NCBI GenBank assembly: GCA_938030895.1
Contig: CALHIV010000007.1
Span: 124,001-188,000, forward strand
From: an uncultured Nitrososphaerales archaeon
GTDB lineage: Archaea; Thermoproteota; Nitrososphaeria; Nitrososphaerales; Nitrosocaldaceae
Length of the DNA: 64,000 nucleotides
Direction: 5' to 3'
The position numbers were made by a program, and so were the translations under genes. Of this stretch, positions 1-64,000 are shown one piece after another (within the stretch, counting starts at the first letter, position 1; each line of letters starts with the position of its first letter). Below the pieces are notes generated by a model. The model worked only from the letters and a program-made list of their open reading frames with translations, ran no database searches and was not told the DNA's origin.

Positions 1-1
1 T

Positions 2-1306
2 ACAAATGTTGTTGTTGATCCTCAAGCGGGTCCTGTTGCTGTAGGGAGGCTATACTCTGGAACCATAAGCGATGGTGATCAGGTCTACCTTGTAGGGAGC
101 AAGAGGACGGAGAGGGTTCAGTCAGTCACCATGTTCATGGGTCCATACAGGGAGATAGTTGGTAGTTTGACAGCAGGTAATATACCTGCGCTTCTAGGTT
201 TGGAGCATGCTAGGGCTGGGGAGACTATATCAAGCATAAAGGATATAGTACCATTCGAATCGATAAGGTATGTATCAGAGCCAGTGGTTACAGTAGCGAT
301 AGAACCAAAGCACCCAAAGGACCTACCGAAGCTCGTTGAGGCGCTAAGGAGGATAAGCATAGAGGATCCAAACCTAGTTGTGAAGATAAATGAGGAGACT
401 GGAGAGATGCTTATGGCTGGGATGGGTGTGCTCCATCTAGAGATAGCAACCACGCTTCTACAGCAGCAAGGGTTAGAGATCGTAACATCTAAACCATTGA
501 TAAACTACAGGGAATCGATAAGGAGCAAGGCCGGTCCTATAATGGCAAAGTCTCCAAACAGGCATAACAAGGTGTATGTTAGGGTTGAGCCATTGAGCAG
601 TGATGTTATAGATATGCTTGTAACAGGGAAGATAAACGAGAATATGGATAGGAAGCAGATAGCAGCAGTATTGAGGGAGAAGGGCTGGGATGCTGATGAG
701 GCCAAGGGTATAGTGGCCATAGAGGGTAGCAATCTCTTCGTTGATGCAACCAAGGGTGTCCAATACCTGCAGGAGTCGATGGACTCTCTACGCTCAGGGT
801 TCACTGATGTTATGCTCGCTGGCCCACTCGTACAGGAGCAGTGTAGGGGTATCAAGGTTATACTCCACCACTTCGTACCCCACGAAGACCCAGCGCATAG
901 AACCCTTGCTCAGCTACTCCCAGCAGCAAGGAGAGCGATAATGGGTGCTATGCTGAGCGCTGATCCCGTAATATTAGAACCTATACTTGGTATAGAGATA
1001 AGGTGCCCTGCAGAGATGATAGGTACAGTTGCTGGAGTACTCTCAAGCAAGAGGGGTAAACTGCTCAACATAGACCAGAAGGGTGTGATAGCGATAATTC
1101 AAGGTGAGATACCTGCAGCAGAGACCTCTGACCTCTCAGAGGTTATGAGAGGGGCAACAGCAGGCAAGGCGATGTGGAATACACACTTTAAGATGTGGCA
1201 GGCAGTACCAGCATCACTCACACAGCAGTTGATAGCAGAGATTAGGAAGAGGAAAGGGTTGAGCCCAGAACCGCCAAGGGCAGATGAGTTCATAGACAAG
1301 GAATAA
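2..1306 (+). CDS. fusA: Translation elongation factor aEF-2, C-terminal 434 residues (5' end outside window)
   Basis: This is the C-terminal 60% of the GTPase that translocates tRNA and mRNA on the ribosome. The frame is open from base 2, so the start codon and G domain lie upstream; the visible part covers domains II to V. Domain III is marked by 'MGVLHLEI'. The domain IV loop reads 'PHEDPAHRTLAQ', and the His encoded at 896-898 is the diphthamide site. The usual archaeal/eukaryotic motif is HRG; here it is HRT, so the conserved Gly two residues after the modified His is Thr. Domain V ends with 'GKAMWNTHFKMW', typical of EF-2. A Dph6-like ligase for the last diphthamide step lies at 45879-46556. 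The family call is secure. Whether HRT is normal in this lineage cannot be told here. Confidence 0.97.
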   Translation, partial: TNVVVDPQAGPVAVGRLYSGTISDGDQVYLVGSKRTERVQSVTMFMGPYREIVGSLTAGNIPALLGLEHARAGETISSIKDIVPFESIRYVSEPVVTVAIEPKHPKDLPKLVEALRRISIEDPNLVVKINEETGEMLMAGMGVLHLEIATTLLQQQGLEIVTSKPLINYRESIRSKAGPIMAKSPNRHNKVYVRVEPLSSDVIDMLVTGKINENMDRKQIAAVLREKGWDADEAKGIVAIEGSNLFVDATKGVQYLQESMDSLRSGFTDVMLAGPLVQEQCRGIKVILHHFVPHEDPAHRTLAQLLPAARRAIMGAMLSADPVILEPILGIEIRCPAEMIGTVAGVLSSKRGKLLNIDQKGVIAIIQGEIPAAETSDLSEVMRGATAGKAMWNTHFKMWQAVPASLTQQLIAEIRKRKGLSPEPPRADEFIDKE

Positions 1307-1312
1307 CTAACT

Positions 1313-1334
1313 ATAGAATGGAATAGAATGGAAT
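1313..1334. repeat. Short GGAAT/TAGAATGGAA repeat after the aEF-2 gene
   Basis: Two and a half copies of TAGAATGGAA lie just after the aEF-2 stop codon. The unit is related, on the complementary strand, to the CCATT/CCATC array at 5692-5823. The rest of the gap up to 1587 shows no gene or stable structure. Confidence 0.6.
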
Positions 1335-1587
1335 TCTGAATAATGGAGGATAGCATAGGATGGGATAGCGGTGATCGTAGCTGTAGTAACAATCGCAGAT
1401 ACGGCAAGTGTAACTCCATACTTTATTATATATCACAAATCCATTGGTAATCCTCATCGTAAGTAGAATTGGATGTTATGGTAGTGTAAATACTCATGGA
1501 TCGATACGCTATTAACCTGCTACGCTTAAGATAGCCCCTTATAGGTTAACATAAGACTTAATTCTACCATCCACATTATATAGTGCA

Positions 1588-2058
1588 ATGGGCAAGGAGT
1601 ACGATGAGAGTGATAGTGGTAATGGTGGTAATAGTGATGGGAATGATTATGTACTTGCAAGTATAAGCGATGTTGGGTTCGTTGATCCATATGGGATAGA
1701 GGGTGCGTTGGTGCTAAGATCAGATGATGGGAAGGTATTTCACATGCGTGCCTTCTCTGGCGAGGTTGCAAGGCATATAGATAGATTCAGGCAAGGTGAC
1801 AAGAACAGCATGCCTACCATATACAATCTTGTGAATGAGATAGCAGAGTTGGAGGATCTACTATTGACTGAGGTGAGGGTATATCCAAGTGGCTCAGCAC
1901 TGAGAGCAAACCTCTACTTCAAGGGCAAGAATAAGAGTATCATACTGAGGAACTATAGGGCATCAGACTCTATAGCCCTAGCTGCATACTACGATATACC
2001 AATAAAGGTGAAGAAGGACCTCTTCTACGATGAACTCGATGTAGAGAGGTTGAGATGA
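1588..2058 (+). CDS. DUF151 / bifunctional nuclease (BFN) domain protein
   Basis: A 156-residue protein whose residues 25-156 match the DUF151 (BFN) pattern: a mixed alpha/beta domain with 'GALVLRSDDGKVFHMRAF' near residue 42, 'MPTIYNLV' near 73, and an acidic segment near the end. Members of the family in bacteria and plants have been reported with DNase/RNase activity, but the archaeal role is unknown. The N-terminus carries a Ser/Gly/Asn/Asp tract ('SDSGNGGNSDGND'), one of many such tracts in this window. The start is ATG, with an AT-rich TATATAG element only a few bases upstream. The gene stands alone on this strand. The domain call is fairly confident; the biochemical function is not. 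Confidence 0.8.
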   Translation: MGKEYDESDSGNGGNSDGNDYVLASISDVGFVDPYGIEGALVLRSDDGKVFHMRAFSGEVARHIDRFRQGDKNSMPTIYNLVNEIAELEDLLLTEVRVYPSGSALRANLYFKGKNKSIILRNYRASDSIALAAYYDIPIKVKKDLFYDELDVERLR

Positions 2059-2186
2059 TACGCTGGCTTGTGCATAATTTATGGTGCGTGTGACATCAGC
2101 AAATATCTGCGCTATGTGGTGTGAGTATGCGTAAGAGGATTAAATAATGATCGATCATATGTTATATATGCAGCCTCTAGCGTGGA

Positions 2187-3338
2187 TCAGGTTAGTATGG
2201 AGTGCAGTCTACCCATCTCTACTGCTCTCCTTATCTCCATGGCTATCCTTCTACCAACACCAAAGACCTCGCCATACATGTACTTCGTATAGGGGCTTGT
2301 AGTAGCAAGTATTGGGTTCCCTGGTACCCTTGGGGATACATCATACACTACCACATCCAGATCGCTAGTCACTATACTCTGAAGTGAGAATACGCCTATC
2401 ATCCCTGGGGGGTACTCTTGCTTCACCACCTCAGCAAACCTATCCCCCAACTCGAGTACCTTCTCCAGCATAGACTCCCTTATACTTGCTGGCATATGCC
2501 CAATCTCTATATTCTGTACTACTATATCCAACTCATCCATTATCTCTAGTTGCTGCCTTGCAGGTATGCCTATAAAGTCGTGTATGTTCGTTTGAAGCCT
2601 ACGCTCTATACCTAGAAACTCAACCTCCTCATCGAGTGGAGAGTAGAAGTAGTTGAAGTTGAAGTACGTACCTATAACAAACTCCTCTATCGTAGCATTT
2701 GCGATATCCTCCTTGCTTATTATACCCTTCTCTATCCTTGCCTCTACCTTCCTAAGATAATCCTCATATGATGATGCTATGAAGAATGCCCTCTCAAGCC
2801 TACGCTTTGCCTCCTGCACCTTGACCATAACTGGCCTATCTATATCCTTGGCATCCTTTATCACCTTTGGATGCCTTATACCCGCTCTACTGAGCAAGTA
2901 GTACTGGTTCCTCTCATACTGTCTATCCTCTATTCTAAGTACGCTCCTGTTACCGAATATAGGGAGCGTGAGTTCATGCTCAACCGCATCATAACCTAGG
3001 TATGCTGTAAGTGCTCTATGAGGAATTACTATAGAGTTCATCTCAAGCAGTCTTCTCTGAACATCAGCCTTAAGCATATCCCTAAAGTCATCAAGCACTA
3101 TAACCTCATCTGCAAGCCTCTTAAACCTCTTGTATGGCAGTTCTCTACCCTTCTGGCATACAACTACTGTACTGAGCCCTTCATCCTTCGCCCCATCCAT
3201 TATCTCTAGTGCTGAGTGACTACCCAATACACATACTGTTAGATCGTCTAGATGCAACTTGCCATACCTATCCACTATGCTGCTAAGATGTACCCTATCC
3301 TGCATATACATATACCAGAGGATGTCTATAATCAGCAT
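2187..3338 (-). CDS. purP: PurP: formate-dependent FAICAR synthetase (5-formaminoimidazole-4-carboxamide ribonucleotide synthetase)
   Basis: An ATP-grasp enzyme that formylates AICAR with formate and ATP in archaeal purine synthesis, replacing the folate-dependent PurH transformylase. The N-terminal pre-ATP-grasp motif is 'GSHSALEIMDGAKDEG', followed by 'VVVCQKGRELPYKRF'. The catalytic region contains 'GTYFNFNYFYSP' and 'FLGIERRLQTNIHDFIG'. The end carries 'YDVSPRVPGNPI', typical of PurP. Length 383 is slightly longer than usual; internal ATGs at residues 10 and 12 (around 3305-3311) could be the true start, because the first residues look non-conserved. It is transcribed alone. Its substrate formate could come from PurU (39595-40515). 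Confidence 0.93.
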   Translation of the reverse strand: MLIIDILWYMYMQDRVHLSSIVDRYGKLHLDDLTVCVLGSHSALEIMDGAKDEGLSTVVVCQKGRELPYKRFKRLADEVIVLDDFRDMLKADVQRRLLEMNSIVIPHRALTAYLGYDAVEHELTLPIFGNRSVLRIEDRQYERNQYYLLSRAGIRHPKVIKDAKDIDRPVMVKVQEAKRRLERAFFIASSYEDYLRKVEARIEKGIISKEDIANATIEEFVIGTYFNFNYFYSPLDEEVEFLGIERRLQTNIHDFIGIPARQQLEIMDELDIVVQNIEIGHMPASIRESMLEKVLELGDRFAEVVKQEYPPGMIGVFSLQSIVTSDLDVVVYDVSPRVPGNPILATTSPYTKYMYGEVFGVGRRIAMEIRRAVEMGRLHSILT

Positions 3339-3411
3339 TTCTATTTATGATACCTCTCAGGGATGAGAATAGTATACACCATTTATATCATCAGAACTTT
3401 AATATTGATAC

Positions 3412-3849
3412 ATGCTTAGAGACTCGATCTCAACAAAACATATAGTGCTATTGACTGTTGCCCTCTTTGCAGTACTCGTATCTATAATTGCTATCATAGC
3501 AAGCGAGATGTTAGAACCACGATCGAACTACAAGGAGACTACGTACATAACACTTGTATTCAACTCCTCTGGCAATATAGAGGGTATAAAGGGTATAACT
3601 GGCACTAACCCCTTGCTAGTTGCTAGGAGCTCAACTATGCATCAGTTGGCTATAACCGTTAAGAACCTTGATGATGATAGACACCAACTCGTTATAGATA
3701 GGATAGCTATGAGTAGGATTCTTGGTAAAGGGGATGAGGATACAATATACGTGAGTGGGGTACCTGAAGGCAGTTACAAGTACAGAGATGGTCTAAACAA
3801 TAGGGTGTTAGGGGAACTCAAGGTTGTAAAGGTAACTGCACGTGGTTGA
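3412..3849 (+). CDS. Membrane-anchored small extracytoplasmic protein, cupredoxin-like fold suspected
   Basis: A 145-residue protein with one N-terminal hydrophobic segment (about residues 10-30) followed by an outside domain rich in beta-strand pattern. The tail 'VPEGSYKYRDGLNNRVLGELKVV' has the spacing of the C-terminal loop of small blue-copper proteins (their 'G-Y-Y-C-..-H..M-G-x-L-V' end), but the Cys, His and Met ligands are absent. This is inference from pattern only. AT-rich sequence upstream (3375-3405) includes a TTTATAT promoter-like box, consistent with a separate, possibly leaderless, transcript divergent from purP. Ammonia-oxidising archaea have many cupredoxins, so a copper-less relative is plausible. 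No specific function is proposed. Confidence 0.6.
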   Translation: MLRDSISTKHIVLLTVALFAVLVSIIAIIASEMLEPRSNYKETTYITLVFNSSGNIEGIKGITGTNPLLVARSSTMHQLAITVKNLDDDRHQLVIDRIAMSRILGKGDEDTIYVSGVPEGSYKYRDGLNNRVLGELKVVKVTARG

Positions 3850-3914
3850 TCTACTAATTAGCATAATCTTGTAGAGAAGAGAATGGATTAAAGGAGATGG
3901 TATTAACTTACTGT

Positions 3915-4778
3915 CTAGTACTCAGCCTTTCTATCTATAGTGCCCTTGACCCTTGCTATACTCTCCATCCTCCTCATGAATATTAGCGCTACTGCTATCG
4001 TGAGTATGGTGCTGAGCAGTAGATATGCCATACTCTCATGTGCATTATATCCTAGAAGGGATGATCTCACCACGTTTAGGAAGTGTGTAGTAGGTAACAC
4101 TTCCCCTATAAACGATATAGGGTATGGGAGCATCTTTGGGGGGAATACTACACCAGAGAGTAGGAAGAGTATGCCAGTTGTGTACTCGCTCAGAGAGTAC
4201 TGTAACTTGAATGTTACAAGGTTTATTGAGTATAGTACCATGCCTAGGGATATGAATGCTGCTACACCTAAAGGTATAGATGAGAGTAGGGTAAGGTAAT
4301 CCACGCTTGAAGCAGATATGGGGAGGTTTAATGCAAAGTAGTTCGAGAATATGATGCTGCCTACTAGCAGGGATACTGCAACAGATACACTAGCGTTTAT
4401 TGCTGATGCTACTCCCCTTCCAATTATATAGGTTTGGATGGATGATGGTGTTATGTACACATGCTTTAATACCTCGTACTTTGCCCTATCCTCATGTACA
4501 AGGTATGCTAGAGATATCACTATCGTTGCAGGATATATGAAGAAGACTGCGCCAGTGAATGTGTAGAAGAAGAGATCCTCCCTACTACCCTGTATGCTAG
4601 ATGCTGTACTACCTATAACGAATACCAACCCTACTAGGATCACGCTTGCTATAGGCTTGGCTATAAGGTATGTTAGGAATACAAACGGGTTGGTCCAGTT
4701 GGACTCTACCTTCCAGCCCAACCATACCCCCTGTACTACAGCCCTTATAACCCCCTCTCTATCCATATGTGACCCCAT
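3915..4778 (-). CDS. ABC-2 type transporter permease (second permease of the exporter)
   Basis: A 287-residue integral membrane protein with about six hydrophobic segments: around 'PIASVILVGLVFVIG', 'FFYTFTGAVFFIYPA', 'ASVSVAVSLLVGSIIF', 'LGVAAFISLGMVLYS', 'TGILFLLSGVVFPPKMLP' and 'AYLLLSTILTIAVALIFM'. The 'LLSGVVFPPKMLP...LPTTHFL' block before the last helix is typical of ABC-2 permeases such as drug or polysaccharide exporters. It lies 18 bases after another permease of the same type and downstream of an ABC ATPase, all on the minus strand, so it very likely forms one exporter. The substrate cannot be predicted. Confidence 0.85.
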   Translation of the reverse strand: MGSHMDREGVIRAVVQGVWLGWKVESNWTNPFVFLTYLIAKPIASVILVGLVFVIGSTASSIQGSREDLFFYTFTGAVFFIYPATIVISLAYLVHEDRAKYEVLKHVYITPSSIQTYIIGRGVASAINASVSVAVSLLVGSIIFSNYFALNLPISASSVDYLTLLSSIPLGVAAFISLGMVLYSINLVTFKLQYSLSEYTTGILFLLSGVVFPPKMLPYPISFIGEVLPTTHFLNVVRSSLLGYNAHESMAYLLLSTILTIAVALIFMRRMESIARVKGTIDRKAEY

Positions 4779-4796
4779 AGCACAATTGCTGCTACT

Positions 4797-5642
4797 CTAC
4801 TGCCACCTCAAAGTTAGCCTACCGTGCCTCTTGCTAACATCCTCCATCTTCCTCAACGCTATATATGATGAGGGTAGGAGTATAGCGACGAGGAGTGATA
4901 GCCCTACTATGTGTAGTAGAACATCCTCCATACCTTTGCCCATTATTAGTAGTAACCTTATTGCATCTATACCAAAGGTTAGCGGTATTATACTTGCAAC
5001 CAACTTGACCGCTTGTGAGAATATCTGGCTGCTTAGCACTGGGTAGTATATGCCAGAGAATAGGTATATCGGTTCCTGTAGTAGATCTGCTATATGTGTT
5101 GCCTCTCTCCCATAGAGCAGGAAGAGCGATGCAAAGAGCATTCCCATACCGTACAATGCTGTTATGGTTAGCAGGAATACTATTAATAATGCGTTGATAT
5201 CTAGCAGGTTGTACTCTACAGGAAAGAGCAGCGTACCTACAAGCAGTATAGATATGGAGCGTAATGTGGTATTCAATGCTCCTCCTGCAGCCATACCCAA
5301 TAGCACTGCTAGCCTTGATGCTGGAGAGAGCATGTAGTGTTGGAGCATGCCTGTCTCCTTCTCCCAGTATAGTTGTGCAGAGACGCCCCAGAGTACATTG
5401 CTCCAGAATGCAAGCATCGCCCCTCCAACTATAACGAAGGCCATGTACTCTATTGGTGCATCAAGCATCGTGTACATGTAGATATAAGCACAAAGGGAGA
5501 GTAGTGGTATCGTAACCTCTGCTATACTCCAATGGGGCTCCCTTAAGAGACCTTTGAGCCTCACATATGCTCTAGCATATACGACCTTCAGGTTAAGGAT
5601 CAGATCATCCTTGATATTGCCCCTACCCCTACTCATACTCAT
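4797..5642 (-). CDS. ABC-2 type transporter permease (first permease of the exporter)
   Basis: A 281-residue membrane protein with hydrophobic segments at 'VTIPLLSLCAYIYMYTM', 'YMAFVIVGGAMLAFWSN', 'LLIVFLLTITALYGMGM' and 'LLHIVGLSLLVAILLPSSYI', and the ABC-2 hallmark 'LLQEPIYLFSGIYYPVL' followed by 'IIPLTFGIDAIR'. The two permeases differ enough in sequence that they probably form a heterodimer driven by the ATPase at 5824-6891. A 181-base gap filled with a pentamer repeat separates this gene from the ATPase stop codon, which is unusual inside an exporter operon. Confidence 0.87.
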   Translation of the reverse strand: MSMSRGRGNIKDDLILNLKVVYARAYVRLKGLLREPHWSIAEVTIPLLSLCAYIYMYTMLDAPIEYMAFVIVGGAMLAFWSNVLWGVSAQLYWEKETGMLQHYMLSPASRLAVLLGMAAGGALNTTLRSISILLVGTLLFPVEYNLLDINALLIVFLLTITALYGMGMLFASLFLLYGREATHIADLLQEPIYLFSGIYYPVLSSQIFSQAVKLVASIIPLTFGIDAIRLLLIMGKGMEDVLLHIVGLSLLVAILLPSSYIALRKMEDVSKRHGRLTLRWQ

Positions 5643-5691
5643 AATCCATCACAGATTTGAGATCATCCTAACTTGTGTATGGTGAATAGGA

Positions 5692-5823
5692 TATCCCATT
5701 CCATCCCATTCCAGCATATTCCATTCCATCCCATTCCATCACATCCCATCCCATTCCATCACAGTCCATCCCATCATATCCCATTACATCACACCCCATT
5801 CCAGCATATTCCATCACATCGCA
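5692..5823. repeat. CCATT/CCATC pentanucleotide array between exporter ATPase and permease genes
   Basis: About 130 bases made almost entirely of CCATC, CCATT and close variants (ACATC, CATATT). A longer sub-unit, CCCATTCCAGCATATTCCAT, occurs near 5706 and again near 5796, so the array has a higher-order duplication. The array abuts the ATPase stop codon at 5824-5826 and ends about 50 bases before the permease start. Pentamers do not preserve frame, and no coding function is visible. The pattern resembles replication-slippage expansion. Genuine archaeal genes directly flank both sides. Confidence 0.9.
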
Positions 5824-6891
5824 TCATCCCTCTCTCATCCCAATATATCTCATATACACATCCTCAAGAGTAGGCTGATCCTTCCTTACAGATAACACCT
5901 TGTACCCATTCAGCACTAGAGTACTTACAAGATCTGGTATCTTCGAGTCATCATCGAGAATGATCCTTACTCTAGTAAGCCCATCGCTACTAATGCTGCC
6001 ATCGTATCTTCCATTACTGTAACTACCCCCTTCATGCTTAACCATATAATCATGGTATCCATTATCACTACCCGATGGTTCTAGCATGCAAGCAAGTACA
6101 CCACTACTCCTACTTATCTTCTCTACCATGCTATTCCTACTGGCTATAGCAGTAGGGTCACTAAAGATCTCAACGTTGATGGATACACCATTACTGAGGG
6201 ATGACTTCAATGCTGAAGGGCTCTCATAGGCAACGATCCTCCCTTTGTATATTATCGCTATCTTATCGCACACCTCTTCGGCCTCTGCTAGATAGTGTGT
6301 AGTTAGCAGTATAGTCCTTGTCTTATCTGCATTCACCCACTCCCTTATGTACTTACGCATATGCTTTGCATTTATAACATCAAGCCCTAGAGTAGGCTCA
6401 TCAAGGAAGAGCACCTTGGGATCATTTATGAACCCCCTAGCAAGGTTGAGCCTCTGCTTGTAGCCTGTTGATAGCCTATGCATCCTAACATCTCTATACT
6501 GCTCCAACTCCATATCCCTTATGAGCATCTCTATCCTCTCCCTTGCTGTACTACTCGATAGCCCATAGAGTTGCGAGAAGAACCAGAGGTTCTCCCTAAC
6601 GGTCAGCATGCCATAGCCTGGTGTCTCCCCACCAGAGACAAGGTTTATGATCCTCCTAACCTGCTTTGCCTCCTTAACCACATCATGACCATGTATGTAC
6701 GATGAGCCCTTGCTTGGTAATAGCAGTGTTGAGAGTATCTTAACCAGAGTTGTCTTACCAGCACCGTTTGCACCAAGGAGGCCTAGTATCTCGCCCTTCC
6801 CTATCCTTATGTTAACATCATCTAGAGCAAGTATGCTCTTACCTTTGAGTTCGAATACTCTACTAAGCTCTATAGTCTCTACAGCATACAT
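5824..6891 (-). CDS. ABC transporter ATP-binding protein
   Basis: A 355-residue ATPase driving the two adjacent permeases. Walker A is 'GANGAGKTT' (about residue 40-48), the ABC signature region is 'RLSTGYKQRLNLARG' (about 138), Walker B is 'KVLFLDEPTLGLD' (about 158-170) and the H-loop is 'LLTTHYLAEAEEV'. This is the DrrA/CcmA-like exporter subfamily. The C-terminal 110 residues form an accessory domain interrupted by a Gly/Ser/Asn/Asp-rich tract ('GSYSNGRYDGSISSDG'). The gene is first of the three exporter genes; a pentamer array separates it from the first permease. Function class is secure, substrate unknown. Confidence 0.93.
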   Translation of the reverse strand: MYAVETIELSRVFELKGKSILALDDVNIRIGKGEILGLLGANGAGKTTLVKILSTLLLPSKGSSYIHGHDVVKEAKQVRRIINLVSGGETPGYGMLTVRENLWFFSQLYGLSSSTARERIEMLIRDMELEQYRDVRMHRLSTGYKQRLNLARGFINDPKVLFLDEPTLGLDVINAKHMRKYIREWVNADKTRTILLTTHYLAEAEEVCDKIAIIYKGRIVAYESPSALKSSLSNGVSINVEIFSDPTAIASRNSMVEKISRSSGVLACMLEPSGSDNGYHDYMVKHEGGSYSNGRYDGSISSDGLTRVRIILDDDSKIPDLVSTLVLNGYKVLSVRKDQPTLEDVYMRYIGMREG

Positions 6892-6933
6892 CTCTATACA
6901 CTATTTGTATACATCAGTAACTCTTATTCATAT

Positions 6934-7236
6934 TCATTCCTTCTTCTTGCTGCTACTGCCTATAACCTTCTCTATCTCTGCTCTAAGCTCATCATCGTCC
7001 TTTCCAGATGGATCTATTCCTAGTGTTCTTGCTATCTCCTCCAACTTCTCTCTGTTTGGTTTAATATCAGCCCTATAGCCTCTCATCTCCCTCTCGGCCT
7101 CAAGCCTAGCCTTCTCATACTCGCCCGTTGCTCTACCTAGTGACCTTGCAAGCTCTGGGATCTTCTTCGCGCCAAACAGCAACACTCCTATTATAACTAT
7201 TATCCAGATCCACTCTGCACCACTTATGAAGAGCAA
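6934..7236 (-). CDS. tatA: Sec-independent protein translocase TatA
   Basis: A 100-residue twin-arginine translocase pore subunit. It has a short extracytoplasmic N-terminus, a single helix 'WIWIIVIIGVLLFG' (residues 9-22) and the conserved 'FGAKKIPELARSLGRATGEY' hinge and amphipathic helix, followed by a charged tail ('SSSKKKE'). It lies 103 bases downstream of tatC on the same strand, so together they make a minimal TatAC system that exports folded proteins. The start ATG directly precedes the transmembrane helix, as expected. Confidence 0.93.
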   Translation of the reverse strand: MLFISGAEWIWIIVIIGVLLFGAKKIPELARSLGRATGEYEKARLEAEREMRGYRADIKPNREKLEEIARTLGIDPSGKDDDELRAEIEKVIGSSSKKKE

Positions 7237-7339
7237 CAGATTACTTATCTTGCTTTAGGAATTTAAACCTACCTACATAGTAATTAACTGTACGAGTGTA
7301 ATTCCATTGGTTACTACCATTAACATCTTTATTAGCCTG

Positions 7340-8119
7340 CTATCCTTGCTTGATCCTCAACTCTACAGCGACCATGCCTAATGCATAGAGTGCTATAAGT
7401 GGGAGAGCAACGAACCACATCGTTACCCCACTACCATCAGGAGTGATCAACGCCCCAAATACTGTTATTACAACTATAGCATAGCGTATATTCCTCCTCC
7501 AGAAGTACTTATCAACTAGATCTGCACTACTCATTACCCACATCACTATAGGGAGGAGGAATGAGAGGCCAAACGCTACTATGAACTGCATAACAAAGTT
7601 TACAAACTCGCCTATGCTTAGGAATGTCTGTATGCCTAGGGCCTCACCATACCTGTAGAGGAAGTCAAGCATGAATGGTACTATAACAAGATAGGAGAAT
7701 ATGCACCCTGTAGCGAACAGTGCTACTGTTGGAAGGGTTATCCTCTTCACTATCATAACCTCATCCTCATATAGTGCTGGGCCAATGAACCCTGCTACTT
7801 CCCTAACTATAACAGGCATTGCAAGTATCGATGCAAGTATTATAGCAACCTGTAACTGTGCAAAGAATGCCTGCCCTGGTGCAAGTTGTACCAACTCAAC
7901 ATGCTCTGGCACTAACTGCTCGCTCATAGCATGTATAACCTGAATGGATATGCTGTTTAGAGGATCGATGTAAGGATAAGGTATTGAGATAGGCATAGAG
8001 TCTGCCCATCTTATACCTATGGTAAGGTTCACTGCAGAGAGTATTATAATAGCAATGACTATCCTTAGTACCCTTATCCTTAACTCATCAAGATGCTCCT
8101 TAACTGTCCTCTCTTCCAC
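7340..8119 (-). CDS. tatC: Sec-independent protein translocase TatC
   Basis: A 259-residue polytopic protein that binds twin-arginine signal peptides. The N-terminal signature is 'TVKEHLDELRIRVLR', and membrane segments include 'IVIAIIILSAVNLTIGI', 'ILASILAMPVIVREVAGFIGPALY' (conserved 'F..P.L...E' element), 'TVALFATGCIFSYLVIVPF', 'FIVAFGLSFLLPIVMW' and 'IVVITVFGALITPDGSG'. The last matches the conserved 'A..TP.' near the fifth helix. It sits upstream of tatA on the same strand and downstream of a hypothetical gene. Confidence 0.94.
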   Translation of the reverse strand: MEERTVKEHLDELRIRVLRIVIAIIILSAVNLTIGIRWADSMPISIPYPYIDPLNSISIQVIHAMSEQLVPEHVELVQLAPGQAFFAQLQVAIILASILAMPVIVREVAGFIGPALYEDEVMIVKRITLPTVALFATGCIFSYLVIVPFMLDFLYRYGEALGIQTFLSIGEFVNFVMQFIVAFGLSFLLPIVMWVMSSADLVDKYFWRRNIRYAIVVITVFGALITPDGSGVTMWFVALPLIALYALGMVAVELRIKQG

Positions 8120-8177
8120 TAATTATTGTTTAACATACACGAATTTATCTTTCTTCCTCTCACTATGCCTTGAGTGT

Positions 8178-8621
8178 TCATGCTACAGGTATAGCCTTCG
8201 CTGTATAGAGTGATTTGACCTCATCATCGCTAAGCCCATCAAACTCTAACCATATCTCAGATCTAGCATTGAACTCCTCATCCATGCTCAATGCTAACCT
8301 TGCTATATACTCATTATCTATCCTTATCCTAGCATCTGAGAAGAATGTTCTGTAACTTCTACGCATGAGGGTTCCTCCAACCTTACCCTGTAGGAACTTT
8401 ATCATCTTCTCCTCCAATTCTTTGCTTATACCATTTGCATAGAATGCTATTCCCAGTATCGGTTCCTTATCGTACGGTACACCAGCCTTGAACCAGTATA
8501 CGCTAGAGTATGACTCATTTGAGAGTATGCATCTTATCTCCCAGTGCAGTAACTTATCCACAGGGTATGGCCTTGCTAGGACCTCTTGTGGGGTTAGATG
8601 CCAGTACAGTACCCTAGCCAT
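8178..8621 (-). CDS. Hypothetical protein (147 aa)
   Basis: A soluble 147-residue protein I do not recognise. It has mixed alpha/beta character, with aromatic-rich segments ('VLYWHLTPQEV', 'SVYWFKAGVPYD') and an acidic C-terminal half ('MDEEFNARSEIWLEFDGLSDDE'). No membrane segment, signal peptide or Cys cluster is visible. It ends 58 bases before tatC on the same strand, so it may be co-transcribed with the tat genes. Codon use matches its neighbours, supporting a real gene. Confidence 0.7.
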   Translation of the reverse strand: MARVLYWHLTPQEVLARPYPVDKLLHWEIRCILSNESYSSVYWFKAGVPYDKEPILGIAFYANGISKELEEKMIKFLQGKVGGTLMRRSYRTFFSDARIRIDNEYIARLALSMDEEFNARSEIWLEFDGLSDDEVKSLYTAKAIPVA

Positions 8622-8765
8622 AGGGGTAGATAAACTTGCCCAATAATAAGCATATCTATCTGTATTAAATTTAAGATATCATAATGGATACCATAATATG
8701 CTATCATGCACATAATATGCGATCATATAATATATAATAAAACAAAAAGAAATAGGGTTGTTAGG

Positions 8766-9137
8766 CTATGCCAGTATCTCATACAGACTCAATCGCTTAC
8801 TCGCATCATCCTCATCCACATCCTTTGCATGGAGTAGCATTATGAGGTTCTCAAGAGCGTCACGCAACTTCATGCCATCTTCAGTGATGCTTATAGTGTT
8901 ACTCTTCAACTGCAGGAATCCCTTCCTAGAGAGTTCGCTGACCCTCTTCATAACCTGATAATAATCAAGGCCGAGTAGTCTAGCAAGTTGGTACAACTTG
9001 AGGTTTGAGTTCATCGATACACACTTGAGTATACAGTAGCATTGCACATACGCAGGTCTACGCTTAAGACTTAGGGCTATCTCCAGAGCGTCCATTGCCT
9101 TAATATCGTTCCTTTCTATATTATTCAGACTTTGCAT
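8766..9137 (-). CDS. Winged helix-turn-helix transcriptional regulator (small, 123 aa)
   Basis: The core (residues 30-105) reads as an archaeal winged-helix domain: 'LKLYQLARLLGLDYYQVMKRVSELSRKGFLQLKSNTISITEDGMKLRDALENL'-type layout, with a recognition helix around 'YYQVMKRVSELSRKG', a wing 'LQLKSNTISIT' and a C-terminal dimer helix. Thaumarchaeal genomes carry many such small DNA-binding proteins. The gene diverges from the beta-propeller gene at 9331 across a 190-base AT-rich gap, which is a plausible shared control region, though no operator repeat is obvious. The target is unknown. Confidence 0.78.
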   Translation of the reverse strand: MQSLNNIERNDIKAMDALEIALSLKRRPAYVQCYCILKCVSMNSNLKLYQLARLLGLDYYQVMKRVSELSRKGFLQLKSNTISITEDGMKLRDALENLIMLLHAKDVDEDDASKRLSLYEILA

Positions 9138-9330
9138 ATTATTTCACTATTATATTATGAAGGTGCTTATTTATTAACATTATGCTCATAATAAATAGTA
9201 GCTAGTAATAAGTATAGAGACCATATTAGACATATTCAACATATTAAGCATGGATGATTATTATATGGCTATATATAATAGGATGCTAGTACTTCTAAAC
9301 CTTGATATAAAGTACTAGGATAGCTAGTCT

Positions 9331-10989
9331 ATGCCTAAACGTGGTTCAAGTAAGGGTATAGGTATATGGAAGAGGATCATAATATTTGGAGTTATAGCAG
9401 CGCTCGTAGCATCAACATTTGCGCTAGTATACTCATCCAGACTCGCTGAGGAGCATCAGACTAGGCAGTTAGAGGAGGCAAAGAAGAAGCAGGAGGAGAT
9501 GCTCAAGTTGAGTAGGTGCGGTGATGGTATAGTGAGATCTAACAGTTTCATAAAGGAGTACATGCTCCCTGTAGAATGTGCCATGCCAGTAGGTATAACT
9601 GTAGATGAGACTGGGATTGTATGGCTAGCATCATCTGTATCCAACTCCATATTCAGGTTCGATCCAAGCAATGAGAGGTTCGATGAGTTCAAGATCCCAT
9701 CACAAGGAGGCTCGAATGAAGGGATAGCTAGCATACCATTACCTATGTGGGCTCTACTACTCGATATGTATGGGAGGTTATGGATTACAGATGCTGAGAA
9801 TAACAGTCTATGGATGTTCAATACATCGATGATCCCTGAGATAGGTGCAGATCAAACACCATCTAAAGAGATCTTCAAAGAGTTCAAACTCCAGAGGGCA
9901 GAGCCATTCGGGACATCCATGCCTATAGATATGAGGATAAGCGGTGATAGGTTATGGTTTGTAGGTGTATACAGCAAGCATATAGGCATGGTAGACCTTA
10001 ACAAGCTAGAGTTGGTTGAGATACCCATAGATGTTGATCTGAATGCTCTAGGCACCCTAGATGTTGATAGGGAAGGGAATGTATGGTTTACGGCATTAAC
10101 TCTAGGCACCAAAGGTATGCTATACAGGTTAGATCCTGAGAGCAAGGAGATCAAGAGTTACGATCTCCCAATAGGTAGTCCTGTAGGGATAAGCATAGAT
10201 GAGGCTAGAGGGTTGGTATGGATAAATGACCATGGTAGTAACCTCTTCATATCATTCAACCCCTCAACCAACGAGGTTGTAAGGTACTCAACGTCCCTAC
10301 CTGCAAGGTACACCAACATAGGATTGTATGAGGATTGTATAAAGAAGGGCAGTTCAAGGCTTGAGTGCTCTGGATACCCTGTATCGTTACCTTACTGGAA
10401 TGCAATAGATAGGGAGGGTAGGTTATGGTTCAATGAGCATCAAGGCAATGCTATCGCTGTATTCGATCCTGATACTGCAACGCTAATAGAGTATAACATC
10501 CCATCATATAACGAGGCATGGGGGAACTGTGAAGGTTACAATGAGCCATGTGGTATAGCCAATGCCCTAAGGTTCACATTACAGGATGATGGTAGCAAGG
10601 TTAAGGTATGGTTCACAGAGTTCACTGAGAACAAGGTAGGTATGCTAGACTCTTCTAAAGGGCTACCATTCACAGTAAGCGTTGATAGAGATACCGTGAA
10701 GGTTAGTAATGGTGAGACTGCAAGAATAGAGGTGAGTGTAGAGGCTAGAGAACCTGTAGTGGTTGATATGCTTGCATCTGGTAGCATAGAGGCTAGCGGT
10801 AGACTGAGTAAGAGCAAGTTGTCTGCAGAGTATGATGAGTACACTATGAGATTTGATACGCAATCGAGCAAGACCGTTACTTTAACACTCATCCCCAACG
10901 GATTAGAGAGTGGAGAGTATACACTTACCATAGGAGCAAGGAGTGATGAGGTAGCATACTCAAAGATTATAAGGCTTATAGTAGAATGA
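9331..10989 (+). CDS. Membrane-anchored Vgb/SMP-30-like beta-propeller protein
   Basis: A 552-residue protein with an N-terminal membrane anchor (about residues 15-32, 'IIIFGVIAALVASTFALVY'), a charged coiled-coil-like stretch ('EEHQTRQLEEAKKKQEEM'), then a beta-propeller. The blades repeat a 'D..G.(I/L)W(L/I/F)....N.(I/L).(R/M)(F/L)(D/N)' motif, for example 'GIVWLASSVSNSIFRFDP', 'RLWITDAENNSLWMFN', 'NVWFTALTLGTKGML', 'RLWFNEHQGNAIAVFDP' and 'KVWFTEFTENKVGMLD', as in streptogramin lyase-like proteins. The last 100 residues look like an Ig-like domain. Six or so Cys residues may form disulfides outside the cell. It abuts truD by one base. The propeller's ligand is unknown; a true lyase function is not assumed. 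Confidence 0.85.
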   Translation: MPKRGSSKGIGIWKRIIIFGVIAALVASTFALVYSSRLAEEHQTRQLEEAKKKQEEMLKLSRCGDGIVRSNSFIKEYMLPVECAMPVGITVDETGIVWLASSVSNSIFRFDPSNERFDEFKIPSQGGSNEGIASIPLPMWALLLDMYGRLWITDAENNSLWMFNTSMIPEIGADQTPSKEIFKEFKLQRAEPFGTSMPIDMRISGDRLWFVGVYSKHIGMVDLNKLELVEIPIDVDLNALGTLDVDREGNVWFTALTLGTKGMLYRLDPESKEIKSYDLPIGSPVGISIDEARGLVWINDHGSNLFISFNPSTNEVVRYSTSLPARYTNIGLYEDCIKKGSSRLECSGYPVSLPYWNAIDREGRLWFNEHQGNAIAVFDPDTATLIEYNIPSYNEAWGNCEGYNEPCGIANALRFTLQDDGSKVKVWFTEFTENKVGMLDSSKGLPFTVSVDRDTVKVSNGETARIEVSVEAREPVVVDMLASGSIEASGRLSKSKLSAEYDEYTMRFDTQSSKTVTLTLIPNGLESGEYTLTIGARSDEVAYSKIIRLIVE

Positions 10990-10990
10990 T

Positions 10991-12280
10991 ATGGAGGTTA
11001 ACGTACCCGCTCTAGATAGGATCATAGGGTTGGAGGTGTACTCAACCAGAGGGGAGGGGGTTAAAGGAAGGATAAGGAGTGGCAAGGACTATGAGCATTT
11101 TATCGTTGAGGAGGTTATAGATCTTGATGGTATCAGTGTATCTAAGGTTAAGGATGATCAGCATAGATACCCCATATGCATCTTAAGGAAGGAGGGTATA
11201 GATACTATACATGCGCTGAAAGAGTTTGAATCTACCTATGGACTTAGACTGAACCCTCTAGGCTTGAAGGATGCAGATGCATCTACAGTACAGTATGTTA
11301 CCGCAGATAGAGCGATAGGAGAGGGGGAGTTGTGTACAAGGCATTGCAGGCTTATGCTCATAGGCTACTCTGATAGAGTGCTAAGGAAGAGGGATCTCAT
11401 AGGCAATAGATTCACCATAACTATAGAGCTTGAGTCTACAGATTACGATAGATGCTTAGAGAATATACAGAGCGTTGTTATGGATATCAAGGCTAGAAGG
11501 GTGGGGAACTTCTATGGCTATCAGAGGTTCGGTAGCATCAGACCGATAACACATCTAGTTGGTAAAGCAATAGTAGAGCGTAGATTCAAGGATGCTGTAG
11601 ATACATTCCTTACATATACAGGTGAGTATGAGGATGAGCAGAGTAGAAGGGTAAGGGCATCATTGAGGGAGGAGATCAATGATGAGATGATAGAGCGCAT
11701 GCCATCTCACATGGACCTTGAGAAGAGGTTGGCAAGGGGCATGCTGGAGAGCAACGATCCTATAAGAGCATTAAGGAGATTACCAGTAAGGGTAAGGAGG
11801 TTATTCGTTGAGGCTTATCAGGCATATATATACAATAGAGCATTAAGCGCTTCCATAAGGGAAGGGGGATACGATATACTGAAGCCATCTGAAGGGGATC
11901 TATGCTTTATAGTAGATAGGGATAACAGGGTTGGGGGCATGGTAAGGTATGATGGATCCTTTGATGCTTCCAGTGTAGTGCCAGTGATGCAGTTAGTAGG
12001 CTACACATTCAAACCTATAGGTAGGTTTGGTAGAGTGGTTGAGGGTATAATGAAGGAGGAGCAGGTAACAAGCAAGGACTTTTATATAAAAGAGATGCAG
12101 GAGGTCAGTGTAGAAGGAGGGTTCAGGCCATTACCACTGCTACTACTCTATAATAGGTTCGATGTAGAGGCTAATGGAGAGATTGTAAGGGTTGGTTTTA
12201 CACTACCAAAGGGTAGTTATGCAACGATACTACTAAGGGAGGTCATAAAGCCTATGAATCCTATATCTGCAGGATTCTAA
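10991..12280 (+). CDS. truD: tRNA pseudouridine(13) synthase TruD
   Basis: A 429-residue enzyme that isomerises U13 in tRNA. The catalytic Asp is in 'LGLKDADASTVQYV' (about residue 94-107), which fits the TruD 'G.KD..A.T.Q' motif. The second family motif is 'RRVGNFYGYQRFGSIRP' (about residue 170-186), and the TRUD insertion domain lies between. The start ATG is one base past the propeller gene's TGA, so translation is probably coupled. Together with Pus10 (43340-44347) this window holds two of the archaeal stand-alone pseudouridine synthases. Confidence 0.95.
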   Translation: MEVNVPALDRIIGLEVYSTRGEGVKGRIRSGKDYEHFIVEEVIDLDGISVSKVKDDQHRYPICILRKEGIDTIHALKEFESTYGLRLNPLGLKDADASTVQYVTADRAIGEGELCTRHCRLMLIGYSDRVLRKRDLIGNRFTITIELESTDYDRCLENIQSVVMDIKARRVGNFYGYQRFGSIRPITHLVGKAIVERRFKDAVDTFLTYTGEYEDEQSRRVRASLREEINDEMIERMPSHMDLEKRLARGMLESNDPIRALRRLPVRVRRLFVEAYQAYIYNRALSASIREGGYDILKPSEGDLCFIVDRDNRVGGMVRYDGSFDASSVVPVMQLVGYTFKPIGRFGRVVEGIMKEEQVTSKDFYIKEMQEVSVEGGFRPLPLLLLYNRFDVEANGEIVRVGFTLPKGSYATILLREVIKPMNPISAGF

Positions 12281-12325
12281 TCCCTTTACTCCTTTCCTAA
12301 GCCATCAATAGATTGAGTGGAACTG

Positions 12326-12784
12326 TTAATGTAGTTGGTGCATCAACTCCCCATCGTTAATGACTGCCGGATGTGCCCTATCCACAAGTATGCATTCAAA
12401 CCAGTAGTATCTGCCATCCTCGAATAGGTAGTATGAGCCCCTAACATCCATGTTAGGGTAACGCTCAGCAGCCCTACGTTCAGCAACCCTCCTCATACTC
12501 TCAGCCTGCTTTATCTTGACAACGCCTATATGCTTAGGCCTCCTCCCTGCCCTTGCCCTCTTCCTCCTCATCCCTCCCTTGCTGACTCTAACCCTTACAA
12601 CTATGAACCCCTGCTTTGCCTTGTAGCCTAGAGCTCTAGCCCTATCGAGTCTAGATGGTCTCTCAACCCTAACTATTGCATTCTCACCTCTAGCATTAAC
12701 GATCCTCTCCTTCAGTATACCACTCCTCTCCTTGTATAATCTCCTCCAAGTCTCTGCTATATGATGGTACATGCCCTTTACCAT
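12326..12784 (-). CDS. rpl15e: 50S ribosomal protein L15e
   Basis: The sequence 'MYHHIAETWRRLYKE', 'RLDRARALGYKAKQGFIVVRVRV', 'GGMRRKRARAGRRPKH', 'RVAERRAAERYPNMDVRGSYY' and 'WFECILVDRAHPAV' is archaeal/eukaryotic L15e throughout. I placed the start at the ATG encoding 'MVKGMYHHIAETW' because this matches the usual family N-terminal length. A longer frame from 12829 would add residues unlike the family and overlap the upstream gene. It binds 23S rRNA in the large subunit. Length 152 fits the family. Confidence 0.96.
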   Translation of the reverse strand: MVKGMYHHIAETWRRLYKERSGILKERIVNARGENAIVRVERPSRLDRARALGYKAKQGFIVVRVRVSKGGMRRKRARAGRRPKHIGVVKIKQAESMRRVAERRAAERYPNMDVRGSYYLFEDGRYYWFECILVDRAHPAVINDGELMHQLH

Positions 12785-12809
12785 GCCTTTGCATGCAGTG
12801 ATGGTAAAA

Positions 12810-13199
12810 TTATTCTTTACTATTAGCATCCAACTCTATCTCAACAACCACCCTGCTCATACCTGCTCTGGTAGTATCATCCTTATACTTGAGGGTTGAG
12901 ATTACTCTAGAGAGATGCTCATCACCAACTATACGTGCAGTACCCTCAAACCTATTACCATCTATCTCTATAGCAACATGGTTATCATGGAGTATATTCT
13001 TAATCCAATCACTGTTCATGTTACGCCTCGATGCGTAGAACCTGCCATTGTACCTAACTATTCTCAACTGTACTCTATGCTCTCTCCCACTCCTCCTGCC
13101 TCTTGTTATCAGGTAGGCTAAGAATGACTCCCCTTCCCCCTTGCCTATGATATCATCCATTATGAAGTATGTTGTACCAAATAAGATATATCTTACCAT
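12810..13199 (-). CDS. F420H2-dependent nitroreductase-family (DDN/PF04075-like) protein
   Basis: A 129-residue protein with the deazaflavin-dependent nitroreductase pattern: 'LITRGRRSGREHRVQLRIVRYNGRFYASRRNMNSDWIKNI' (about residues 31-70, split barrel with T-x-G-R-x-S-G and an 'R-N-x-x-W' element) followed by 'NHVAIEIDGNRFEGTARIV'. The family binds F420 or, in some members, other flavins or haem. Nitrososphaerota make F420, so an F420 oxidoreductase is the most likely role; the substrate is unknown. It ends 25 bases upstream of the chosen L15e start on the same strand. Confidence 0.83.
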   Translation of the reverse strand: MVRYILFGTTYFIMDDIIGKGEGESFLAYLITRGRRSGREHRVQLRIVRYNGRFYASRRNMNSDWIKNILHDNHVAIEIDGNRFEGTARIVGDEHLSRVISTLKYKDDTTRAGMSRVVVEIELDANSKE

Positions 13200-13228
13200 A
13201 ACTAAAGTATAGATGAGATGATGGTGTG

Positions 13229-13435
13229 ATGGATGAGCAGGGTGTTATATTCAACCCAAAGATAGATGATAGATGTACATCTCCACGTTACTACTGCTAC
13301 TGCGATGGTCTAATAATATACAGCCAGTGGTGTGCATACCATAAGAACACATACTACTACTGCTACAAGTGTAAAGGTCTGTATAAGCGTGATAAGAGTC
13401 AGTGTGCAATAGATCTCAGCAAGGAGTTAAGGTGA
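13229..13435 (+). CDS. Small Cys-rich, probably zinc-binding protein (68 aa)
   Basis: A short protein with eight Cys and one His in pairs ('YYCYCDG', 'QWCAYHKN', 'YYCYKCKG', 'QCAID'), which suggests one or two treble-clef or ribbon zinc sites. An in-frame GTG lies three bases before the chosen ATG. It is convergent with argH, whose stop codon lies four bases away. I do not recognise the family. Its composition (Tyr- and Cys-rich, ordered spacing) argues for a real gene. Confidence 0.6.
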   Translation: MDEQGVIFNPKIDDRCTSPRYYCYCDGLIIYSQWCAYHKNTYYYCYKCKGLYKRDKSQCAIDLSKELR

Positions 13436-13438
13436 GCT

Positions 13439-14923
13439 CTACATACACTTTACGAACCTGCTGACACTCTCCTGAAGGGATGTTAGAGCATCGTTAAGCC
13501 TAGCTTCTCTTGCACTTATCCTTGCCCTGTACTCTCTGCTACTCTCCTCCCTGGCATCTATCATCCTCTTCTGCTCAGTTGGATTGGCAGAGCCCCTCGA
13601 GGCCCTTCTACTCAACGAAGTTGCTGGATCTGTATCCCTCAATATCGATGATACAACTTCAGCAAGGCCCTTCTCATCAAGCCTATCCAATACAGCCATT
13701 ACCTCATCAATGCCAAGATCTCTTAGAACCTTGTTATGCTCATATGCATATGCCACTAATGCACCAACCAACCTGTGTGCTCTCCTGAATGCTATACCTC
13801 GCTGCACCAACTGCTCTGCCACATCAAGTGCTATTGCGTAACTCTTCTCTGCAGCGTTGAGCATATTATCCCTCTTAACCCTAAGATCTGATACGATAGC
13901 CCTCATCATAAGTAGAGAGTCATATGCTATCTTGAACGCATCTATTGCTATCCTCTTACCCTCTTGTAGATCTCTATTATAGCCTGAGGGTAGTGATCTA
14001 ACTATACCCATCATGGCAGTTAGTAACCCAAGCATCGTTGATGCTCTAGCACGCATCAACTCCAAAGGGCATGGATTCTTCTTCTGTGGCATAACGCTTG
14101 ATGTGGATGTCAGTTCGTCTGGCAACTCTATATAGTTGAACTCAGAGGATGACCATAGCATCATATCCTCGGCCATCCTGCTCAGATCTAGCATGATCAT
14201 GCATAGAGAGGAGCAGAACTCTAGAAGGAAGTCCCTGCTGCTTGTAGCATCTATGCTATTCTCAACTATACCAGCGAAGCCTAGTAGTGATGCAACCCTC
14301 TCCCTGTTAACTGGAAGGGATGTGCCACCTATTGCAGATGAGCCTAGAGGGGATAGGTTCACTCTAGAGTAGCATGATTCAAGCCTATCGATATCCCTGA
14401 AGAGCATATCAGCATATGCAAGAAGGTAGTGGGAGAGGGAGCCTATCTGCGCATGCTGTAGGTGTGTATACATTGGCATGATAGCATCTATGCACTCCCT
14501 TGCTCTACTCAATAGAGTATTTATAAGGTCAAGGGTAGCATACTCTATCGCTGTTATATCATCCCTAACCTTCATCCTCAGATCTAGAGTAACCTGATCG
14601 TTCCTCGATCTCGCTGTATGCATCTTCCCTCCAGCATCTATTCCTGCTCTGCTTATAACATACGCCTCTAACGCCTCATGTACATCCTCGTAACGCTCCT
14701 TCATACTCCTCAACTCATCTGCAGAGATCCCCTTTGCGCTCTCCAGCGCTTCTAGTATACTTGCCAGTTCGTCCTTGCTTATCAAACCCTGCTCATACAA
14801 CATTATTGAATGTGCCTCGCTCCCAATTATATCGTAAGGGAGTAGGGATGCATCCTCATCCATCGATGAGAGATAGGCCAGTGCATGCCTATCCAGACTG
14901 CCTTTAAGCCTAGATCTGTACAT
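13439..14923 (-). CDS. argH: Argininosuccinate lyase
   Basis: It cleaves argininosuccinate to arginine and fumarate. The fumarase/ASL superfamily signature is 'SSVMPQKKNPCPLELMRA' (about residue 300), with 'TARSRNDQVTLDLRM' and 'YTHLQHAQIGSLSHYLLAYA' as further active-site regions and 'LPSGYNRDLQEGK' before the tetramer helices. I start at 'MYRSRL' (14923): a longer frame to 15016 would add a hydrophobic 31-residue stretch foreign to this cytosolic enzyme. Arginine made here could feed agmatine for the agmatinase and deoxyhypusine synthase at 25-27 kb, which is inference. Confidence 0.94.
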   Translation of the reverse strand: MYRSRLKGSLDRHALAYLSSMDEDASLLPYDIIGSEAHSIMLYEQGLISKDELASILEALESAKGISADELRSMKERYEDVHEALEAYVISRAGIDAGGKMHTARSRNDQVTLDLRMKVRDDITAIEYATLDLINTLLSRARECIDAIMPMYTHLQHAQIGSLSHYLLAYADMLFRDIDRLESCYSRVNLSPLGSSAIGGTSLPVNRERVASLLGFAGIVENSIDATSSRDFLLEFCSSLCMIMLDLSRMAEDMMLWSSSEFNYIELPDELTSTSSVMPQKKNPCPLELMRARASTMLGLLTAMMGIVRSLPSGYNRDLQEGKRIAIDAFKIAYDSLLMMRAIVSDLRVKRDNMLNAAEKSYAIALDVAEQLVQRGIAFRRAHRLVGALVAYAYEHNKVLRDLGIDEVMAVLDRLDEKGLAEVVSSILRDTDPATSLSRRASRGSANPTEQKRMIDAREESSREYRARISAREARLNDALTSLQESVSRFVKCM

Positions 14924-15042
14924 ACAGGCTTCTCTCTTACAACCCAATTTTAACCATGCTAAGGTAGCAACAGGAGTAATAGATAACAGTAGTACCAATA
15001 TATAGCATAATTGCATGAATGGAGTCTAGAAATGATGCATGA

Positions 15043-16257
15043 TTAGGTTGCTATAGCCTCCATCTGTGAGTTTATATTGCTGCCAAAGTACTGCAGTGTT
15101 GAGCATCTAACCTTAATCAGTCTAGCAAACTCATTGATATCAACATCCTTTATAGAAGGCATTATGATAGGATGCTGGATATCGTCCTTACTCCTTATCG
15201 CTCCAACACGCCTAAGATCCTTGAGTATCTGCCTCTTTAGAGGAGGGGTACATAGCCTACTGAAGTATATGCTTGATAGAGAGTCTCTAAGCATCTCCTT
15301 TATATGGGTAGAGCCCTTCTCCTCATGCAGATGGGGGTTCCTACTCTCTATCTGGAGCACGTTTATGCCCTCATACATCGCCTCTGCATGCCTGCTCCCA
15401 AGTACACCGCCAAACTCCTCCATCAGGTAAACAAGTTCATACGGCTCTATAGCAAAGCCCGATGAGTAGTCGAGTAGTTCAGCAAGCCTGATGCTCATAG
15501 CATGCTCCCCAGCATTACCAGTCTTTACCACATCCGTCTCGAACCCTGTATGGCTTGCTATTAGCATGTTAAGGTACCTGTTTGTATACTCAGATATCCT
15601 ACCCCACTTTGCAAAGTAGAGCTCGCCTTGGGCAACCTTTGGCTTGTACCTCCATGCTATCCTTACCATAGTATAGGGAGACTCTGAGATTAGCATGCCA
15701 GCAGCGTATATCTTAACATACTCATTCACTGCTCCAGGCATGTAGTTGTCAGAGTCTATGAAGCCTATGTACTCCTTGCCTACCATCTTTGCTATAAGTA
15801 GACCTATGAGCATACCCTCGCCCTTCCCATCCCTAACTATATTCCCATCCAGTATGTATGGATAGTTCAATACCTCAAATACGTTGGTAAGTTCTGGATC
15901 CCTCTGATGTATAAGGATCACATCCCTATCGGTTAAGAGTACATGGTGCTTTAGAGTATCCCTCTCCAACTTGTACCTATCTACTGGGTTCCTACTACTA
16001 TTGGATACAACTATTACAAGGCAGTCGTGTGGTATCCCGCTTATCACACCCTCGAGTAGTTTGAGCCTCTCATTCTTAACAGGAACCACTATAGCAAGTC
16101 TACTGTACATATCATACAACTCCCTCTCAGATATCTGGGCTACGGTTCTACTCCTATGGTACTCAGCGCTCCCAGAGTCAAGTTCATGTACATGCTGCAC
16201 AGAGTTTATGGTTAGGGCGCCGAACCTCTCACTATACCTAGCATAATCTAGCTTCAT
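15043..16257 (-). CDS. mpgS: Mannosyl-3-phosphoglycerate synthase
   Basis: A 404-residue GT55 glycosyltransferase that joins GDP-mannose and 3-phosphoglycerate, the first step to the compatible solute mannosylglycerate. Family features include 'LAIVVPVKNERLKLLEGVISGIPHDC', 'VIVVSNSSR', 'GKGEGMLIGLLIAKMVG', the metal/nucleotide-binding 'YIGFIDSDNYMPGAVNEY' and 'SGFAIEPYELVYLMEEFGG'. Mannosylglycerate is linked to salt and heat tolerance, so this supports a hot or saline habitat. No mannosyl-3-phosphoglycerate phosphatase gene lies beside it, unlike the common mpgS-mpgP pairing. Confidence 0.94.
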   Translation of the reverse strand: MKLDYARYSERFGALTINSVQHVHELDSGSAEYHRSRTVAQISERELYDMYSRLAIVVPVKNERLKLLEGVISGIPHDCLVIVVSNSSRNPVDRYKLERDTLKHHVLLTDRDVILIHQRDPELTNVFEVLNYPYILDGNIVRDGKGEGMLIGLLIAKMVGKEYIGFIDSDNYMPGAVNEYVKIYAAGMLISESPYTMVRIAWRYKPKVAQGELYFAKWGRISEYTNRYLNMLIASHTGFETDVVKTGNAGEHAMSIRLAELLDYSSGFAIEPYELVYLMEEFGGVLGSRHAEAMYEGINVLQIESRNPHLHEEKGSTHIKEMLRDSLSSIYFSRLCTPPLKRQILKDLRRVGAIRSKDDIQHPIIMPSIKDVDINEFARLIKVRCSTLQYFGSNINSQMEAIAT

Positions 16258-16341
16258 TACATGGGAATAGCAGTAATACGATATAAAGTTACTGTAAGAG
16301 AAAGTAATACTAATCTATAGATTATTGCTAACTATTATGAC

Positions 16342-16731
16342 ATGGTTAAGAAGAGGAAGGTAACTATAAAGAGGCAAGTTATAGACAGTATAATATCTTA
16401 CTGCAAGATGAGGCACCCAAATGAGGCTATACTGCTCCTCTGTGGTAAGAGTAGCAGGGATGCTATCACTGTAGAGAGGCTCATGATACCACCATTCTCC
16501 TACTTTGGTCCATACTACTCTGGCTTCCCTACACTACTCCTCCCATTCGATCGCTCTATACTTGGCGTGATGCACTCTCATCCAAATGGCTCGAGCGAAC
16601 CATCATTGACGGATCTTAACGCTGATCCAATAGGCTACATAAGCATGATAGTGAGTTACCCATATGAGGATGATGATATCCATCTCTATGACTCAAGAGG
16701 GGAGAGGCTGGAGTTCAGTATAAGCGAGTAG
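16342..16731 (+). CDS. JAMM/MPN+ metalloprotease-domain protein
   Basis: A 129-residue stand-alone MPN+ domain. The zinc motif is complete: 'GVMHSHPNGSSEPSLTD' gives H-x-H, seven residues, S-x-x-D, and an upstream Glu ('NEAILLLCGK') can complete the site. Relatives remove ubiquitin-like proteins (SAMPs in archaea) or cut small conjugates. It sits 48 bases upstream of a PD-(D/E)XK-like protein on the same strand. No E1-like or beta-grasp partner is visible in this window, so the target is unknown. Confidence 0.88.
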   Translation: MVKKRKVTIKRQVIDSIISYCKMRHPNEAILLLCGKSSRDAITVERLMIPPFSYFGPYYSGFPTLLLPFDRSILGVMHSHPNGSSEPSLTDLNADPIGYISMIVSYPYEDDDIHLYDSRGERLEFSISE

Positions 16732-16779
16732 GGAGAGGAGATAATATATTTATTTGAATGAGGGGATGAATATGATGGG

Positions 16780-17442
16780 GTGGATCTAGAGAGGTTCACA
16801 GAGGATATAGAGCATGTTGCAGCAAAGTTATCGAACAATGAGGAGCAACCAGTGCTCAAGAGGATCAACTATGTGAAGCAGAGGCTCATAGAACTCTACA
16901 AGCGTAATCTTGTGAAGATAAACCATTCTGTCCTAGAACTGATATGCGCCAAGCATCTCATAAAGTATGGGTATGATGTTGATGTTGAGAGACAGTTGAA
17001 CGATGTGCTTATATGCGATATTTATGCAAGCAAGGGCGATAATGTATTCATAGTTGAGATAGAGACTGGGTTTGTCCCTCCAGAGCATGCTCTAGATCCT
17101 ATAGCATATAGTGCAGCAAGGGTAGCAAGTAAGATATCTAGGTATAGTGCATTCGCTGGCAAGTTCGCGTTGGCAACCCCTCTACTAAGCATACTACCAG
17201 TCCAAGAACTGTTCCTGAAGCCACCAAGGTATAGGAGTAAGGATGATATAGCGAAGGTAAAGGCACTATGCGATAGATACTACTCAAATCCTCCAATAGG
17301 CATGGAGGAGATAAAGAATGCTAGACTACACTCCATCATGTTGATAAATGCTGATGATGCAAGAGTTGTAGAGGTCGATCCAGATACTTACGTTGAGGGT
17401 ATTAGAACAAGTACTGCTAATATTGGTATCAGATTTTACTGA
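16780..17442 (+). CDS. Hypothetical protein with PD-(D/E)XK nuclease-like core
   Basis: A 220-residue protein starting at GTG with a G-rich upstream sequence. Residues 47-100 read like a restriction-endonuclease fold: helix 'SVLELICAKHLIKYGYDVDVE', then 'DVLICDIYASKGDNVFIVEIETG', where Asp and 'E-I-E' could form the metal site (the usual Lys is replaced by Glu or lies elsewhere). The rest is mixed alpha/beta with 'PIAYSAARVASKISRYSAFAGKFALATP'. Likely a lineage-conserved protein. Nuclease activity is an inference from pattern. It may be co-transcribed with the JAMM protein upstream. Confidence 0.65.
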   Translation: MDLERFTEDIEHVAAKLSNNEEQPVLKRINYVKQRLIELYKRNLVKINHSVLELICAKHLIKYGYDVDVERQLNDVLICDIYASKGDNVFIVEIETGFVPPEHALDPIAYSAARVASKISRYSAFAGKFALATPLLSILPVQELFLKPPRYRSKDDIAKVKALCDRYYSNPPIGMEEIKNARLHSIMLINADDARVVEVDPDTYVEGIRTSTANIGIRFY

Positions 17443-17472
17443 CTCTAGTATTAAGAATCTGAATCAGTAATG

Positions 17473-17480
17473 TTTATATC
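17473..17480 (+). promoter_or_regulatory. TATA-box promoter for the structured RNA
   Basis: TTTATATC lies about 26-30 bases upstream of the start of the stable P1 helix at 17504, which is the spacing expected from an archaeal TBP site to a transcription start near 17500. Confidence 0.55.
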
Positions 17481-17499
17481 ATTCCTCTCCTATAATAGT

Positions 17500-17735
17500 A
17501 GTAGGTCATCCGCCAGGAGAAGGAGCGATCCACCAAGCAGGCCTGGCATCAAGGGAAGCCTTGGTGTCCATATGGCTGGTGGTCGCCTCTATCAGGCGGA
17601 GGAGGATACAGGGAAACCTGTAGAGACCTGCAGGGTAGAGGCGAGGGCCAACTACGCCTATGCTGGGTCTAACCTCCAAGCAGCATAGGTGTAGAAAGCC
17701 ACATACTCCTGAATGTGGATGACCACACCTCACTT
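17500..17735 (+). ncRNA. Highly structured RNA, about 220 nt, class not recognised
   Basis: This GC-rich island in AT-rich surroundings has an archaeal TATA box upstream and a closed fold. P1 pairs 17504-17511 (GGTCATCC) with 17717-17724 (GGATGACC). A second short helix pairs AGGAG 17515-17519 with CTCCT 17706-17710. Inside are three arms: a long hairpin 17527-17583 with a GAAG loop; a stem 17584-17590/17637-17643 (CGCCTCT/AGAGGCG) enclosing TACAGG-GAAA-CCTGTA; and a 14-pair hairpin 17653-17694 (CTACGCCTATGCTG/CAGCATAGGTGTAG, one G-U). I do not find RNase P CR-I/CR-V signatures or an SRP helix 8 motif, so I leave it unclassified. It could still be a divergent RNase P RNA. Short reading frames across it are not credible genes. 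Confidence 0.7.
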
Positions 17736-17842
17736 CACTTCATCCCCCATTCTAAGCCTAATTGTATGTAATTGCTCAACTGTGATTGGTGATTGTTGGT
17801 GATTGCTCATCTTACTCTTTACTCTTTATATACTCTTGCTGC

Positions 17843-18391
17843 CTAGAGGTATGCTCTATCCCTATACATCCTATCCCTGTATACTCTGCCCAATAGGAAG
17901 CCTAATAGGAACCCACCAATATGAGCAGTGTATGCTATAGATGATAATCCTGCTATTGCGAATACGAACTGAAGAGCAAGCCAGATGTAAGAGAACTTAT
18001 CCCCTAGCGCTGCTGCCAACCCTATTATGCCAGAGATGGCGCCAGATGCTCCAACCATGGGTGTATTGAACCCATTGTTTGTTGCTAAGGAGTAGATGGT
18101 ATGTAATGCAACCCCACACAGCCCAGATAGAATGTACATTATAGCATATCTTAGCGAGCCTATAGCCTCCTCTATAACCCTGCCTATAACCACCAATGCC
18201 AACATGTTGAATGCTATATGCACTATATTTGCGTGAAGGAACATGGATGTGAACGATGTTATAAGGAACATAGAGGGATCATCAAGAAGATAAGATGGGA
18301 TGGAGCCGAACCTATGCCAGTTTATATCCTGGATGAGTATGAATACAGATACATTAAGTGCAAGGAGTAAGAGTGTTACTGGGGGTAACAT
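17843..18391 (-). CDS. Rhomboid-family intramembrane serine protease
   Basis: A 182-residue, six-helix membrane protease. The catalytic Ser is in 'MVGASGAISGIIGLAAALG' (GxSG, about residue 114-117) and the catalytic His in 'AYTAHIGGFLLGFLLGR' (about 156). The Asn/His-rich 'HANIVHIAFNMLALVVIGRVIE' matches the rhomboid HN element of helix 2. Rhomboids cut single-pass membrane proteins within the bilayer. The gene is monocistronic and downstream of the structured RNA, on the opposite strand. Length is typical of the minimal six-helix prokaryotic form. Confidence 0.93.
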   Translation of the reverse strand: MLPPVTLLLLALNVSVFILIQDINWHRFGSIPSYLLDDPSMFLITSFTSMFLHANIVHIAFNMLALVVIGRVIEEAIGSLRYAIMYILSGLCGVALHTIYSLATNNGFNTPMVGASGAISGIIGLAAALGDKFSYIWLALQFVFAIAGLSSIAYTAHIGGFLLGFLLGRVYRDRMYRDRAYL

Positions 18392-18454
18392 TCTATGGAT
18401 GATACGATTAAGTTATTTAATTATTTATATCTAATTAGAATGCTGCCTACCTGC

Positions 18455-20152
18455 CTACCTTATGAAATCATCCAGGTTGGTTAGGCTAGAGCTGCTATAG
18501 AACTTGCTACTTCTAGCACTCTCACTACCCTTTCCATCTGCTATCATCCTATTCACCGCATCTGCTATGCTCCTAACCTGCCTAACCTTCCTCCTACCTA
18601 TCCAGTGGTATGCCTCATCTATAGTACCCTTTGCTACCAACACTATAACCTTGCCAGGCATCCTCCTACCTGTCCTACCCTTCCTCTGTACAAACCTTAT
18701 AGCACTAGGCACGTTATCGTAGAATATCACAAGGTTACACTCTGCTATATCGAGTCCTTCCTCTCCAACGCTAGTTGCTACAAGGATATCGTACTCTCCA
18801 GCCTTGAACCTACTGACAGCATCTATCTGCTCTTCCTGCCTTAACCCATACGCCCCTGCTTTGCCTATCAGGTACCCAACTTTGAACCCTGAGTCTCTCA
18901 GCCTAGATGTTATCACCTCAACAGAATCCCTGTATGTAGTGAATACTATAGCCTTCCCTCTCCTATTGTTAATACCACTACCACTACCGCTACCACTACC
19001 GCTATAGCCATCGCTATCACTATCGCTATCACTACCACTAGTACTAGTATGGTCATGACCATCGCTCTTAGAGAACCCTTCCTTCCTCAATACCTCTACC
19101 AGCCTTGAGAGTTTTGGATGCTCTAGACCTGAGACCTCCGCACCCCTTGCAAGTTCAAATGCATGCCTTAACTCGCCATCCTCTAGGAGGTCCCTTACCC
19201 CTATACCACTCTTCTCCTTTAAGCGCTCATAGAACCTTGTGAATGCGCTTATCCCTTGAGTATCTAGGACCTTGAGTGCATGACTAAGCCTTATAGCACT
19301 GTAGAGCGCTCTTGCAGAGCCTTTACCTGCTATAACCTCCCTAGCGTCTATAAGATGGCTCAGATTAACCCTTGTACTGTTTATTATGCCTAGGCTCTTC
19401 AACTCCTCAAGCCTCCTTTGTAATGCATTCTCTACATGCACCCTTATCCTCCTCATAACTGGTGTAAGATCGACCGTTACAAACTCAACCCTTGTATCCT
19501 TTATGTATGGTCTAACATCTGGGCTACTCTCATCCCTAACCTCTACCCTCTCTATCATCAGGTTCCTCACTATCTCTAGCACTCTCTCCCTATCATCTGG
19601 GAGCGTTGCAGTGAAACCAACGATCTTCACGTTACTAGAGCCTGTTACTAGCAATGATGCTATCCTTGCATATGAGTAGTCCCCAACCGCTCTATGCGCC
19701 TCATCGAATACAAGTAGGGCAAAGTCACCAGCGCTTATGAACCCTCTCTCTATATCGTTGAGTGCAATCTGTGGTGTAGAGCATACAACATCTGCACTCT
19801 TCCAGATATCTATCCTCTCATACCTCTGCACCTCACCAGTCAGTACTGATACCTTACTGCCTACTAGATGCTCCTTCAAGAAGTTGTAGTGCTGATGGAC
19901 TAGCACTCTAGTTGGTGCAAGGAAGAGCGCCCTTTTACCTTTGTTCAGTATATCTGCTATGAGGAGGAGTGCTATCGTAGTCTTGCCCAGTCCTGTGGGT
20001 AGCACAACCAATGTATTACTCTTCTTTGCAATATCTGCTATGCTTATCTGGTACTCCCTCCTCTCTATGCTCTTTGGTCTTATCAACGGATGCTCGACCC
20101 ATAACTTGCCTTCTTCATTACCGCCCCAACCATTGTCTATCCTCATATCCAT
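18455..20152 (-). CDS. Hef-type SF2 helicase (helicase part only)
   Basis: A 565-residue DEAH helicase similar to the helicase half of archaeal Hef/FANCM. Motif I is 'VLPTGLGKTTIALLL', motif II 'LLVFDEAHRAVGDYSYA', motif III 'GFTATLPDDRERVLEIV', and the C-terminal motifs are 'ATSVGEEGLDIAECN' and 'FVQRKGRTGRRMPGKVIVLVAKGT'. The thumb-like insertion 'RRLEELKSLGIINS' is typical of Hef. The XPF nuclease and HhH domains of euryarchaeal Hef are absent. A low-complexity insert of Asp-Ser then Gly-Ser repeats (18965-19040) sits before the second RecA domain. The role is probably fork or branch processing, beside the divergently transcribed polB. Confidence 0.88.
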   Translation of the reverse strand: MDMRIDNGWGGNEEGKLWVEHPLIRPKSIERREYQISIADIAKKSNTLVVLPTGLGKTTIALLLIADILNKGKRALFLAPTRVLVHQHYNFLKEHLVGSKVSVLTGEVQRYERIDIWKSADVVCSTPQIALNDIERGFISAGDFALLVFDEAHRAVGDYSYARIASLLVTGSSNVKIVGFTATLPDDRERVLEIVRNLMIERVEVRDESSPDVRPYIKDTRVEFVTVDLTPVMRRIRVHVENALQRRLEELKSLGIINSTRVNLSHLIDAREVIAGKGSARALYSAIRLSHALKVLDTQGISAFTRFYERLKEKSGIGVRDLLEDGELRHAFELARGAEVSGLEHPKLSRLVEVLRKEGFSKSDGHDHTSTSGSDSDSDSDGYSGSGSGSGSGINNRRGKAIVFTTYRDSVEVITSRLRDSGFKVGYLIGKAGAYGLRQEEQIDAVSRFKAGEYDILVATSVGEEGLDIAECNLVIFYDNVPSAIRFVQRKGRTGRRMPGKVIVLVAKGTIDEAYHWIGRRKVRQVRSIADAVNRMIADGKGSESARSSKFYSSSSLTNLDDFIR

Positions 20153-20209
20153 ACCATATCAACCACCATGCCTATCTATCTATCTATAATCATCTCCCAG
20201 ATAACGTGG

Positions 20210-20220
20210 TATAAAAAATA
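20210..20220 (+). promoter_or_regulatory. TATA-box promoter of the DNA polymerase gene
   Basis: TATAAAAAATA gives an expected start near 20235-20240. That places the TTG at 20232 upstream of transcription start and favours translation from the ATG at 20265 or 20286. Confidence 0.6.
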
Positions 20221-20264
20221 TTTGTGACACATTGATTAATAAGGATGTTAGCATATGCTATACT

Positions 20265-22838
20265 ATGCAGAGTACGCTAGTAAACATGAGCATAGCAGAG
20301 AGGATAAAGAGGCTCTGCTCTGATACCTATAACCTTACACCATCCCTGCTTGTATCAGCAACATACGATGGGGAGAAGAGGGTAGCGGTACTCAAGTTCT
20401 ACAACGCTGAGGATGGTCTCATCCATCTATGGTATGATAAGACTGAGCATAAACCATACTGCTTTGCTTCTGTTGAGCAGATAATGGATGGGATAAAGGA
20501 TAGGAAGGATATAATTGGAATAGAGCGTGTGAAGAAGGCGGATCTGCTCAACGATAGAGAGGTTGATATGCTGAAGATAGTTGCTACAGACCCTCTAGCA
20601 ATAGGAGGTACAGAGAAGAGTATAAGGAATCTGCTCAAGACATGGGAGTCTGATATAAAGTACTATGAGAACTACCTCTACGATAATGGACTTGTAGTTG
20701 GTCTATACTACTCTATAGAGGATGGGATGCTGAAGAGGCATGAGTATAAAGTTGCTGAGAATGTTGAGCTTGCATTGAAGAAGCTGTTATGGGATAGCAT
20801 AGCAAATGAGAAGGGCAGTAGTGAGGAGTTGAGGAGATACATACAAGAGTGGGCCAAACTCTTGAATCAACCAATACCTGAGATAAAGAGGGTAGCGCTA
20901 GATATAGAGGTTGTGTCAGAGGATGATAGGATACCAGATGCAAGTAGGGCAAAGAACGAGGTTATAGCAGTTGCTATGGTTGGAAGTGATGATAGGCATG
21001 AGATCTTCCTACTCAACAGGAAGGGGAGTAGCATGGGCAACAAGGATGCCCTTGATCCTAAGGTTGATGTTAGGTTCTTCGATGATGAGAGAGAACTACT
21101 GAGGAGTGTATTCAACAGGATTCTAGATTACCCATTCATAGTAACGTTCAATGGAGATGACTTTGATCTCCCATACCTTTACAATAGAGCGTTGAACCTT
21201 GGGATAGCAAGGGAAGAGATACCTATAGCACTGCAGAGGGACTCAGCGGTAGTGAAGCACGGTGTGCATATCGATCTTTACAGAACGTTTACAAACAGGT
21301 CCATCCAGATATATGCGTTCAGCCACAAGTACTCAGAGTACACACTGAATGCAATAAGTGAAGCACTGATCAATGAGTCGAAGATAAAGTTTGAAGGCAG
21401 CATAGGCGATCTCCCACTCTATGAGCTTGCAAACTACTGCTACAACGATGCAAAGATAACTTACAGGTTAACAACGTTCAGTAACAACCTCCTCATGAAA
21501 CTGCTCATAGCAGTTGCTAGGATAGCAAAGATGCCTATAGAGGATCTATCTAGGCTAGGGGTATCACAATGGATAAGGAGCATGCTATACTTTGAGCATA
21601 GGAGGAGGAATGCACTGATCCCAAGAAAGGAGGAGTTGGAGCAGAAGGGTTATGCATCAACGACTGCTGTTATAAAGGATAAGAAGTATAGAGGAGGGTT
21701 CGTTGTTGAGCCTAAGCCTGGGGTGCACTTCAATGTAGTTGTTCTAGACTTTGCTAGCCTATATCCAAGCATAATCAAGGTGTACAACCTCTCGTATGAG
21801 ACCGTTAGATGCGTGCATGAGGAATGTAGAACAAACATGATACCTGAGACGGAGCACTGGGTATGCAGGAAGAGGAAAGGCATAACATCGCTGCTCATAG
21901 GCTCCCTACGTGATCTAAGGGTCAACTACTACAAGCAGTTATCCAAGGATAAGACGCTAAAGCCAGAGGATAAGGAACTGTACAGTGTTATAAGCCAGGC
22001 GTTGAAGGTCATCCTGAATGCAAGTTATGGTGTTATGGGCGCAGATATATTTCCCCTCTACTGCTTACCGGTTGCAGAGGCAACGGCAGCCATAGGCAGA
22101 TATATAATAACGAGCACGATAAGGAAGTGCAATGAACTTGGGATAGAGGTTATCTATGGCGATACTGATTCGCTCTTCCTCAAAGGTCCCTCAAGGGAGC
22201 AGATCGAGAGTATAGCAACATGGGCAAGGAAGGAGTTGGGTGTCGATCTAGATCTTGATAAGCAGTATAGGTATATAGCGTTAAGTGAGAGGAAGAAGAA
22301 CTACCTTGGTGTGCTGATAGATGGGAATGTTGATGTTAAAGGCCTTACAGGGAAGAAGAGCCATACCCCTCAGTTCGTTAGGGATGCGTTCTATGCTGTA
22401 ATAGATATATTAAGCAAGGTAAACACAGAGCAGGACTTTGAGTATGCTAGAGAGGAGATCAGGAGGATAATAAAGGATTATGCAAATAGGTTGAAGAGTA
22501 GGAAGATACCTCTTGAGGATCTGGCATTCAACGTTATGGTTGGTAAGGCTCCAGAGGATTACAAGAAGACTATGCCTCAACATATAAGGGCTGCACAACT
22601 GCTGCAGGATCATGGGAAGAGAGAGGTAAAGGCTGGTGACATTATATCATTTGTGAAGACAACAACGCCTCCAGGTGTGAAGCCTGTAGAACTTGCAAAG
22701 GTAGATGAGGTTGATGTGGAGAAGTATATAGAGTATATGAGAACAACATTCGATCAGATATTGAGCGCATTAGGCTATGAGTTCGATGTTATCCTTGGTG
22801 CATCCAAGTTGGAGGATTTCTTCTTCATAGATCAGTGA
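20265..22838 (+). CDS. polB: Family B DNA polymerase
   Basis: A replicative-type polymerase of about 857 residues with proofreading exonuclease. Exo I is 'VALDIEVVSEDDRIPDA', Exo II 'VTFNGDDFDLPYLYNRAL' and Exo III 'YCYNDAKITYRL'. Polymerase motif A is 'VVLDFASLYPSIIKVYN', motif B 'QALKVILNASYGVMGA' and motif C 'VIYGDTDSLFLKG', all intact, with 'KKNYLG' downstream. I chose ATG 20265 over a TTG at 20232 because of the promoter position; ATG 20286 is also possible. It is divergent from the Hef-like helicase. An uracil-sensing N-terminal pocket is typical of archaeal PolB but I did not verify it. Confidence 0.96.
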   Translation: MQSTLVNMSIAERIKRLCSDTYNLTPSLLVSATYDGEKRVAVLKFYNAEDGLIHLWYDKTEHKPYCFASVEQIMDGIKDRKDIIGIERVKKADLLNDREVDMLKIVATDPLAIGGTEKSIRNLLKTWESDIKYYENYLYDNGLVVGLYYSIEDGMLKRHEYKVAENVELALKKLLWDSIANEKGSSEELRRYIQEWAKLLNQPIPEIKRVALDIEVVSEDDRIPDASRAKNEVIAVAMVGSDDRHEIFLLNRKGSSMGNKDALDPKVDVRFFDDERELLRSVFNRILDYPFIVTFNGDDFDLPYLYNRALNLGIAREEIPIALQRDSAVVKHGVHIDLYRTFTNRSIQIYAFSHKYSEYTLNAISEALINESKIKFEGSIGDLPLYELANYCYNDAKITYRLTTFSNNLLMKLLIAVARIAKMPIEDLSRLGVSQWIRSMLYFEHRRRNALIPRKEELEQKGYASTTAVIKDKKYRGGFVVEPKPGVHFNVVVLDFASLYPSIIKVYNLSYETVRCVHEECRTNMIPETEHWVCRKRKGITSLLIGSLRDLRVNYYKQLSKDKTLKPEDKELYSVISQALKVILNASYGVMGADIFPLYCLPVAEATAAIGRYIITSTIRKCNELGIEVIYGDTDSLFLKGPSREQIESIATWARKELGVDLDLDKQYRYIALSERKKNYLGVLIDGNVDVKGLTGKKSHTPQFVRDAFYAVIDILSKVNTEQDFEYAREEIRRIIKDYANRLKSRKIPLEDLAFNVMVGKAPEDYKKTMPQHIRAAQLLQDHGKREVKAGDIISFVKTTTPPGVKPVELAKVDEVDVEKYIEYMRTTFDQILSALGYEFDVILGASKLEDFFFIDQ

Positions 22839-22886
22839 TCCCTTTCTAGTCTAGATACCTCCTCTAGTCTAGATACATCCTTTATT

Positions 22887-23012
22887 TTATATATCGGAGC
22901 AGTCTAATCTTGCCCCACAGTTTGGGCACATGAAAAGGCATCTACCGCCCTTCAACTCTATCATCTCGCTATAGCATATTGGACAGATCTCTTTGTTCTT
23001 GTTCTTCTCAAT
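22887..23012 (-). pseudogene. Small zinc-ribbon protein without a normal start codon (possible gene remnant)
   Basis: The minus strand encodes 'KEICPICYSEMIELKGGR' followed by 'CLFMCPNCGARLDCSDI' and a stop at 22887-22889: two CxxC knuckles, as in small archaeal zinc ribbons. The frame is open up to a stop near 23031 but contains no ATG, GTG or TTG before the first knuckle; ATT at 23010-23012 is the only conceivable start. A nearby ATG is in another frame. Either the gene lost its start, or a rare codon is used. The pentamer-rich TTATG repeat lies just upstream, where expansion could have broken the 5' end. Confidence 0.45.
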
Positions 23013-23046
23013 ACTTGTATGGTGTACATACTACGATATAATCCTT

Positions 23047-23079
23047 TATTATGTTATATTATGTTATGTTATGTTATAT
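23047..23079. repeat. TTATG/TTATA pentamer repeat
   Basis: About six copies of TTATG or TTATA cover the gap between two small minus-strand genes and run into the stop codon of the gene at 23074-23235. Confidence 0.7.
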
Positions 23080-23235
23080 ACCAAGCAGATATGCTATAGC
23101 AACGAACGCTATCAGTATACATTCTACGATTATGAACTTCTTCCAGAAGTCTCTAGACTCTCTATACATGCATCTATGTGCTCTCTCCATCCATGGCTTA
23201 TCTAGCATGATCCCACATTTGCATCTGTATTGCAT
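23074..23235 (-). CDS. Small membrane protein with N-terminal Cys knuckle (53 aa)
   Basis: This short frame starts with 'MQYRCKCGIMLDKPWMERAH', then 'RCMYRESRDFWKKF' and a single transmembrane helix 'IIVECILIAFVAIAYLLGI' at the end. The CxC and His/Cys residues could hold a metal ion on the cytoplasmic side. The orderly layout, basic patch before the helix and normal codon use argue for a real gene missed by length cut-offs. It is followed by the zinc-ribbon remnant on the same strand. Function unknown. Confidence 0.6.
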   Translation of the reverse strand: MQYRCKCGIMLDKPWMERAHRCMYRESRDFWKKFIIVECILIAFVAIAYLLGI

Positions 23236-23339
23236 GGTGCCCTTACAACCTACAGCATGAAATACTTTAGTAAGTAATTATAGATACATTCTACATTCCT
23301 CAGCCAATAGAAAAGGTCATGTCATGTTGTATACTATAT

Positions 23340-23962
23340 CTGGTCTGGTGCGAAACATACAATAGGTGCAGGGATGAATTGGTATAAGACAAATGCAAGT
23401 AGCATAATTGGGTGGTTTATGGTATATGTACATGATCGATCCAGCACATCTTACCAAGGTGTGCACTATATACTCAGGCTATACCTATACACAGAATTCT
23501 GTTACTGTAGGAGCAACAACATGTAAGGCTACTAGCAGTACATCCACAAGCTGCAACTCAGAGCAAGCGGTTACTGCTGGATAGGCTCTGCTGTAGATCC
23601 AAATACAGGTTATTCTCTCAGAAAGGGTCGTTGTTATGGTACTTTTAATAATACCAACTTCACAACTGGTCTTCCTGGAGCAACTAGCAGAGCATTCTCA
23701 ACATACAGTGCAAACCAGAATACATTAACAAATCTATTCGATGATTTACTGTTACTATAGTATTATGGCTCTAATCAGTGATGGCTTCCTTCAAGACAAT
23801 AATAGCGTATGGATATCAGCGAGTAATAACAGTTCCAATCCTACAGGATGGGTAATAACCTTTCTAGATTGTGCAAGGAAGTTTGGTACTGGTCCACCAA
23901 CATATACTAGGGATGATTATGTGATAGATAGTCCAATTTGGGAACCTGGTATTGAGCCATGA
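23340..23962 (+). pseudogene. Decayed gene for a secreted Thr/Ser/Asn-rich protein
   Basis: No full frame remains, but successive frames encode one plausible protein: 'KVCTIYSGYTYTQNSV', 'TCKATSSTSTSCNSEQ' (to a stop near 23582), then 'WIGSAVDPNTGYSLRKGRC' and 'FNNTNFTTGLPGATSRAF' in another frame, then 'DGFLQDNNSVWISASNN' and 'GWVITFLDCARKFGTGPP' in a third, ending at 23962. At least two frameshifts are needed. The composition (Thr, Asn, Ser, paired Cys) suggests an exported surface protein. The end overlaps the start of the next decayed gene by an ATGA, so the pair was once an operon. Confidence 0.65.
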
Positions 23963-24833
23963 ACTCTATGTACATGCTCTTGGCAGTTGTTGTAGCACTT
24001 GGTATTGCAGTAGCGATGCTTAGCAGTTACTCCAGCAGATGATAAACCTATAATCAAGAATATCTTGGAGGAGTATAGTTATAGTATGATGGTGTTGATG
24101 TCCTTCCTAATATAGTGAAGAAGATGATAAAGAAAGGTATCCGTTTGAGGTCAAACTCGCATCCCCAACATACATACCAGAAGGATATAAACCAGTTGCG
24201 ATGGACTTTTGTTGATGGGCCTGATACACCAGATGGATGGGTTAAGATCATCTACTGGGATAAGGCTGTTGCAGAGATACACTCTATGGCATTGGCCAGA
24301 ATGCTCTCTATGCTTTACATGGTGGATTTGGATATATCATATTTGCACGATAAAAAGGGACCGGTACCAAAGGGCATGAATGATGAAGCAGTAGGTGGGT
24401 GGATGGGTGAAGCACTTGCTGAGTACCAAGAGAGGAAGAACTCGATCCGTGCTCCAATGCAAGAGGTAAGACTCAATGGTTATAGAGCGAGATGGGAGCC
24501 ATTCATGGGGATAAGCGGAATGGGGATTGCAAGATGTCCAGGGTTTGAGGGCAAGACTGTTAATGACACGCTTATTGATGATGCAGATAATGTTACATGT
24601 ACATACGATGATGGTACAGTTGCTGAAGGGTACATGGTATACACTGGAGAGGATAAACAGGCTGGGATGATAACATATTGGCATGAGTATGAACTTGGCA
24701 TCGCTGTTATAGGAGGATTACCCCTAGAGGAACTTGCATAGCTAGGTGGTTGGTCGATCATTGAGTTAGAACCACCAAATTACCCCTAGAGGAACTTGCA
24801 AAGATAGCTGGTTCAGTAAAGATCCATGAATAG
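23959..24833 (+). pseudogene. Decayed gene for a membrane-anchored extracytoplasmic protein
   Basis: It begins with a clear signal anchor 'MNSMYMLLAVVVALGIAVAM' (23959 on), then breaks. Later frames give 'YPFEVKLASPTYIPEGYKP' (about 24138-24195), and the longest intact piece runs to 24741 ('GPDTPDGWVKIIYWDKAVAE', 'YELGIAVIGGLPLEELA'). At least three frame changes are needed. The 3' end is duplicated: the 22 bases at 24717-24738 recur at 24779-24800, and the second copy continues to a fuller ending 'LPLEELAKIAGSVKIHE' at 24833. The 'PTYIPEGYK' element is common in extracytoplasmic domains of regulatory or lipoprotein-like proteins. Confidence 0.7.
24717..24800. repeat. 22-base direct repeats flanking a 40-base spacer with an inverted repeat
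   Basis: Copies at 24717-24738 and 24779-24800 are identical. The 40-base spacer contains GGTGGTT (24746-24752) and AACCACC (24770-24776). This may be a tandem duplication of the gene 3' end or the footprint of a very small mobile element. Confidence 0.75.
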
Positions 24834-24963
24834 ACTCGAGTTATTTTTTATCTTTTTATTTATCTTTTTTATCTATTTATCTAGCAATTAGTCACAACCC
24901 CATATCTTAACTACATCATCTTATCTCATATTCTAAGCAGCAACTTTAATTAGTGTATCGTTG

Positions 24964-26148
24964 ATGAAGATGGAGGGAGGGATGCATAAGGCTAAGTGGA
25001 GGAGTAATGCAAGTAATAATAGTAATAATAGCAATAACGATAGCAATAGGCACTCCTTCACTGGCAAAGATATCCCATATGCAAAGATAAGCAAGGATAT
25101 GAGCATTGAGCAGTTGATAGAACTCTATGCATCTGCAGGCTATAATGCAAGGAGGTTAGGGGAAGCAGCAGAGCTCTTCTACAGGATGATAGATGAGGAT
25201 GCTACAATATGCCTTACAGTTGCAGGTGCGATGACACCAATAGGCTATGGCGGTATAATAAAGGAGTTGATAGAGCATGGCTTTGTGGACTGGATGATAT
25301 CAACGGGGGCAAACATATACCATGATGCACACTTTGCATGGGACCTGCCAGTGAAGCAGGGCCACTATGATGTTGATGATGATATACTTTACAAGAAGAA
25401 TATAGTGAGGATATACGATGTGTACGTCAAGGAGGATGAGACACTGCAAGCACAGGATAGGATAATACAGGAGATGTTCACTTCTAGCAATGATAGTAAT
25501 GATGATGCCCTAGTGTTTACTACGGCTGAGATCTCGCAGATGCTTGGTAGATACATCAAGGAGTATTCCAAATATCCAGATAGATCATTCGTTGCAAGTG
25601 CATATGAGTATGATGTACCATTATACATATCAACATTCAAGGACTCATCTCTTGCTCTAGATCTTATCCCATTCAGGCTTGAAGGGAAGAGAGTACTTAT
25701 AGATGCCATAAGGGAGATAATAGAGCAAGCAGCCATAGTGTACAACTCTAAGAGGAATGGTGCGCTAGAGATAGGGGGAGGAGTACCAAAGAATACAGTA
25801 CAACAGACCGGTCCAGCACTGACCCAGATACTGCACCTTGACCATGGAGGGTTGGACTACATAATACAGTTAACAGATGCTAGACCTGATAGCGGGGGTT
25901 TATCTGGTGCAACGCTCCAAGAGGGTAAGAGCTGGGGCAAGGTGAAGAGCTCTCATGTCAACATTGTAACAGTCTATGCAGATGCAAGTATAACGTTTCC
26001 ACTACTCTGCCTCTATGCTATAGCAAGGCATGAGCCAAGGAGGCATAAGAGGTTGTACACAAAGTTGAACGAATACTATGATAGGCTCAAAGAAGCATAT
26101 GAGATGTATATTGTTAGTGATGAGGAGAAGATAGGGTCTGCTGATTGA
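24964..26148 (+). CDS. dys: Deoxyhypusine synthase
   Basis: It modifies a Lys of translation factor aIF5A. The family layout is intact: 'ICLTVAGAMTPIGYGGIIKELI' (NAD-binding region), 'WMISTGANIYHDAHFA', 'GALEIGGGVPKNTVQQTGP', 'DARPDSGGLSGATLQEG' and the active-site Lys in 'KSWGKV' (about residue 326), equivalent to the 'SWGKI' Lys of other family members. The first 35 residues are an added Asn/Ser tract encoded by AGTAATAAT-type repeats (25008-25042). I use ATG 24964; a TTG lies directly before it. It is followed after 62 bases by the agmatinase gene, suggesting a linked polyamine/hypusine unit. Confidence 0.94.
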   Translation: MKMEGGMHKAKWRSNASNNSNNSNNDSNRHSFTGKDIPYAKISKDMSIEQLIELYASAGYNARRLGEAAELFYRMIDEDATICLTVAGAMTPIGYGGIIKELIEHGFVDWMISTGANIYHDAHFAWDLPVKQGHYDVDDDILYKKNIVRIYDVYVKEDETLQAQDRIIQEMFTSSNDSNDDALVFTTAEISQMLGRYIKEYSKYPDRSFVASAYEYDVPLYISTFKDSSLALDLIPFRLEGKRVLIDAIREIIEQAAIVYNSKRNGALEIGGGVPKNTVQQTGPALTQILHLDHGGLDYIIQLTDARPDSGGLSGATLQEGKSWGKVKSSHVNIVTVYADASITFPLLCLYAIARHEPRRHKRLYTKLNEYYDRLKEAYEMYIVSDEEKIGSAD

Positions 26149-26210
26149 TTAAGGCATAGCTCAATCGATATCTGGTAAGTATTTATGTGGAGTATACTCG
26201 ATGCCTATCA

Positions 26211-27245
26211 ATGGGCTACATAGATCTATACACGAATAAGGCAAGGATTGCACTTGGCAATAGCACTACTAGCACTGATCATAGTAAGACCAATGGCAAG
26301 GCTGATCTCTATATGCTTGGCGTGCCATTCGACTCTACAACATCATATAGACCTGGCACAAGGTTTGGACCAGATGCTATAAGGGAGGCATTAACAAATA
26401 TAGAGTTCAACTCTATACTGTATGATAAGGATAACATAACGCTTGAGGATGTGCAGATAGTTGATGTAGGCAATATTAAGAATACCACCAATCCAGAGGT
26501 TATGGTCGATATGCTTGGTAAGGTGATGACCGAACTTATAAGCAAGGGAGTGCTGGTAACAGTGCTTGGAGGGGAGCATCTACTTACTCTAGCAACATAT
26601 AGGGGTACTATTAATGGTAGGGATGTAGGTTATAGTAGGAGTAGCAATAGTAATAGTAATAGTAAGAGTAAGAGTAAGAGTAGTAGTGGTATAGGTTATA
26701 ATAAGGATAAGGATACCATGCTGGTTGTATTCGATGCCCACTTCGATCTTAGGGATGAGTTCAATGACTGCAGATTGAACCATGCAACATATCTACGCAG
26801 GATAGTAGAGGATAACGGCGATGATGGGAGCAACGTACTGCACATAGGGGCTAGAGGATACAGCAAGGAGGAGTTGGATTATGCTAGTAAGAGTAGGATG
26901 AGTATTCTACCTGCAAAGGATATAATATTTGGTTCCAGTTATTCAATAAGCAATGAGGTTAAGAAGAGAGTTAGTGATGCAGTATCGAGCTACGATAGTC
27001 TATACATAAGTATAGACCTAGATGCCATAGATCCAGCATTCGCACCAGGGGTTGGTACTCCAGAATCATTTGGATTGCACCCATTGCATATGCTTGAGAT
27101 ACTTGCATCTATTGCAGAGAGGGATAAGAGGATTGCTTGCTTCGATGTCGTTGAGCTCTGCCCTCCATACGATAACGGGATAACCTCTATACTTGCAGCA
27201 AAGCTCATACTTGAGATCGTCCTCATGCAGATTAGAGGTGTATAG
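26211..27245 (+). CDS. speB: Agmatinase / arginase-family ureohydrolase
   Basis: A Mn-dependent ureohydrolase. Metal motifs are 'VLGGEHLL' (GGxH), 'VFDAHFDLRDEF' (DAHxD) and 'ISIDLDAIDPAFAPGVGTPE' (SxDxDxxDPxxAP). The N-terminus 'GVPFDSTTSYRPGTRFGPDAIRE' is typical of agmatinases. Between the GGxH and DAHxD motifs lies a low-complexity Asn/Ser then Lys/Ser tract encoded by AGTAAT/AAGAGT repeats (26634-26700), probably a surface loop. I start at ATG 26211 rather than GTG 26187 (in frame, eight residues more). Agmatinase rather than arginase is favoured by the deoxyhypusine synthase neighbour, but sequence alone does not settle it. Confidence 0.9.
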   Translation: MGYIDLYTNKARIALGNSTTSTDHSKTNGKADLYMLGVPFDSTTSYRPGTRFGPDAIREALTNIEFNSILYDKDNITLEDVQIVDVGNIKNTTNPEVMVDMLGKVMTELISKGVLVTVLGGEHLLTLATYRGTINGRDVGYSRSSNSNSNSKSKSKSSSGIGYNKDKDTMLVVFDAHFDLRDEFNDCRLNHATYLRRIVEDNGDDGSNVLHIGARGYSKEELDYASKSRMSILPAKDIIFGSSYSISNEVKKRVSDAVSSYDSLYISIDLDAIDPAFAPGVGTPESFGLHPLHMLEILASIAERDKRIACFDVVELCPPYDNGITSILAAKLILEIVLMQIRGV

Positions 27246-27287
27246 TATTAGTACTAGTATTAATATTAGTACTAAACGCTAACACTA

Positions 27288-29264
27288 TTAGACCATGATT
27301 TGAGGCCTCATGCTGAGATACTTTGGCATATTCAATGGCATATATGGCTTATCACTTACAGCGTCAACTATCTCCTTAATAAGTTCCTCTACGCTCATCT
27401 CCCTAACCCTACCAGACGCTCTATCCCTAACACTCACCATATTGCTCGCAACTTCCTTCTCACCAACAACAACTATATAAGGTATCCATTCCATCTCGGC
27501 CTCCCTTATCTTCTTGCTAACGCTCTCATCCCTATCATCTATATCAGCCCTTATGGATGAACCCTCAAGCCTATGCATTATACCGTTACAGTAATCCATA
27601 TAGTCTAGACTCTCTACATCATTGCTATTATTACTATTGCTCTTATTGCTTGTGTAATCGCTCTTGCTCTTGATCCTAGCCCTTGTGCTTACTGGTATAA
27701 GTCTGACCTGTGTAGGAGATAACCATAATGGAAGTATCGGTGTCTTACCTTCCCTCTGCATCCTGTATGCCTTCTCTAAGAGTGCGTATATCACCCTCTC
27801 TACTGCACCACTAGGTGAGTTATGGAGTATTAATGGGTTCTTCTTGCTACCATCCTCATCAACGAAGAATATCCCATACCTTGCTCCATTCTCAACGTCT
27901 ATCTGATCGGTTGATAGCGCTGATGCCTTTGCTAGGTTGTCTATGAAGTTGAACTCCCACTTGAGCACGAAGTAGAAGAACCTCTCACTCCACTCCTCAA
28001 GGAGTACAGGTTTACCCATCCTTCTGACCAGTTCTACTATAAACTCCTTATTCTCATTGTAAAAGTCAGAGGTAACCCTTATAGCTACCTCCACATCATC
28101 TTTGATGCTTATACCTAAACCCTCTATAACCTGCTTAGATAATTCAAGCCTCTTTAGCATCTCTTGCTTTGCCTGCTCCATATCCCTGCATAGAGCATGG
28201 CAGTCAGGCATGGTGAATGCCCTTAACCTCCTCAGCCCTACAAGTTCACCGCTCTTCTCCCTCCTGAATGAGTATCTAGTAAGTTCGTATATCCTTAGAG
28301 GTAGATGCCTATAGGAGATTGTAAAGTCCTTCGCCATTAGGAACTGGCCAAAGCATGCTGCAAAGCGGAGGAAGAACTCCTTACCCTCAGACTCTATCAT
28401 GTACTGCCTTGCAGGGAACCTATTGAAGTAGCTTGCAAGGCTTGGATGCTCAACATCATACATTATTGGGGTCTCAACCTCAACTGCCCCATACTCTACA
28501 ACCTTCCTAGTTACATACTGTTCTATAAGGGACTTGATAAGCCTCCCTTTAGGGTAGAACCTTAGATTCCCTGCATCCGATGCTGGTTCATGGTCTGCTA
28601 TTGCAAGCCTCTTCATCAGTCTAACATGAGGAGGCTCCTCATCAACCTCCCTCCTCTTCTTAACCTCATACTCAGCAAGCATCTTCAGCCTTGGACTCCT
28701 GCTGAGATCGTAATCCTCCAACGGTACCCTACTCCCATCTGGCTCCAGTATGTACCATCTTGATGTTAGCCTTTCTTCTCTCTGTAATGCTTGTGATACT
28801 ATAACCTCTCTACCCTTCGCCTCCATGCCTCCTCTACCAGGCTCTTGGATTATCTTGCTGGGTGATATCGAATGCTCTGCAAGTGGATGCCCCTTTACGC
28901 TTATGGTGAATGCCTTTGTCCATCCAAATGGTGCCCTGTACACAGATACACCATCGATGTTGAGTATAGCCTCCATCCTCTTTATCATCGTCAATGCATT
29001 AACTGCCCCAGCAAGCTCACTGCTCAGATGAGCATATGGGTAGAGTAAGACTCTATTGCAACCTATACGCTTCAGCCATGCTCTGATCTCATCACTAACC
29101 TGCTTTGCTATAGAGTCATCATCACCCTTCTCTACCGCTATGAATGCTACTAGTATATCATCGAACCTAACCTTCTTGCCCTTCTCTGCTGCCTCTGCTG
29201 CATCTATCTCCTTCTCTACAGGCTCATACTCTATGAAGTTGGAGTGCAATGCGAGTACCCTCAT
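27288..29264 (-). CDS. thrS: Threonyl-tRNA synthetase, archaeal type
   Basis: A 658-residue class II synthetase. Residues 1-140 are the archaeal N-terminal editing domain ('MRVLALHSNFIEYEP', 'VLLYPYAHLSSELA'), related to D-aminoacyl-tRNA deacylase. Class II motifs follow: motif 2 'RHLPLRIYELTRYSFRREKSGELVGLRRLRAF', 'TMPDCHALC' and motif 3 near 'HNSPSGAVERVIYALLE'. The anticodon-binding domain begins at 'LSPTQVRLIPVS' and is interrupted by a Ser/Asn/Lys tract (27600-27665) absent from typical enzymes. The end 'YMPLNMPKYLSMRPQ' fits the family. Confidence 0.95.
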   Translation of the reverse strand: MRVLALHSNFIEYEPVEKEIDAAEAAEKGKKVRFDDILVAFIAVEKGDDDSIAKQVSDEIRAWLKRIGCNRVLLYPYAHLSSELAGAVNALTMIKRMEAILNIDGVSVYRAPFGWTKAFTISVKGHPLAEHSISPSKIIQEPGRGGMEAKGREVIVSQALQREERLTSRWYILEPDGSRVPLEDYDLSRSPRLKMLAEYEVKKRREVDEEPPHVRLMKRLAIADHEPASDAGNLRFYPKGRLIKSLIEQYVTRKVVEYGAVEVETPIMYDVEHPSLASYFNRFPARQYMIESEGKEFFLRFAACFGQFLMAKDFTISYRHLPLRIYELTRYSFRREKSGELVGLRRLRAFTMPDCHALCRDMEQAKQEMLKRLELSKQVIEGLGISIKDDVEVAIRVTSDFYNENKEFIVELVRRMGKPVLLEEWSERFFYFVLKWEFNFIDNLAKASALSTDQIDVENGARYGIFFVDEDGSKKNPLILHNSPSGAVERVIYALLEKAYRMQREGKTPILPLWLSPTQVRLIPVSTRARIKSKSDYTSNKSNSNNSNDVESLDYMDYCNGIMHRLEGSSIRADIDDRDESVSKKIREAEMEWIPYIVVVGEKEVASNMVSVRDRASGRVREMSVEELIKEIVDAVSDKPYMPLNMPKYLSMRPQIMV

Positions 29265-29405
29265 CCTATATCTATACCTTGATCATTACAGGTTAAATAA
29301 AAGGATTGATCAGAGCAATATGGTGAAGGTATGGTGATATAAGTAATAGGTATATCTGGTTATCACTGCTACAACTTTAAATTATACCTCCTAGGTTATT
29401 ATCTC

Positions 29406-29996
29406 GTGTATAAGGAAAAGGGGAAGAAGAAGGACAAGGCTGCAGAGATAGCAAGGAAGAAGAGCATGTACAAGTTCATAGCAATAGGTGTCATAGCAGC
29501 GTTAATTGGTATAGTTGCTGCTCTCTCCTATGCTTACTATATGCATACTGAGGCTGGGAAGAGTAGGACAGCAGCATTCGGCCCTATAGATGAGAGGGAG
29601 CATGTACATGCTGTATTCAAGTTGTACATACATGGTAAGGAACCAGTCGACTTTTCGCAGGCTAAGTACCAGTTAAGGACGCCATATATACACTTTGAGA
29701 ATAATAATGGGTTCATAATACATAGGCATGCTGCAAATGTAGATATAGGTTATCTATTCGAGAGTATGAAGATGAAGTTCACCAAGGACTGCTTTACATT
29801 AGATAATGGTGTATCATACTGCAACGATGGTAAAAATACGCTCAAGTTCTATGTTAATGGTGTCTTGAACGATAAGTACGATAAATACATTATACAAGAT
29901 GGGGATAGGATACTGATAACATATGGATCAGAGGATGAGGAGCAGATAAGGGAGCAGTTGAAGGCAGTGGATAGACTTGCTGGCATAAATGAGTAG
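29406..29996 (+). CDS. His-rich membrane-anchored protein (thaumarchaeal conserved type), function unknown
   Basis: A 196-residue protein starting at GTG with a Lys-rich cytoplasmic stub, one membrane helix (about residues 24-45, 'FIAIGVIAALIGIVAALSY') and an outside domain. That domain has a striking set of His residues: 'REHVHAVFKLYIHGKEP', 'YIHFENNNGFIIHRHAANV', plus a Cys pair ('KDCFTLDNGVSYCND'). The His spacing could bind copper or another metal. The beta-grasp-like end 'LKFYVNGVLNDKYDKYIIQDGDRILITYGSE' resembles ubiquitin-like folds. I recognise it only as the kind of protein seen in ammonia-oxidising archaea. An AT-rich promoter-like box (TTTAAATTATA) lies about 30 bases upstream. Confidence 0.75.
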   Translation: MYKEKGKKKDKAAEIARKKSMYKFIAIGVIAALIGIVAALSYAYYMHTEAGKSRTAAFGPIDEREHVHAVFKLYIHGKEPVDFSQAKYQLRTPYIHFENNNGFIIHRHAANVDIGYLFESMKMKFTKDCFTLDNGVSYCNDGKNTLKFYVNGVLNDKYDKYIIQDGDRILITYGSEDEEQIREQLKAVDRLAGINE

Positions 29997-29998
29997 TA

Positions 29999-30033
29999 GG
30001 CAGGTTAGGTTAGGCTAGGCTAGGTTAGGCTAG
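29999..30033. repeat. GGTTA/GGCTA pentamer repeat
   Basis: Six or seven copies of AGGTT/AGGCT pentamers fill the short convergent gap between two genes and run into the stop codon of the minus-strand reductase. The unit resembles insect-type TTAGG telomere DNA by chance; it is short and internal. Confidence 0.85.
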
Positions 30034-30713
30034 TAACCAATAAACTCCTCTGTCTTTACCCTGCTAGGATGTATACCAGACATTAGCAGCATCTGCCTCG
30101 TTGCTCTAACGTTTGCAGGTTCACCAGATACATACCAATAATCAACCATATCATTACCATTACGACTATTCATATCCTTGATCCACCTACCTATATCCTT
30201 GAAGGAGTAGGAGAAGAGCTCAAACAACCTAAAGTCTTCACAGACGAGTGATTCAACCTCATCTATGTATGGTGCACCATCCCTATCAGAGTTTATGAAG
30301 AGTAGTGCTATCCTATGAATGCTATTCCTAATAGAGTATCTAATCATGCTTATAGATGGTGTTATCCCTATACCTGAGGCTATCATGGCTATCCTTGATG
30401 GTTCATCTGGAAGAGTGAATATCCCATATGGCCCAGTTATCCCAACCTCATCCATGGGCTTTAACGTTAGCATGCTCCTCTTCCAGATGCTATCAGATAC
30501 CTTGAATGCAAATGATATATACTCATCATCTGGTATAGATGTTATATTCATCTCTCTGAACCTCTTTGTATCATCACACTCTATGTGAACCTTTATGTAC
30601 TGCCCAGGCTTGTAGTGGTTGAGGCAGTTTGTTAGCCTTACCTCTACAGCATCTCTTACCTTTGTGATATATCTCTTGCCAAGTATTCTCGCCTTGTAAA
30701 TTCCCCTCATCAC
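30030..30713 (-). CDS. Ferredoxin-NADP reductase-like flavoprotein (FNR superfamily)
   Basis: A 227-residue protein with a flavin-binding barrel ('HYKPGQYIKVHIECDDTKRFREMNITSIP', where the usual RxYS is RxMN-x-TS), a loop 'GITGPYGIFTLPDEPSRIAMIASGIGITPSISMIRY' (Gly-rich nucleotide/phosphate loop) and the NAD(P)-side 'ALLFINSDRDGAPY' and 'YWYVSGEPANVRATRQML' (G-P-like C-terminal element). No iron-sulfur motif is present. It likely moves electrons between NAD(P)H and an unknown partner. A second ATG follows the first. It is downstream of the MCP gene on the same strand. Confidence 0.86.
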   Translation of the reverse strand: MMRGIYKARILGKRYITKVRDAVEVRLTNCLNHYKPGQYIKVHIECDDTKRFREMNITSIPDDEYISFAFKVSDSIWKRSMLTLKPMDEVGITGPYGIFTLPDEPSRIAMIASGIGITPSISMIRYSIRNSIHRIALLFINSDRDGAPYIDEVESLVCEDFRLFELFSYSFKDIGRWIKDMNSRNGNDMVDYWYVSGEPANVRATRQMLLMSGIHPSRVKTEEFIGY

Positions 30714-30790
30714 TACAGCGCAACCATCTATGCCACAATATCGCTATAGATCTGCTATGATCATCATAACCTATCATCTTATTCTGCTCA

Positions 30791-32218
30791 CTAGTACTCA
30801 TTCATATAGTTATCATATATGCTATATGCCCCAGATCTTAACTCTTCTACCAACGTTCTTATCTTTGGATCGACCTTCTTTGCTTTACCTTCTACTATTA
30901 ACCTTATAGCATCCTCAACACCTAGGCTTACCATGAGTTCTGTTACAGGCGTTCTTACAGCAACGTATCCATCTATCCTACCATTACTATCATAGGTTGG
31001 CTTTATAACGGCCTTGACCCAGTATATGCTCCCATCCCTTGCCCTATTCCTTACATAGCCTATGAATGTGCCGCCATTGCTTATTGTTCTCCACATCTTC
31101 TCGAATACTATATCATCATGGAAACCAGACTTGAGTATCCTATGGTTCTGGCCATAGAGTTCATCCTTACTATACTTGCTTACATCGAGGAACTTCTTAT
31201 TCACATAGTTGATATCCCCTTCAACATCTGTCATCGACACAATAGATGCATCTGCTATACAGGAGAATACATCGATTATCTGCTTCAACCTACCTGTTGT
31301 TATCTTACTTATGTTATGGATAGTGCCCATCATATCCTTCAGTGATCTACCTATATCATCTACATGCCTCATGTTTGTATCTGTTGAATGTCTCAACTGC
31401 TCTGCTGTTGATGTCAACTCCTCGCTACCTGCTGCAACCTCTTGTGATGATGCTGTTACCTGCCTTATGTTCTCATCTATGCTCTTAACACCTTCAGCTA
31501 TAGACTGTAGTGCATTAAGCATATCTGTAACCTTCCTGATTGTACTATTCAATACATCAATACTCTCATCTATGCTCTTACTGAGCTCGTTGAATAGGTT
31601 TGAGATATTTACTATCATCCTTGTTATCTCGCCTGCATTCTTGCTAGTATCCATTGCCAATGCTCTAACCTCCTCAGCAACAACAGCAAACCCTCTCCCT
31701 GCCTCTCCTGCTCTAGCAGCCTCTATAGCAGCATTTAATGCAAGTAGGTTAGTTCTATCAGCAACCTTATCTATGAACCTGACTATATTATTTATTGCTT
31801 TGAACTCATCTTTAACCTTTATATTTGTATTGTTGAATGATCTTACTATCTCATTTATCTTTGATATCTCAGCAAGTACTTGATCTGCATAACCTGCGGA
31901 CTTGCTACTGTTCTTAGCAAGTTCATTTGTTATATTACTTACATTTGATAATGCAATGGACATGTTCTGTATGCTAGTGGTTATTGCGTTTATTGCAGTT
32001 GAGATATTAGTTATACTATTTGCATGCTCATTCAGGATTACAAGCATCTCATCTATGTATACTCTATTCTTATCTGCGCTCTTTGATAGTTTATCTATAC
32101 TAGTGGTTATCTCATTGAGTATAGTTATGCCATCATCGATATCAACATTAACATCGATATCAACATTAACATCAACACCCTCCACACTACCTAGCCTACT
32201 CGCCTGTACCTCTGTCAT
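30791..32218 (-). CDS. Soluble methyl-accepting chemotaxis-like protein with C-terminal PAS domain
   Basis: A 475-residue protein with no membrane segment. Residues 20-290 form a coiled-coil MCP signalling domain, with the hairpin tip '[28 protein letters not shown]' intact, the part that contacts CheA/CheW. Residues 310-430 are a PAS domain like that of Aer ('[34 protein letters not shown]' ... '[12 protein letters not shown]'). The order MCP then PAS is the reverse of Aer and most receptors. The N-terminus has an 18-base in-frame tandem repeat encoding Val-Asp-Ile-Asp-Val-Asn units (32130-32180). No che genes are in this window. Confidence 0.9.
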
Positions 32219-32278
32219 AGGATAGATGAGATCGTCTATGATTTATGGTTAAGTCAATAATGTATTATACTTACAGAA

Positions 32279-33163
32279 TTACGATGGTCTAGTAACATAC
32301 CTTGCCTCTATACTCTTAAGATGGTCAAGCCCTACAAGTCTATTGAACTCATCGAAGAGGAGTAGCCTCCTCTCATCCTCCCCTTCACTGGTTACAACAT
32401 CTACAAGCCTATCATCCTTGAGAAGTGATAACATGCTCTTTATAGCATATGCGCTTGAGAGTATCGCTGTGAGGGGGAATAGTATGAACCTATATCCAAG
32501 GGCCTTCAGCTCATTTACACTTAGCAATGGTGTTCTTCCTCCCTCTATCATGTTAGCTACCAATGGTGCCTTGACCTCTCTGCATATCCTCCTCATCTCC
32601 TCAATGCTTCTAGGCGCCTCAACGAAGACCATATCTGCCCCTACACTAGCATACCTGTTTGCCCTATCTATAGCCTCATCGATACCCAATGGTTCTAATG
32701 CATCAGTTCTAGCAACAACTATGAACTCCTTGCTACCTCTTGCATCAAGTGCAGCATACAGCTTCTGAATGTACTCCTCAACTGCCACAACCTGCTTGCC
32801 CTGCATGTGCCCACAGCGCTTAGGCCATACCTGATCCTCAAGGAATATACCCTTTGCCCCTGCTCTCTCCAGTTCCTGAACAACCCTCCTAACGTTCAGT
32901 GCATTACCATACCCAGTATCTATATCAACTATCAAAGGTATGGATATTGAGGATGCTATCCTCCTTGCCTGTTCTATAACCTCGTTTGCATTTAAAAGTC
33001 CATAGTCTGGGAGCCCGAGCATGCTTGCAGCAACGCTATACCCTGACTGGAATACTGCTCTGAATCCAACCTGCTCTGCTATCTTTGCACTTAGAGCATC
33101 GTAGACACCTGGTACAACAATGGCCTCACCATCCTTCACCTTGGATAGGAGCATAGAGTTCAT
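32279..33163 (-). CDS. PEP mutase / isocitrate lyase superfamily protein (PrpB-like)
   Basis: A 294-residue TIM-barrel lyase. Typical elements are 'VVPGVYDALSAKIAEQVGFRAVFQSGYSVAAS', the Mg site 'IVDIDTGYGNALNVRRVV', 'GAKGIFLEDQVWPKRCGHMQGKQV' (the K-(K/R)-C-G-H catalytic motif) and 'VVARTDALEPLG'. The superfamily includes 2-methylisocitrate lyase, oxaloacetate decarboxylase-type enzymes and phosphonate-related lyases; the exact reaction cannot be assigned. It is divergent from a hydantoinase-like gene, with start codons 58 bases apart. Confidence 0.88.
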   Translation of the reverse strand: MNSMLLSKVKDGEAIVVPGVYDALSAKIAEQVGFRAVFQSGYSVAASMLGLPDYGLLNANEVIEQARRIASSISIPLIVDIDTGYGNALNVRRVVQELERAGAKGIFLEDQVWPKRCGHMQGKQVVAVEEYIQKLYAALDARGSKEFIVVARTDALEPLGIDEAIDRANRYASVGADMVFVEAPRSIEEMRRICREVKAPLVANMIEGGRTPLLSVNELKALGYRFILFPLTAILSSAYAIKSMLSLLKDDRLVDVVTSEGEDERRLLLFDEFNRLVGLDHLKSIEARYVTRPS

Positions 33164-33220
33164 AACAACTGCGCAAATAAATATCTTTAATAATGCATAA
33201 GAGAAGAGCTCTTGTATTGT

Positions 33221-34648
33221 ATGACAGTGGTTGATATGCTTATAAGGGATGCTAGGGTTGTCATCCCAGGTATAGGGATAGTTGAGAGGAACATAGTTGT
33301 AGATGATTGCAAGGTTATAGCTCTGAGCAATGATGGTGTTGATGCAGATTTAGTGATAGATGGATCAAGGCCAGGGTTGTATGCTATACCTGGAGCAGTT
33401 GATCCACATGTGCACTATGGTGTATTCACACCGATAGAGAGGGCTGCAGAGACAGAGTCTAGGTCAGCTGCTGTTGGTGGTGTAACGACGATGATGCGTA
33501 TGCTGAGGCTCTATGCCCCTTATAGAGAGAGACTTGATACACATCTAGAGGCAAGCAAGGGCTCACACATAGTTGATTATGCATACCATGCATCTATGCT
33601 AATGGATGAGCATCCTGAAGAGATGGAGTTCTGTGTTGGTAAGGGCATAACATCATTCAAGCTATACATGAACTTGAGGGGTGATATAGGTAGTATATAC
33701 ATGGATATGGATCCTTACTCAAGCGATCTGGTGCAAGGGATGGTTGATACTACGGAGAGGCTGGTAGAGGCTACAGTTGCAAAGGCAGCATCGCTATCAT
33801 GCATAACGCTTGTACATGCTGAAGATCCTGGGATATGCTCTGTGAGGATGAAGGAGGCTAGGGCGCGGGGATTGGATGGGCTCAAGGCATGGAGTACTGC
33901 AAGACCTGCAGAGTCAGAGCATAAAGCCATAGCATTCGTTACGGATGTAGCAGAGAGGTATGGTGCTGAACTCTACATAGTGCATATCGGCTCATCCCTT
34001 GCCATAGATGCTGTAATCGATGCTAGATCTCATAGTAATAGTAGAGTGTATGCTGAGACATGCCCACATTACCTCACACATACATATGAGTTCGATATTA
34101 GAGGCAAGGTTGTTCCACCATTGAGGAGCAAGGATGATGTTGCAAGGGTATGGGAGGCTGTAATCAATGGCGTGATAGACTGCATAGGGAGCGACCATGT
34201 TGCTAACAGGCTTGCTATGAAGATGGGTCATGGCGACGTATGGACTGCACTTGCAGGGTTCCCTGGCACCGCTACCATACTGCCTGTAATGCTAAGCGAG
34301 GGTGTGAACAAGGGTAGGATAACCCTTGAGAGGCTTGTAGAGCTGACCAGCCTCAACCCTGCAAGGATATTTGGGCTAGAAGGTAAGGGCTCTATAGCAG
34401 TTGGTAACGATGCAGATATAGTGCTTATAGATCTTGATAAGGAGCAGAGGGTTAGGCCTGAGATACTATGCTCTTACTCAGACTACACAATATACGATGG
34501 AATGGTGCTGAAGGGCTGGCCTATATACACTATACTAAGAGGGAGGGTTATAATGGAGGATGGTATAGTGGTAGGAGAGAGGGGATATGGTAGATATATT
34601 GCAAGGGCACCTAAGCATATCACAACTAGAGATGGGTTTACTCAATAA
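33221..34648 (+). CDS. Dihydropyrimidinase / hydantoinase-like cyclic amidohydrolase
   Basis: A 475-residue amidohydrolase. Metal-site motifs are 'GAVDPHVHYGVFTP' (HxH), the carboxylated Lys in 'TSFKLYMNL', 'LVHAEDPG', 'YIVHIGSS' and 'IGSDHVAN'; 'ETCPHYLTHT' is the conserved CPHYL block. The family includes dihydropyrimidinase, hydantoinase, allantoinase and dihydroorotase. The non-canonical 'HYG' after the second metal His and overall length favour hydantoinase/dihydropyrimidinase over dihydroorotase. I start at ATG 33221 rather than the upstream TTG. It shares an intergenic promoter region with the PrpB-like gene, so the two may work in one pathway; that is inference. Confidence 0.87.
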   Translation: MTVVDMLIRDARVVIPGIGIVERNIVVDDCKVIALSNDGVDADLVIDGSRPGLYAIPGAVDPHVHYGVFTPIERAAETESRSAAVGGVTTMMRMLRLYAPYRERLDTHLEASKGSHIVDYAYHASMLMDEHPEEMEFCVGKGITSFKLYMNLRGDIGSIYMDMDPYSSDLVQGMVDTTERLVEATVAKAASLSCITLVHAEDPGICSVRMKEARARGLDGLKAWSTARPAESEHKAIAFVTDVAERYGAELYIVHIGSSLAIDAVIDARSHSNSRVYAETCPHYLTHTYEFDIRGKVVPPLRSKDDVARVWEAVINGVIDCIGSDHVANRLAMKMGHGDVWTALAGFPGTATILPVMLSEGVNKGRITLERLVELTSLNPARIFGLEGKGSIAVGNDADIVLIDLDKEQRVRPEILCSYSDYTIYDGMVLKGWPIYTILRGRVIMEDGIVVGERGYGRYIARAPKHITTRDGFTQ

Positions 34649-34651
34649 GTA

Positions 34652-34755
34652 GATTGATGGATAGATGGACGGATGGAGAGATGGATGGAGAGATGGATAG
34701 ATGGATAGATGGATGGAGAGAGTTATTCATCCTAGTTATTCATCCTAGTTATTAT
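34652..34755. repeat. GATGGATA/GATGGAGA array followed by a 14-base tandem repeat at the rpiA 3' end
   Basis: About 70 bases of GATGG with ATA/AGA spacers are followed by AGTTATTCATCCT repeated, the last partial copy running into the rpiA stop region. The array lies in a convergent gap. Confidence 0.85.
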
Positions 34756-35459
34756 CCCTTACCATATATGATCTCAAAGTTACCATCACTAATAGCCTTA
34801 TAGTATACATCTGCAACCTTGCTGAATAGCCCAACCTCAACCACTCCTGGGATGCACTTCAGTCTCTGCTCAAGGCTATGGGCATCATCTATACTATTGA
34901 ATAGGGAGTCTATTATTATATTCCCGTTCTCAGTTATTATAGGATATCCTCTATCATTAACCCTTATGCGTGGCTCAGCCCCCATACCTTTGAGCATAGT
35001 GCTAACATAGACCCTTGCATATGGTACTACTTCTACAGGGATAGGGAGTGTGAGTCTATCAACATACTTGCTCTCATCAGCCAATATTATGACCTTCCTT
35101 GCTGCATGGATGAGAACCTTCTCCCTCAGCAGTGCGCCCCCTCCCCCCTTTATCATAACCAGATTAGCATCTATCTGGTCTGCACCATCGAATACAAGAT
35201 CAACCATGGGTATGAGCGACTCATCCCCTATACTGATACCCATCTCCTCAGCCTTCATCTTGATCTGGAGCGATGTTGGTATGAACCTTACACTTGCAAG
35301 ATCTGTGCCTATGCTACTGCCCATCCTTCTTAGTGTATCCAGTAGCGCTGCTACAGTTCTACCAGAGCCCAAGCCTATTATCATCCCATCCTTAACATGC
35401 CTACTTGCAGATTCTAGCATCCTAGCCATAGAGTTGTGCATAGTCATGATCATCACCAT
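34752..35459 (-). CDS. rpiA: Ribose-5-phosphate isomerase A
   Basis: A 235-residue enzyme interconverting ribose 5-phosphate and ribulose 5-phosphate. The sugar-phosphate loop is 'GLGSGRTVAALLD', and the catalytic region is 'VFDGADQIDANLVMIKGGGGALLREKVL' followed by 'VILADESKYVDRL', with 'PIPVEVVPYA' as in the family. Several in-frame ATGs crowd the start ('MVMIMTMHNSMARML'), and a start at the third or fourth is equally possible. It supplies ribose phosphate for nucleotide synthesis. Confidence 0.95.
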   Translation of the reverse strand: MVMIMTMHNSMARMLESASRHVKDGMIIGLGSGRTVAALLDTLRRMGSSIGTDLASVRFIPTSLQIKMKAEEMGISIGDESLIPMVDLVFDGADQIDANLVMIKGGGGALLREKVLIHAARKVIILADESKYVDRLTLPIPVEVVPYARVYVSTMLKGMGAEPRIRVNDRGYPIITENGNIIIDSLFNSIDDAHSLEQRLKCIPGVVEVGLFSKVADVYYKAISDGNFEIIYGKG

Positions 35460-35531
35460 TATTGCAACCTATATCTTCTTGGTCTCTCCATCTCTGTTCG
35501 TTATATTCGTTGTTATTTATTATTGCTATCA

Positions 35532-36554
35532 TTATTCGTTCTTCTCTAACCTTGCTATAGCATCCATTATCTGCTTCTTTATACTCTCCAACTCCTCATC
35601 TATATAATCATTGTTAGAGGCATTAGTGTTATTAGCAGTTAGACCACTGTTACCGCTACTATCTCTGTGATTATCGCCATGTAACAAGCCATGATCATCC
35701 GTATATATACTGGTTAACCCTTCCTCTCTTCCTATACCTAGGTCTTTAACATATGGGGGGTTATCAGCATCATCTACATCTACATCTACAATCGATACAT
35801 CATGATGGCCTACACTACTCTCATTATCTCTGCCCCCATGCCCATAACCCTCATCCTTATTCCTATCAATTGCAGTGATGGCGTCCTTATCCTTACCCTT
35901 CCCCTCCATACTACTACTGCTCCTTCTTAACCTCTGCCTCTTTATTCTAGAACCAACATTACCATTGTACCTCTTTATATGCAGGTGCTCTTTAGGTATG
36001 ACAGGGTTGGTGTATGGATTGATGCTTGGCTGATTCACACTTGTGTAGATCTTCCCCTCGAGTACATCTAATCTAGAATTTAGCCTGTCCAACCTGAGGA
36101 GTATCTCCTGCATTATAGTATCGTTTTGGTTCTTCTCAATACGATGGTGTGGGAGAGAATGATCATTATTACCATTACTACCATCATTACCATTACTACC
36201 ATCATTGTAATCGCTACTTCTACCACTATCTACTCTTACAGCATCCATACCGCTAGTGGGTACTGTAGCATTCTTAACCAATGCTCTATACTCTTCTTCG
36301 CTTATCCTACCATCGTGAAGGTACTTCCTGAGCCTGATATCTGCCATACTCCTAATCCTATGCTCTATACTCTTCTGCACCCTACCCTCCTTACCTTCTA
36401 TATGATCCTGATCCTGTACTACACCCGCTACCCCATCTAATCTACTAGACAGGGTTCTATCATGAACAGCCTCATCTCTATTCTTCATGCTCCTACTCCT
36501 AACTAGAGTGGTTACTGCCCCTGCTAGAGCAGCGATTATCAGTGCTTCTATCAT
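35532..36554 (-). CDS. Hypothetical membrane-anchored protein with SHOCT-like segment
   Basis: A 340-residue protein with an N-terminal helix 'MIEALIIAALAGAVTTLV', then a largely disordered, charged body. A SHOCT-like stretch reads 'RKYLHDGRISEEEYRALVKN' (about residue 77-96), a short domain found near oligomerising tails. A coiled-coil-like piece follows ('EILLRLDRLNSRLDVLEGKI'), and another closes the protein ('ELESIKKQIMDAIARLEKNE'). Ser/Asn/Gly/Asp tracts ('YNDGSNGNDGSNGNNDHS') are encoded by in-frame repeats at 36165-36215. No family is assigned. It may be a membrane-tethered scaffold. Confidence 0.6.
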   Translation of the reverse strand: MIEALIIAALAGAVTTLVRSRSMKNRDEAVHDRTLSSRLDGVAGVVQDQDHIEGKEGRVQKSIEHRIRSMADIRLRKYLHDGRISEEEYRALVKNATVPTSGMDAVRVDSGRSSDYNDGSNGNDGSNGNNDHSLPHHRIEKNQNDTIMQEILLRLDRLNSRLDVLEGKIYTSVNQPSINPYTNPVIPKEHLHIKRYNGNVGSRIKRQRLRRSSSSMEGKGKDKDAITAIDRNKDEGYGHGGRDNESSVGHHDVSIVDVDVDDADNPPYVKDLGIGREEGLTSIYTDDHGLLHGDNHRDSSGNSGLTANNTNASNNDYIDEELESIKKQIMDAIARLEKNE

Positions 36555-36569
36555 CCTTACTTTACTCCA

Positions 36570-36630
36570 TTCCCTTCCTATTATTCATTTCATTCATTTC
36601 ATTCCATTCATCGCATTCATTCTGCTGCTC
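36570..36630. repeat. ATTCATTTC/CATTC repeat
   Basis: CATTTCATT and CATTC units run through the gap upstream of the hypothetical gene and downstream of the L37e gene. The ATTC core is related to the array at 5692-5823. Confidence 0.7.
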
Positions 36631-36663
36631 TGCTATTCTTACTTTACTCATCATCGTTGCTCC

Positions 36664-36801
36664 TTACTTCCACTTGCTGGCTGGGAAGCCACAGCTTGCA
36701 CAGCGCTTCCTCCTTACATGGAAGGAGTTACTGCCACACCTTCTGCATCTAACATGAACCCTTCCCTTGTTATGCTTCCCCATCGAGGGGGTGCCTTTCA
36801 T
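36664..36801 (-). CDS. rpl37e: 50S ribosomal protein L37e (zinc ribbon, 45 aa)
   Basis: The short frame reads '[19 protein letters not shown]', then '[20 protein letters not shown]' and 'PASKWK'. The family pattern 'GT.S.GK...', two CxxC knuckles (RCRRC and CASC) and the 'GFP' ending are all present, so this is L37e despite its length of only 45 residues. It lies six bases after the LSm gene on the same strand; the LSm-L37e pairing is a known conserved archaeal arrangement. The zinc site should be intact. Confidence 0.95.
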
Positions 36802-36807
36802 GGCTCA

Positions 36808-37035
36808 TCACTTTGGCGGGGATATGAGTACCACGTTATCTCCTCTCACAACTATTGTGCCTAGTTCTACAGCTTTGCCATCATCAAGTATCTCTTCGGA
36901 CTTTGAGAGTAGTAGGTTCATATGCTGGTCATAGCCTAGTAGTGTACCTCTTATAACCTTCCCTCCCTTCATCTTTATCAGTACTACACCTCCAACACTC
37001 TCATCCAATACCTTCACGGCCATATCAACAGACAT
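36808..37035 (-). CDS. Sm-like archaeal protein (LSm/SmAP)
   Basis: A 75-residue protein with Sm1 '[31 protein letters not shown]' (conserved G and D-x-x-M-N-L) and Sm2 '[11 protein letters not shown]' (the RGD-x-V block). SmAPs form rings that bind U-rich RNA. It is followed by L37e and preceded, with a two-base gap, by a creatininase-family gene, so the three form an operon. The start could also be the ATG at the fifth codon. Confidence 0.96.
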
Positions 37036-37037
37036 AT

Positions 37038-37874
37038 CTATCGCTCATCCTCTGTTGATTGCATATATAAATCATCTTGATCTTGATCTTGATCCCTATC
37101 ACTGCTCATCTCCACACTGCTAATCTTCCCATACATACGCTCTACCTCCTCCATAGTCTTGATTATCTTAGTAGATACATGCTCAAGCAGCTCATGGCCT
37201 CTCTCCTTGCTAGCCATTCGAGGGTCTCCTATCACACCATATCTTGCAATACCTGCTATGGAGCCTGGTAAGAGCGTTATCCTTGAGAGCGAGACTGGGT
37301 CTATATTAGCAATGGACTCTCTATCCCTTTCACCTCTCCCTTCTTCCAATCCCTGTTCTATGAGGTCCATCCTTACAAGATCTGGCCTTATTGCAAGCAT
37401 CAGCGATGTCTCATTCTCTCCTGCATGATCCATCCTATCTATGAAGAGAGAGTATGTTATGCTGTATATCAGTACTCCTCCATCCCTGTAAGCCTCAGCA
37501 AGCTCTTTGGTACATGAGAGCAGTGCATATTCATTACCATAATGCGCATTCAGTACGATGATGCTCTTCACACCCATCTTTACAAGTGATCTACATACAT
37601 CCCCTACTAGCATGCAGAGAGTCTGTGCGCTTATACTAACATTGAAGAGTGGTTCATGCTCATAGGATATACCATAGTATATACATGGTAGGAGTAGTGC
37701 ACTGGTCCTCTCAGCGACTATTGCTGCTATACGCTCTGCTATGATCGAGTCTGTACCCAATGGAAGATGCTTACCATGCTGCTCTAGAGAGCCTATGGGT
37801 AGTATAGCCCTTATCCTTCCACCCCTTCTAAGAGCCTCCCTTGCCTCCTCATCCCTTGCATCTGTAAGATTCAT
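37038..37874 (-). CDS. Creatininase-family amidohydrolase (possibly ArfB-type FAPy deformylase)
   Basis: A 278-residue protein with the creatininase fold: '[28 protein letters not shown]' (metal-binding E..H...D), '[13 protein letters not shown]', '[11 protein letters not shown]' (the N-G/A-H-G/Y-G-N block) and '[15 protein letters not shown]' (H-A-G-x-x-E-T-S). In archaea this family includes ArfB, which deformylates a pyrimidine in riboflavin/F420 synthesis; that is the most likely role but is unproven. The C-terminus carries an Arg-Asp-Gln-Asp repeat tract ('[10 protein letters not shown]') from GATCTT repeats. It is the first gene of the LSm-L37e operon. Confidence 0.85.
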
Positions 37875-37924
37875 AACCCTCTACTATAGTAACCTTTATG
37901 TTATTATATATGGTTGTATGATCT

Positions 37925-38677
37925 ATGCTTCGAGAGGAGAGCCTAACATATGGAGAGTACATTATAGAGGAGGGGTGGAGGGGCAGTATAAACAACAGGA
38001 TGGTTCTGAACGTGAAGCGTGTAGAGCATGGTAAATACGTCTATGAGAGGTATGAGGGGGATAGGAAGGTTGCAAGCAGATTCATAGATACAAGTGTATC
38101 TAACAGACTACACCTCTGCATCTACCCTGTAGTGCCAGTATATACACCACAGCCAGCAAACTACGCCAAGCATCTTCTGCTCAAGTTCAAAGATCCATTG
38201 GTGATGGATACAAAGTCATCCCTAGAGTGCTACATAAAGATGCCCGTAGAGGTTGGCATATTCGAGATGTATGATGGTAGAACAACGCTCATAGATGTAT
38301 TTGCAACCAAACTGATCAAGTATGCACTATACGGCATGTCTGATAATGGTGTGATATGCAGGTATAGGGAGTCTACAGTCTACTTCGATGTGCCAAAGGC
38401 AGAGCCATTAGCAGAGGCTATAGCACATGTACGTTTACACAACTACCTCGATAGGATAGTGACTGTAAACATGCTAGTCATACCTATAGAGGGTATAGAT
38501 CTATACTATAATGGTGTAGAGGCTATGCTGGATACTGTCAATGCTGTGATAAAACAAGGCGTGCGCAATGAGATAGTCGAGGTCAAGGTCGAGGAGGGTA
38601 GCGAGTCAGGGTGGAGTAAGACACATGTAAACCCTGCAATAGTTACAAGGAGTTATACCATGGAGTTGGGGTTCTAG
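37925..38677 (+). CDS. DUF432 family protein
   Basis: A 250-residue soluble protein resembling the archaeal DUF432 family (N-terminal 'YGEYIIEEG', central 'IYPVVPVYTPQPANYAKHLLLKFKDPLVMD', 'MPVEVGIFEM', later 'LVIPIEGIDLYYNG'). The function is unknown. Its TAG stop is immediately followed by the ATG of an MscS-type channel, so the two are translationally coupled. This suggests DUF432 acts with, or regulates, the channel. The frame begins at ATG 37925 about 50 bases from the divergent creatininase start. Confidence 0.78.
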   Translation: MLREESLTYGEYIIEEGWRGSINNRMVLNVKRVEHGKYVYERYEGDRKVASRFIDTSVSNRLHLCIYPVVPVYTPQPANYAKHLLLKFKDPLVMDTKSSLECYIKMPVEVGIFEMYDGRTTLIDVFATKLIKYALYGMSDNGVICRYRESTVYFDVPKAEPLAEAIAHVRLHNYLDRIVTVNMLVIPIEGIDLYYNGVEAMLDTVNAVIKQGVRNEIVEVKVEEGSESGWSKTHVNPAIVTRSYTMELGF

Positions 38678-39538
38678 ATGGTTGAGGAGATAGCATTAGG
38701 CACTATAGAGATCCTTGGAACGAGGATAGAACTGCTCAAGGTACTCATATCTATAGCCATAGTTGCTGCTGGAGTAGTGATAGCAAGGTTGGTGAGGATA
38801 CCTGTATCCTACTTTCTTACAAAGTATGCCCCTCAAGCAGCACCACTAGCAAGTAAGGCAGTCTTCTGGATAATCGTTGGGATAGCATCGTTATCTGCAA
38901 TAGGTAACCTAGGGGTTGAGTTGACAGGAGTTCTACTTGCTGGAGGTATAGCAGGTATAATAATAGGGTTTGCTGTGCAATCTACTGTAGCAAACCTATT
39001 CTCTGGCCTCTTCATGCAGATAGATAGAGCCTTCAGGATAGGCGATGCTATAGAGATTGCTGAGATGAACGTTGCTGGTGTGGTCACAGATATAACAGCA
39101 TTCTCTGTAGTCCTTAGGAGGTTTGATGGTGTATACGTTAGGCTACCTAATGAGAAGATATTCACATCCCAGATAAGGAACTTTGGGAGGAATGTTGCAA
39201 GGAGGGTTGAGGTTACCGTAAGTATAGCATACAAGGAGGATATGGGCAATGCCATAGAGGTTATAAAGAAAGTTATAGATGAGGAACCTAGGATACTTGC
39301 AGTACCAGAGCCTAGGATCATGGTCTGGGAGTTAGGAAATTCGGGTGTCAACATAAATGTATGGTGCTGGGTACCAACACAGGAGTTCTTCAATGTTAGA
39401 GGCGAGTTGGTGAGGAGGATAAAGGAGGCTCTGGATGCTAATGGTATAGAGATACCGTTCCAGCAGGTTACTGTATGGTTTGGGGATAAGGGTAATAGGA
39501 GAGAGGAGAGATCAAGGTTACCGCTTCTGGATGAGTGA
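38678..39538 (+). CDS. MscS-family mechanosensitive ion channel
   Basis: A 286-residue channel protein with three N-terminal membrane helices ('VLISIAIVAAGVVIARLV', 'AVFWIIVGIASLSAIGNL', and the pore-lining 'GVLLAGGIAGIIIGFAVQSTVANLFSGLF', rich in alternating Gly/Ala). The beta domain follows with 'FRIGDAIEIAEMNVAGVVTDITAFSVVLRRFDG' and 'RLPNEKIFTSQIRNFGR', both typical of MscS, and then an alpha/beta C-terminal domain. It releases solutes on osmotic downshock. The pairing with mannosylglycerate synthesis (mpgS) in the same genome fits osmotic adjustment. Confidence 0.95.
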   Translation: MVEEIALGTIEILGTRIELLKVLISIAIVAAGVVIARLVRIPVSYFLTKYAPQAAPLASKAVFWIIVGIASLSAIGNLGVELTGVLLAGGIAGIIIGFAVQSTVANLFSGLFMQIDRAFRIGDAIEIAEMNVAGVVTDITAFSVVLRRFDGVYVRLPNEKIFTSQIRNFGRNVARRVEVTVSIAYKEDMGNAIEVIKKVIDEEPRILAVPEPRIMVWELGNSGVNINVWCWVPTQEFFNVRGELVRRIKEALDANGIEIPFQQVTVWFGDKGNRREERSRLPLLDE

Positions 39539-39594
39539 GTAGTATTAAGAATAACTGGTAACCATAATGATTGTAGATTAGCGCTAGATGGCTA

Positions 39595-40515
39595 CTAGGT
39601 TATTCTGTCGTGGTTAGCCTTACTGCTATTAACGCTCTTGTTCTTGCTCCTCTTACTATCTCCACCCTTTATATACACCTTGCCCCAATACACCTCTAAC
39701 CTGCCTTCTATGTACAGCTTTATTGCCTTGAGTAGTGCCTTAGCCTCCAAGCTCTGACCCCTCCTCTTTATGCTCTCAAGGCTCTCACCGTTCCTTATCC
39801 TGAATGCCTCCTGCCATATTATCGGTCCAGCATCCAACTCCTCAGTGACAAAGTGTGCTGTACAACCTATTATCTGTGTACCTCTCTCATGAGCCTGAAG
39901 GTAGGCATATGCGCCAGGGAATGCAGGGAGTAGAGATGGATGTATATTTATTATTCGGTTAGGATAGCGCCATACAAAGTTTGGTGTTAGTATACGCATA
40001 TACCTAGCAAGGACTATAAAGTCTATATTGTACTTATCGAGTAGTCTTAGGATCCTAGCCTCTGCACTTGCCTGATCCCTATGGTTCACATGGTAGAATG
40101 GTATATTATAACTACTTGCGATTGGCTTGAGAGTATGCTCTGTACCAACAACGATGGGTATGTTAACACTCAACTCCCCCTTCTCTTTAGCCTTGAGTAT
40201 AGCCTCAAGGCAGTGAGGTTCCTTGCTTACAAGTACTGCCATGTTCTTCAACCTATCAGGCTCATCGAAGTGCACCTTCACATCCATGCCTAGGCTCTTG
40301 CATAACCTCCTAAGACCTCTTACAAACCCATCCTTATCAATGCCATTGAACGATGCCTCCAACTGCATCCCAAATAACCCTCTAACAACGTTCTGGTTTA
40401 TCTTCTCTATATTGCCCTGGTTCTCGAATATGTAGTTTGTAACACTGGCAACTATACCCTTTCTATCTGGCCCTATGACTGTTATCTCCCCTATTATCTT
40501 CCCTTCACTCTGCAT
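39595..40515 (-). CDS. purU: Formyltetrahydrofolate deformylase
   Basis: A 306-residue enzyme releasing formate from 10-formyl-THF. An N-terminal ACT domain ('ITVIGPDRKGIVASVTNYIFENQGNIEKINQ') precedes the formyltransferase fold with 'LARYMRILTP', catalytic-region 'RIINIHPSLLPAFPGAYAYLQAHERGTQIIGCTAHFV' and 'LDAGPIIWQEAF'. The H-P-S-L-L-P and T-A-H-F-V blocks are those of PurU/PurN; the ACT domain marks PurU. The last 15 residues are a Ser/Lys/Asn tail. Its product formate is the substrate of PurP (2187-3338). Confidence 0.95.
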   Translation of the reverse strand: MQSEGKIIGEITVIGPDRKGIVASVTNYIFENQGNIEKINQNVVRGLFGMQLEASFNGIDKDGFVRGLRRLCKSLGMDVKVHFDEPDRLKNMAVLVSKEPHCLEAILKAKEKGELSVNIPIVVGTEHTLKPIASSYNIPFYHVNHRDQASAEARILRLLDKYNIDFIVLARYMRILTPNFVWRYPNRIINIHPSLLPAFPGAYAYLQAHERGTQIIGCTAHFVTEELDAGPIIWQEAFRIRNGESLESIKRRGQSLEAKALLKAIKLYIEGRLEVYWGKVYIKGGDSKRSKNKSVNSSKANHDRIT

Positions 40516-40659
40516 GTTACTAACGCTTACAGATCAATATTTAAATATATGTTATAGGTAGATGATCTGTTGAGTGACGAGAGCTATAATGGTAGTGCGA
40601 GTAGGGGTAAGAGGATTATGTGTGTAGATAGCCCCTATATGTGAGGTTAAAGGTAAAGG

Positions 40660-40857
40660 ATGAAGAGTAAGCCACGTTATCTAGACTATAATAAACCGGT
40701 TGCTGTCTGTAGTACATGCTTCACCATTGGTAAGTGGCACTGTTATAGGTGCAACAGAGACTTCTGCGTAGAGCACTTCCACGTTCACAAGTGTAATGCA
40801 TCTCTGGATCATAGAGATGGTAACGGTAAGGGTAAGCATAAAGGCGATAATAATTAG
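40660..40857 (+). CDS. Small AN1-like zinc-finger protein (65 aa)
   Basis: Residues 16-46 carry 'VCSTCFTIGKWHCYRCNRD', then 'FCVEHFHVHKC'. This is a C-x2-C, C-x2-C, C, H-x-H-type, C pattern resembling an AN1 zinc finger. The tail is a Lys/Gly/Asp/Asn low-complexity stretch. The start follows an AAAGGATG context. Archaeal AN1-type proteins are small and of unknown role. No partner gene is adjacent. Confidence 0.7.
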   Translation: MKSKPRYLDYNKPVAVCSTCFTIGKWHCYRCNRDFCVEHFHVHKCNASLDHRDGNGKGKHKGDNN

Positions 40858-40974
40858 TTGAGGTAAAAGAGAGGAGGTATCTACTATACTGTCACTACTG
40901 CCGTTATTATGCTATAGATTGTAGTGATAACAATAGGTGTGGTTGCCATACTCTACAGTGTTCAGCAGTGGATA

Positions 40975-41306
40975 CAGTTGCGTCAACTGCCCTGAAGCCT
41001 ATAACATAGACCTAAGCAGAGTCCTATGAGTCTTTGCCATAACATCTCATCCATACATCCTTGAACTCATCTAGTGAGGAGAACCCTTCTAGCATAGCAT
41101 CCTCATCGCTCGTATCCCCTTAGCCTCTGCCTCTTCACATATCTGATGTAGAGGTGAGCAAATACGCCCTTTCTACTGTAATTTGTGCTTGCAGCGTAAC
41201 TCTATCTGGCTTCTAGGCAGCGCTTCCATACCCTCCTCGTCTCAACCTTCCTCCCTACAAGTATTGGTTCTACAAGGCATCTGTTGAATAACAGCATGAG
41301 CATCAT
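40975..41306 (-). pseudogene. Decayed ASCH/PUA-like domain protein
   Basis: The minus strand encodes 'LLFNRCLVEPILVGRKVET' and 'RRVWKRCLEAR' up to a TAG, then in the same frame 'NYSRKGVFAHLYIRYVKR' and 'LRGYER' up to a TGA. A shifted frame gives 'DEDAMLEGFSSLDEFKDV', and after another stop 'VYVIGFRAVDA'. 'F...VEPIL.GRK..TRR.WK' and 'EGF.SLDEFK.VW' are characteristic of archaeal ASCH-domain proteins. So a single ancestral gene of about 110 codons has been broken by at least two nonsense changes and one frameshift. Nothing else fills the 587-base gap apart from a GTAAA repeat. Confidence 0.7.
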
Positions 41307-41347
41307 TGCTCAGCATAGGTTATAAGCGATGCATAGATGATGAACAC

Positions 41348-41383
41348 AAGTAAAGTAAAGTAAAGTAAAAGAAAGTAAAGTAG
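41348..41383. repeat. GTAAA pentamer repeat
   Basis: About seven GTAAA units (one altered to AGAAA) lie between the ASCH pseudogene and the secreted-protein gene. Confidence 0.85.
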
Positions 41384-41444
41384 AATTTGATATACGCTTA
41401 TTATTAAATAAAAAGAGGGGGATCTAGTGCTATTACAACTACTC

Positions 41445-42071
41445 TTACTTTGCCTTTGTGCTCCTCTTGTAGAGATAGAATGTTCCTAGTAGAGAGCCTG
41501 CTAAGCCTATGCTACCTATGAAGAACTCTGGTACCACCATGAATGAATTTACTCTATAGTCTATTCCTGCAAGATCTATAACCTGGCCATCCTCTGTGAA
41601 TACAGCAATGAAGTGCCACTCTCCTACACTAAAGTCAGATGCTGGGAATGTTACGGAGAAGCATGTATCATTATTAGCCAGTCCTCCAGGTAACCCTGTA
41701 CATGGCATTGGATCAGTGCTAGAGAGCAACTTTACCCCTGGTGGAAGTGGCCCATTTATTAGAGAAGGCCAGTTATATTGCCCTGGAGGAACATCCCCTG
41801 GTACAAGGAAGCAGTGAAAGTCATTTGCTGTAGTTGAATCTACGCCTCCAACACAATCTATATCCTGCCCAACTACGCCCTCTTCTCCAGCATCTGTACC
41901 AAGTACATTACCATTCTGTATTGCCCTCACCTTTGCATTAACTGTTGAACCACCTCCTTGTCCACCTCCTTGTCCACCTCCTTGTGCATACACCTCTGCC
42001 GTGAATACTGCTCCAAATACAAGCACTCCTGCAACCGTTAATACTGCTATTACGTATGGTATTGACCTCAT
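41445..42071 (-). CDS. Secreted protein with PEF-type C-terminal membrane/sorting signal
   Basis: A 208-residue exported protein. The signal peptide is 'MRSIPYVIAVLTVAGVLVFGAVF' with an AxA-like cleavage region 'VYAQG', followed by a Gly/Gln repeat ('GGGQGGGQGGG'). The body is beta-rich with four to six Cys. The C-terminus 'VPEFFIGSIGLAGSLLGTFYLYKR' is a Pro-Glu-Phe motif, hydrophobic helix and basic end, as in PEF-CTERM substrates of archaeosortases. Nitrososphaerota have many such proteins. It is a likely cell-surface protein; no archaeosortase gene is in the window. Confidence 0.82.
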   Translation of the reverse strand: MRSIPYVIAVLTVAGVLVFGAVFTAEVYAQGGGQGGGQGGGSTVNAKVRAIQNGNVLGTDAGEEGVVGQDIDCVGGVDSTTANDFHCFLVPGDVPPGQYNWPSLINGPLPPGVKLLSSTDPMPCTGLPGGLANNDTCFSVTFPASDFSVGEWHFIAVFTEDGQVIDLAGIDYRVNSFMVVPEFFIGSIGLAGSLLGTFYLYKRSTKAK

Positions 42072-42215
42072 TATCTGTATATTATCATTGTTACTATATA
42101 AATCCCCATGTAATTTGTGTTTTATAACACTTATTATATAACACTTATTATATAACTAATCTACCTACTACATATGCAGGTATAGTTTATATACCATCCT
42201 ATATGGAGATTAACC

Positions 42216-42491
42216 ATGCAAGTACTCTTGAGTAAGACCAATGATGGTAGATCGTTAACAGATGCAAGTGTAACTAAGAGTATAGATACAAGGGGCATGT
42301 CATGTCCATACCCATCATTCGAGGCTGTCAAGGCTCTGAGCAGTATAGGCAAGGGTGATGTTCTAGAGGTTATAACTGATAGCGAGGAGTCTGCTATAGA
42401 CTCTATACCAAAGGTGTGTGAGAGGAGAGGGTTAGAATATGCTGTTATAAAGGTGGATACAGGGCTATGGTATGTGAGAATAAGGAAGTAG
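42216..42491 (+). CDS. TusA/SirA-family sulfur carrier protein
   Basis: A 91-residue protein with 'SIDTRGMSCPYPSFEAVKAL' (the C-P-x-P catalytic motif, about residue 31-34), then 'GDVLEVITDSEESAIDSIPKVCERRGLEY', as in TusA. The Cys carries persulfide sulfur in tRNA thiolation or cofactor synthesis. The first 20 residues precede the usual start of the fold and may be an extension; no in-frame ATG nearer the domain is visible before 'MSCPYP'. It is isolated from other sulfur-transfer genes. Confidence 0.88.
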   Translation: MQVLLSKTNDGRSLTDASVTKSIDTRGMSCPYPSFEAVKALSSIGKGDVLEVITDSEESAIDSIPKVCERRGLEYAVIKVDTGLWYVRIRK

Positions 42492-42570
42492 CAGTAGTAG
42501 CAGTACAGTAGTACAATAATTATGATAACACCATTATATATCCTATAGTAGTGGTGTGTGATGGGTAGGT

Positions 42571-42879
42571 TTGCACGATAGATACTTTGAGTTGGAACTC
42601 ATGATAGAAGGTTTGGCAAAGAACTTTGGTGTACCTAACGCAAACTGTTACTTCAGATTAAGCCATAAGAGGAGGCCGAGCAGGGATGAGTATAGGAGGA
42701 AGGTTGTAGAGTTCATGCTTGCTTATACGCATATACTTGATATGTTTAGAGGCCTTGATGGCTTCGATGATCTCAAGACCTTTGTGGATGAGATGCTCAA
42801 GAAGGAGGTTGAGCAAGTTATGCATGGAAGGAAGAAGGATGTGGAGAAGCGCTACGAGTACTATATAATGAATGAGTAA
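42571..42879 (+). CDS. Hypothetical helical protein (102 aa)
   Basis: A mainly alpha-helical, charged protein starting at TTG after a GGGTAGGT context. It reads 'ELELMIEGLAKNFGVPNANCYFRL', a helix 'DEYRRKVVEFMLAYTHILDMF', then a Lys/Glu-rich end. No domain is recognised. It is co-directional with the next small gene, 36 bases away. Confidence 0.55.
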   Translation: MHDRYFELELMIEGLAKNFGVPNANCYFRLSHKRRPSRDEYRRKVVEFMLAYTHILDMFRGLDGFDDLKTFVDEMLKKEVEQVMHGRKKDVEKRYEYYIMNE

Positions 42880-42915
42880 ATGAATCAATGAATTTATTAT
42901 ATATGGATAGAATTA

Positions 42916-43269
42916 ATGGATGGAGGATATGCTATGGGTACAGTAATGATTGATGGTGTAGAGGTTACAGATGAAGCCATCAACATATCGATAAGGGTAG
43001 AGTATGTGATGAGGTACGATGGTATACAGGTTAATACACATGTGTATGATGCTAGAGGCTTAATAAGGTTCATAGAGGTTAATGGGAAGCATGTTAACAT
43101 GTATAGACTATTCATTAGCAAGGATGAGATAGAGAGGAGTAGTGGTAGGTTGATGATCAAGGCTGTAATAGAGGGCAAGGATGCAGAAAGGATAAGGATA
43201 AGGGCAAGTATAATACAGGAGCATAAAGAGGTTGAGTACGATGAGAGGATAGTAGACCTTTGCAGATGA
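42916..43269 (+). CDS. Hypothetical beta-rich protein (117 aa)
   Basis: An alternating hydrophobic pattern across 'VMIDGVEVTDEAINISIRVEYV', 'VNTHVYDARGLIRFIEVNGKHV' and 'RLMIKAVIEGKDAERIRIRASII' suggests a beta-sandwich. No family is recognised. The codon pattern and length support a real gene. It is convergent with pus10. Confidence 0.6.
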   Translation: MDGGYAMGTVMIDGVEVTDEAINISIRVEYVMRYDGIQVNTHVYDARGLIRFIEVNGKHVNMYRLFISKDEIERSSGRLMIKAVIEGKDAERIRIRASIIQEHKEVEYDERIVDLCR

Positions 43270-43339
43270 CCTACTGCATGCTCACCCTTCTATTCATAAT
43301 AATTAATATCAGCAATATTAATATCAGCAAATCGGTTGA

Positions 43340-44347
43340 TCAACCAACCATCTTCACATCAAGGATATCGAAGTACCTTAGCCTTACAGTGCCGAATAGA
43401 TCATGCATGTTAGGCTCAACACCAACGCCTTCAGCGAACCTCTTCAGTGTGAACCCACCATCTACGAGCATATCGACCTCGACCACTCCTTCAGAGTATC
43501 TAGCATCAATAACATGCATCCTCTTTGAAGAATGCCTTATGCTATAACTGCTATCAGCATCATCCCCCTTGAACCTTATAGTTACACTCCCTTGGGAGAT
43601 AACTGCTCTTATCCTATCCATTATGCCCTGGTCACTACACTCAAGGTAGAGCCTTACCGTGCTCATGAACCTTATCTCTCTTGGGAAGCCATCGACCTCC
43701 CTAACGATGGTAACGTCTATACCATCGCTACTGAACCTATCCCTGTATCCAGATCTCTTCCTTGCATCTACAACCTTTATGAAGAATGGCCTACCATCAC
43801 CTAGCACAAGGCTATCCTTATCCTCTCCTCCAACCCAGAGGAACCTTGCATCCCTGGCATTGAACTCCCCAACTATCCACCCTCTAACCATGCTCTCTAT
43901 GCTATTCTCATAACCCTTCTGCTTGAGACCCCTTCTACTCTTCCTATATCTAGCAAGTAGGTAGATCGGTCTTGCCCTTACATTTATACTCATACTTATC
44001 AGATCAAGATGTATATCTATGTCAGGCCTCTCATAATCAACCCTGTAACCCTTTCTCGATAGCATCATACCAACCTCCCTTGTTATGCTACTCTTTATAC
44101 TCTCCCTCCCTTTAACCTTCAGCCTTGCTCTGATCTCATCCTCCCTCTCCAGCATATCATGGGGCAGTGTAGCACCAAGAAGGAATGATCTGAACTCATA
44201 ACCCTTAACAGCCTCCTCAACAAGCATGAATATATCGCTCAGCCTTGACATGAGGCCATTGCATATATAGCACTCATCACCTACACCTGCACTGCTACCT
44301 ACATGTAGACCTTGCCTCACTGCACAGTGACTGCATAGCTTAAGCAT
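43340..44347 (-). CDS. pus10: tRNA pseudouridine synthase Pus10
   Basis: It makes pseudouridine 54 and 55 in archaeal tRNA. The N-terminal zinc/THUMP part begins 'MLKLCSHCAVRQGLHV' with a second Cys pair 'CYICNGLM'. The catalytic region is 'WVGGEDKDSLVLGDGRPFFIKVVDAR', matching the Pus10 'G.ED.D...LG.GRPF' block with the catalytic Asp. The C-terminal 'DLFGTVRLRYFDILDV' is also typical. I start at 44347, just before the Cys pair; the frame extends 11 hydrophobic residues upstream to 44380. It lies 91 bases downstream of SRP54 on the same strand. Confidence 0.93.
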   Translation of the reverse strand: MLKLCSHCAVRQGLHVGSSAGVGDECYICNGLMSRLSDIFMLVEEAVKGYEFRSFLLGATLPHDMLEREDEIRARLKVKGRESIKSSITREVGMMLSRKGYRVDYERPDIDIHLDLISMSINVRARPIYLLARYRKSRRGLKQKGYENSIESMVRGWIVGEFNARDARFLWVGGEDKDSLVLGDGRPFFIKVVDARKRSGYRDRFSSDGIDVTIVREVDGFPREIRFMSTVRLYLECSDQGIMDRIRAVISQGSVTIRFKGDDADSSYSIRHSSKRMHVIDARYSEGVVEVDMLVDGGFTLKRFAEGVGVEPNMHDLFGTVRLRYFDILDVKMVG

Positions 44348-44437
44348 AAGGTTGATGCTTACAACGAGTATAATAACCAACCAATCAAATGTACCTCTCT
44401 CTTGCCATTACTATAGATGCTACTTACCATATGGATG

Positions 44438-45784
44438 CTACTCCCTCCCAAACCCAAGCCTCTTCAGGAAGCCCATCATCTGTCTACCCTTCATAGCCTT
44501 CATCATATCCTTAGACCTCTTATACTGAGTGAGCATCTCCTTCACATCCCTCTCACTTGTACCTGAGCCCCTTGCTATCCTCCTTATCCTTGATGCGTTT
44601 ATTATATCTGGATTGGCCCTCTCCTCCTTGTTCATGGATTGGATGATATAGCGCCATCTATTCATCCTCTCCTCCATGGCATCGACATCCTCATCCTTCA
44701 CCATACCTGCTACCCCAGGTATATGCTCGAATAGTGCTCTCAGTGAGCCCATCTTCCCAACCTGCTCTATCTGGTAGTAGAAGTCCTCTATGGTCATCTT
44801 ACCACTCATTATCCTCCTTATCTTAACCTCATCCGCCTCCTGCTCCAACTGCTTGGCCATCTCCAGTAGTGCCTTGATATCGCCCATGCCTAGTAGTCTG
44901 CCAACGAACCTCGTTGGGGAGAACTGCTCAAGATCGTCTATCCTCTCACCAGTAGAGATGAACATTATCCTTGCACCAGTGGCTGCTGTTGCTGATAATG
45001 CCCCTCCTCCCTTTGCTGAGCCATCCAACTTTGTAACTATTATGCCTCCAACGGGTACGTTCTTGTGGAATGCATCTGCCTGTGCATATGCCTGCTGCCC
45101 TATAGTACCATCTATAACGAGGAGTACCAGATCCGGTCTCATAGCATTGTACATGCTCCTCATCTCCTCAAGCAGACCCTTCTCCTCCTTGTGCCTACCA
45201 GCAGTATCTATCAGTATGACATCCTTCCTCCTCCCCTCAGTAAAGTACTCCAAGCCCTTCAGTGCTATATGAACTGGATTTTTGCTCTTCTCATCACCAT
45301 AAACCTCAACATTAATCCTCTTGCATAAGGTTCTCAGTTGCTCTAGTGCAGCAGGCCTATAGGTATCTGTGCCTATGACACCAACGCTATAGCCATGCTT
45401 GAGCAGCCATTTTGCAAGCTTCGCTGTTGCGCTAGTCTTGCCTGAACCCTCTATGCCTACCATCAAGATGATGTTGGTCTTATCCTTCCTCAATGGCAGG
45501 CCTACCTCATCCCCCCCAAGCAGTCTTGAGAGCTCCTCGTAGAGTATCTTCACTATGTGATCCTTCCTCGATAACCCTGGAGGAGGCTGCTCCTTCAATG
45601 CCCTCTCCTGTAGCCTATTTGTTAGCTCAAGTACTAACCTAACATTAACATCTGCTTGGAGGAGTGCTCTCTGCACATCTCTAGCAATCTCCTTTATTAT
45701 ACCCTCATCTATGCTTGGTGCTCCTACAAGTCTCTTGAGCGTTGCCCTTAACCCTTGCTTAAGGTTATCAAGCACCATATGCAT
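44438..45784 (-). CDS. srp54: Signal recognition particle protein SRP54
   Basis: A 448-residue GTPase that recognises signal sequences on the ribosome. The N domain begins 'LDNLKQGLRATLKRLVGA'. G domain motifs are 'GIEGSGKTTATAKLA'-type ('MVGIEGSGKTSATAKLA'), 'DTYRPAALEQLRTL', 'ILIDTAGRHKEEKGLL' and 'VTKLDGSAKGGGALS'. The M domain is Met-rich, with the RNA-binding 'SRIRRIARGSGTSERDVKEML'. An ATG two codons in (45778) may be the true start. The matching SRP RNA was not recognised in this window. Confidence 0.97.
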   Translation of the reverse strand: MHMVLDNLKQGLRATLKRLVGAPSIDEGIIKEIARDVQRALLQADVNVRLVLELTNRLQERALKEQPPPGLSRKDHIVKILYEELSRLLGGDEVGLPLRKDKTNIILMVGIEGSGKTSATAKLAKWLLKHGYSVGVIGTDTYRPAALEQLRTLCKRINVEVYGDEKSKNPVHIALKGLEYFTEGRRKDVILIDTAGRHKEEKGLLEEMRSMYNAMRPDLVLLVIDGTIGQQAYAQADAFHKNVPVGGIIVTKLDGSAKGGGALSATAATGARIMFISTGERIDDLEQFSPTRFVGRLLGMGDIKALLEMAKQLEQEADEVKIRRIMSGKMTIEDFYYQIEQVGKMGSLRALFEHIPGVAGMVKDEDVDAMEERMNRWRYIIQSMNKEERANPDIINASRIRRIARGSGTSERDVKEMLTQYKRSKDMMKAMKGRQMMGFLKRLGFGRE

Positions 45785-45825
45785 TATTTGTATAGCACTA
45801 CTTTTAACCTTATCTAGAAGGTATC

Positions 45826-45872
45826 TTGCTGTTGCTGTTGCTGTTACTGTTACTGTTACTGTTACTGTTATT
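45826..45872. repeat. GCTGTT/ACTGTT hexamer repeat
   Basis: Eight hexamers (three GCTGTT-type, then ACTGTT) fill the 94-base gap between SRP54 and the Dph6-like gene, ending close to the latter's stop codon. Confidence 0.9.
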
Positions 45873-45878
45873 ATCGCT

Positions 45879-46556
45879 TCACTTCTCTTCAGTACTTAGG
45901 TCTGTGAACTCTATATGCCCTCTAACACCATCCCAATGGAGTGTATAACCATTGATGGCTATCCTCTTCCTGAATAGAGGCATATCGAGCACGAATGTCT
46001 CTGCCTCACCGCCCTCAAAGGATATATTGAACCCATACTTGATGCTTAGATCCCTCAACCTTGGGAGTAGTTGAGCATCTATCAGCCTTCCAAGCATGCT
46101 CACATCAAGCCCATATGCTGATACAGATGTTATCATTACAGTAATATTATTTGCTAACAACTCCTTCATATGCAGCAACTGGTCCTCGCCATAGCATGGT
46201 GCTACATGCTTGAGCCCAACCCTAGATGCTATGCTAGCGAACCTATAGTACTGATACTTGCTTGCTATCGCCCCAGTTACAATACCATCTATAGCAAACC
46301 TCTCCTTTGCTCTAGTGAGCAGTTCCTCTAGCGAACTCTCATCATCGCTACTGCATATACCGCTGGAGATCAAGGGAATCCCTAAGCATTCAGCCTGTAT
46401 GGATGTGTACATTACATTGGGGTAGTGGAAGAGCATGCTCTCATCACTTGCTGGTATAATGGTTATAAGACATGCAATCTCATGCCCCTGTAAGTATGCC
46501 TTGTACATTGCAATATTGCTATCCTTGCCCCCTGAATAGAGTATGCCTAGCCTCAT
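45879..46556 (-). CDS. Dph6-like ATP-pyrophosphatase (diphthine-ammonia ligase)
   Basis: A 225-residue PP-loop protein: 'LGILYSGGKDSNIAMYKAYLQG' is the SGGKDS ATP motif, followed by 'GIVTGAIASKYQYYRFASIASRVGLKHVAPCYGED' and 'GFNISFEGGEAETFVLDMPLF', both characteristic of Dph6 (DUF71). It amidates diphthine on the EF-2 His in the last step of diphthamide synthesis. I start at 46556 ('MRLGILYSGGKDS'); an upstream in-frame ATG at 46595 overlaps the preceding gene and adds atypical residues. The target protein, aEF-2, is at 2-1306. Confidence 0.9.
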   Translation of the reverse strand: MRLGILYSGGKDSNIAMYKAYLQGHEIACLITIIPASDESMLFHYPNVMYTSIQAECLGIPLISSGICSSDDESSLEELLTRAKERFAIDGIVTGAIASKYQYYRFASIASRVGLKHVAPCYGEDQLLHMKELLANNITVMITSVSAYGLDVSMLGRLIDAQLLPRLRDLSIKYGFNISFEGGEAETFVLDMPLFRKRIAINGYTLHWDGVRGHIEFTDLSTEEK

Positions 46557-46588
46557 AGACCCTACACATCTCCAACCAATTAACCAAC

Positions 46589-47104
46589 CTAGCATAGCCT
46601 AGATATAATCTCAGCAAGCCTATCACCATCCCATAGCTCTATACTATGCCTCCTAGCAAGTTCTATAGCATCCTGTGTGAAGGATGATGTAGTAACGTAT
46701 ATGCCTTTAGTAGCCTTGTATTCAGTGAGCATCATCCCTATGAACATCTGCAACTCAGGGCTTGTAACCTTCTTCCCTGTATATCTCTTGCATTGAACCA
46801 CAACCTTATCCTTACCATGCTTCGCAGTTATATCCACTGCAAGATCACCGGAGCCACCTACAACCCTCACATCCCTATAGCCTATAACCCTCAATAGATC
46901 AGCGACTGCATGCTCAAACTCTTTAGGATCCATACCCTTCAACCTCTCAAGCGTGAGCCTCTTGAGCCTCTCCTTGCTCTTCCTCCTATATCTTACTGCT
47001 AGTAACGCTGCAAGTATAGCAAGTATTATGGGTATTAGGATCATCGTCTGGGATGGATCCAGATCTAGATATGAGAATGGAATTATATCTACCATAGTGA
47101 GCAT
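46589..47104 (-). CDS. Membrane-anchored Mrr-like restriction endonuclease-fold protein
   Basis: A 171-residue protein with a membrane helix 'MILIPIILAILAALLAV' (about 21-37), a basic linker and an Mrr_cat-type domain: 'MDPKEFEHAVADLLRVIGYRDVRVVGGSGDLAVDITAKHGKDKVVVQCKRYTG', which has the D and Q-x-K catalytic residues, then 'GIYVTTSSFTQDAIELAR'. Such proteins cleave modified or foreign DNA, or act in DNA repair; membrane anchoring is known in a subset. The stop overlaps the region just before the Dph6-like start. No methylase is nearby. Confidence 0.87.
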   Translation of the reverse strand: MLTMVDIIPFSYLDLDPSQTMILIPIILAILAALLAVRYRRKSKERLKRLTLERLKGMDPKEFEHAVADLLRVIGYRDVRVVGGSGDLAVDITAKHGKDKVVVQCKRYTGKKVTSPELQMFIGMMLTEYKATKGIYVTTSSFTQDAIELARRHSIELWDGDRLAEIISRLC

Positions 47105-47340
47105 AAGAGTGTATCATCTATGAGATATTTGTATGTTAATTATCTTACATACAAAATCTTCTATTGTAGAAGAGGGTAGGATGATCATACACCTTATTTT
47201 TTCTTTGGTGTAACGGTGTCCCTCAGATTGAACTGGTCTCATCACCTATCAGACGGCTCTTCCTTAACATCATAGGGATGGTTATACTACAGCCTAATCC
47301 TATTTCTATCTATCTTTATCTACCGTTTGCCATCTCCTCT

Positions 47341-47371
47341 CATCTGCATCTGCATCTGCATCTGCATCTAT
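47341..47371. repeat. CATCTG hexamer repeat at the permease 3' end
   Basis: Five copies of CATCTG run into the stop codon of the permease gene. The rest of the gap (47105-47340) shows no gene. Confidence 0.9.
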
Positions 47372-48151
47372 CTAGCGTAATCCCCATCTCTGCTCAACAT
47401 ACCTCTCAATCCTTGAGAAGAGTATAGCATCTACCAGTAGGCCTATAGCCATCACTATGAGCACTACAGCAATAACATGTGCCATATTGAATACCTCCCT
47501 TGCACTCTCTAACATAAACCCTAGCCCTAGATACCCGCTAACAACCTCAGCATTCATCAGACCTCGCCATGAGAATGACCAAGCATTCCTTATACCTATC
47601 AGCAGGTTGGGTGTTGCTGCTGGTACTATAACATAGGCAAGCATGTTTATGCCTTTGGCGCCCATATTCCTTGCTGCCTTGATGTATATCGGAGGCACAT
47701 TCTTTATACTGGTGTAGGTTGAGAGCGTAAATGCGAATACCGTACTAGCAACTATAACAAACACTACCATTGCTTCACTATAACCGAACCATATCATACT
47801 TATGGGAACCCATACTATGCTTGGTAGGGAGGCTAGTGCTATAACTAGAGAGCCTACAGCATCATAGAGTATCTTGCTCTTAGCAATAGCATAGCCGAAT
47901 GCGAAACCAGCTAGTATGGATATTATGAAGCCAAGGAATAGCCTCTGCATACTTGTTACTAGAGCTGTTAAGAGCCTGATGCTGGATGATGCGTACTCTT
48001 TAGCGACATCCAATGGGGAGGGGAGTACATACTCTGGGAGTATCCTTGCCTCTGCTACAGCATACCATAACAACAAGATGGATGAGTAGAATATCAGCCC
48101 CGCCATTGGTTTAGTATATACCTTCAATATACTGCACGACTCTCTAGTCAT
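47372..48151 (-). CDS. ABC transporter permease of the NitT/TauT (SsuC) type, orphan
   Basis: A 259-residue permease with six hydrophobic helices and the family's EAA-like loop 'IYIKAARNMGAKGINMLAYVIVPAATPNLLIGIR' (about 163-196), which docks to the ATPase. 'LPEYVLPSPLDVAKEY' near the N-terminus and 'SWRGLMNAEVVSGYLGLGFML' are typical of nitrate/sulfonate/taurine/thiamine-precursor importers. No ATPase or binding-protein gene adjoins it, so partners must be elsewhere. The substrate is unknown. Confidence 0.88.
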   Translation of the reverse strand: MTRESCSILKVYTKPMAGLIFYSSILLLWYAVAEARILPEYVLPSPLDVAKEYASSSIRLLTALVTSMQRLFLGFIISILAGFAFGYAIAKSKILYDAVGSLVIALASLPSIVWVPISMIWFGYSEAMVVFVIVASTVFAFTLSTYTSIKNVPPIYIKAARNMGAKGINMLAYVIVPAATPNLLIGIRNAWSFSWRGLMNAEVVSGYLGLGFMLESAREVFNMAHVIAVVLIVMAIGLLVDAILFSRIERYVEQRWGLR

Positions 48152-48276
48152 ATATTAATCATCACAGGGTTGTAAGTTAAGTATATAACAGGAGTATCAC
48201 CAATCCATACCTATCATCTATTATTCACCTGATAAGGGAAAGTTCTCCTTTTTATTAACAAAATTTGGCCAGAATA

Positions 48277-48284
48277 TTTATATA
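48277..48284 (+). promoter_or_regulatory. TATA-box promoter for the candidate small RNA
   Basis: TTTATATA lies about 25 bases upstream of a likely start near 48303, after which no reading frame begins. Confidence 0.55.
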
Positions 48285-48303
48285 ATGATCTGCTTATTCT
48301 ATT

Positions 48304-48422
48304 TTCGAACAAAAATAACAATAAAGAGCAGTTAGCACGGTAATATGCATATGCCTTGGACTGTGGGCTGCAGTGGTGCCTTACCGCAGGGAGGCCGTAA
48401 AGATACTAATTTTTATTTTATT
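48304..48422 (+). ncRNA. Candidate small RNA: promoter, GC-rich hairpin island and T-rich terminator
   Basis: In a 286-base intergenic region the sequence 48333-48402 is clearly GC-richer than its surroundings. It can fold with GCCTT (48353-48357) pairing GAGGC (48391-48395), closing an arm in which CTGTGG (48361-48366) pairs CCGCAG (48384-48389). It is preceded by TTTATATA and followed by runs of TTTTATTTTA, the archaeal type of T-rich terminator. No open frame is present. No known class (box C/D, H/ACA, tRNA, riboswitch) is recognised. Confidence 0.55.
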
Positions 48423-48443
48423 TTCTTTTATTTTATTTTATTT
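48411..48443. terminator. T-rich TTTTA repeat, likely terminator for the upstream RNA
   Basis: Repeated TTTTATTTTA follows the RNA island on the plus strand and runs into the prepilin peptidase stop codon on the minus strand. It is also a pentamer repeat like others in this window. Confidence 0.5.
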
Positions 48444-49178
48444 AGGCATAATGGATAGACTAAGAATATAAGCAATGATATCTCCAACCAATAGCATTAT
48501 TACAAATCCTGCAGTGATATAGATTATGAAAGGTAATGCATGTGTAACCCAGATCTCTCCAGCGCTATCCGCGAATTCGCTGTATGCTTTGGGTGACAGA
48601 TTCAACCTCCTCCTACCATCCCTCACCTCTTCTAGTGCAAATAGATAACCTTTTGGCCTAGCAACGAATCCTGTCATGAATGCAAATGCCTTCTTGTACA
48701 AGGGTTCATCAAGCCCTTTAAAGATATCCTTACCCCTTATGACTGCAGTTAGATTCCTAAGTATGTTGTGGAGTATGTTGATTATGGTCAAGAGCGATGC
48801 ATTTGTAAGCGTTGTTAATGCTGGGATTCCATGTAGAGTATACTGCATCTCATACGATGGTACAAGGATACTTATAGCTATAAGAGCCTTTGCATCTGCA
48901 CCCCCAAATAGCCCTTTAATATATGCTATGTATGCTAGAGGTGCTGTAAGAGATATGCTTAGCAGGTATCTGAATAACAGTTCGTCATACCGTGGATAGG
49001 AAGAGGATGTTAATATCATCGGTATAGATGCAAGTGCAAGTGATACTGATGATATCCATATCCAATCGCTTATCTCCCTCTTCCTAACATCCATGATGGA
49101 TGCAAGCACTAGCATAACTATACATATGAGGATGTTCATTGCACCTATGCGCTCTATAATAGATAGTTCTTGTATCAT
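48438..49178 (-). CDS. Archaeal type IV prepilin peptidase-like protein (A24 family)
   Basis: A 246-residue membrane protein with the two catalytic Asp sites of the aspartic prepilin/preflagellin peptidases: 'LASIMDVRKREISDWIWI' (D about residue 30) and 'GLFGGADAKALIAISIL' (the GxGD-like GGAD, about 94). Hydrophobic segments surround both. It processes class III signal peptides of archaeal pilins or archaellins. The gene ends a run with a helical protein (20 bases upstream) and a KaiC/GvpD-like ATPase. Confidence 0.85.
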   Translation of the reverse strand: MIQELSIIERIGAMNILICIVMLVLASIMDVRKREISDWIWISSVSLALASIPMILTSSSYPRYDELLFRYLLSISLTAPLAYIAYIKGLFGGADAKALIAISILVPSYEMQYTLHGIPALTTLTNASLLTIINILHNILRNLTAVIRGKDIFKGLDEPLYKKAFAFMTGFVARPKGYLFALEEVRDGRRRLNLSPKAYSEFADSAGEIWVTHALPFIIYITAGFVIMLLVGDIIAYILSLSIMPK

Positions 49179-49197
49179 GGTAGAAAGAAAATGGGTG

Positions 49198-49551
49198 TTA
49201 TCTACTGTTACTGGTAGTGGTAGAAGATTTGAGCTTCTTTACTATAGCCGTTACCCCATCAACATACTCATTATATTCTGGGAATGAGAGGAACTCCTCC
49301 TCTAATGCTCTAGCAACCTCATTCTCTAGCAGAATCGCAGCATCCTTAAATATCAGATGTAGGTACATCTTGACCTTCTCTGGATCTATGCATACCTCCT
49401 CTATTCCCCTGCATCCTCTCTGCTTTAGCCATGAGTCTATCACCATCACAGTACTGCTACCTAGGATCTTGATCAGGTGCTCTCTAACCAACTTGCCCAC
49501 TCTCATAACAAACTCATCATCGCTTATAACATTACTATTCTGCAAGATCAT
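49198..49551 (-). CDS. Small helical protein, possibly NitrOD5-like
   Basis: A 117-residue helical protein: 'EFVMRVGKLVREHLIKILG', 'VMVIDSWLKQRGCRGIEEVCIDPEKVKMYLHLIFKDAAILLENEVARALEEEF'. The layout, a short helical bundle with a D-P-E-x-(V/F) turn then a long amphipathic helix, recalls the helical NitrOD5-type domains that accompany regulators in Nitrososphaerota; this is a resemblance from memory, not a match. Its start overlaps the stop of the ATPase gene by four bases (ATGA), so the two proteins are probably made together and interact. Confidence 0.65.
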   Translation of the reverse strand: MILQNSNVISDDEFVMRVGKLVREHLIKILGSSTVMVIDSWLKQRGCRGIEEVCIDPEKVKMYLHLIFKDAAILLENEVARALEEEFLSFPEYNEYVDGVTAIVKKLKSSTTTSNSR

Positions 49552-50996
49552 ACCACCTCTATGAGCCTGTATGATGGATAGCCCTTTACACTACTCTCCA
49601 ACAGCATAGCATATACACCATTGTATGGTCTTACAAGTCTTAGCAAGGTCACGCCATTCTCCTCCCATATCCTCATATGTATATCTGCTACACTTTGCAC
49701 AGCATTGAATAGTGGTGAGTCCTTGCCACTTATCATGAATAGTACACCATCGCTTGCCTTGACCTTCTTCATCCCATTAAGAACATCGTTCAGGTTGTAG
49801 TTCACTGTAGCAAGTGATGTATCACATGTCAAGAGAGCGCTATTGTACCTATTTATTGCATTCATGTAAAGAGTGCATGTCTGATTAACGTTGAATGTTG
49901 CATCTTCTGTTAACCTGCATACATTTACTGGTTCATCATCATGCTCCTCATCCTTGGTGAAGATTGTGTAAAGCCTGAGTTCTTCAGGTCTGCAGAATGG
50001 TCTCACATACTTCATGATGCTCTTCACTGGCACGTATGGTGCTGGTGTAGTGAATGTAGGTATATTGCTCCTCAATGCATTCAAGACCATAGATGAGAGT
50101 ATATGCACTACATGGCTCTTGCTTGCACTCTGATCCCTCTCAAGTAGCATTATGCTACCCTTCCTTATTCCTCCCTGCAATGCCTCATCAAGGTCCTTAT
50201 TACCTGTAGATATGAACTCGTCCCCAGCATCTATACGGTCGAAGTACCTTGGTTTCTCTGGGTAACTGTAGTTTATACCAACTGGTAGTGGTATGAACCT
50301 TGAACCCTTTAATGTGTAAGGTACTATACTATACTTCACCTCAACCCCCCTCATCTTATCGAACCTCATCTTCCTCATCCTAAACCCATCCCTATACTCC
50401 ATCTCTAGAGTTATAACACCATCAACCAGATATGATACTGTATTCTCCTCAGGCTCCTCGCTTATGAATATAAGCATACCATTGTTTGCATCTGCCATGT
50501 AGACCATGCTCTTCTCAGCCTTTAACCTCTCGTTCTTATCAGCCTCCTTTGCTATCGCATCCCAGCTATCAAGTATTACAACACCACTGCCACGCATCAA
50601 TATGAAGTCTAGAACTCGCTCAAGTACGCCTCTAGCAGATCCAAGCCTTGCATCAACCACAGGTATACTGCTACCACCATCGCCCTTACCATCAGCATTA
50701 GAGTTACCATTAGAGTAATGGTCCTTGCTACTAGCTGTGTACTCGCCCTTGAGGAGATCGGCAACCCATGGGAACTGCTCCTTTATCTTCTTGAGGGATA
50801 CCCTAGTGGATATATAGTAACCTGCCCTATTACTTGCTCTGAGCAGTTCCAATGCTAGAGTTGTCTTACCTGCTCCAGGTGGACCCCTGATCAGTAGAGA
50901 CGTTGGTTTAGTGCTTAGAAACCTGTCTAGTAGGCTCTCAGTTACATACCTCTTACCATCATCCATCTCCTGTCTTATCATATACCTATAGATCAT
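49548..50996 (-). CDS. KaiC/GvpD-like RecA-superfamily ATPase (two-domain)
   Basis: A 482-residue protein. The first domain has Walker A 'IRGPPGAGKTTLALELL' (about 36-45) and Walker B-like 'GVVILDSWDAIAKEADKNE', like KaiC, Rad55 and GvpD. The second begins 'FISTGNKDLDEALQGGIRKGSIMLLERDQSASKS', where the P-loop is replaced by 'RDQSASKS', so it is probably inactive. An Asn/Gly/Asp tract interrupts domain 1 (50685-50715). Start candidates also lie at codons 6 and 11. It heads an operon with the small helical protein and the prepilin peptidase, which suggests a signalling role around surface filaments. Confidence 0.8.
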   Translation of the reverse strand: MIYRYMIRQEMDDGKRYVTESLLDRFLSTKPTSLLIRGPPGAGKTTLALELLRASNRAGYYISTRVSLKKIKEQFPWVADLLKGEYTASSKDHYSNGNSNADGKGDGGSSIPVVDARLGSARGVLERVLDFILMRGSGVVILDSWDAIAKEADKNERLKAEKSMVYMADANNGMLIFISEEPEENTVSYLVDGVITLEMEYRDGFRMRKMRFDKMRGVEVKYSIVPYTLKGSRFIPLPVGINYSYPEKPRYFDRIDAGDEFISTGNKDLDEALQGGIRKGSIMLLERDQSASKSHVVHILSSMVLNALRSNIPTFTTPAPYVPVKSIMKYVRPFCRPEELRLYTIFTKDEEHDDEPVNVCRLTEDATFNVNQTCTLYMNAINRYNSALLTCDTSLATVNYNLNDVLNGMKKVKASDGVLFMISGKDSPLFNAVQSVADIHMRIWEENGVTLLRLVRPYNGVYAMLLESSVKGYPSYRLIEVV

Positions 50997-51107
50997 AAGA
51001 TGGATAGTTTAATCTTCATATGTAACATCATATACTTACACCTGTGTAAGGTAAAGATTATTTATCATACCATGGGTAACGATGTATGTACATACGTATA
51101 GGAGTAT

Positions 51108-51181
51108 GGGTGCGTCGTCTAGTTGGTTAGGATACCTGCCTTACACGCAGGTGGTCGGCGGTTCGAGTCCGCCCGCACCCA
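51108..51181 (+). tRNA. tRNA-Val (UAC anticodon)
   Basis: The acceptor GGGTGCG pairs CGCACCC, with A as discriminator. The D arm is GTCTAGTTGGTTAGGAT, the anticodon stem CCTGC/GCAGG with loop CTTACAC gives anticodon TAC, and the T arm is GGCGG-TTCGAGT-CCGCC. No intron; CCA is not encoded. An AT-rich box (TTTATCAT, 51061-51068) lies upstream. Confidence 0.97.
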
Positions 51182-51301
51182 TAGAATATTCAAACCAACT
51201 GCTAATATTGTTCTAGGAAGAATCTATATGAACATAAATTGACCATAGTATTAACAATCTTCTACTAGCATGATAATAATCTTATACCCTTATCTTCTCA
51301 T

Positions 51302-51502
51302 ATGCGAAGGACGAGAGAAGCAAAGGCAACATTCACTGTAGGGCAGACATGGGGTGCGCTAAAGAAGGCCTGGAAGGGGTACAAGATAGCCAAGGTGCAG
51401 GGAGATAGGGAGAAGATGATAGAGTATGCTCAGAAGATAAGGAAGTTACAGAGCGAACTAAAGGTACCTCAAGCAACGTTCCCTGAACTATCTATAGCTT
51501 AG
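51302..51502 (+). CDS. Small basic protein (66 aa), function unknown
   Basis: A short, Lys/Arg-rich protein with helix-forming middle 'WGALKKAWKGYKIAKVQGDREKMIEYAQKIRKLQSELKVPQ'. It looks like a compact helical pair that could bind nucleic acid, but no family is recognised. Normal codon use and a clean ATG support it. Confidence 0.6.
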   Translation: MRRTREAKATFTVGQTWGALKKAWKGYKIAKVQGDREKMIEYAQKIRKLQSELKVPQATFPELSIA

Positions 51503-51604
51503 CATCTTATCCTCTCATTTTTATTTGTACTGATACTTAACGCTTATAATCTACAGTTATTATATGATGTAGATCATAAGATAAATTTTAATATATGCTC
51601 TATA

Positions 51605-52684
51605 ATGCGTAATATACATATGATCGATGGTTCAGGGTTGAGTGCTACTATCATGGTATCCATAATGTTATCCATGCTATTGTACTCACATAATAGTGAA
51701 GGTGTTGTAGGCAGATCCACAATTATAGATCTTATAGTGGTTGAGTATCACCATCCAGATGCTGAATATGCTAGGATAAGGGTTGTAGATGGTGATACTG
51801 TAAGGCTATCAGATAGAGGGGAGAGCCTAAGGCTTGTAGGTTATGATGCATATGAGTTGAGAGAACCTCTAGGCTATGATGCAAAGGCTTATCTACAGAG
51901 ACTGTGCAATGATGGTGGTGCATACATCTTAATAGATAAGCTAGAGCCTAGGGATAGGTTCGGGAGGCTACTAGGCTACCTATGGTGCAGAGTAGAGGTT
52001 GATGGCTATACAGCATGGGTATCTGTGCAGAGGGCATTCCTTGCATCAGATCTCATCAAGAGCGAACTCTACATAAAGCCTGATCTATACCCTTACTGGG
52101 TATGGAGAGAAGGCAAAGAGATAAGGTTTGAATGGGATAGAGGAAGGATAGTAAATGGTAGTGTAGATATAGGTAAGATAATCCTTGTAGGTCTAGATGG
52201 TATCAAGGTGTATGAGAATACAACAAGCATTGATGTACCTGCTGGTGTATACAAGGTATGCTTAACATCAAATGATTCATGTATGCTAGTCAATACGCTC
52301 GATAGCGATAAGGTATACAGGGTTAATATAGATGGGATGATAGCAGATGGTTATGATGGTAACTCGATACACGTAAGGAGTGTAGAAGGTAATAGGATGG
52401 TCTTCATACGTGCTGATATACCTTCTTTGCATATAGACTCTATAAGGGTTGCTGCCGATGATGGCTTCATAGCAAGGGTCAAGGTAGTAACAGATGATGG
52501 AGTGATAACCTCTACCTTAAGGGATGGCAGTGATCATTTACAGATAGATGCAGAGGCAGTGCTGATCAAGATATACATGCTCAAGAAGGGCAGTAGAGAG
52601 GTATGCATAGAGGGGCTGAGTGGAAGGGTTATACTCAACGGTTATGTTGTTGATGGTAGACCATGTATAAGGTTAAACAAATAA
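51605..52684 (+). CDS. Exported staphylococcal-nuclease-like (SNase) protein with beta-rich C-terminal domain
   Basis: A 359-residue protein. An N-terminal hydrophobic segment ('ATIMVSIMLSMLLYS') suggests export. Residues 55-140 match the SNase (thermonuclease) fold: 'RIRVVDGDTVRLSDRGESLRLVGYDAYELREPLGYDAKAYLQRL' and 'LEPRDRFGRLLGYLWC', with the Asp/Arg/Glu positions that form the calcium and catalytic site. The remaining 200 residues are beta-rich with several Cys and no match I recognise. It probably degrades extracellular nucleic acid. Confidence 0.87.
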   Translation: MRNIHMIDGSGLSATIMVSIMLSMLLYSHNSEGVVGRSTIIDLIVVEYHHPDAEYARIRVVDGDTVRLSDRGESLRLVGYDAYELREPLGYDAKAYLQRLCNDGGAYILIDKLEPRDRFGRLLGYLWCRVEVDGYTAWVSVQRAFLASDLIKSELYIKPDLYPYWVWREGKEIRFEWDRGRIVNGSVDIGKIILVGLDGIKVYENTTSIDVPAGVYKVCLTSNDSCMLVNTLDSDKVYRVNIDGMIADGYDGNSIHVRSVEGNRMVFIRADIPSLHIDSIRVAADDGFIARVKVVTDDGVITSTLRDGSDHLQIDAEAVLIKIYMLKKGSREVCIEGLSGRVILNGYVVDGRPCIRLNK

Positions 52685-52766
52685 GTACCTCTACCAATTG
52701 AGTTAGCAACTCACCCAATGATGAGTACCTTTTAATTATTGCAGTATCTAATCAAGTTGTAATATA

Positions 52767-54509
52767 ATGATGCAGAGGCAATATAGTAATGATAGGGGAG
52801 AGGAGTACTATAATGCATGTATGGAGATAGCCAAGGCATTACTTGATGATCCTAGTATAGATAATCAAGGGGTGAGGAGTATGATCAAGATGATAGCAAG
52901 TAAATACTCTCTACCAACACTGCCCAAGAACTCGGATATACTTGCATGTGTTGAGGACTACTGTAAGAGCCATGCCGGTGAAAGGAGGGATGAGCCCTAT
53001 ACTGTTACCATTGCTACCATTACCGCTACCACTAACATCGATACCATATCTGCTCTTGATGAGCAACTAGCAAGGCTCAGGGCGCTCCTCATGGTTAAAC
53101 CTTCCAGGACAGCATCTGGTGTAGCAGTGATCTCTGTTATGCCAAGACCATACCCATGCCCACATGGTAGATGCATATACTGTCCTGGCGGGGTTGAGGT
53201 CAATATACCAAACAGTTACACACCATCATCTCCAGCCACGCTAGTTGCTATGAAGTATGGCTATGATCCATACATGCAGATAAGATCAAAGCTCGATGCC
53301 CTTGCAAGGAATGGGCATTATACAAGCAAGGTTGAACTTGTCATAGTTGGAGGTACGTTCCTCTTCATGCCCATAGAGTATCAGAGGTGGTTCGTAAAGG
53401 AATCTTACGATGCGCTTAACGGATTCAGGAGCAGTACATTGGAGGAGGCTATAGCGTACAATGAGCATGCAGATGTAAGGAATGTAGGCTTTACAGTAGA
53501 GACGAAGCCAGATTACTGCAAGGAGGAGCATGTAGATCTCATGCTCTCATATGGTATAACAAGGGTTGAGATCGGCGTGCAAGCATTGAATGATGATGTG
53601 TATAGGTTGGTCAATAGGGGGCATACACTACAGGATGTTGTTGATGCCTTTAGGATAGCAAGGGATGCAGGCTACAAGATAGTTGCCCATATGATGCCTG
53701 GGCTCCCTGGCTCAAAGATTGAGCAGGATCTTAAGGAGTTTATGATGCTCTTCTCAGATCCTAGGTTCAAGCCTGATATGCTCAAGATATACCCAACCCT
53801 AGTGCTCAAGGATACTCCATTATACAAACTCTATGAGAGGGGTGAGTACAAGCCATACAGCGAGGATGAGTTCATAGATCTTATAGCAAGGGTGAAGAGT
53901 ATTGTGCCAAGATGGGTTAGGATAATGCGCATCCAGAGGGAGGTTGATAGCAGTGAGATAGTTGCAGGGATAAAGCATGGTAATGTAAGGCAGTTAGCAC
54001 TGAAGAGGCTTGAGGCAGAAGGGCTTAGGTGTAGGTGTATAAGGTGCAGGGAGGCTGGACTTAACAGGAGAGTTAACAATAACAATAACGATAACAATAA
54101 CGATAAGATAGATCCAAGTAACGCAGTATTAGTGCGTGAGGATTATGATGCAGGCAATGGTAAGGAGATATTCCTATCATATGAAGATACAGAGCATGAT
54201 CTACTCTTCGGCTTCCTAAGGCTTAGGAGGCCAAGCATCGATGCCCATAGAGATGAGGTTAAGGGCAATACATGCATAGTTAGAGAGTTACATGTCTATG
54301 GCCAAGTGCTACCATTGCATAAACGCTATGGATGGAGTTACCAGCATAGGGGCTTTGGGAGGATGCTCATGGAGGAGGCTGAGCATATAGCAAGGGATGA
54401 GTTCCATGCAGATACCCTGCTAGTTATAAGTGCAGTGGGCACGAGGGAGTACTATAGGATGCTTGGTTACCATAGGTATGGTCCATACATGGCGAAGCGC
54501 CTCGATTGA
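52767..54509 (+). CDS. elp3: Elp3-type tRNA U34 modification enzyme (radical SAM plus GNAT)
   Basis: A 580-residue archaeal Elp3 that carboxymethylates U34 of tRNA. The radical SAM cluster is 'PRPYPCPHGRCIYCPGG' (Cys at C-x4-C-x2-C, about residue 130), followed by 'VELVIVGGTFLF', 'GFTVETKPDYC' and 'VEIGVQALNDDVY'. The C-terminal acetyltransferase domain has 'YQHRGFGRMLMEEAEHIA' (acetyl-CoA loop) and 'TREYYRMLGYHRYGPYM'. A zinc-type Cys set 'GLRCRCIRCREAG' lies between, followed by an Asn/Asp repeat tract (54073-54110) unlike other Elp3 proteins. Confidence 0.95.
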   Translation: MMQRQYSNDRGEEYYNACMEIAKALLDDPSIDNQGVRSMIKMIASKYSLPTLPKNSDILACVEDYCKSHAGERRDEPYTVTIATITATTNIDTISALDEQLARLRALLMVKPSRTASGVAVISVMPRPYPCPHGRCIYCPGGVEVNIPNSYTPSSPATLVAMKYGYDPYMQIRSKLDALARNGHYTSKVELVIVGGTFLFMPIEYQRWFVKESYDALNGFRSSTLEEAIAYNEHADVRNVGFTVETKPDYCKEEHVDLMLSYGITRVEIGVQALNDDVYRLVNRGHTLQDVVDAFRIARDAGYKIVAHMMPGLPGSKIEQDLKEFMMLFSDPRFKPDMLKIYPTLVLKDTPLYKLYERGEYKPYSEDEFIDLIARVKSIVPRWVRIMRIQREVDSSEIVAGIKHGNVRQLALKRLEAEGLRCRCIRCREAGLNRRVNNNNNDNNNDKIDPSNAVLVREDYDAGNGKEIFLSYEDTEHDLLFGFLRLRRPSIDAHRDEVKGNTCIVRELHVYGQVLPLHKRYGWSYQHRGFGRMLMEEAEHIARDEFHADTLLVISAVGTREYYRMLGYHRYGPYMAKRLD

Positions 54510-54552
54510 TATAAATTGATATTAACGATACATAACATAACAGTGGTGGTTC

Positions 54553-56184
54553 ATGGTGCAGAATATTATAGGCAAGGGTACATGGCTAGATAAGGTTGCC
54601 CATACTCTAGTAGAGAGGGAGAAGAGGCTTGGTAGGGATCTATCATTGATAAGGGTTGAGTCTGGATTGGGGGCATCTGGCATACCGCATATAGGTAGCC
54701 TTGGGGATGCAGTTAGAGCCTATGGTGTCAAACTTGCATTAGAGAACCTAGGCTATAGGGGAGAGTTGGTAGCATACAGCGATGATATGGATGGGTTAAG
54801 GAAGGTCCCCTATGGGCTCCCAGAATGGCTCAAGGAGTATATAGCAGTGCCAGTATGCAACATACCAGACCCATTCTCATGCCATTCATCATATGCCATG
54901 CATATGTCAAGCATGCTCATGGATGCACTCGATAAACTCTGCATAGATTACAGGTTCCAGAGCGGGTATGAAGCGTATAAGCAAGGACTACTGAATAAGG
55001 AGATAGATATACTGCTTAGGAACTCCAAGCTTATAGGTGAGAAGATTGCAGAGTTGGTTGGGCAGGAGAAGTTCAAATGGGTACTGCCATACTTCCCTAT
55101 ATGCTCAAACTGCAAGAGGATATACCTTGCAGAGGCGTATGAGTATGTTGAGGATGAGCATAAGATACTCTATGAGTGCAGAGGTAGTGTTATAGGCAAG
55201 GAGTATCTGCAAGGCTGTGGGTATAGAGGAGAGGCTGATGTATTCAAGGCTGAAGGGAAGTTGAGTTGGAAGGTAGAGTTCGCTGCAAGGTGGAGTGCCC
55301 TCAGTATAAGGTTCGAGGCATATGGCAAGGATATAATGGATAGTGTGAAGGTGAATGACTGGGTTGCAGATAATATACTAAACTATGCTCATCCACTGCA
55401 TGTTAGGTATGAGATGTTCCTCGACAAGAGCGGGAGGAAGATAAGTAAGAGCGCTGGCAATGTATTCACGCCTCAGGTATGGCTCAGGTATGGTACTGCT
55501 CGATCACTTATGCTCTTGCTCTTCAAGAGGATAGCAGGTACAAGGCATGTTGGTGTTGAGGATATACCAAGGCTAGAGGATGAGTATGATAGGCTGGAGG
55601 CTATATACTTTGCAGAGACACCTTCTAGCGATGATGTTATGAAGGTAATCAAGCAACGTGGCATATACGAGTATATAAACCATAACAGGGTACCAAGCAA
55701 GGCAAGGGAGCATATACCATACATGCTCCTAGCACAGTTAGCATCTGTAGCAATAGAAGGGAGGGAGGTAGAGTATGTAACGAATAGGTTGAGGGCATAT
55801 GGTATGATTAAGAGCAGCGAGATATCTGAAGAGTTGAGAGAGAGGATAGTGAAGGCAAGGCTCTATGCCCTTGAGGTGTTACAGCCTAAAGCAGAGAGAG
55901 GAGTGAGAGAGAAGGTAGATTCAAGGATAGTCTTGAATGAACAGCAGAGGAGGGCTATAGAGGATCTCATACAGGTTATAGAGAGCAATGATGATGCAAG
56001 GGTTATACAGTCTAGTATATTCGATACTGCAAGAAGGCATGGTATAGAGCCTAAAGACTTCTTCAAGTTGCTATACATGCTCCTCATAGGAACAGATTAT
56101 GGTCCTAGACTTGGGCCATACATAATCGATGCCGGGAGAAAGAGTATCATAGATATGCTCAGGTATGCCATGACAAACCAATAG
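54553..56184 (+). CDS. lysS: Lysyl-tRNA synthetase, class I
   Basis: A 543-residue class I LysRS. The HIGH-like motif is 'GIPHIGSLGDAVRAYG', the zinc-type Cys cluster 'PICSNCKRIYLAEAYEY', and the KMSKS-like motif 'GRKISKSAGNVFTPQVW'. Class I LysRS is the form in most archaea; the C-terminal helical domain is complete. The start at ATG 54553 follows a GGTGGTTC context 43 bases after elp3, so the two may be co-transcribed. Confidence 0.95.
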   Translation: MVQNIIGKGTWLDKVAHTLVEREKRLGRDLSLIRVESGLGASGIPHIGSLGDAVRAYGVKLALENLGYRGELVAYSDDMDGLRKVPYGLPEWLKEYIAVPVCNIPDPFSCHSSYAMHMSSMLMDALDKLCIDYRFQSGYEAYKQGLLNKEIDILLRNSKLIGEKIAELVGQEKFKWVLPYFPICSNCKRIYLAEAYEYVEDEHKILYECRGSVIGKEYLQGCGYRGEADVFKAEGKLSWKVEFAARWSALSIRFEAYGKDIMDSVKVNDWVADNILNYAHPLHVRYEMFLDKSGRKISKSAGNVFTPQVWLRYGTARSLMLLLFKRIAGTRHVGVEDIPRLEDEYDRLEAIYFAETPSSDDVMKVIKQRGIYEYINHNRVPSKAREHIPYMLLAQLASVAIEGREVEYVTNRLRAYGMIKSSEISEELRERIVKARLYALEVLQPKAERGVREKVDSRIVLNEQQRRAIEDLIQVIESNDDARVIQSSIFDTARRHGIEPKDFFKLLYMLLIGTDYGPRLGPYIIDAGRKSIIDMLRYAMTNQ

Positions 56185-56224
56185 TATTATAGCATGTGTA
56201 TGCAAAGATGATATGCAAAGGTGG

Positions 56225-56364
56225 TAGCCCCGGGCAGATTCGAACTGCCGTCACCAGGTCTCTCCTCTATGACTGGTGCCCTCTCCACTATATTCATAAC
56301 CTCATGGGATCCAGAGCCTGGCACTCAAGGGCCTAGCCCTCCTTGGCCGCTAGACGACGGGGCT
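56225..56364 (-). tRNA. tRNA-Gln (CUG anticodon) with two candidate introns
   Basis: Acceptor AGCCCCG (5' end at 56364) pairs CGGGGCT (56226-56232), with A as discriminator, and the T arm is GGCAG-TTCGAAT-CTGCC. The D arm reads TCGTCTAGCGGCCAAGGA. The anticodon stem CCAGG/CCTGG holds loop CTCTGG...A, giving anticodon CTG. Making a normal cloverleaf of about 73 nt requires removing about 50 nt at the usual 37/38 position, and about 16 nt between the D arm and the anticodon stem (GGGCTAGGCCCTTGAG or a one-base shift). The exact intron ends are uncertain. Confidence 0.85.
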
Positions 56365-56430
56365 ACCTTATGCAGATATAGAATAGATACTCCATTATCT
56401 GTCTTTCTTTAGTTTACCTTCGTTCCATTT

Positions 56431-56520
56431 CTGTTATGCTCTGTTATGTTATGCTCTGTTATGTTATGTTATGCTCTGGCTCTGATCTACTCTACTCTAC
56501 CATGTGCTTATAATCCTTCT
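56431..56520. repeat. CTGTTATG/TTATG repeat and a duplicated gene 3' end
   Basis: TTATG and CTCTG pentamers fill 56431-56478. Next, CTACTCTACC-ATGTGCTTATAA is followed by CTACTCTACT-TTGTGCTTATAA, a tandem duplication of the last 25 or so bases of the following minus-strand gene, including its stop codon. Confidence 0.75.
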
Positions 56521-56523
56521 ACT

Positions 56524-56931
56524 CTACTTTGTGCTTATAAGCCTTATAGCCTCCCCATAGTCAAGCCAGAGCCTCTTGCGCATGTATGGTACCAACTTCC
56601 AGTGTATACTGTACACTTCTCTATCTTTATCCTTCAGCAGTAGTCCTTTCACTATTAATGATACGAATCCTCCAGAGACCTTGCTCTTCATCTCATCGCT
56701 AGAGGAGAAGGTATCTCTCTTGGCATGATACTCCTCTATGGTGAACCATGGTTTATTCAACTCTAGTATGAGGGGCCATACTATATTGTTCCATACAAGC
56801 CTTCTATTCTCTGTACTGGATGCGTACTTGCCCTTCTCTCTACCTCTACTCTTGCTCTTACTACCATCTTTCTTACCATCTCTCTCGCCCTTGATACGCT
56901 CATACGTTCCATCCTTATCCTCTCTCAGCAC
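56524..56931 (-). CDS. Hypothetical protein, possibly winged-helix (135 aa)
   Basis: The first 45 residues are a Lys/Asp/Gly/Ser-rich tail. The rest ('WNNIVWPLILELNKPWFTIEEYHAKRDTF', 'SGGFVSLIVKGLLLKDKDREVYSIHWKLVPY') has the helix-helix-strand pattern of a small winged-helix domain. The assignment is weak. Codon use matches neighbours. Confidence 0.55.
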   Translation of the reverse strand: MLREDKDGTYERIKGERDGKKDGSKSKSRGREKGKYASSTENRRLVWNNIVWPLILELNKPWFTIEEYHAKRDTFSSSDEMKSKVSGGFVSLIVKGLLLKDKDREVYSIHWKLVPYMRKRLWLDYGEAIRLISTK

Positions 56932-56982
56932 ATGAATGCTATAGGATTATACAATATAATTATTTATTTGCGCCTACCCATC

Positions 56983-59900
56983 TTATGATATGTATATTGC
57001 TGGCTTGTATGGTAGTGCTACCTTCTTCACACTGCTATCCTCTACCATGACATCCACCTTAGAGCTGTGCTCCTTCTCTATGAGTGGTATTGCATCACTT
57101 AGCACTTTAACCTCATCCAACACTCCTATACTTGCTCTCCTCAACCTAGACTCTGGAGGTGTTGAGAGTATACTATCCATGATCCTCCTCACAACCTCTG
57201 GCCTACTCTTTACGTAACTTGCTATGCCATTATCATCACTATTATTACCATCATCATTACCTTCACTATTATGATGTGGCTTCCCCGGTTCTGAGCCTGA
57301 ACCAGTACCTTTTAGAAGTATGCGCATCACATCACCATACTTTGTAATCCCCTCGTTGATCATCCTTAATATACTCAAGTAGAGTGCCCACTTCATCTTA
57401 TCAGCAACGTAGATAGTTATCCTGTTAGGCTTTATGTTAGTAACCTTGATTATCTTCTCCACATCCTCCATAACATCCATTATAAGGGACTCACCCTCAT
57501 CTGCTATGCTATCGATCATAGCTGGGTTTATGGTAGGCCACTCAGCCATTGATACAAAACCATTATGCCCAAGCATGCTCCACATCTCCTCGCATATGAA
57601 TGGCATGAACGGAGAGAGCATCCTAACCCTAGCATCTAAGAATTGAAGGATTGTATGTGCTATATCATCATCGCTCCTACCTTTACTCCTTGCCCTCTTC
57701 AGATACCAGTTCATATCCTGATCCATTATGTAAAGGATGCTATTCAATGCCTCTCTCACCCTCAACCTATCCATAGCATCTGTTGTACCCTTTACTACAT
57801 GCTGAAGCCTGCTCATGAGCCAGATATCCTCCTGCTCCTTCTCCTCTCTCCACTTCCTATCCTCCCCAACGCTAATCCCATCGCTATAAGATCTGCTCAA
57901 CTCACTACCCTTAACCCTACCAACGAACTCTGCACATATGTTGTAGAGCCTCTCAACCTTCTCCCTTATGCTCTTAAGCATATCGAGCGTAAAGTCAGCA
58001 TCCTGAAGGAGCTCAGCAGATATAAGGAGGGAAGCCCTTATAGCATCGCTCCCATACTCTCTTATAGCCTTGCGTAATGGCACTATATTGCCTAGGGACT
58101 TGCTCATCTTCTTGCCATCCATCAGTACACTACCATTAACTACTATCTGTCTAGGCCATAACTCCTGGGGGAAGAGTGCTACATGGTTGAATATGAAGAA
58201 TGTAAGATGGTTAGGTACCAGATCCCTCCCAGAGTGCCTGCTATCTACAGGGTAGTAGTAGAGGAACTCCTGCCTTATACTCTCAAGAAGGTCTCTGCTT
58301 ATCCCGTATGATTCTGCAACGCTTGAGGGATCCCCGATGCCCAAGAGAACGTAATCGAAGAAACGCTCATCTATGCTAGGTGGTAGTTCTCTAGCATACT
58401 TTGCTATTATATAGTATGCCATGTATATCACAGAGTCTGAGAGCGACTCTATTATCCAACTCTCTTCCCATGGTAGTCTAGTGCCTAACCCTGATCTCCT
58501 AGCGCATGCCCTCTCCCTTAACCAGTCTATAACGTATCTGAACTCATCCCTTATCTCCTCTGGCAGTACCTGCATTCTATCTAAGCATGAGTGTGCTAAC
58601 CTCTTCCATCCTTTATCTGAGTAGTCTATGAACCACTGATCCCTTAGTATCTTGACTACACAGTCTGCACCACATCTACATCTGACTGGCTCTGCTAGAT
58701 CGAGCATTGTATCTGCAAGGTTACCCTTGAGCATATCCTCCCTAACCCTCTCCCTAGCATCCTTCACACTCATGCCAGAGTAGTTCATTACTACTCTAGG
58801 ATCAGATGATAACCTGCCTCTGTAGAACTCATGTGTATAGAGTTCGTTCGTAGCATCCTCTAGCCTAGGATCGTTTTGAGTAGATATGTTATAGCGTTTT
58901 ATCACAACCTCTGAAGGTATACCCTCCTTCGAGTAATCACTATCTATTATAACTATAGGCTTTATACCATCGAACATGCCGTTAAGACCTCGCTTCATAA
59001 AATCGTTGATATCCTTCAATGCTTGATAGTCGTATGGTGCATGTGCTGGTACAGACATAACTACCCCAGTGCCATTCCTTGGGTCCACAAACCTGGCTGG
59101 TAGGATCGGTACCTCTCTATTGATCAATGGTGCAACCACCATCCTCCCTATGAGTTCTATACCCCTTATGGTTCTCTTCACATCAACGCTCTTATTGAGA
59201 TAGGAGAGCCTCTCAGCAGCATTGATACTTACAAGCCATCTCTCCCCATCGACTAGAGCAATAGCATAATCCACATCAGGATTGATCCATATGTTGGTGA
59301 CACCAAAGATGGTCTCTGCCCTGAGAGTTGCTGCAGGTAAGAATAGTACCTCTCCCCCTTCCACTACACCGCTAGAGTCACGAAGTATGAACTTTACCAA
59401 GAGGTACTCTATGAACTCTGGCTCTACATCCCCAAGGGTATCATGCTGGCTCACTGGGCTCTGATCCCTGGGGCACCATCCAACAGGGTGCGAGCCTTGA
59501 GAGATTAGCCCTTTATCCCTGAGCCTCTTGAACTGCCACTCTATGAACCTGTTATATAAAGGGTCTATGGTGGTGAACTCCCTCCTCCAGTCTATAGAGT
59601 AGCCCATCTCCCTCATACCCTCCTTTATCTCAGCATGGAAGTACCTTGCTATATTCACTGGGTCCTTGAACTGCTCTATATACTCTGGCCTTACACCATA
59701 GAGGTTAACGAACGTCTCTATCAACTCTCTATCCTGCTCTGCTACACGTCTTGACATTGCAAGTATTGGTGTACCGGTGTAGTGGAAGCCCATGGGGAAG
59801 AGCACGTTATAGCCCTTCATACGCATATATCTAGCATGAACATCAGCAAGTGTATATGTTCGCCCATGCCCTATATGCTGTGGTGAGTTTGGGTATGGAT

Positions 59901-60051
59901 ATGCTACTGTTATGAAGTACTTTGGTTTACCCTCTATAGGGTTGCTCTCGAATACCTTTGCGTTATCCCAAGCATCGATCCACTTCCTCTGTACACCATG
60001 CCAGTCTATGGGCATATATGATGCACCATCTCTATTATGGCTAATTGTCAT
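56983..60051 (-). CDS. leuS: Leucyl-tRNA synthetase, archaeal type
   Basis: A 1022-residue class Ia synthetase. The HIGH motif is 'AYPYPNSPQHIGHGRTYTLADVHARYMRMKG', the editing domain has 'FLPAATLRAETIFGVTNIWINP' and 'GTGVVMSVPAHAPYDYQAL', and the KMSKS loop is 'LMDGKKMSKSLGNIVPLRKAI'. The C-terminal region has an Asn/Asp/Gly tract ('NSEGNDDGNNSDDNG', 57230-57270). Its start overlaps the end of alaS by 11 bases, so the two synthetases are probably translated together. Confidence 0.96.
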   Translation of the reverse strand: MTISHNRDGASYMPIDWHGVQRKWIDAWDNAKVFESNPIEGKPKYFITVAYPYPNSPQHIGHGRTYTLADVHARYMRMKGYNVLFPMGFHYTGTPILAMSRRVAEQDRELIETFVNLYGVRPEYIEQFKDPVNIARYFHAEIKEGMREMGYSIDWRREFTTIDPLYNRFIEWQFKRLRDKGLISQGSHPVGWCPRDQSPVSQHDTLGDVEPEFIEYLLVKFILRDSSGVVEGGEVLFLPAATLRAETIFGVTNIWINPDVDYAIALVDGERWLVSINAAERLSYLNKSVDVKRTIRGIELIGRMVVAPLINREVPILPARFVDPRNGTGVVMSVPAHAPYDYQALKDINDFMKRGLNGMFDGIKPIVIIDSDYSKEGIPSEVVIKRYNISTQNDPRLEDATNELYTHEFYRGRLSSDPRVVMNYSGMSVKDARERVREDMLKGNLADTMLDLAEPVRCRCGADCVVKILRDQWFIDYSDKGWKRLAHSCLDRMQVLPEEIRDEFRYVIDWLRERACARRSGLGTRLPWEESWIIESLSDSVIYMAYYIIAKYARELPPSIDERFFDYVLLGIGDPSSVAESYGISRDLLESIRQEFLYYYPVDSRHSGRDLVPNHLTFFIFNHVALFPQELWPRQIVVNGSVLMDGKKMSKSLGNIVPLRKAIREYGSDAIRASLLISAELLQDADFTLDMLKSIREKVERLYNICAEFVGRVKGSELSRSYSDGISVGEDRKWREEKEQEDIWLMSRLQHVVKGTTDAMDRLRVREALNSILYIMDQDMNWYLKRARSKGRSDDDIAHTILQFLDARVRMLSPFMPFICEEMWSMLGHNGFVSMAEWPTINPAMIDSIADEGESLIMDVMEDVEKIIKVTNIKPNRITIYVADKMKWALYLSILRMINEGITKYGDVMRILLKGTGSGSEPGKPHHNSEGNDDGNNSDDNGIASYVKSRPEVVRRIMDSILSTPPESRLRRASIGVLDEVKVLSDAIPLIEKEHSSKVDVMVEDSSVKKVALPYKPAIYIS

Positions 60052-62761
60052 CCATCACCTTACCCTTGATCACGCCTTCAACCATAGCATATACATCATA
60101 CTTGATACCCCTCTGCTGTCCCCCACCCTGTGCAAACCTATCATCTCCACCAGCAGAACCACCAAAGATAGATGCTATACCCTTCGCTATCATACTTGCC
60201 TTGAACCTCTTCCTTGCAGACTCTGCTGAGAATACTATTACCCTTATACTCTTATCCTTGCCTATCAATGCACAGTATATTAGCCTTGGTTCCATCTCTA
60301 TTGCCTTCTCCCCCACAGCTATATGGTACTCCTCATCGAATACATCATCATATATAGCATAGAGCTTGAACTCCTTACCCTCATCCGTTATCATCTTTGC
60401 ATCGCTGACTATACTCTTAGCCATCTCATCTGCTACCCTTCTTATCACGAGCCTAAGCCTCCTCCTTGCATCATCTGCCTCCTTGACCTTCCTTGCTAGA
60501 GTCTCTATAACCTTCTCCCTACTCGAGCCTAGCATATCTGCGATGGAGGATATCTGGGCATCCTGCATCTGTACATATCTTAGCGCTGCCTTGCCTGCTA
60601 CAAACTCAAGCCTGACTATACCATCCTGTATCCTCTCTGCCTTGGTTATCTTTATCATGCCCACTTCTCCACTCCTCTCACAGTGTGTACCCCCACATGC
60701 CTCTATATCCCAGTCCTTTATCCTCACTATCCTTATACTCTTGTTTGGTACGTAACCCCCTTGGTATATCCTGAAGCCATACAGTTGCTCAGCGTTACTC
60801 CTATCCATGATGTTAACCTCTATTGGTAGATTTGCAATCACTATACTATTTGCATACTCCTCTATCCTCATCACATCCTCTCTGCTCAATGGTGAGTGGT
60901 GTGTTATATCAAGCCTAGCATAGTGCTCATCCTTGAATGCTGAGTGCTGCCATACCCATGGACCTAGAGCCCTCCTGGATGCTGCATTCATTATATGGGT
61001 AGCGGTATGGTGCCTCATTATCAGCCCTCTCCTCTCACCATCCACACTACATCTTACGGTATCACCCTCCTTGAAGCTTATCTCTGCATCCTCTATCTTG
61101 TGTAGTATAACATCTCCTTGCTTTACAACATCTACAACTCTAGCCCCGTTTATGTAGCCATGGTCTGGCTCTTGGCCTCCAGCCCTAGCATAGAACGCTG
61201 TTCTATCTAGTATGATATAGGGCATCTTAACCTTAAGGACCCTAGCAGAGAACTCAAGCATATGCTGATCCTCATAGAAGAGCAGCCTTGTGGGCTCTAT
61301 GCTACTAACATCCATTATAGGCTTAGGCTCCTCTACAAGAGGCTTCTCGCTATGCCTCTCAGCGAGCATGGTGTAGAAGTTATCTGGCACCCTATCTATC
61401 ATGCCATGCTCCTTCAGGAAGTCAGGTGTTATCCCATCCGACTCGTAGAGTCTGATGAGATCATCATATGTAAGCCTCTTACCAGATAGCCTCTTTGCTA
61501 TACCCTTCATCCTCTCTACCGCTTCTGCATACCTACTACTCTCAACCCCAAGTATAGTTCTAACACTCTCCCTCTGCTCACTCAACTCTGGGTACATAGA
61601 TGCTAGATAGTCTATATGCATATCAGCGATCTCATCGAGCCTTATACTCCATCCTAGCCTTCTTAGCATCGCCAAGGCTCTCCTTAGAACTACCCTAAGG
61701 TTATAGCCTCCCCCAGTATTGCTGGGCAGCGCACCATCAGCTATAGCAAAGGTAAGTGTCCTTACATGATCGATAGTAGCATATATGACCTCTAGTGGCA
61801 CTATGATCCTCTCAAGCCTTCCAGCATCTACACCTAGCATCTTTGCTATAGCATCCTTATCCATGCTTGGGCTACTGCTGGAAGAGACTACCTTGAAGTA
61901 ACCCCCAAGTAACTCTGGATCGTAATCAACACCAAGCCTATCGATCATATGCCTTACTACTGGGCCAAATGTGCAGTCATAACTGGTTGGTGTACCCATT
62001 GTTATCCAAGAGAACCTCTCTAGTCCTGCTCCCATATCGACTACTCTCTCCTTCATGACCCTGTAATCCCTTGGATTACCCTCAAACTCAGTGAATACAG
62101 CGTTACCCAACTCCAGACCTCTAACATAGTACTCTAATGAGTAACCAAAGGCACCATAGCCGAGCCATACATCCTCTACAAACACTATCTCATCCTTCCT
62201 TATGCCTAGAACCTCTGTGAGCATCCTGTAATCCAACTCTATGCACCTATCCTTCCAGTAGCCATTATCGGCATCCGCTATACTATGCTGACCTATCATA
62301 CAGAAGGAGGTGTAGTGCTTCCCAGTTCTACCAACATTCTCTATATCATTGAACCTTAAGCACATCTGAGGTACTATCAATGGATTTGCTGGTAACTCGA
62401 ATACTACCTTGCCACCTATAACACGCTGAAAATCAACTATAGATGCTACTGTGAAGAATAGATCATCCCTCCATCTACAGACCACAGGGTAGCGCTTAAC
62501 TGATGTATGTCCATTATTGGTGAAGAACCCTTCTACTGCTTTCCAAGTCTCTATGTAGTCTAACCTCTTGCTAGTTGGAGGATTGCCTATGAACCCATAG
62601 GGCTCACAGTTTGGACACCTCTCTCTAGCATCAAGAGCCCAGAAGTGGCCTTTGCAGATGCCACACTGCTGCCTTGTGAACCCAATAGAATCGAATAATG
62701 ATACTCTATAGTATCTATCTGGTTCTGATGAGAACCTTGCAAGTAACTCCTCCTTACTCAA
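60041..62761 (-). CDS. alaS: Alanyl-tRNA synthetase, archaeal type
   Basis: A 906-residue class II synthetase. The archaeal N-terminus has a zinc ribbon 'RQQCGICKGHFWALDARERCPNC', then motif 2 ('VVCRWRDDLFFTVASIVDFQR'), 'NVGRTGKHYTSFCMIGQHS' and 'DMGAGLERFSW'. The editing domain has 'RHHTATHIMNAASRRALG' (HxxxH) and 'EACGGTHCERSGEVG' (C-x-x-x-H). The C-terminal oligomer domain has a Gly-rich stretch 'GGSAGGDDRFAQGGGQ'. It is the upstream gene of the alaS-leuS pair. Confidence 0.96.
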   Translation of the reverse strand: MSKEELLARFSSEPDRYYRVSLFDSIGFTRQQCGICKGHFWALDARERCPNCEPYGFIGNPPTSKRLDYIETWKAVEGFFTNNGHTSVKRYPVVCRWRDDLFFTVASIVDFQRVIGGKVVFELPANPLIVPQMCLRFNDIENVGRTGKHYTSFCMIGQHSIADADNGYWKDRCIELDYRMLTEVLGIRKDEIVFVEDVWLGYGAFGYSLEYYVRGLELGNAVFTEFEGNPRDYRVMKERVVDMGAGLERFSWITMGTPTSYDCTFGPVVRHMIDRLGVDYDPELLGGYFKVVSSSSSPSMDKDAIAKMLGVDAGRLERIIVPLEVIYATIDHVRTLTFAIADGALPSNTGGGYNLRVVLRRALAMLRRLGWSIRLDEIADMHIDYLASMYPELSEQRESVRTILGVESSRYAEAVERMKGIAKRLSGKRLTYDDLIRLYESDGITPDFLKEHGMIDRVPDNFYTMLAERHSEKPLVEEPKPIMDVSSIEPTRLLFYEDQHMLEFSARVLKVKMPYIILDRTAFYARAGGQEPDHGYINGARVVDVVKQGDVILHKIEDAEISFKEGDTVRCSVDGERRGLIMRHHTATHIMNAASRRALGPWVWQHSAFKDEHYARLDITHHSPLSREDVMRIEEYANSIVIANLPIEVNIMDRSNAEQLYGFRIYQGGYVPNKSIRIVRIKDWDIEACGGTHCERSGEVGMIKITKAERIQDGIVRLEFVAGKAALRYVQMQDAQISSIADMLGSSREKVIETLARKVKEADDARRRLRLVIRRVADEMAKSIVSDAKMITDEGKEFKLYAIYDDVFDEEYHIAVGEKAIEMEPRLIYCALIGKDKSIRVIVFSAESARKRFKASMIAKGIASIFGGSAGGDDRFAQGGGQQRGIKYDVYAMVEGVIKGKVMDDN

Positions 62762-62943
62762 TACAATAGCATGCTATGAATAATCTATTAATTCTTTCTA
62801 TTCTTTGGTCTGCTACTGGTTGGTTTATCCTTTATTGGATTGGTGGTATTATGCCTATTATGCCTATTATGCCTGTAATCATCTAATGCTAGCATGCAAC
62901 CATACATTACATTCATACACAATACACATTCATATAGACTTAC

Positions 62944-63276
62944 TTACTCTAACTCATCCTTGGTTATCGAAGGTAATATATGGTACTCGCCATTGTAGTA
63001 CTGGAGTACTTTCACATTGCTCATATCAGTACCTATTATCTGACCTAGTTGAAATATCAATGCCAATGGACCAGAGAGTACGAGCCATACCTCGTTATCG
63101 CTCTCATCTGATGATAGGGCATCATTTATCTTCTGATACGCTTCCTTAACTATCTTCTTGAACTCGCTTATATGAACCTCTCTAGGGTAACTCACTACAG
63201 CGTATGGCCTATCTAGGTGCTTTATGACGGCACCAACTATAGATTTCCCGATCTCTATCACTATTATTTTAGCCAT
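62944..63276 (-). CDS. Small protein with SAVED-like nucleotide-sensor pattern (110 aa)
   Basis: The core reads 'EVWLVLSGPLALIFQLGQIIG', followed by 'NVKVLQYYNGEYHILPSI'. This resembles the SAVED domain of CBASS and type III CRISPR effectors ('h.hf...P.alaf.lG..l.....v.vY.y...Y.p...'), a sensor of cyclic oligonucleotides. The protein lacks an effector domain and is half the normal SAVED length, so it may be a minimal relative or a coincidental Rossmann-like pattern. No cyclase, CRISPR array or effector gene is present nearby. It is upstream of alaS on the same strand. Confidence 0.6.
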   Translation of the reverse strand: MAKIIVIEIGKSIVGAVIKHLDRPYAVVSYPREVHISEFKKIVKEAYQKINDALSSDESDNEVWLVLSGPLALIFQLGQIIGTDMSNVKVLQYYNGEYHILPSITKDELE

Positions 63277-64000
63277 GTCGTTATCCTACCTTATTTTAAA
63301 TCAAGAATAGTTGGAGCCTAACTTATTCTTTACTTATAATGTAGTGGATGATGCCAAGATATTACCATCTTGATATGCTATTATATTATGCCTCGTAATT
63401 ATATGCAGGATTGCTCTCCATCGATATATAGTGATACTAAATAAGATGAACTGTTGATCTATGCAGGGGAGTAGAGGAATAGTAAGGAGAAGGCTCCTCC
63501 TTCATGCTGATTCCTTATCATTATAAAAGTATATGAAGCGTTCTAGAAATCTTATTGTTGCTATAGATGAATTTGCTTTGAGGCTGTAGAATCTCTTCAA
63601 CCTTTAATTAATATGCAAACCACCTCTCTATCTATACAGTTCCTCTCACTATATGCTAGTACCAATAAGGCTCTTTAACTCTACATGCCATTCTTATCTA
63701 CAGGAAGTGGCTTCTAAAGAACTTGAATACCTAGGGAGAGTTCTACGCCATAGCTTCTAGTTATACTTTATGCTGATGCTTCTTTGGTATCAATATCCCT
63801 ACACCATCGCTCTTTGTTGGTTGGTCTCATTAACGCTACCTTCTATACACGAGCTTACAATATATCCCTCAATATACCATATCAGATTTATAATAGTAGG
63901 AGAAGTTACCTAACGAAGATACCTTCCTATATATGATAGCTAGAGTAGTATAGCAACTATATACACACTTTCTTTTCTCTAAATACGCCTGCACGCTTAT
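63277..64000. other. Gene-poor window end, no supported feature
   Basis: About 720 bases of AT-rich sequence with no credible frame on either strand, no tRNA, no tandem repeat and no strong hairpin. It could hold a broken gene or a control region for a gene beyond the window; I could not support either. Confidence 0.5.

Follow-up and report, generated by a model that had tools for sequence, protein, structure and literature searches.

The stretch of DNA analysed here, called the window in what follows, covers 64,000 nt (G000:C7:124001-188000) of Candidatus Nitrosocaldus, a hot-spring ammonia-oxidising archaeon. On its forward strand, a gene for a nuclease-like protein is followed by promoter elements and a segment which, judging from the comparison of sequences, almost certainly encodes a structured, trans-acting RNA belonging to a previously undescribed class (table 1). 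The earlier note on this DNA had described such an RNA with its own promoter; the recurrent nuclease-like neighbor and the distribution of the RNA across the phylum are absent from it. The sole Rfam or ARAGORN match in the window is a tRNA-Val (TAC) at 51107-51182.

Table 1. Features of the RNA locus in the window, with the loci of the second structured element found in other genomes
Feature	Position	Strand	Remarks
Nuclease-like protein, PD-(D/E)XK type, 220 aa	16780-17442	+	Recurrent neighbor; proposed partner of the RNA
TATA box TTTATAT	17473-17479	+	Centre 28 nt upstream of P1; read from the sequence
AT-rich element TATAATA	17491-17497	+	Directly before the RNA; second A/T peak at -13 to -10 in 71 homologues
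RNA core, 221 nt	17504-17724	+	Fold z, conservation limits, covariance-model matches
P1, 5' strand	17504-17513	+	Pairs with 17715-17724; 10 pairs
P2, 5' strand	17514-17519	+	Pairs with 17706-17711; 6 pairs
Arm P3, hairpin	17530-17582	+	[A/G]AAG tetraloop cap; GAAG at 17555-17558
Arm P4	17583-17644	+	Tip hairpin with GAAA/GNRA tetraloop
Arm P5	17646-17700	+	Most conserved core; 3x3 internal loop GGC[NAA]CC ... GG[AAA]GCC
Joining strand ACAU(A)	17701-17705	+	P5 to P2; near invariant, except in family f32
A-R-N bulge, 3 nt	17712-17714	+	Separates P2 from P1
P1, 3' strand	17715-17724	+	Pairs with 17504-17513
Second-element loci	L184, L182/L183, L186, L195-L204, L207, L209-L212		Mostly divergent to the gene

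Promoter and fold of the RNA

The promoter box and the compositional contrast reported earlier both hold. The TTTATAT box is identical in five of the six Nitrosocaldus genomes, the remaining one (G005) having CTTATAT, and the promoter sequence is kept in the homologues, since among 71 of them a seven-base A/T run peaks at -31 to -29 from P1. GC content is 0.55-0.60 within the RNA versus 0.28-0.43 in its immediate flanks. The AT-rich element directly preceding the RNA we take, from general knowledge of archaeal promoters, to be a proximal promoter element (PPE). Because A/T elements near -28 and -10 recur across lineages, most homologues appear to possess promoters of their own rather than to be products of processed 3' untranslated regions. 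The two ends of the RNA would be those set by P1 and by the limits of conservation. In many genomes of family f10 (L053-L069), a conserved CAACCAAATATCA lies just 3' of P1, which may represent either an extension of the RNA or the promoter of the next gene.

The RNA has a minimum free energy of -117.6 kcal/mol, compared with a mean of -76.8 (sd 4.6) for dinucleotide-shuffled sequences (z = -8.9), and none of 200 shuffles reaches its value. In the minimum-energy architecture P1 closes the molecule, continues into P2 and encloses three arms, the last point having been anticipated correctly, while several helix limits given in the earlier note need revision. Its P1 strands, GGTCATCC at 17504-17511 and GGATGACC at 17717-17724, can be read directly from the sequence, but the helix extends to ten pairs and runs, through a three-nucleotide bulge absent from that description, into P2. 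The long hairpin is present with the limits of arm P3 instead of 17527-17583; the GAAA-capped hairpin likewise exists, though as the tip of arm P4 and not as a stem of its own, and this tip is missing or longer in some lineages. The third arm, described as a hairpin of 14 pairs at 17653-17694, is also found, with a stem of 13 pairs (17652-17664/17682-17694).

Conservation is concentrated in P5, for which the core consensus is aGGGC.aACc...gGaAAGCCaCAT. Further conserved elements are the GAU preceding P3, the [A/G]AAG loop of P3, the P5 segment GGGC-NAACC ... GGAAAGCC-ACAU, and the A-R-N bulge, beside which the outermost C-G pair of P2 is nearly invariant (66 of 71 sequences). No pseudoknot signal was seen among the covarying columns: the 31 best column pairs, without exception, are part of the secondary structure, and what is left resembles clade signal.

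Conservation, distribution, and relation to known RNAs

All six Nitrosocaldus genomes retain the RNA between the same flanking genes, with 88-92% identity over its length, and conservation begins and ends sharply at the limits of P1. A MAFFT alignment of these six species, which is not fitted to structure, has changes on both sides in 8 of the 75 predicted pairs, and just four of its cells are broken or gapped. The later model-based alignments are fitted and lean towards structure; in that of 71 sequences, two-sided changes occur at 71 of the 75 pairs, and the share of cells that pair is 88%, compared with 61% after shuffling and 33-40% after sliding. Covariation is present in every helix of the closed multi-arm fold, P1 having two-sided changes at all ten pairs and 96% of its cells paired, and the most distant group taken by itself still shows two-sided changes in 66 of the 75 pairs. 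Covariation, whose absence the earlier note named among the signs against a functional RNA, is thus present in each of the three data sets. At the level of sequence, an RNA fold under purifying selection, a conserved TATA-type promoter and retention throughout the genus and beyond are established.

Among the changes seen in the six species, those from A-U to G-U and from U-G to U-A are tolerated on the forward strand only and thereby identify it as the RNA strand. They also bear on the idea that the locus is a DNA-level feature, such as an inverted repeat or a recombination site, or a chance structure. Although the six sequences partly align in reverse complement, this follows from their hairpins, and the G-U changes that fit a single strand, the correctly placed promoter elements, the covariation in every helix and the lack of recognised mobile-element genes nearby make a DNA feature exceedingly improbable. 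A coding reading of 17470-17688 was rejected because single-base insertions and deletions between the species disrupt any frame.

Three covariance models of increasing depth were used. The first (R1, six sequences) found homologues in the order; the second (R2, 15 sequences) detected the RNA in 57 of 300 genomes of the order, belonging to 19 genera, as well as in one further genome of the same class and five outside it; the third (R3, 71 sequences) added further homologues. Together, they place the RNA in at least 80 genomes, among them members of two additional classes of the phylum, and its distribution is patchy across lineages. As a guess, families f32, f37 and f52 would be Methanomethylicia-like and the class of genome G392 Bathyarchaeia-like. 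The members of the family share the fold with its covariation, the P5 core and the promoter elements near -28 and -10. In some genomes there are two to six copies at unrelated places, as in genome G175, where six diverged copies (L074, L079, L081, L082, L091, L103) have unrelated neighborhoods. In families f9, f13 and f18 (L049, L068, L070, L077, L094, L143), carB, guaA and purine genes take the place of the nuclease-like gene in the vicinity of the RNA, these gene names being our presumptive assignments from reading the sequences.

Could this RNA be a known one in disguise? With its size, closed terminal helix and own promoter it has the outward appearance of RNase P or SRP RNA, and the earlier note had left the choice between a very divergent essential RNA and a new class. 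None of the 4227 Rfam families matches the RNA or the homologues tested at the gathering threshold, nor does any match either of these at relaxed thresholds; a known-RNA identity, which such a match would have indicated, finds no support there. The failure to recognise signatures of RNase P or SRP RNA was also correct, as neither the archaeal RNase P model (RF00373, CR-I to CR-V) nor the archaeal SRP model (RF01857, helix 8) matches the locus, even at relaxed thresholds. Moreover, the same genome has its own full-length RNase P RNA (233 bits) and SRP RNA (147 bits) as separate genes elsewhere, and this eliminates the first branch of the choice for these two RNAs, while the covariation and the Rfam result favor the second. 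We therefore regard it as highly improbable that the locus encodes a known RNA, whether RNase P, SRP or another, in strongly diverged or duplicated form. The literature searched yielded no transcriptome, and in it we found no description of this RNA class, of the second element class or of the nuclease-like protein discussed below, which is not in itself proof of novelty.

Guide and mobile-element readings were also considered. A guide RNA was dropped as a candidate, for the six species show no variable segment. A linked TnpB, IscB or Cas gene and a variable guide segment, as for an omega RNA or tracrRNA, are missing too: the clustered neighborhoods share no transposase-like neighbor, and the RNA has no hypervariable segment in the six species. 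No recognised mobile-element genes surround the RNA in these neighborhoods, multicopy loci included. Carriage by mobile elements was likewise discarded, given that the one pattern match in IMG/VR is unsupported by the covariance model and no plasmid matched.

The nuclease-like neighbor and a second structured element

When the genes around the RNA loci are clustered, one family stands out, that of the protein encoded at 16780-17442. This protein matches no Pfam, NCBIfam or PADLOC family and has no credible sequence relative or profile match in the PDB. Its AlphaFold2 model (pLDDT 92.8) retrieves PD-(D/E)XK nucleases in Foldseek, among them XisH, Can2, Cas4 SSO0001, Bax1 and EndoMS, the best PDB fold match being a CdiA-CT toxin domain; the order of elements and the Foldseek probability agree with this superfamily, the TM-scores being modest. 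Residues E53, D80, E93 and E95, the putative active site, are invariant in all aligned proteins, including those of genomes in which the RNA was not detected. Nuclease activity is a prediction from a PD-(D/E)XK-like fold, and we call the protein nuclease-like. Its family occurs in 141 of 300 genomes of the phylum.

Of 75 genomes bearing the RNA, 43 have the gene at a distance of no more than 1.3 kb; the two are not adjacent in the other 32, for some of which the stretches examined are short. The arrangement varies: gene and RNA are convergent, with abutting or nearly abutting ends, in families f6, f8, f32, f37 and f52; in f1, f2 and f10 both are on one strand, with the RNA downstream of the gene in f1 and f2 and 0.7-0.8 kb upstream of it in f10. 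When model R3 was applied to the surroundings of the gene in genomes first scored as RNA-negative, seven of eight loci in another class proved to have the RNA directly beside the gene (24-53 bits, E 9e-15 to 7e-6), the best of the remaining 22 loci in this search reaching 14 bits. In a sample of 101 genomes of the order, the protein is present in 27 of 31 RNA-positive versus 27 of 70 RNA-negative genomes, a count that ignores relatedness. The recurrence of the RNA across the phylum, usually beside the same nuclease-like gene, suggests a joint function, and we lean towards a functional link between the two on this comparative evidence. Since the protein is distributed more widely than the detected RNA, and since its putative active site is intact also where the RNA was not detected, it does not strictly need the RNA.

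The gene has a further association. In families where the window's RNA class was not detected, another element that folds strongly occupies the space upstream of the nuclease-like gene, with z of -6 or below at 19 of 27 loci versus 2 of 64 control genes, a comparison that is approximate because the controls come from other loci of the phylum and not from the same genomes. This element, about 135-200 nt long and covarying, mostly folds best on the strand divergent to the gene and matches no Rfam family; several copies are preceded by TATA-like boxes in the sequence. In family f34, 18 of its 51 pairs show two-sided changes. The elements of f34, f29, f25 and f66 have common ends, GRAGYAGGCU ... 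GGCUUAGAC, which vary slightly and adjoin the closing helix.

A real possibility, to which we give somewhat less than even weight, is that the RNA has an independent housekeeping or regulatory role, for example as a 6S-like or Y-RNA-like protein sink, and that its proximity to the gene is inherited gene order. Adjacency could indeed reflect very old synteny; the RNA is unlinked to the gene in f9, f13, f17, f18, f38 and most f7 genomes, being near carB or guaA in several; it is multicopy in some genomes, and the protein was not seen in four RNA-positive ones (G022, G080, G093, G094). However, archaeal classes rarely share gene order without selection, these neighbors persist even though their orientation and side vary, and elsewhere the same gene is accompanied by a second, different structured element. 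The case for cooperation of RNA and protein is built on such evidence, namely a neighborhood kept between classes, the search beside the gene, co-occurrence and the second element class.

Improbable, in our judgment, is a toxin-antitoxin-like pair, loosely of type III, in which the RNA would inhibit the nuclease. The patchy distribution of the RNA and the setting of a compact RNA beside a nuclease-fold protein with a match to a CdiA-CT toxin domain would suit it. Yet the RNA contains no tandem repeats, its neighbor resembles PD-(D/E)XK proteins and not ToxN/AbiQ, the same position is kept throughout the genus, the gene persists without the RNA, and neither a plasmid or virus copy nor a PADLOC match was found.

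Proposed function and comparison with known systems

The best explanation, which we hold to be modestly favored, is that the RNA is the RNA part or a regulator of a ribonucleoprotein with the protein of 16780-17442. In molecular terms, it would be transcribed from P1 to P1, would form a compact multi-arm scaffold and may then serve a complex with the PD-(D/E)XK-like protein either as its RNA component or as its regulator. The binding site for protein or substrate would be the conserved core, comprising the GGC-NAA/AAA-GCC loop of P5, the ACAU joiner and the P1/P2 bulge, the outer parts of arms P3-P5 being presumably structural. As the RNA lacks a hypervariable segment within the genus, a programmable guide is unlikely; a nuclease controlled, scaffolded or targeted to a fixed site seems more probable. 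Each specific mode, that of cofactor or that of inhibitor, is by itself unlikely. It is a serious possibility, at somewhat less than even odds, that the nuclease-like family forms RNA-protein complexes with lineage-specific RNAs: the window's class and the second, apparently unrelated class that would be divergently transcribed elsewhere. Archaea would then possess a nuclease system, dependent on RNA or controlled by it, that was not known before.

To our knowledge, conservation across an archaeal phylum is seen in very few large structured RNAs, namely rRNA, RNase P RNA, SRP RNA and guide RNAs. The RNA of the window, which is neither in Rfam nor in the papers found, occurs both in thermophilic ammonia oxidisers and in distant classes, and the candidate partner with a nuclease fold opens its function to direct tests. 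Should the pairing be real, it would define an RNA-nuclease complex of a new kind, the same gene being accompanied elsewhere by a second RNA class.

Archaeal RNase P RNA and SRP RNA resemble the window RNA in their closed terminal helix, similar size range and apparently independent transcription, but both are separately present in the genome and their models do not match it. Type III toxin-antitoxin systems (ToxI-like) also have an RNA adjoining a nuclease-like gene, whereas the RNA of the window has neither tandem repeats nor a ToxN-type toxin, has its own promoter, is often convergent with the gene and is chromosomal and stably kept. The neighboring protein resembles the PD-(D/E)XK superfamily in its fold model, which retrieves members, and in its invariant E...D...ExE residues; it differs in matching no family or PDB profile and in having E instead of the K of ExK, a substitution also present in BamHI. 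OLE RNA is a bacterial RNA of about 600 nt with a membrane protein as partner; that of the window, in contrast, is archaeal, about 220 nt long, has a neighbor of nuclease-like fold and matches no Rfam family. There is nevertheless a parallel with OLE RNA and OapA: OLE is presented as a conserved structured RNA which works in a ribonucleoprotein while its exact role is unknown (PMC11332333), and the window RNA is likewise conserved and structured, a ribonucleoprotein being what we propose for it.
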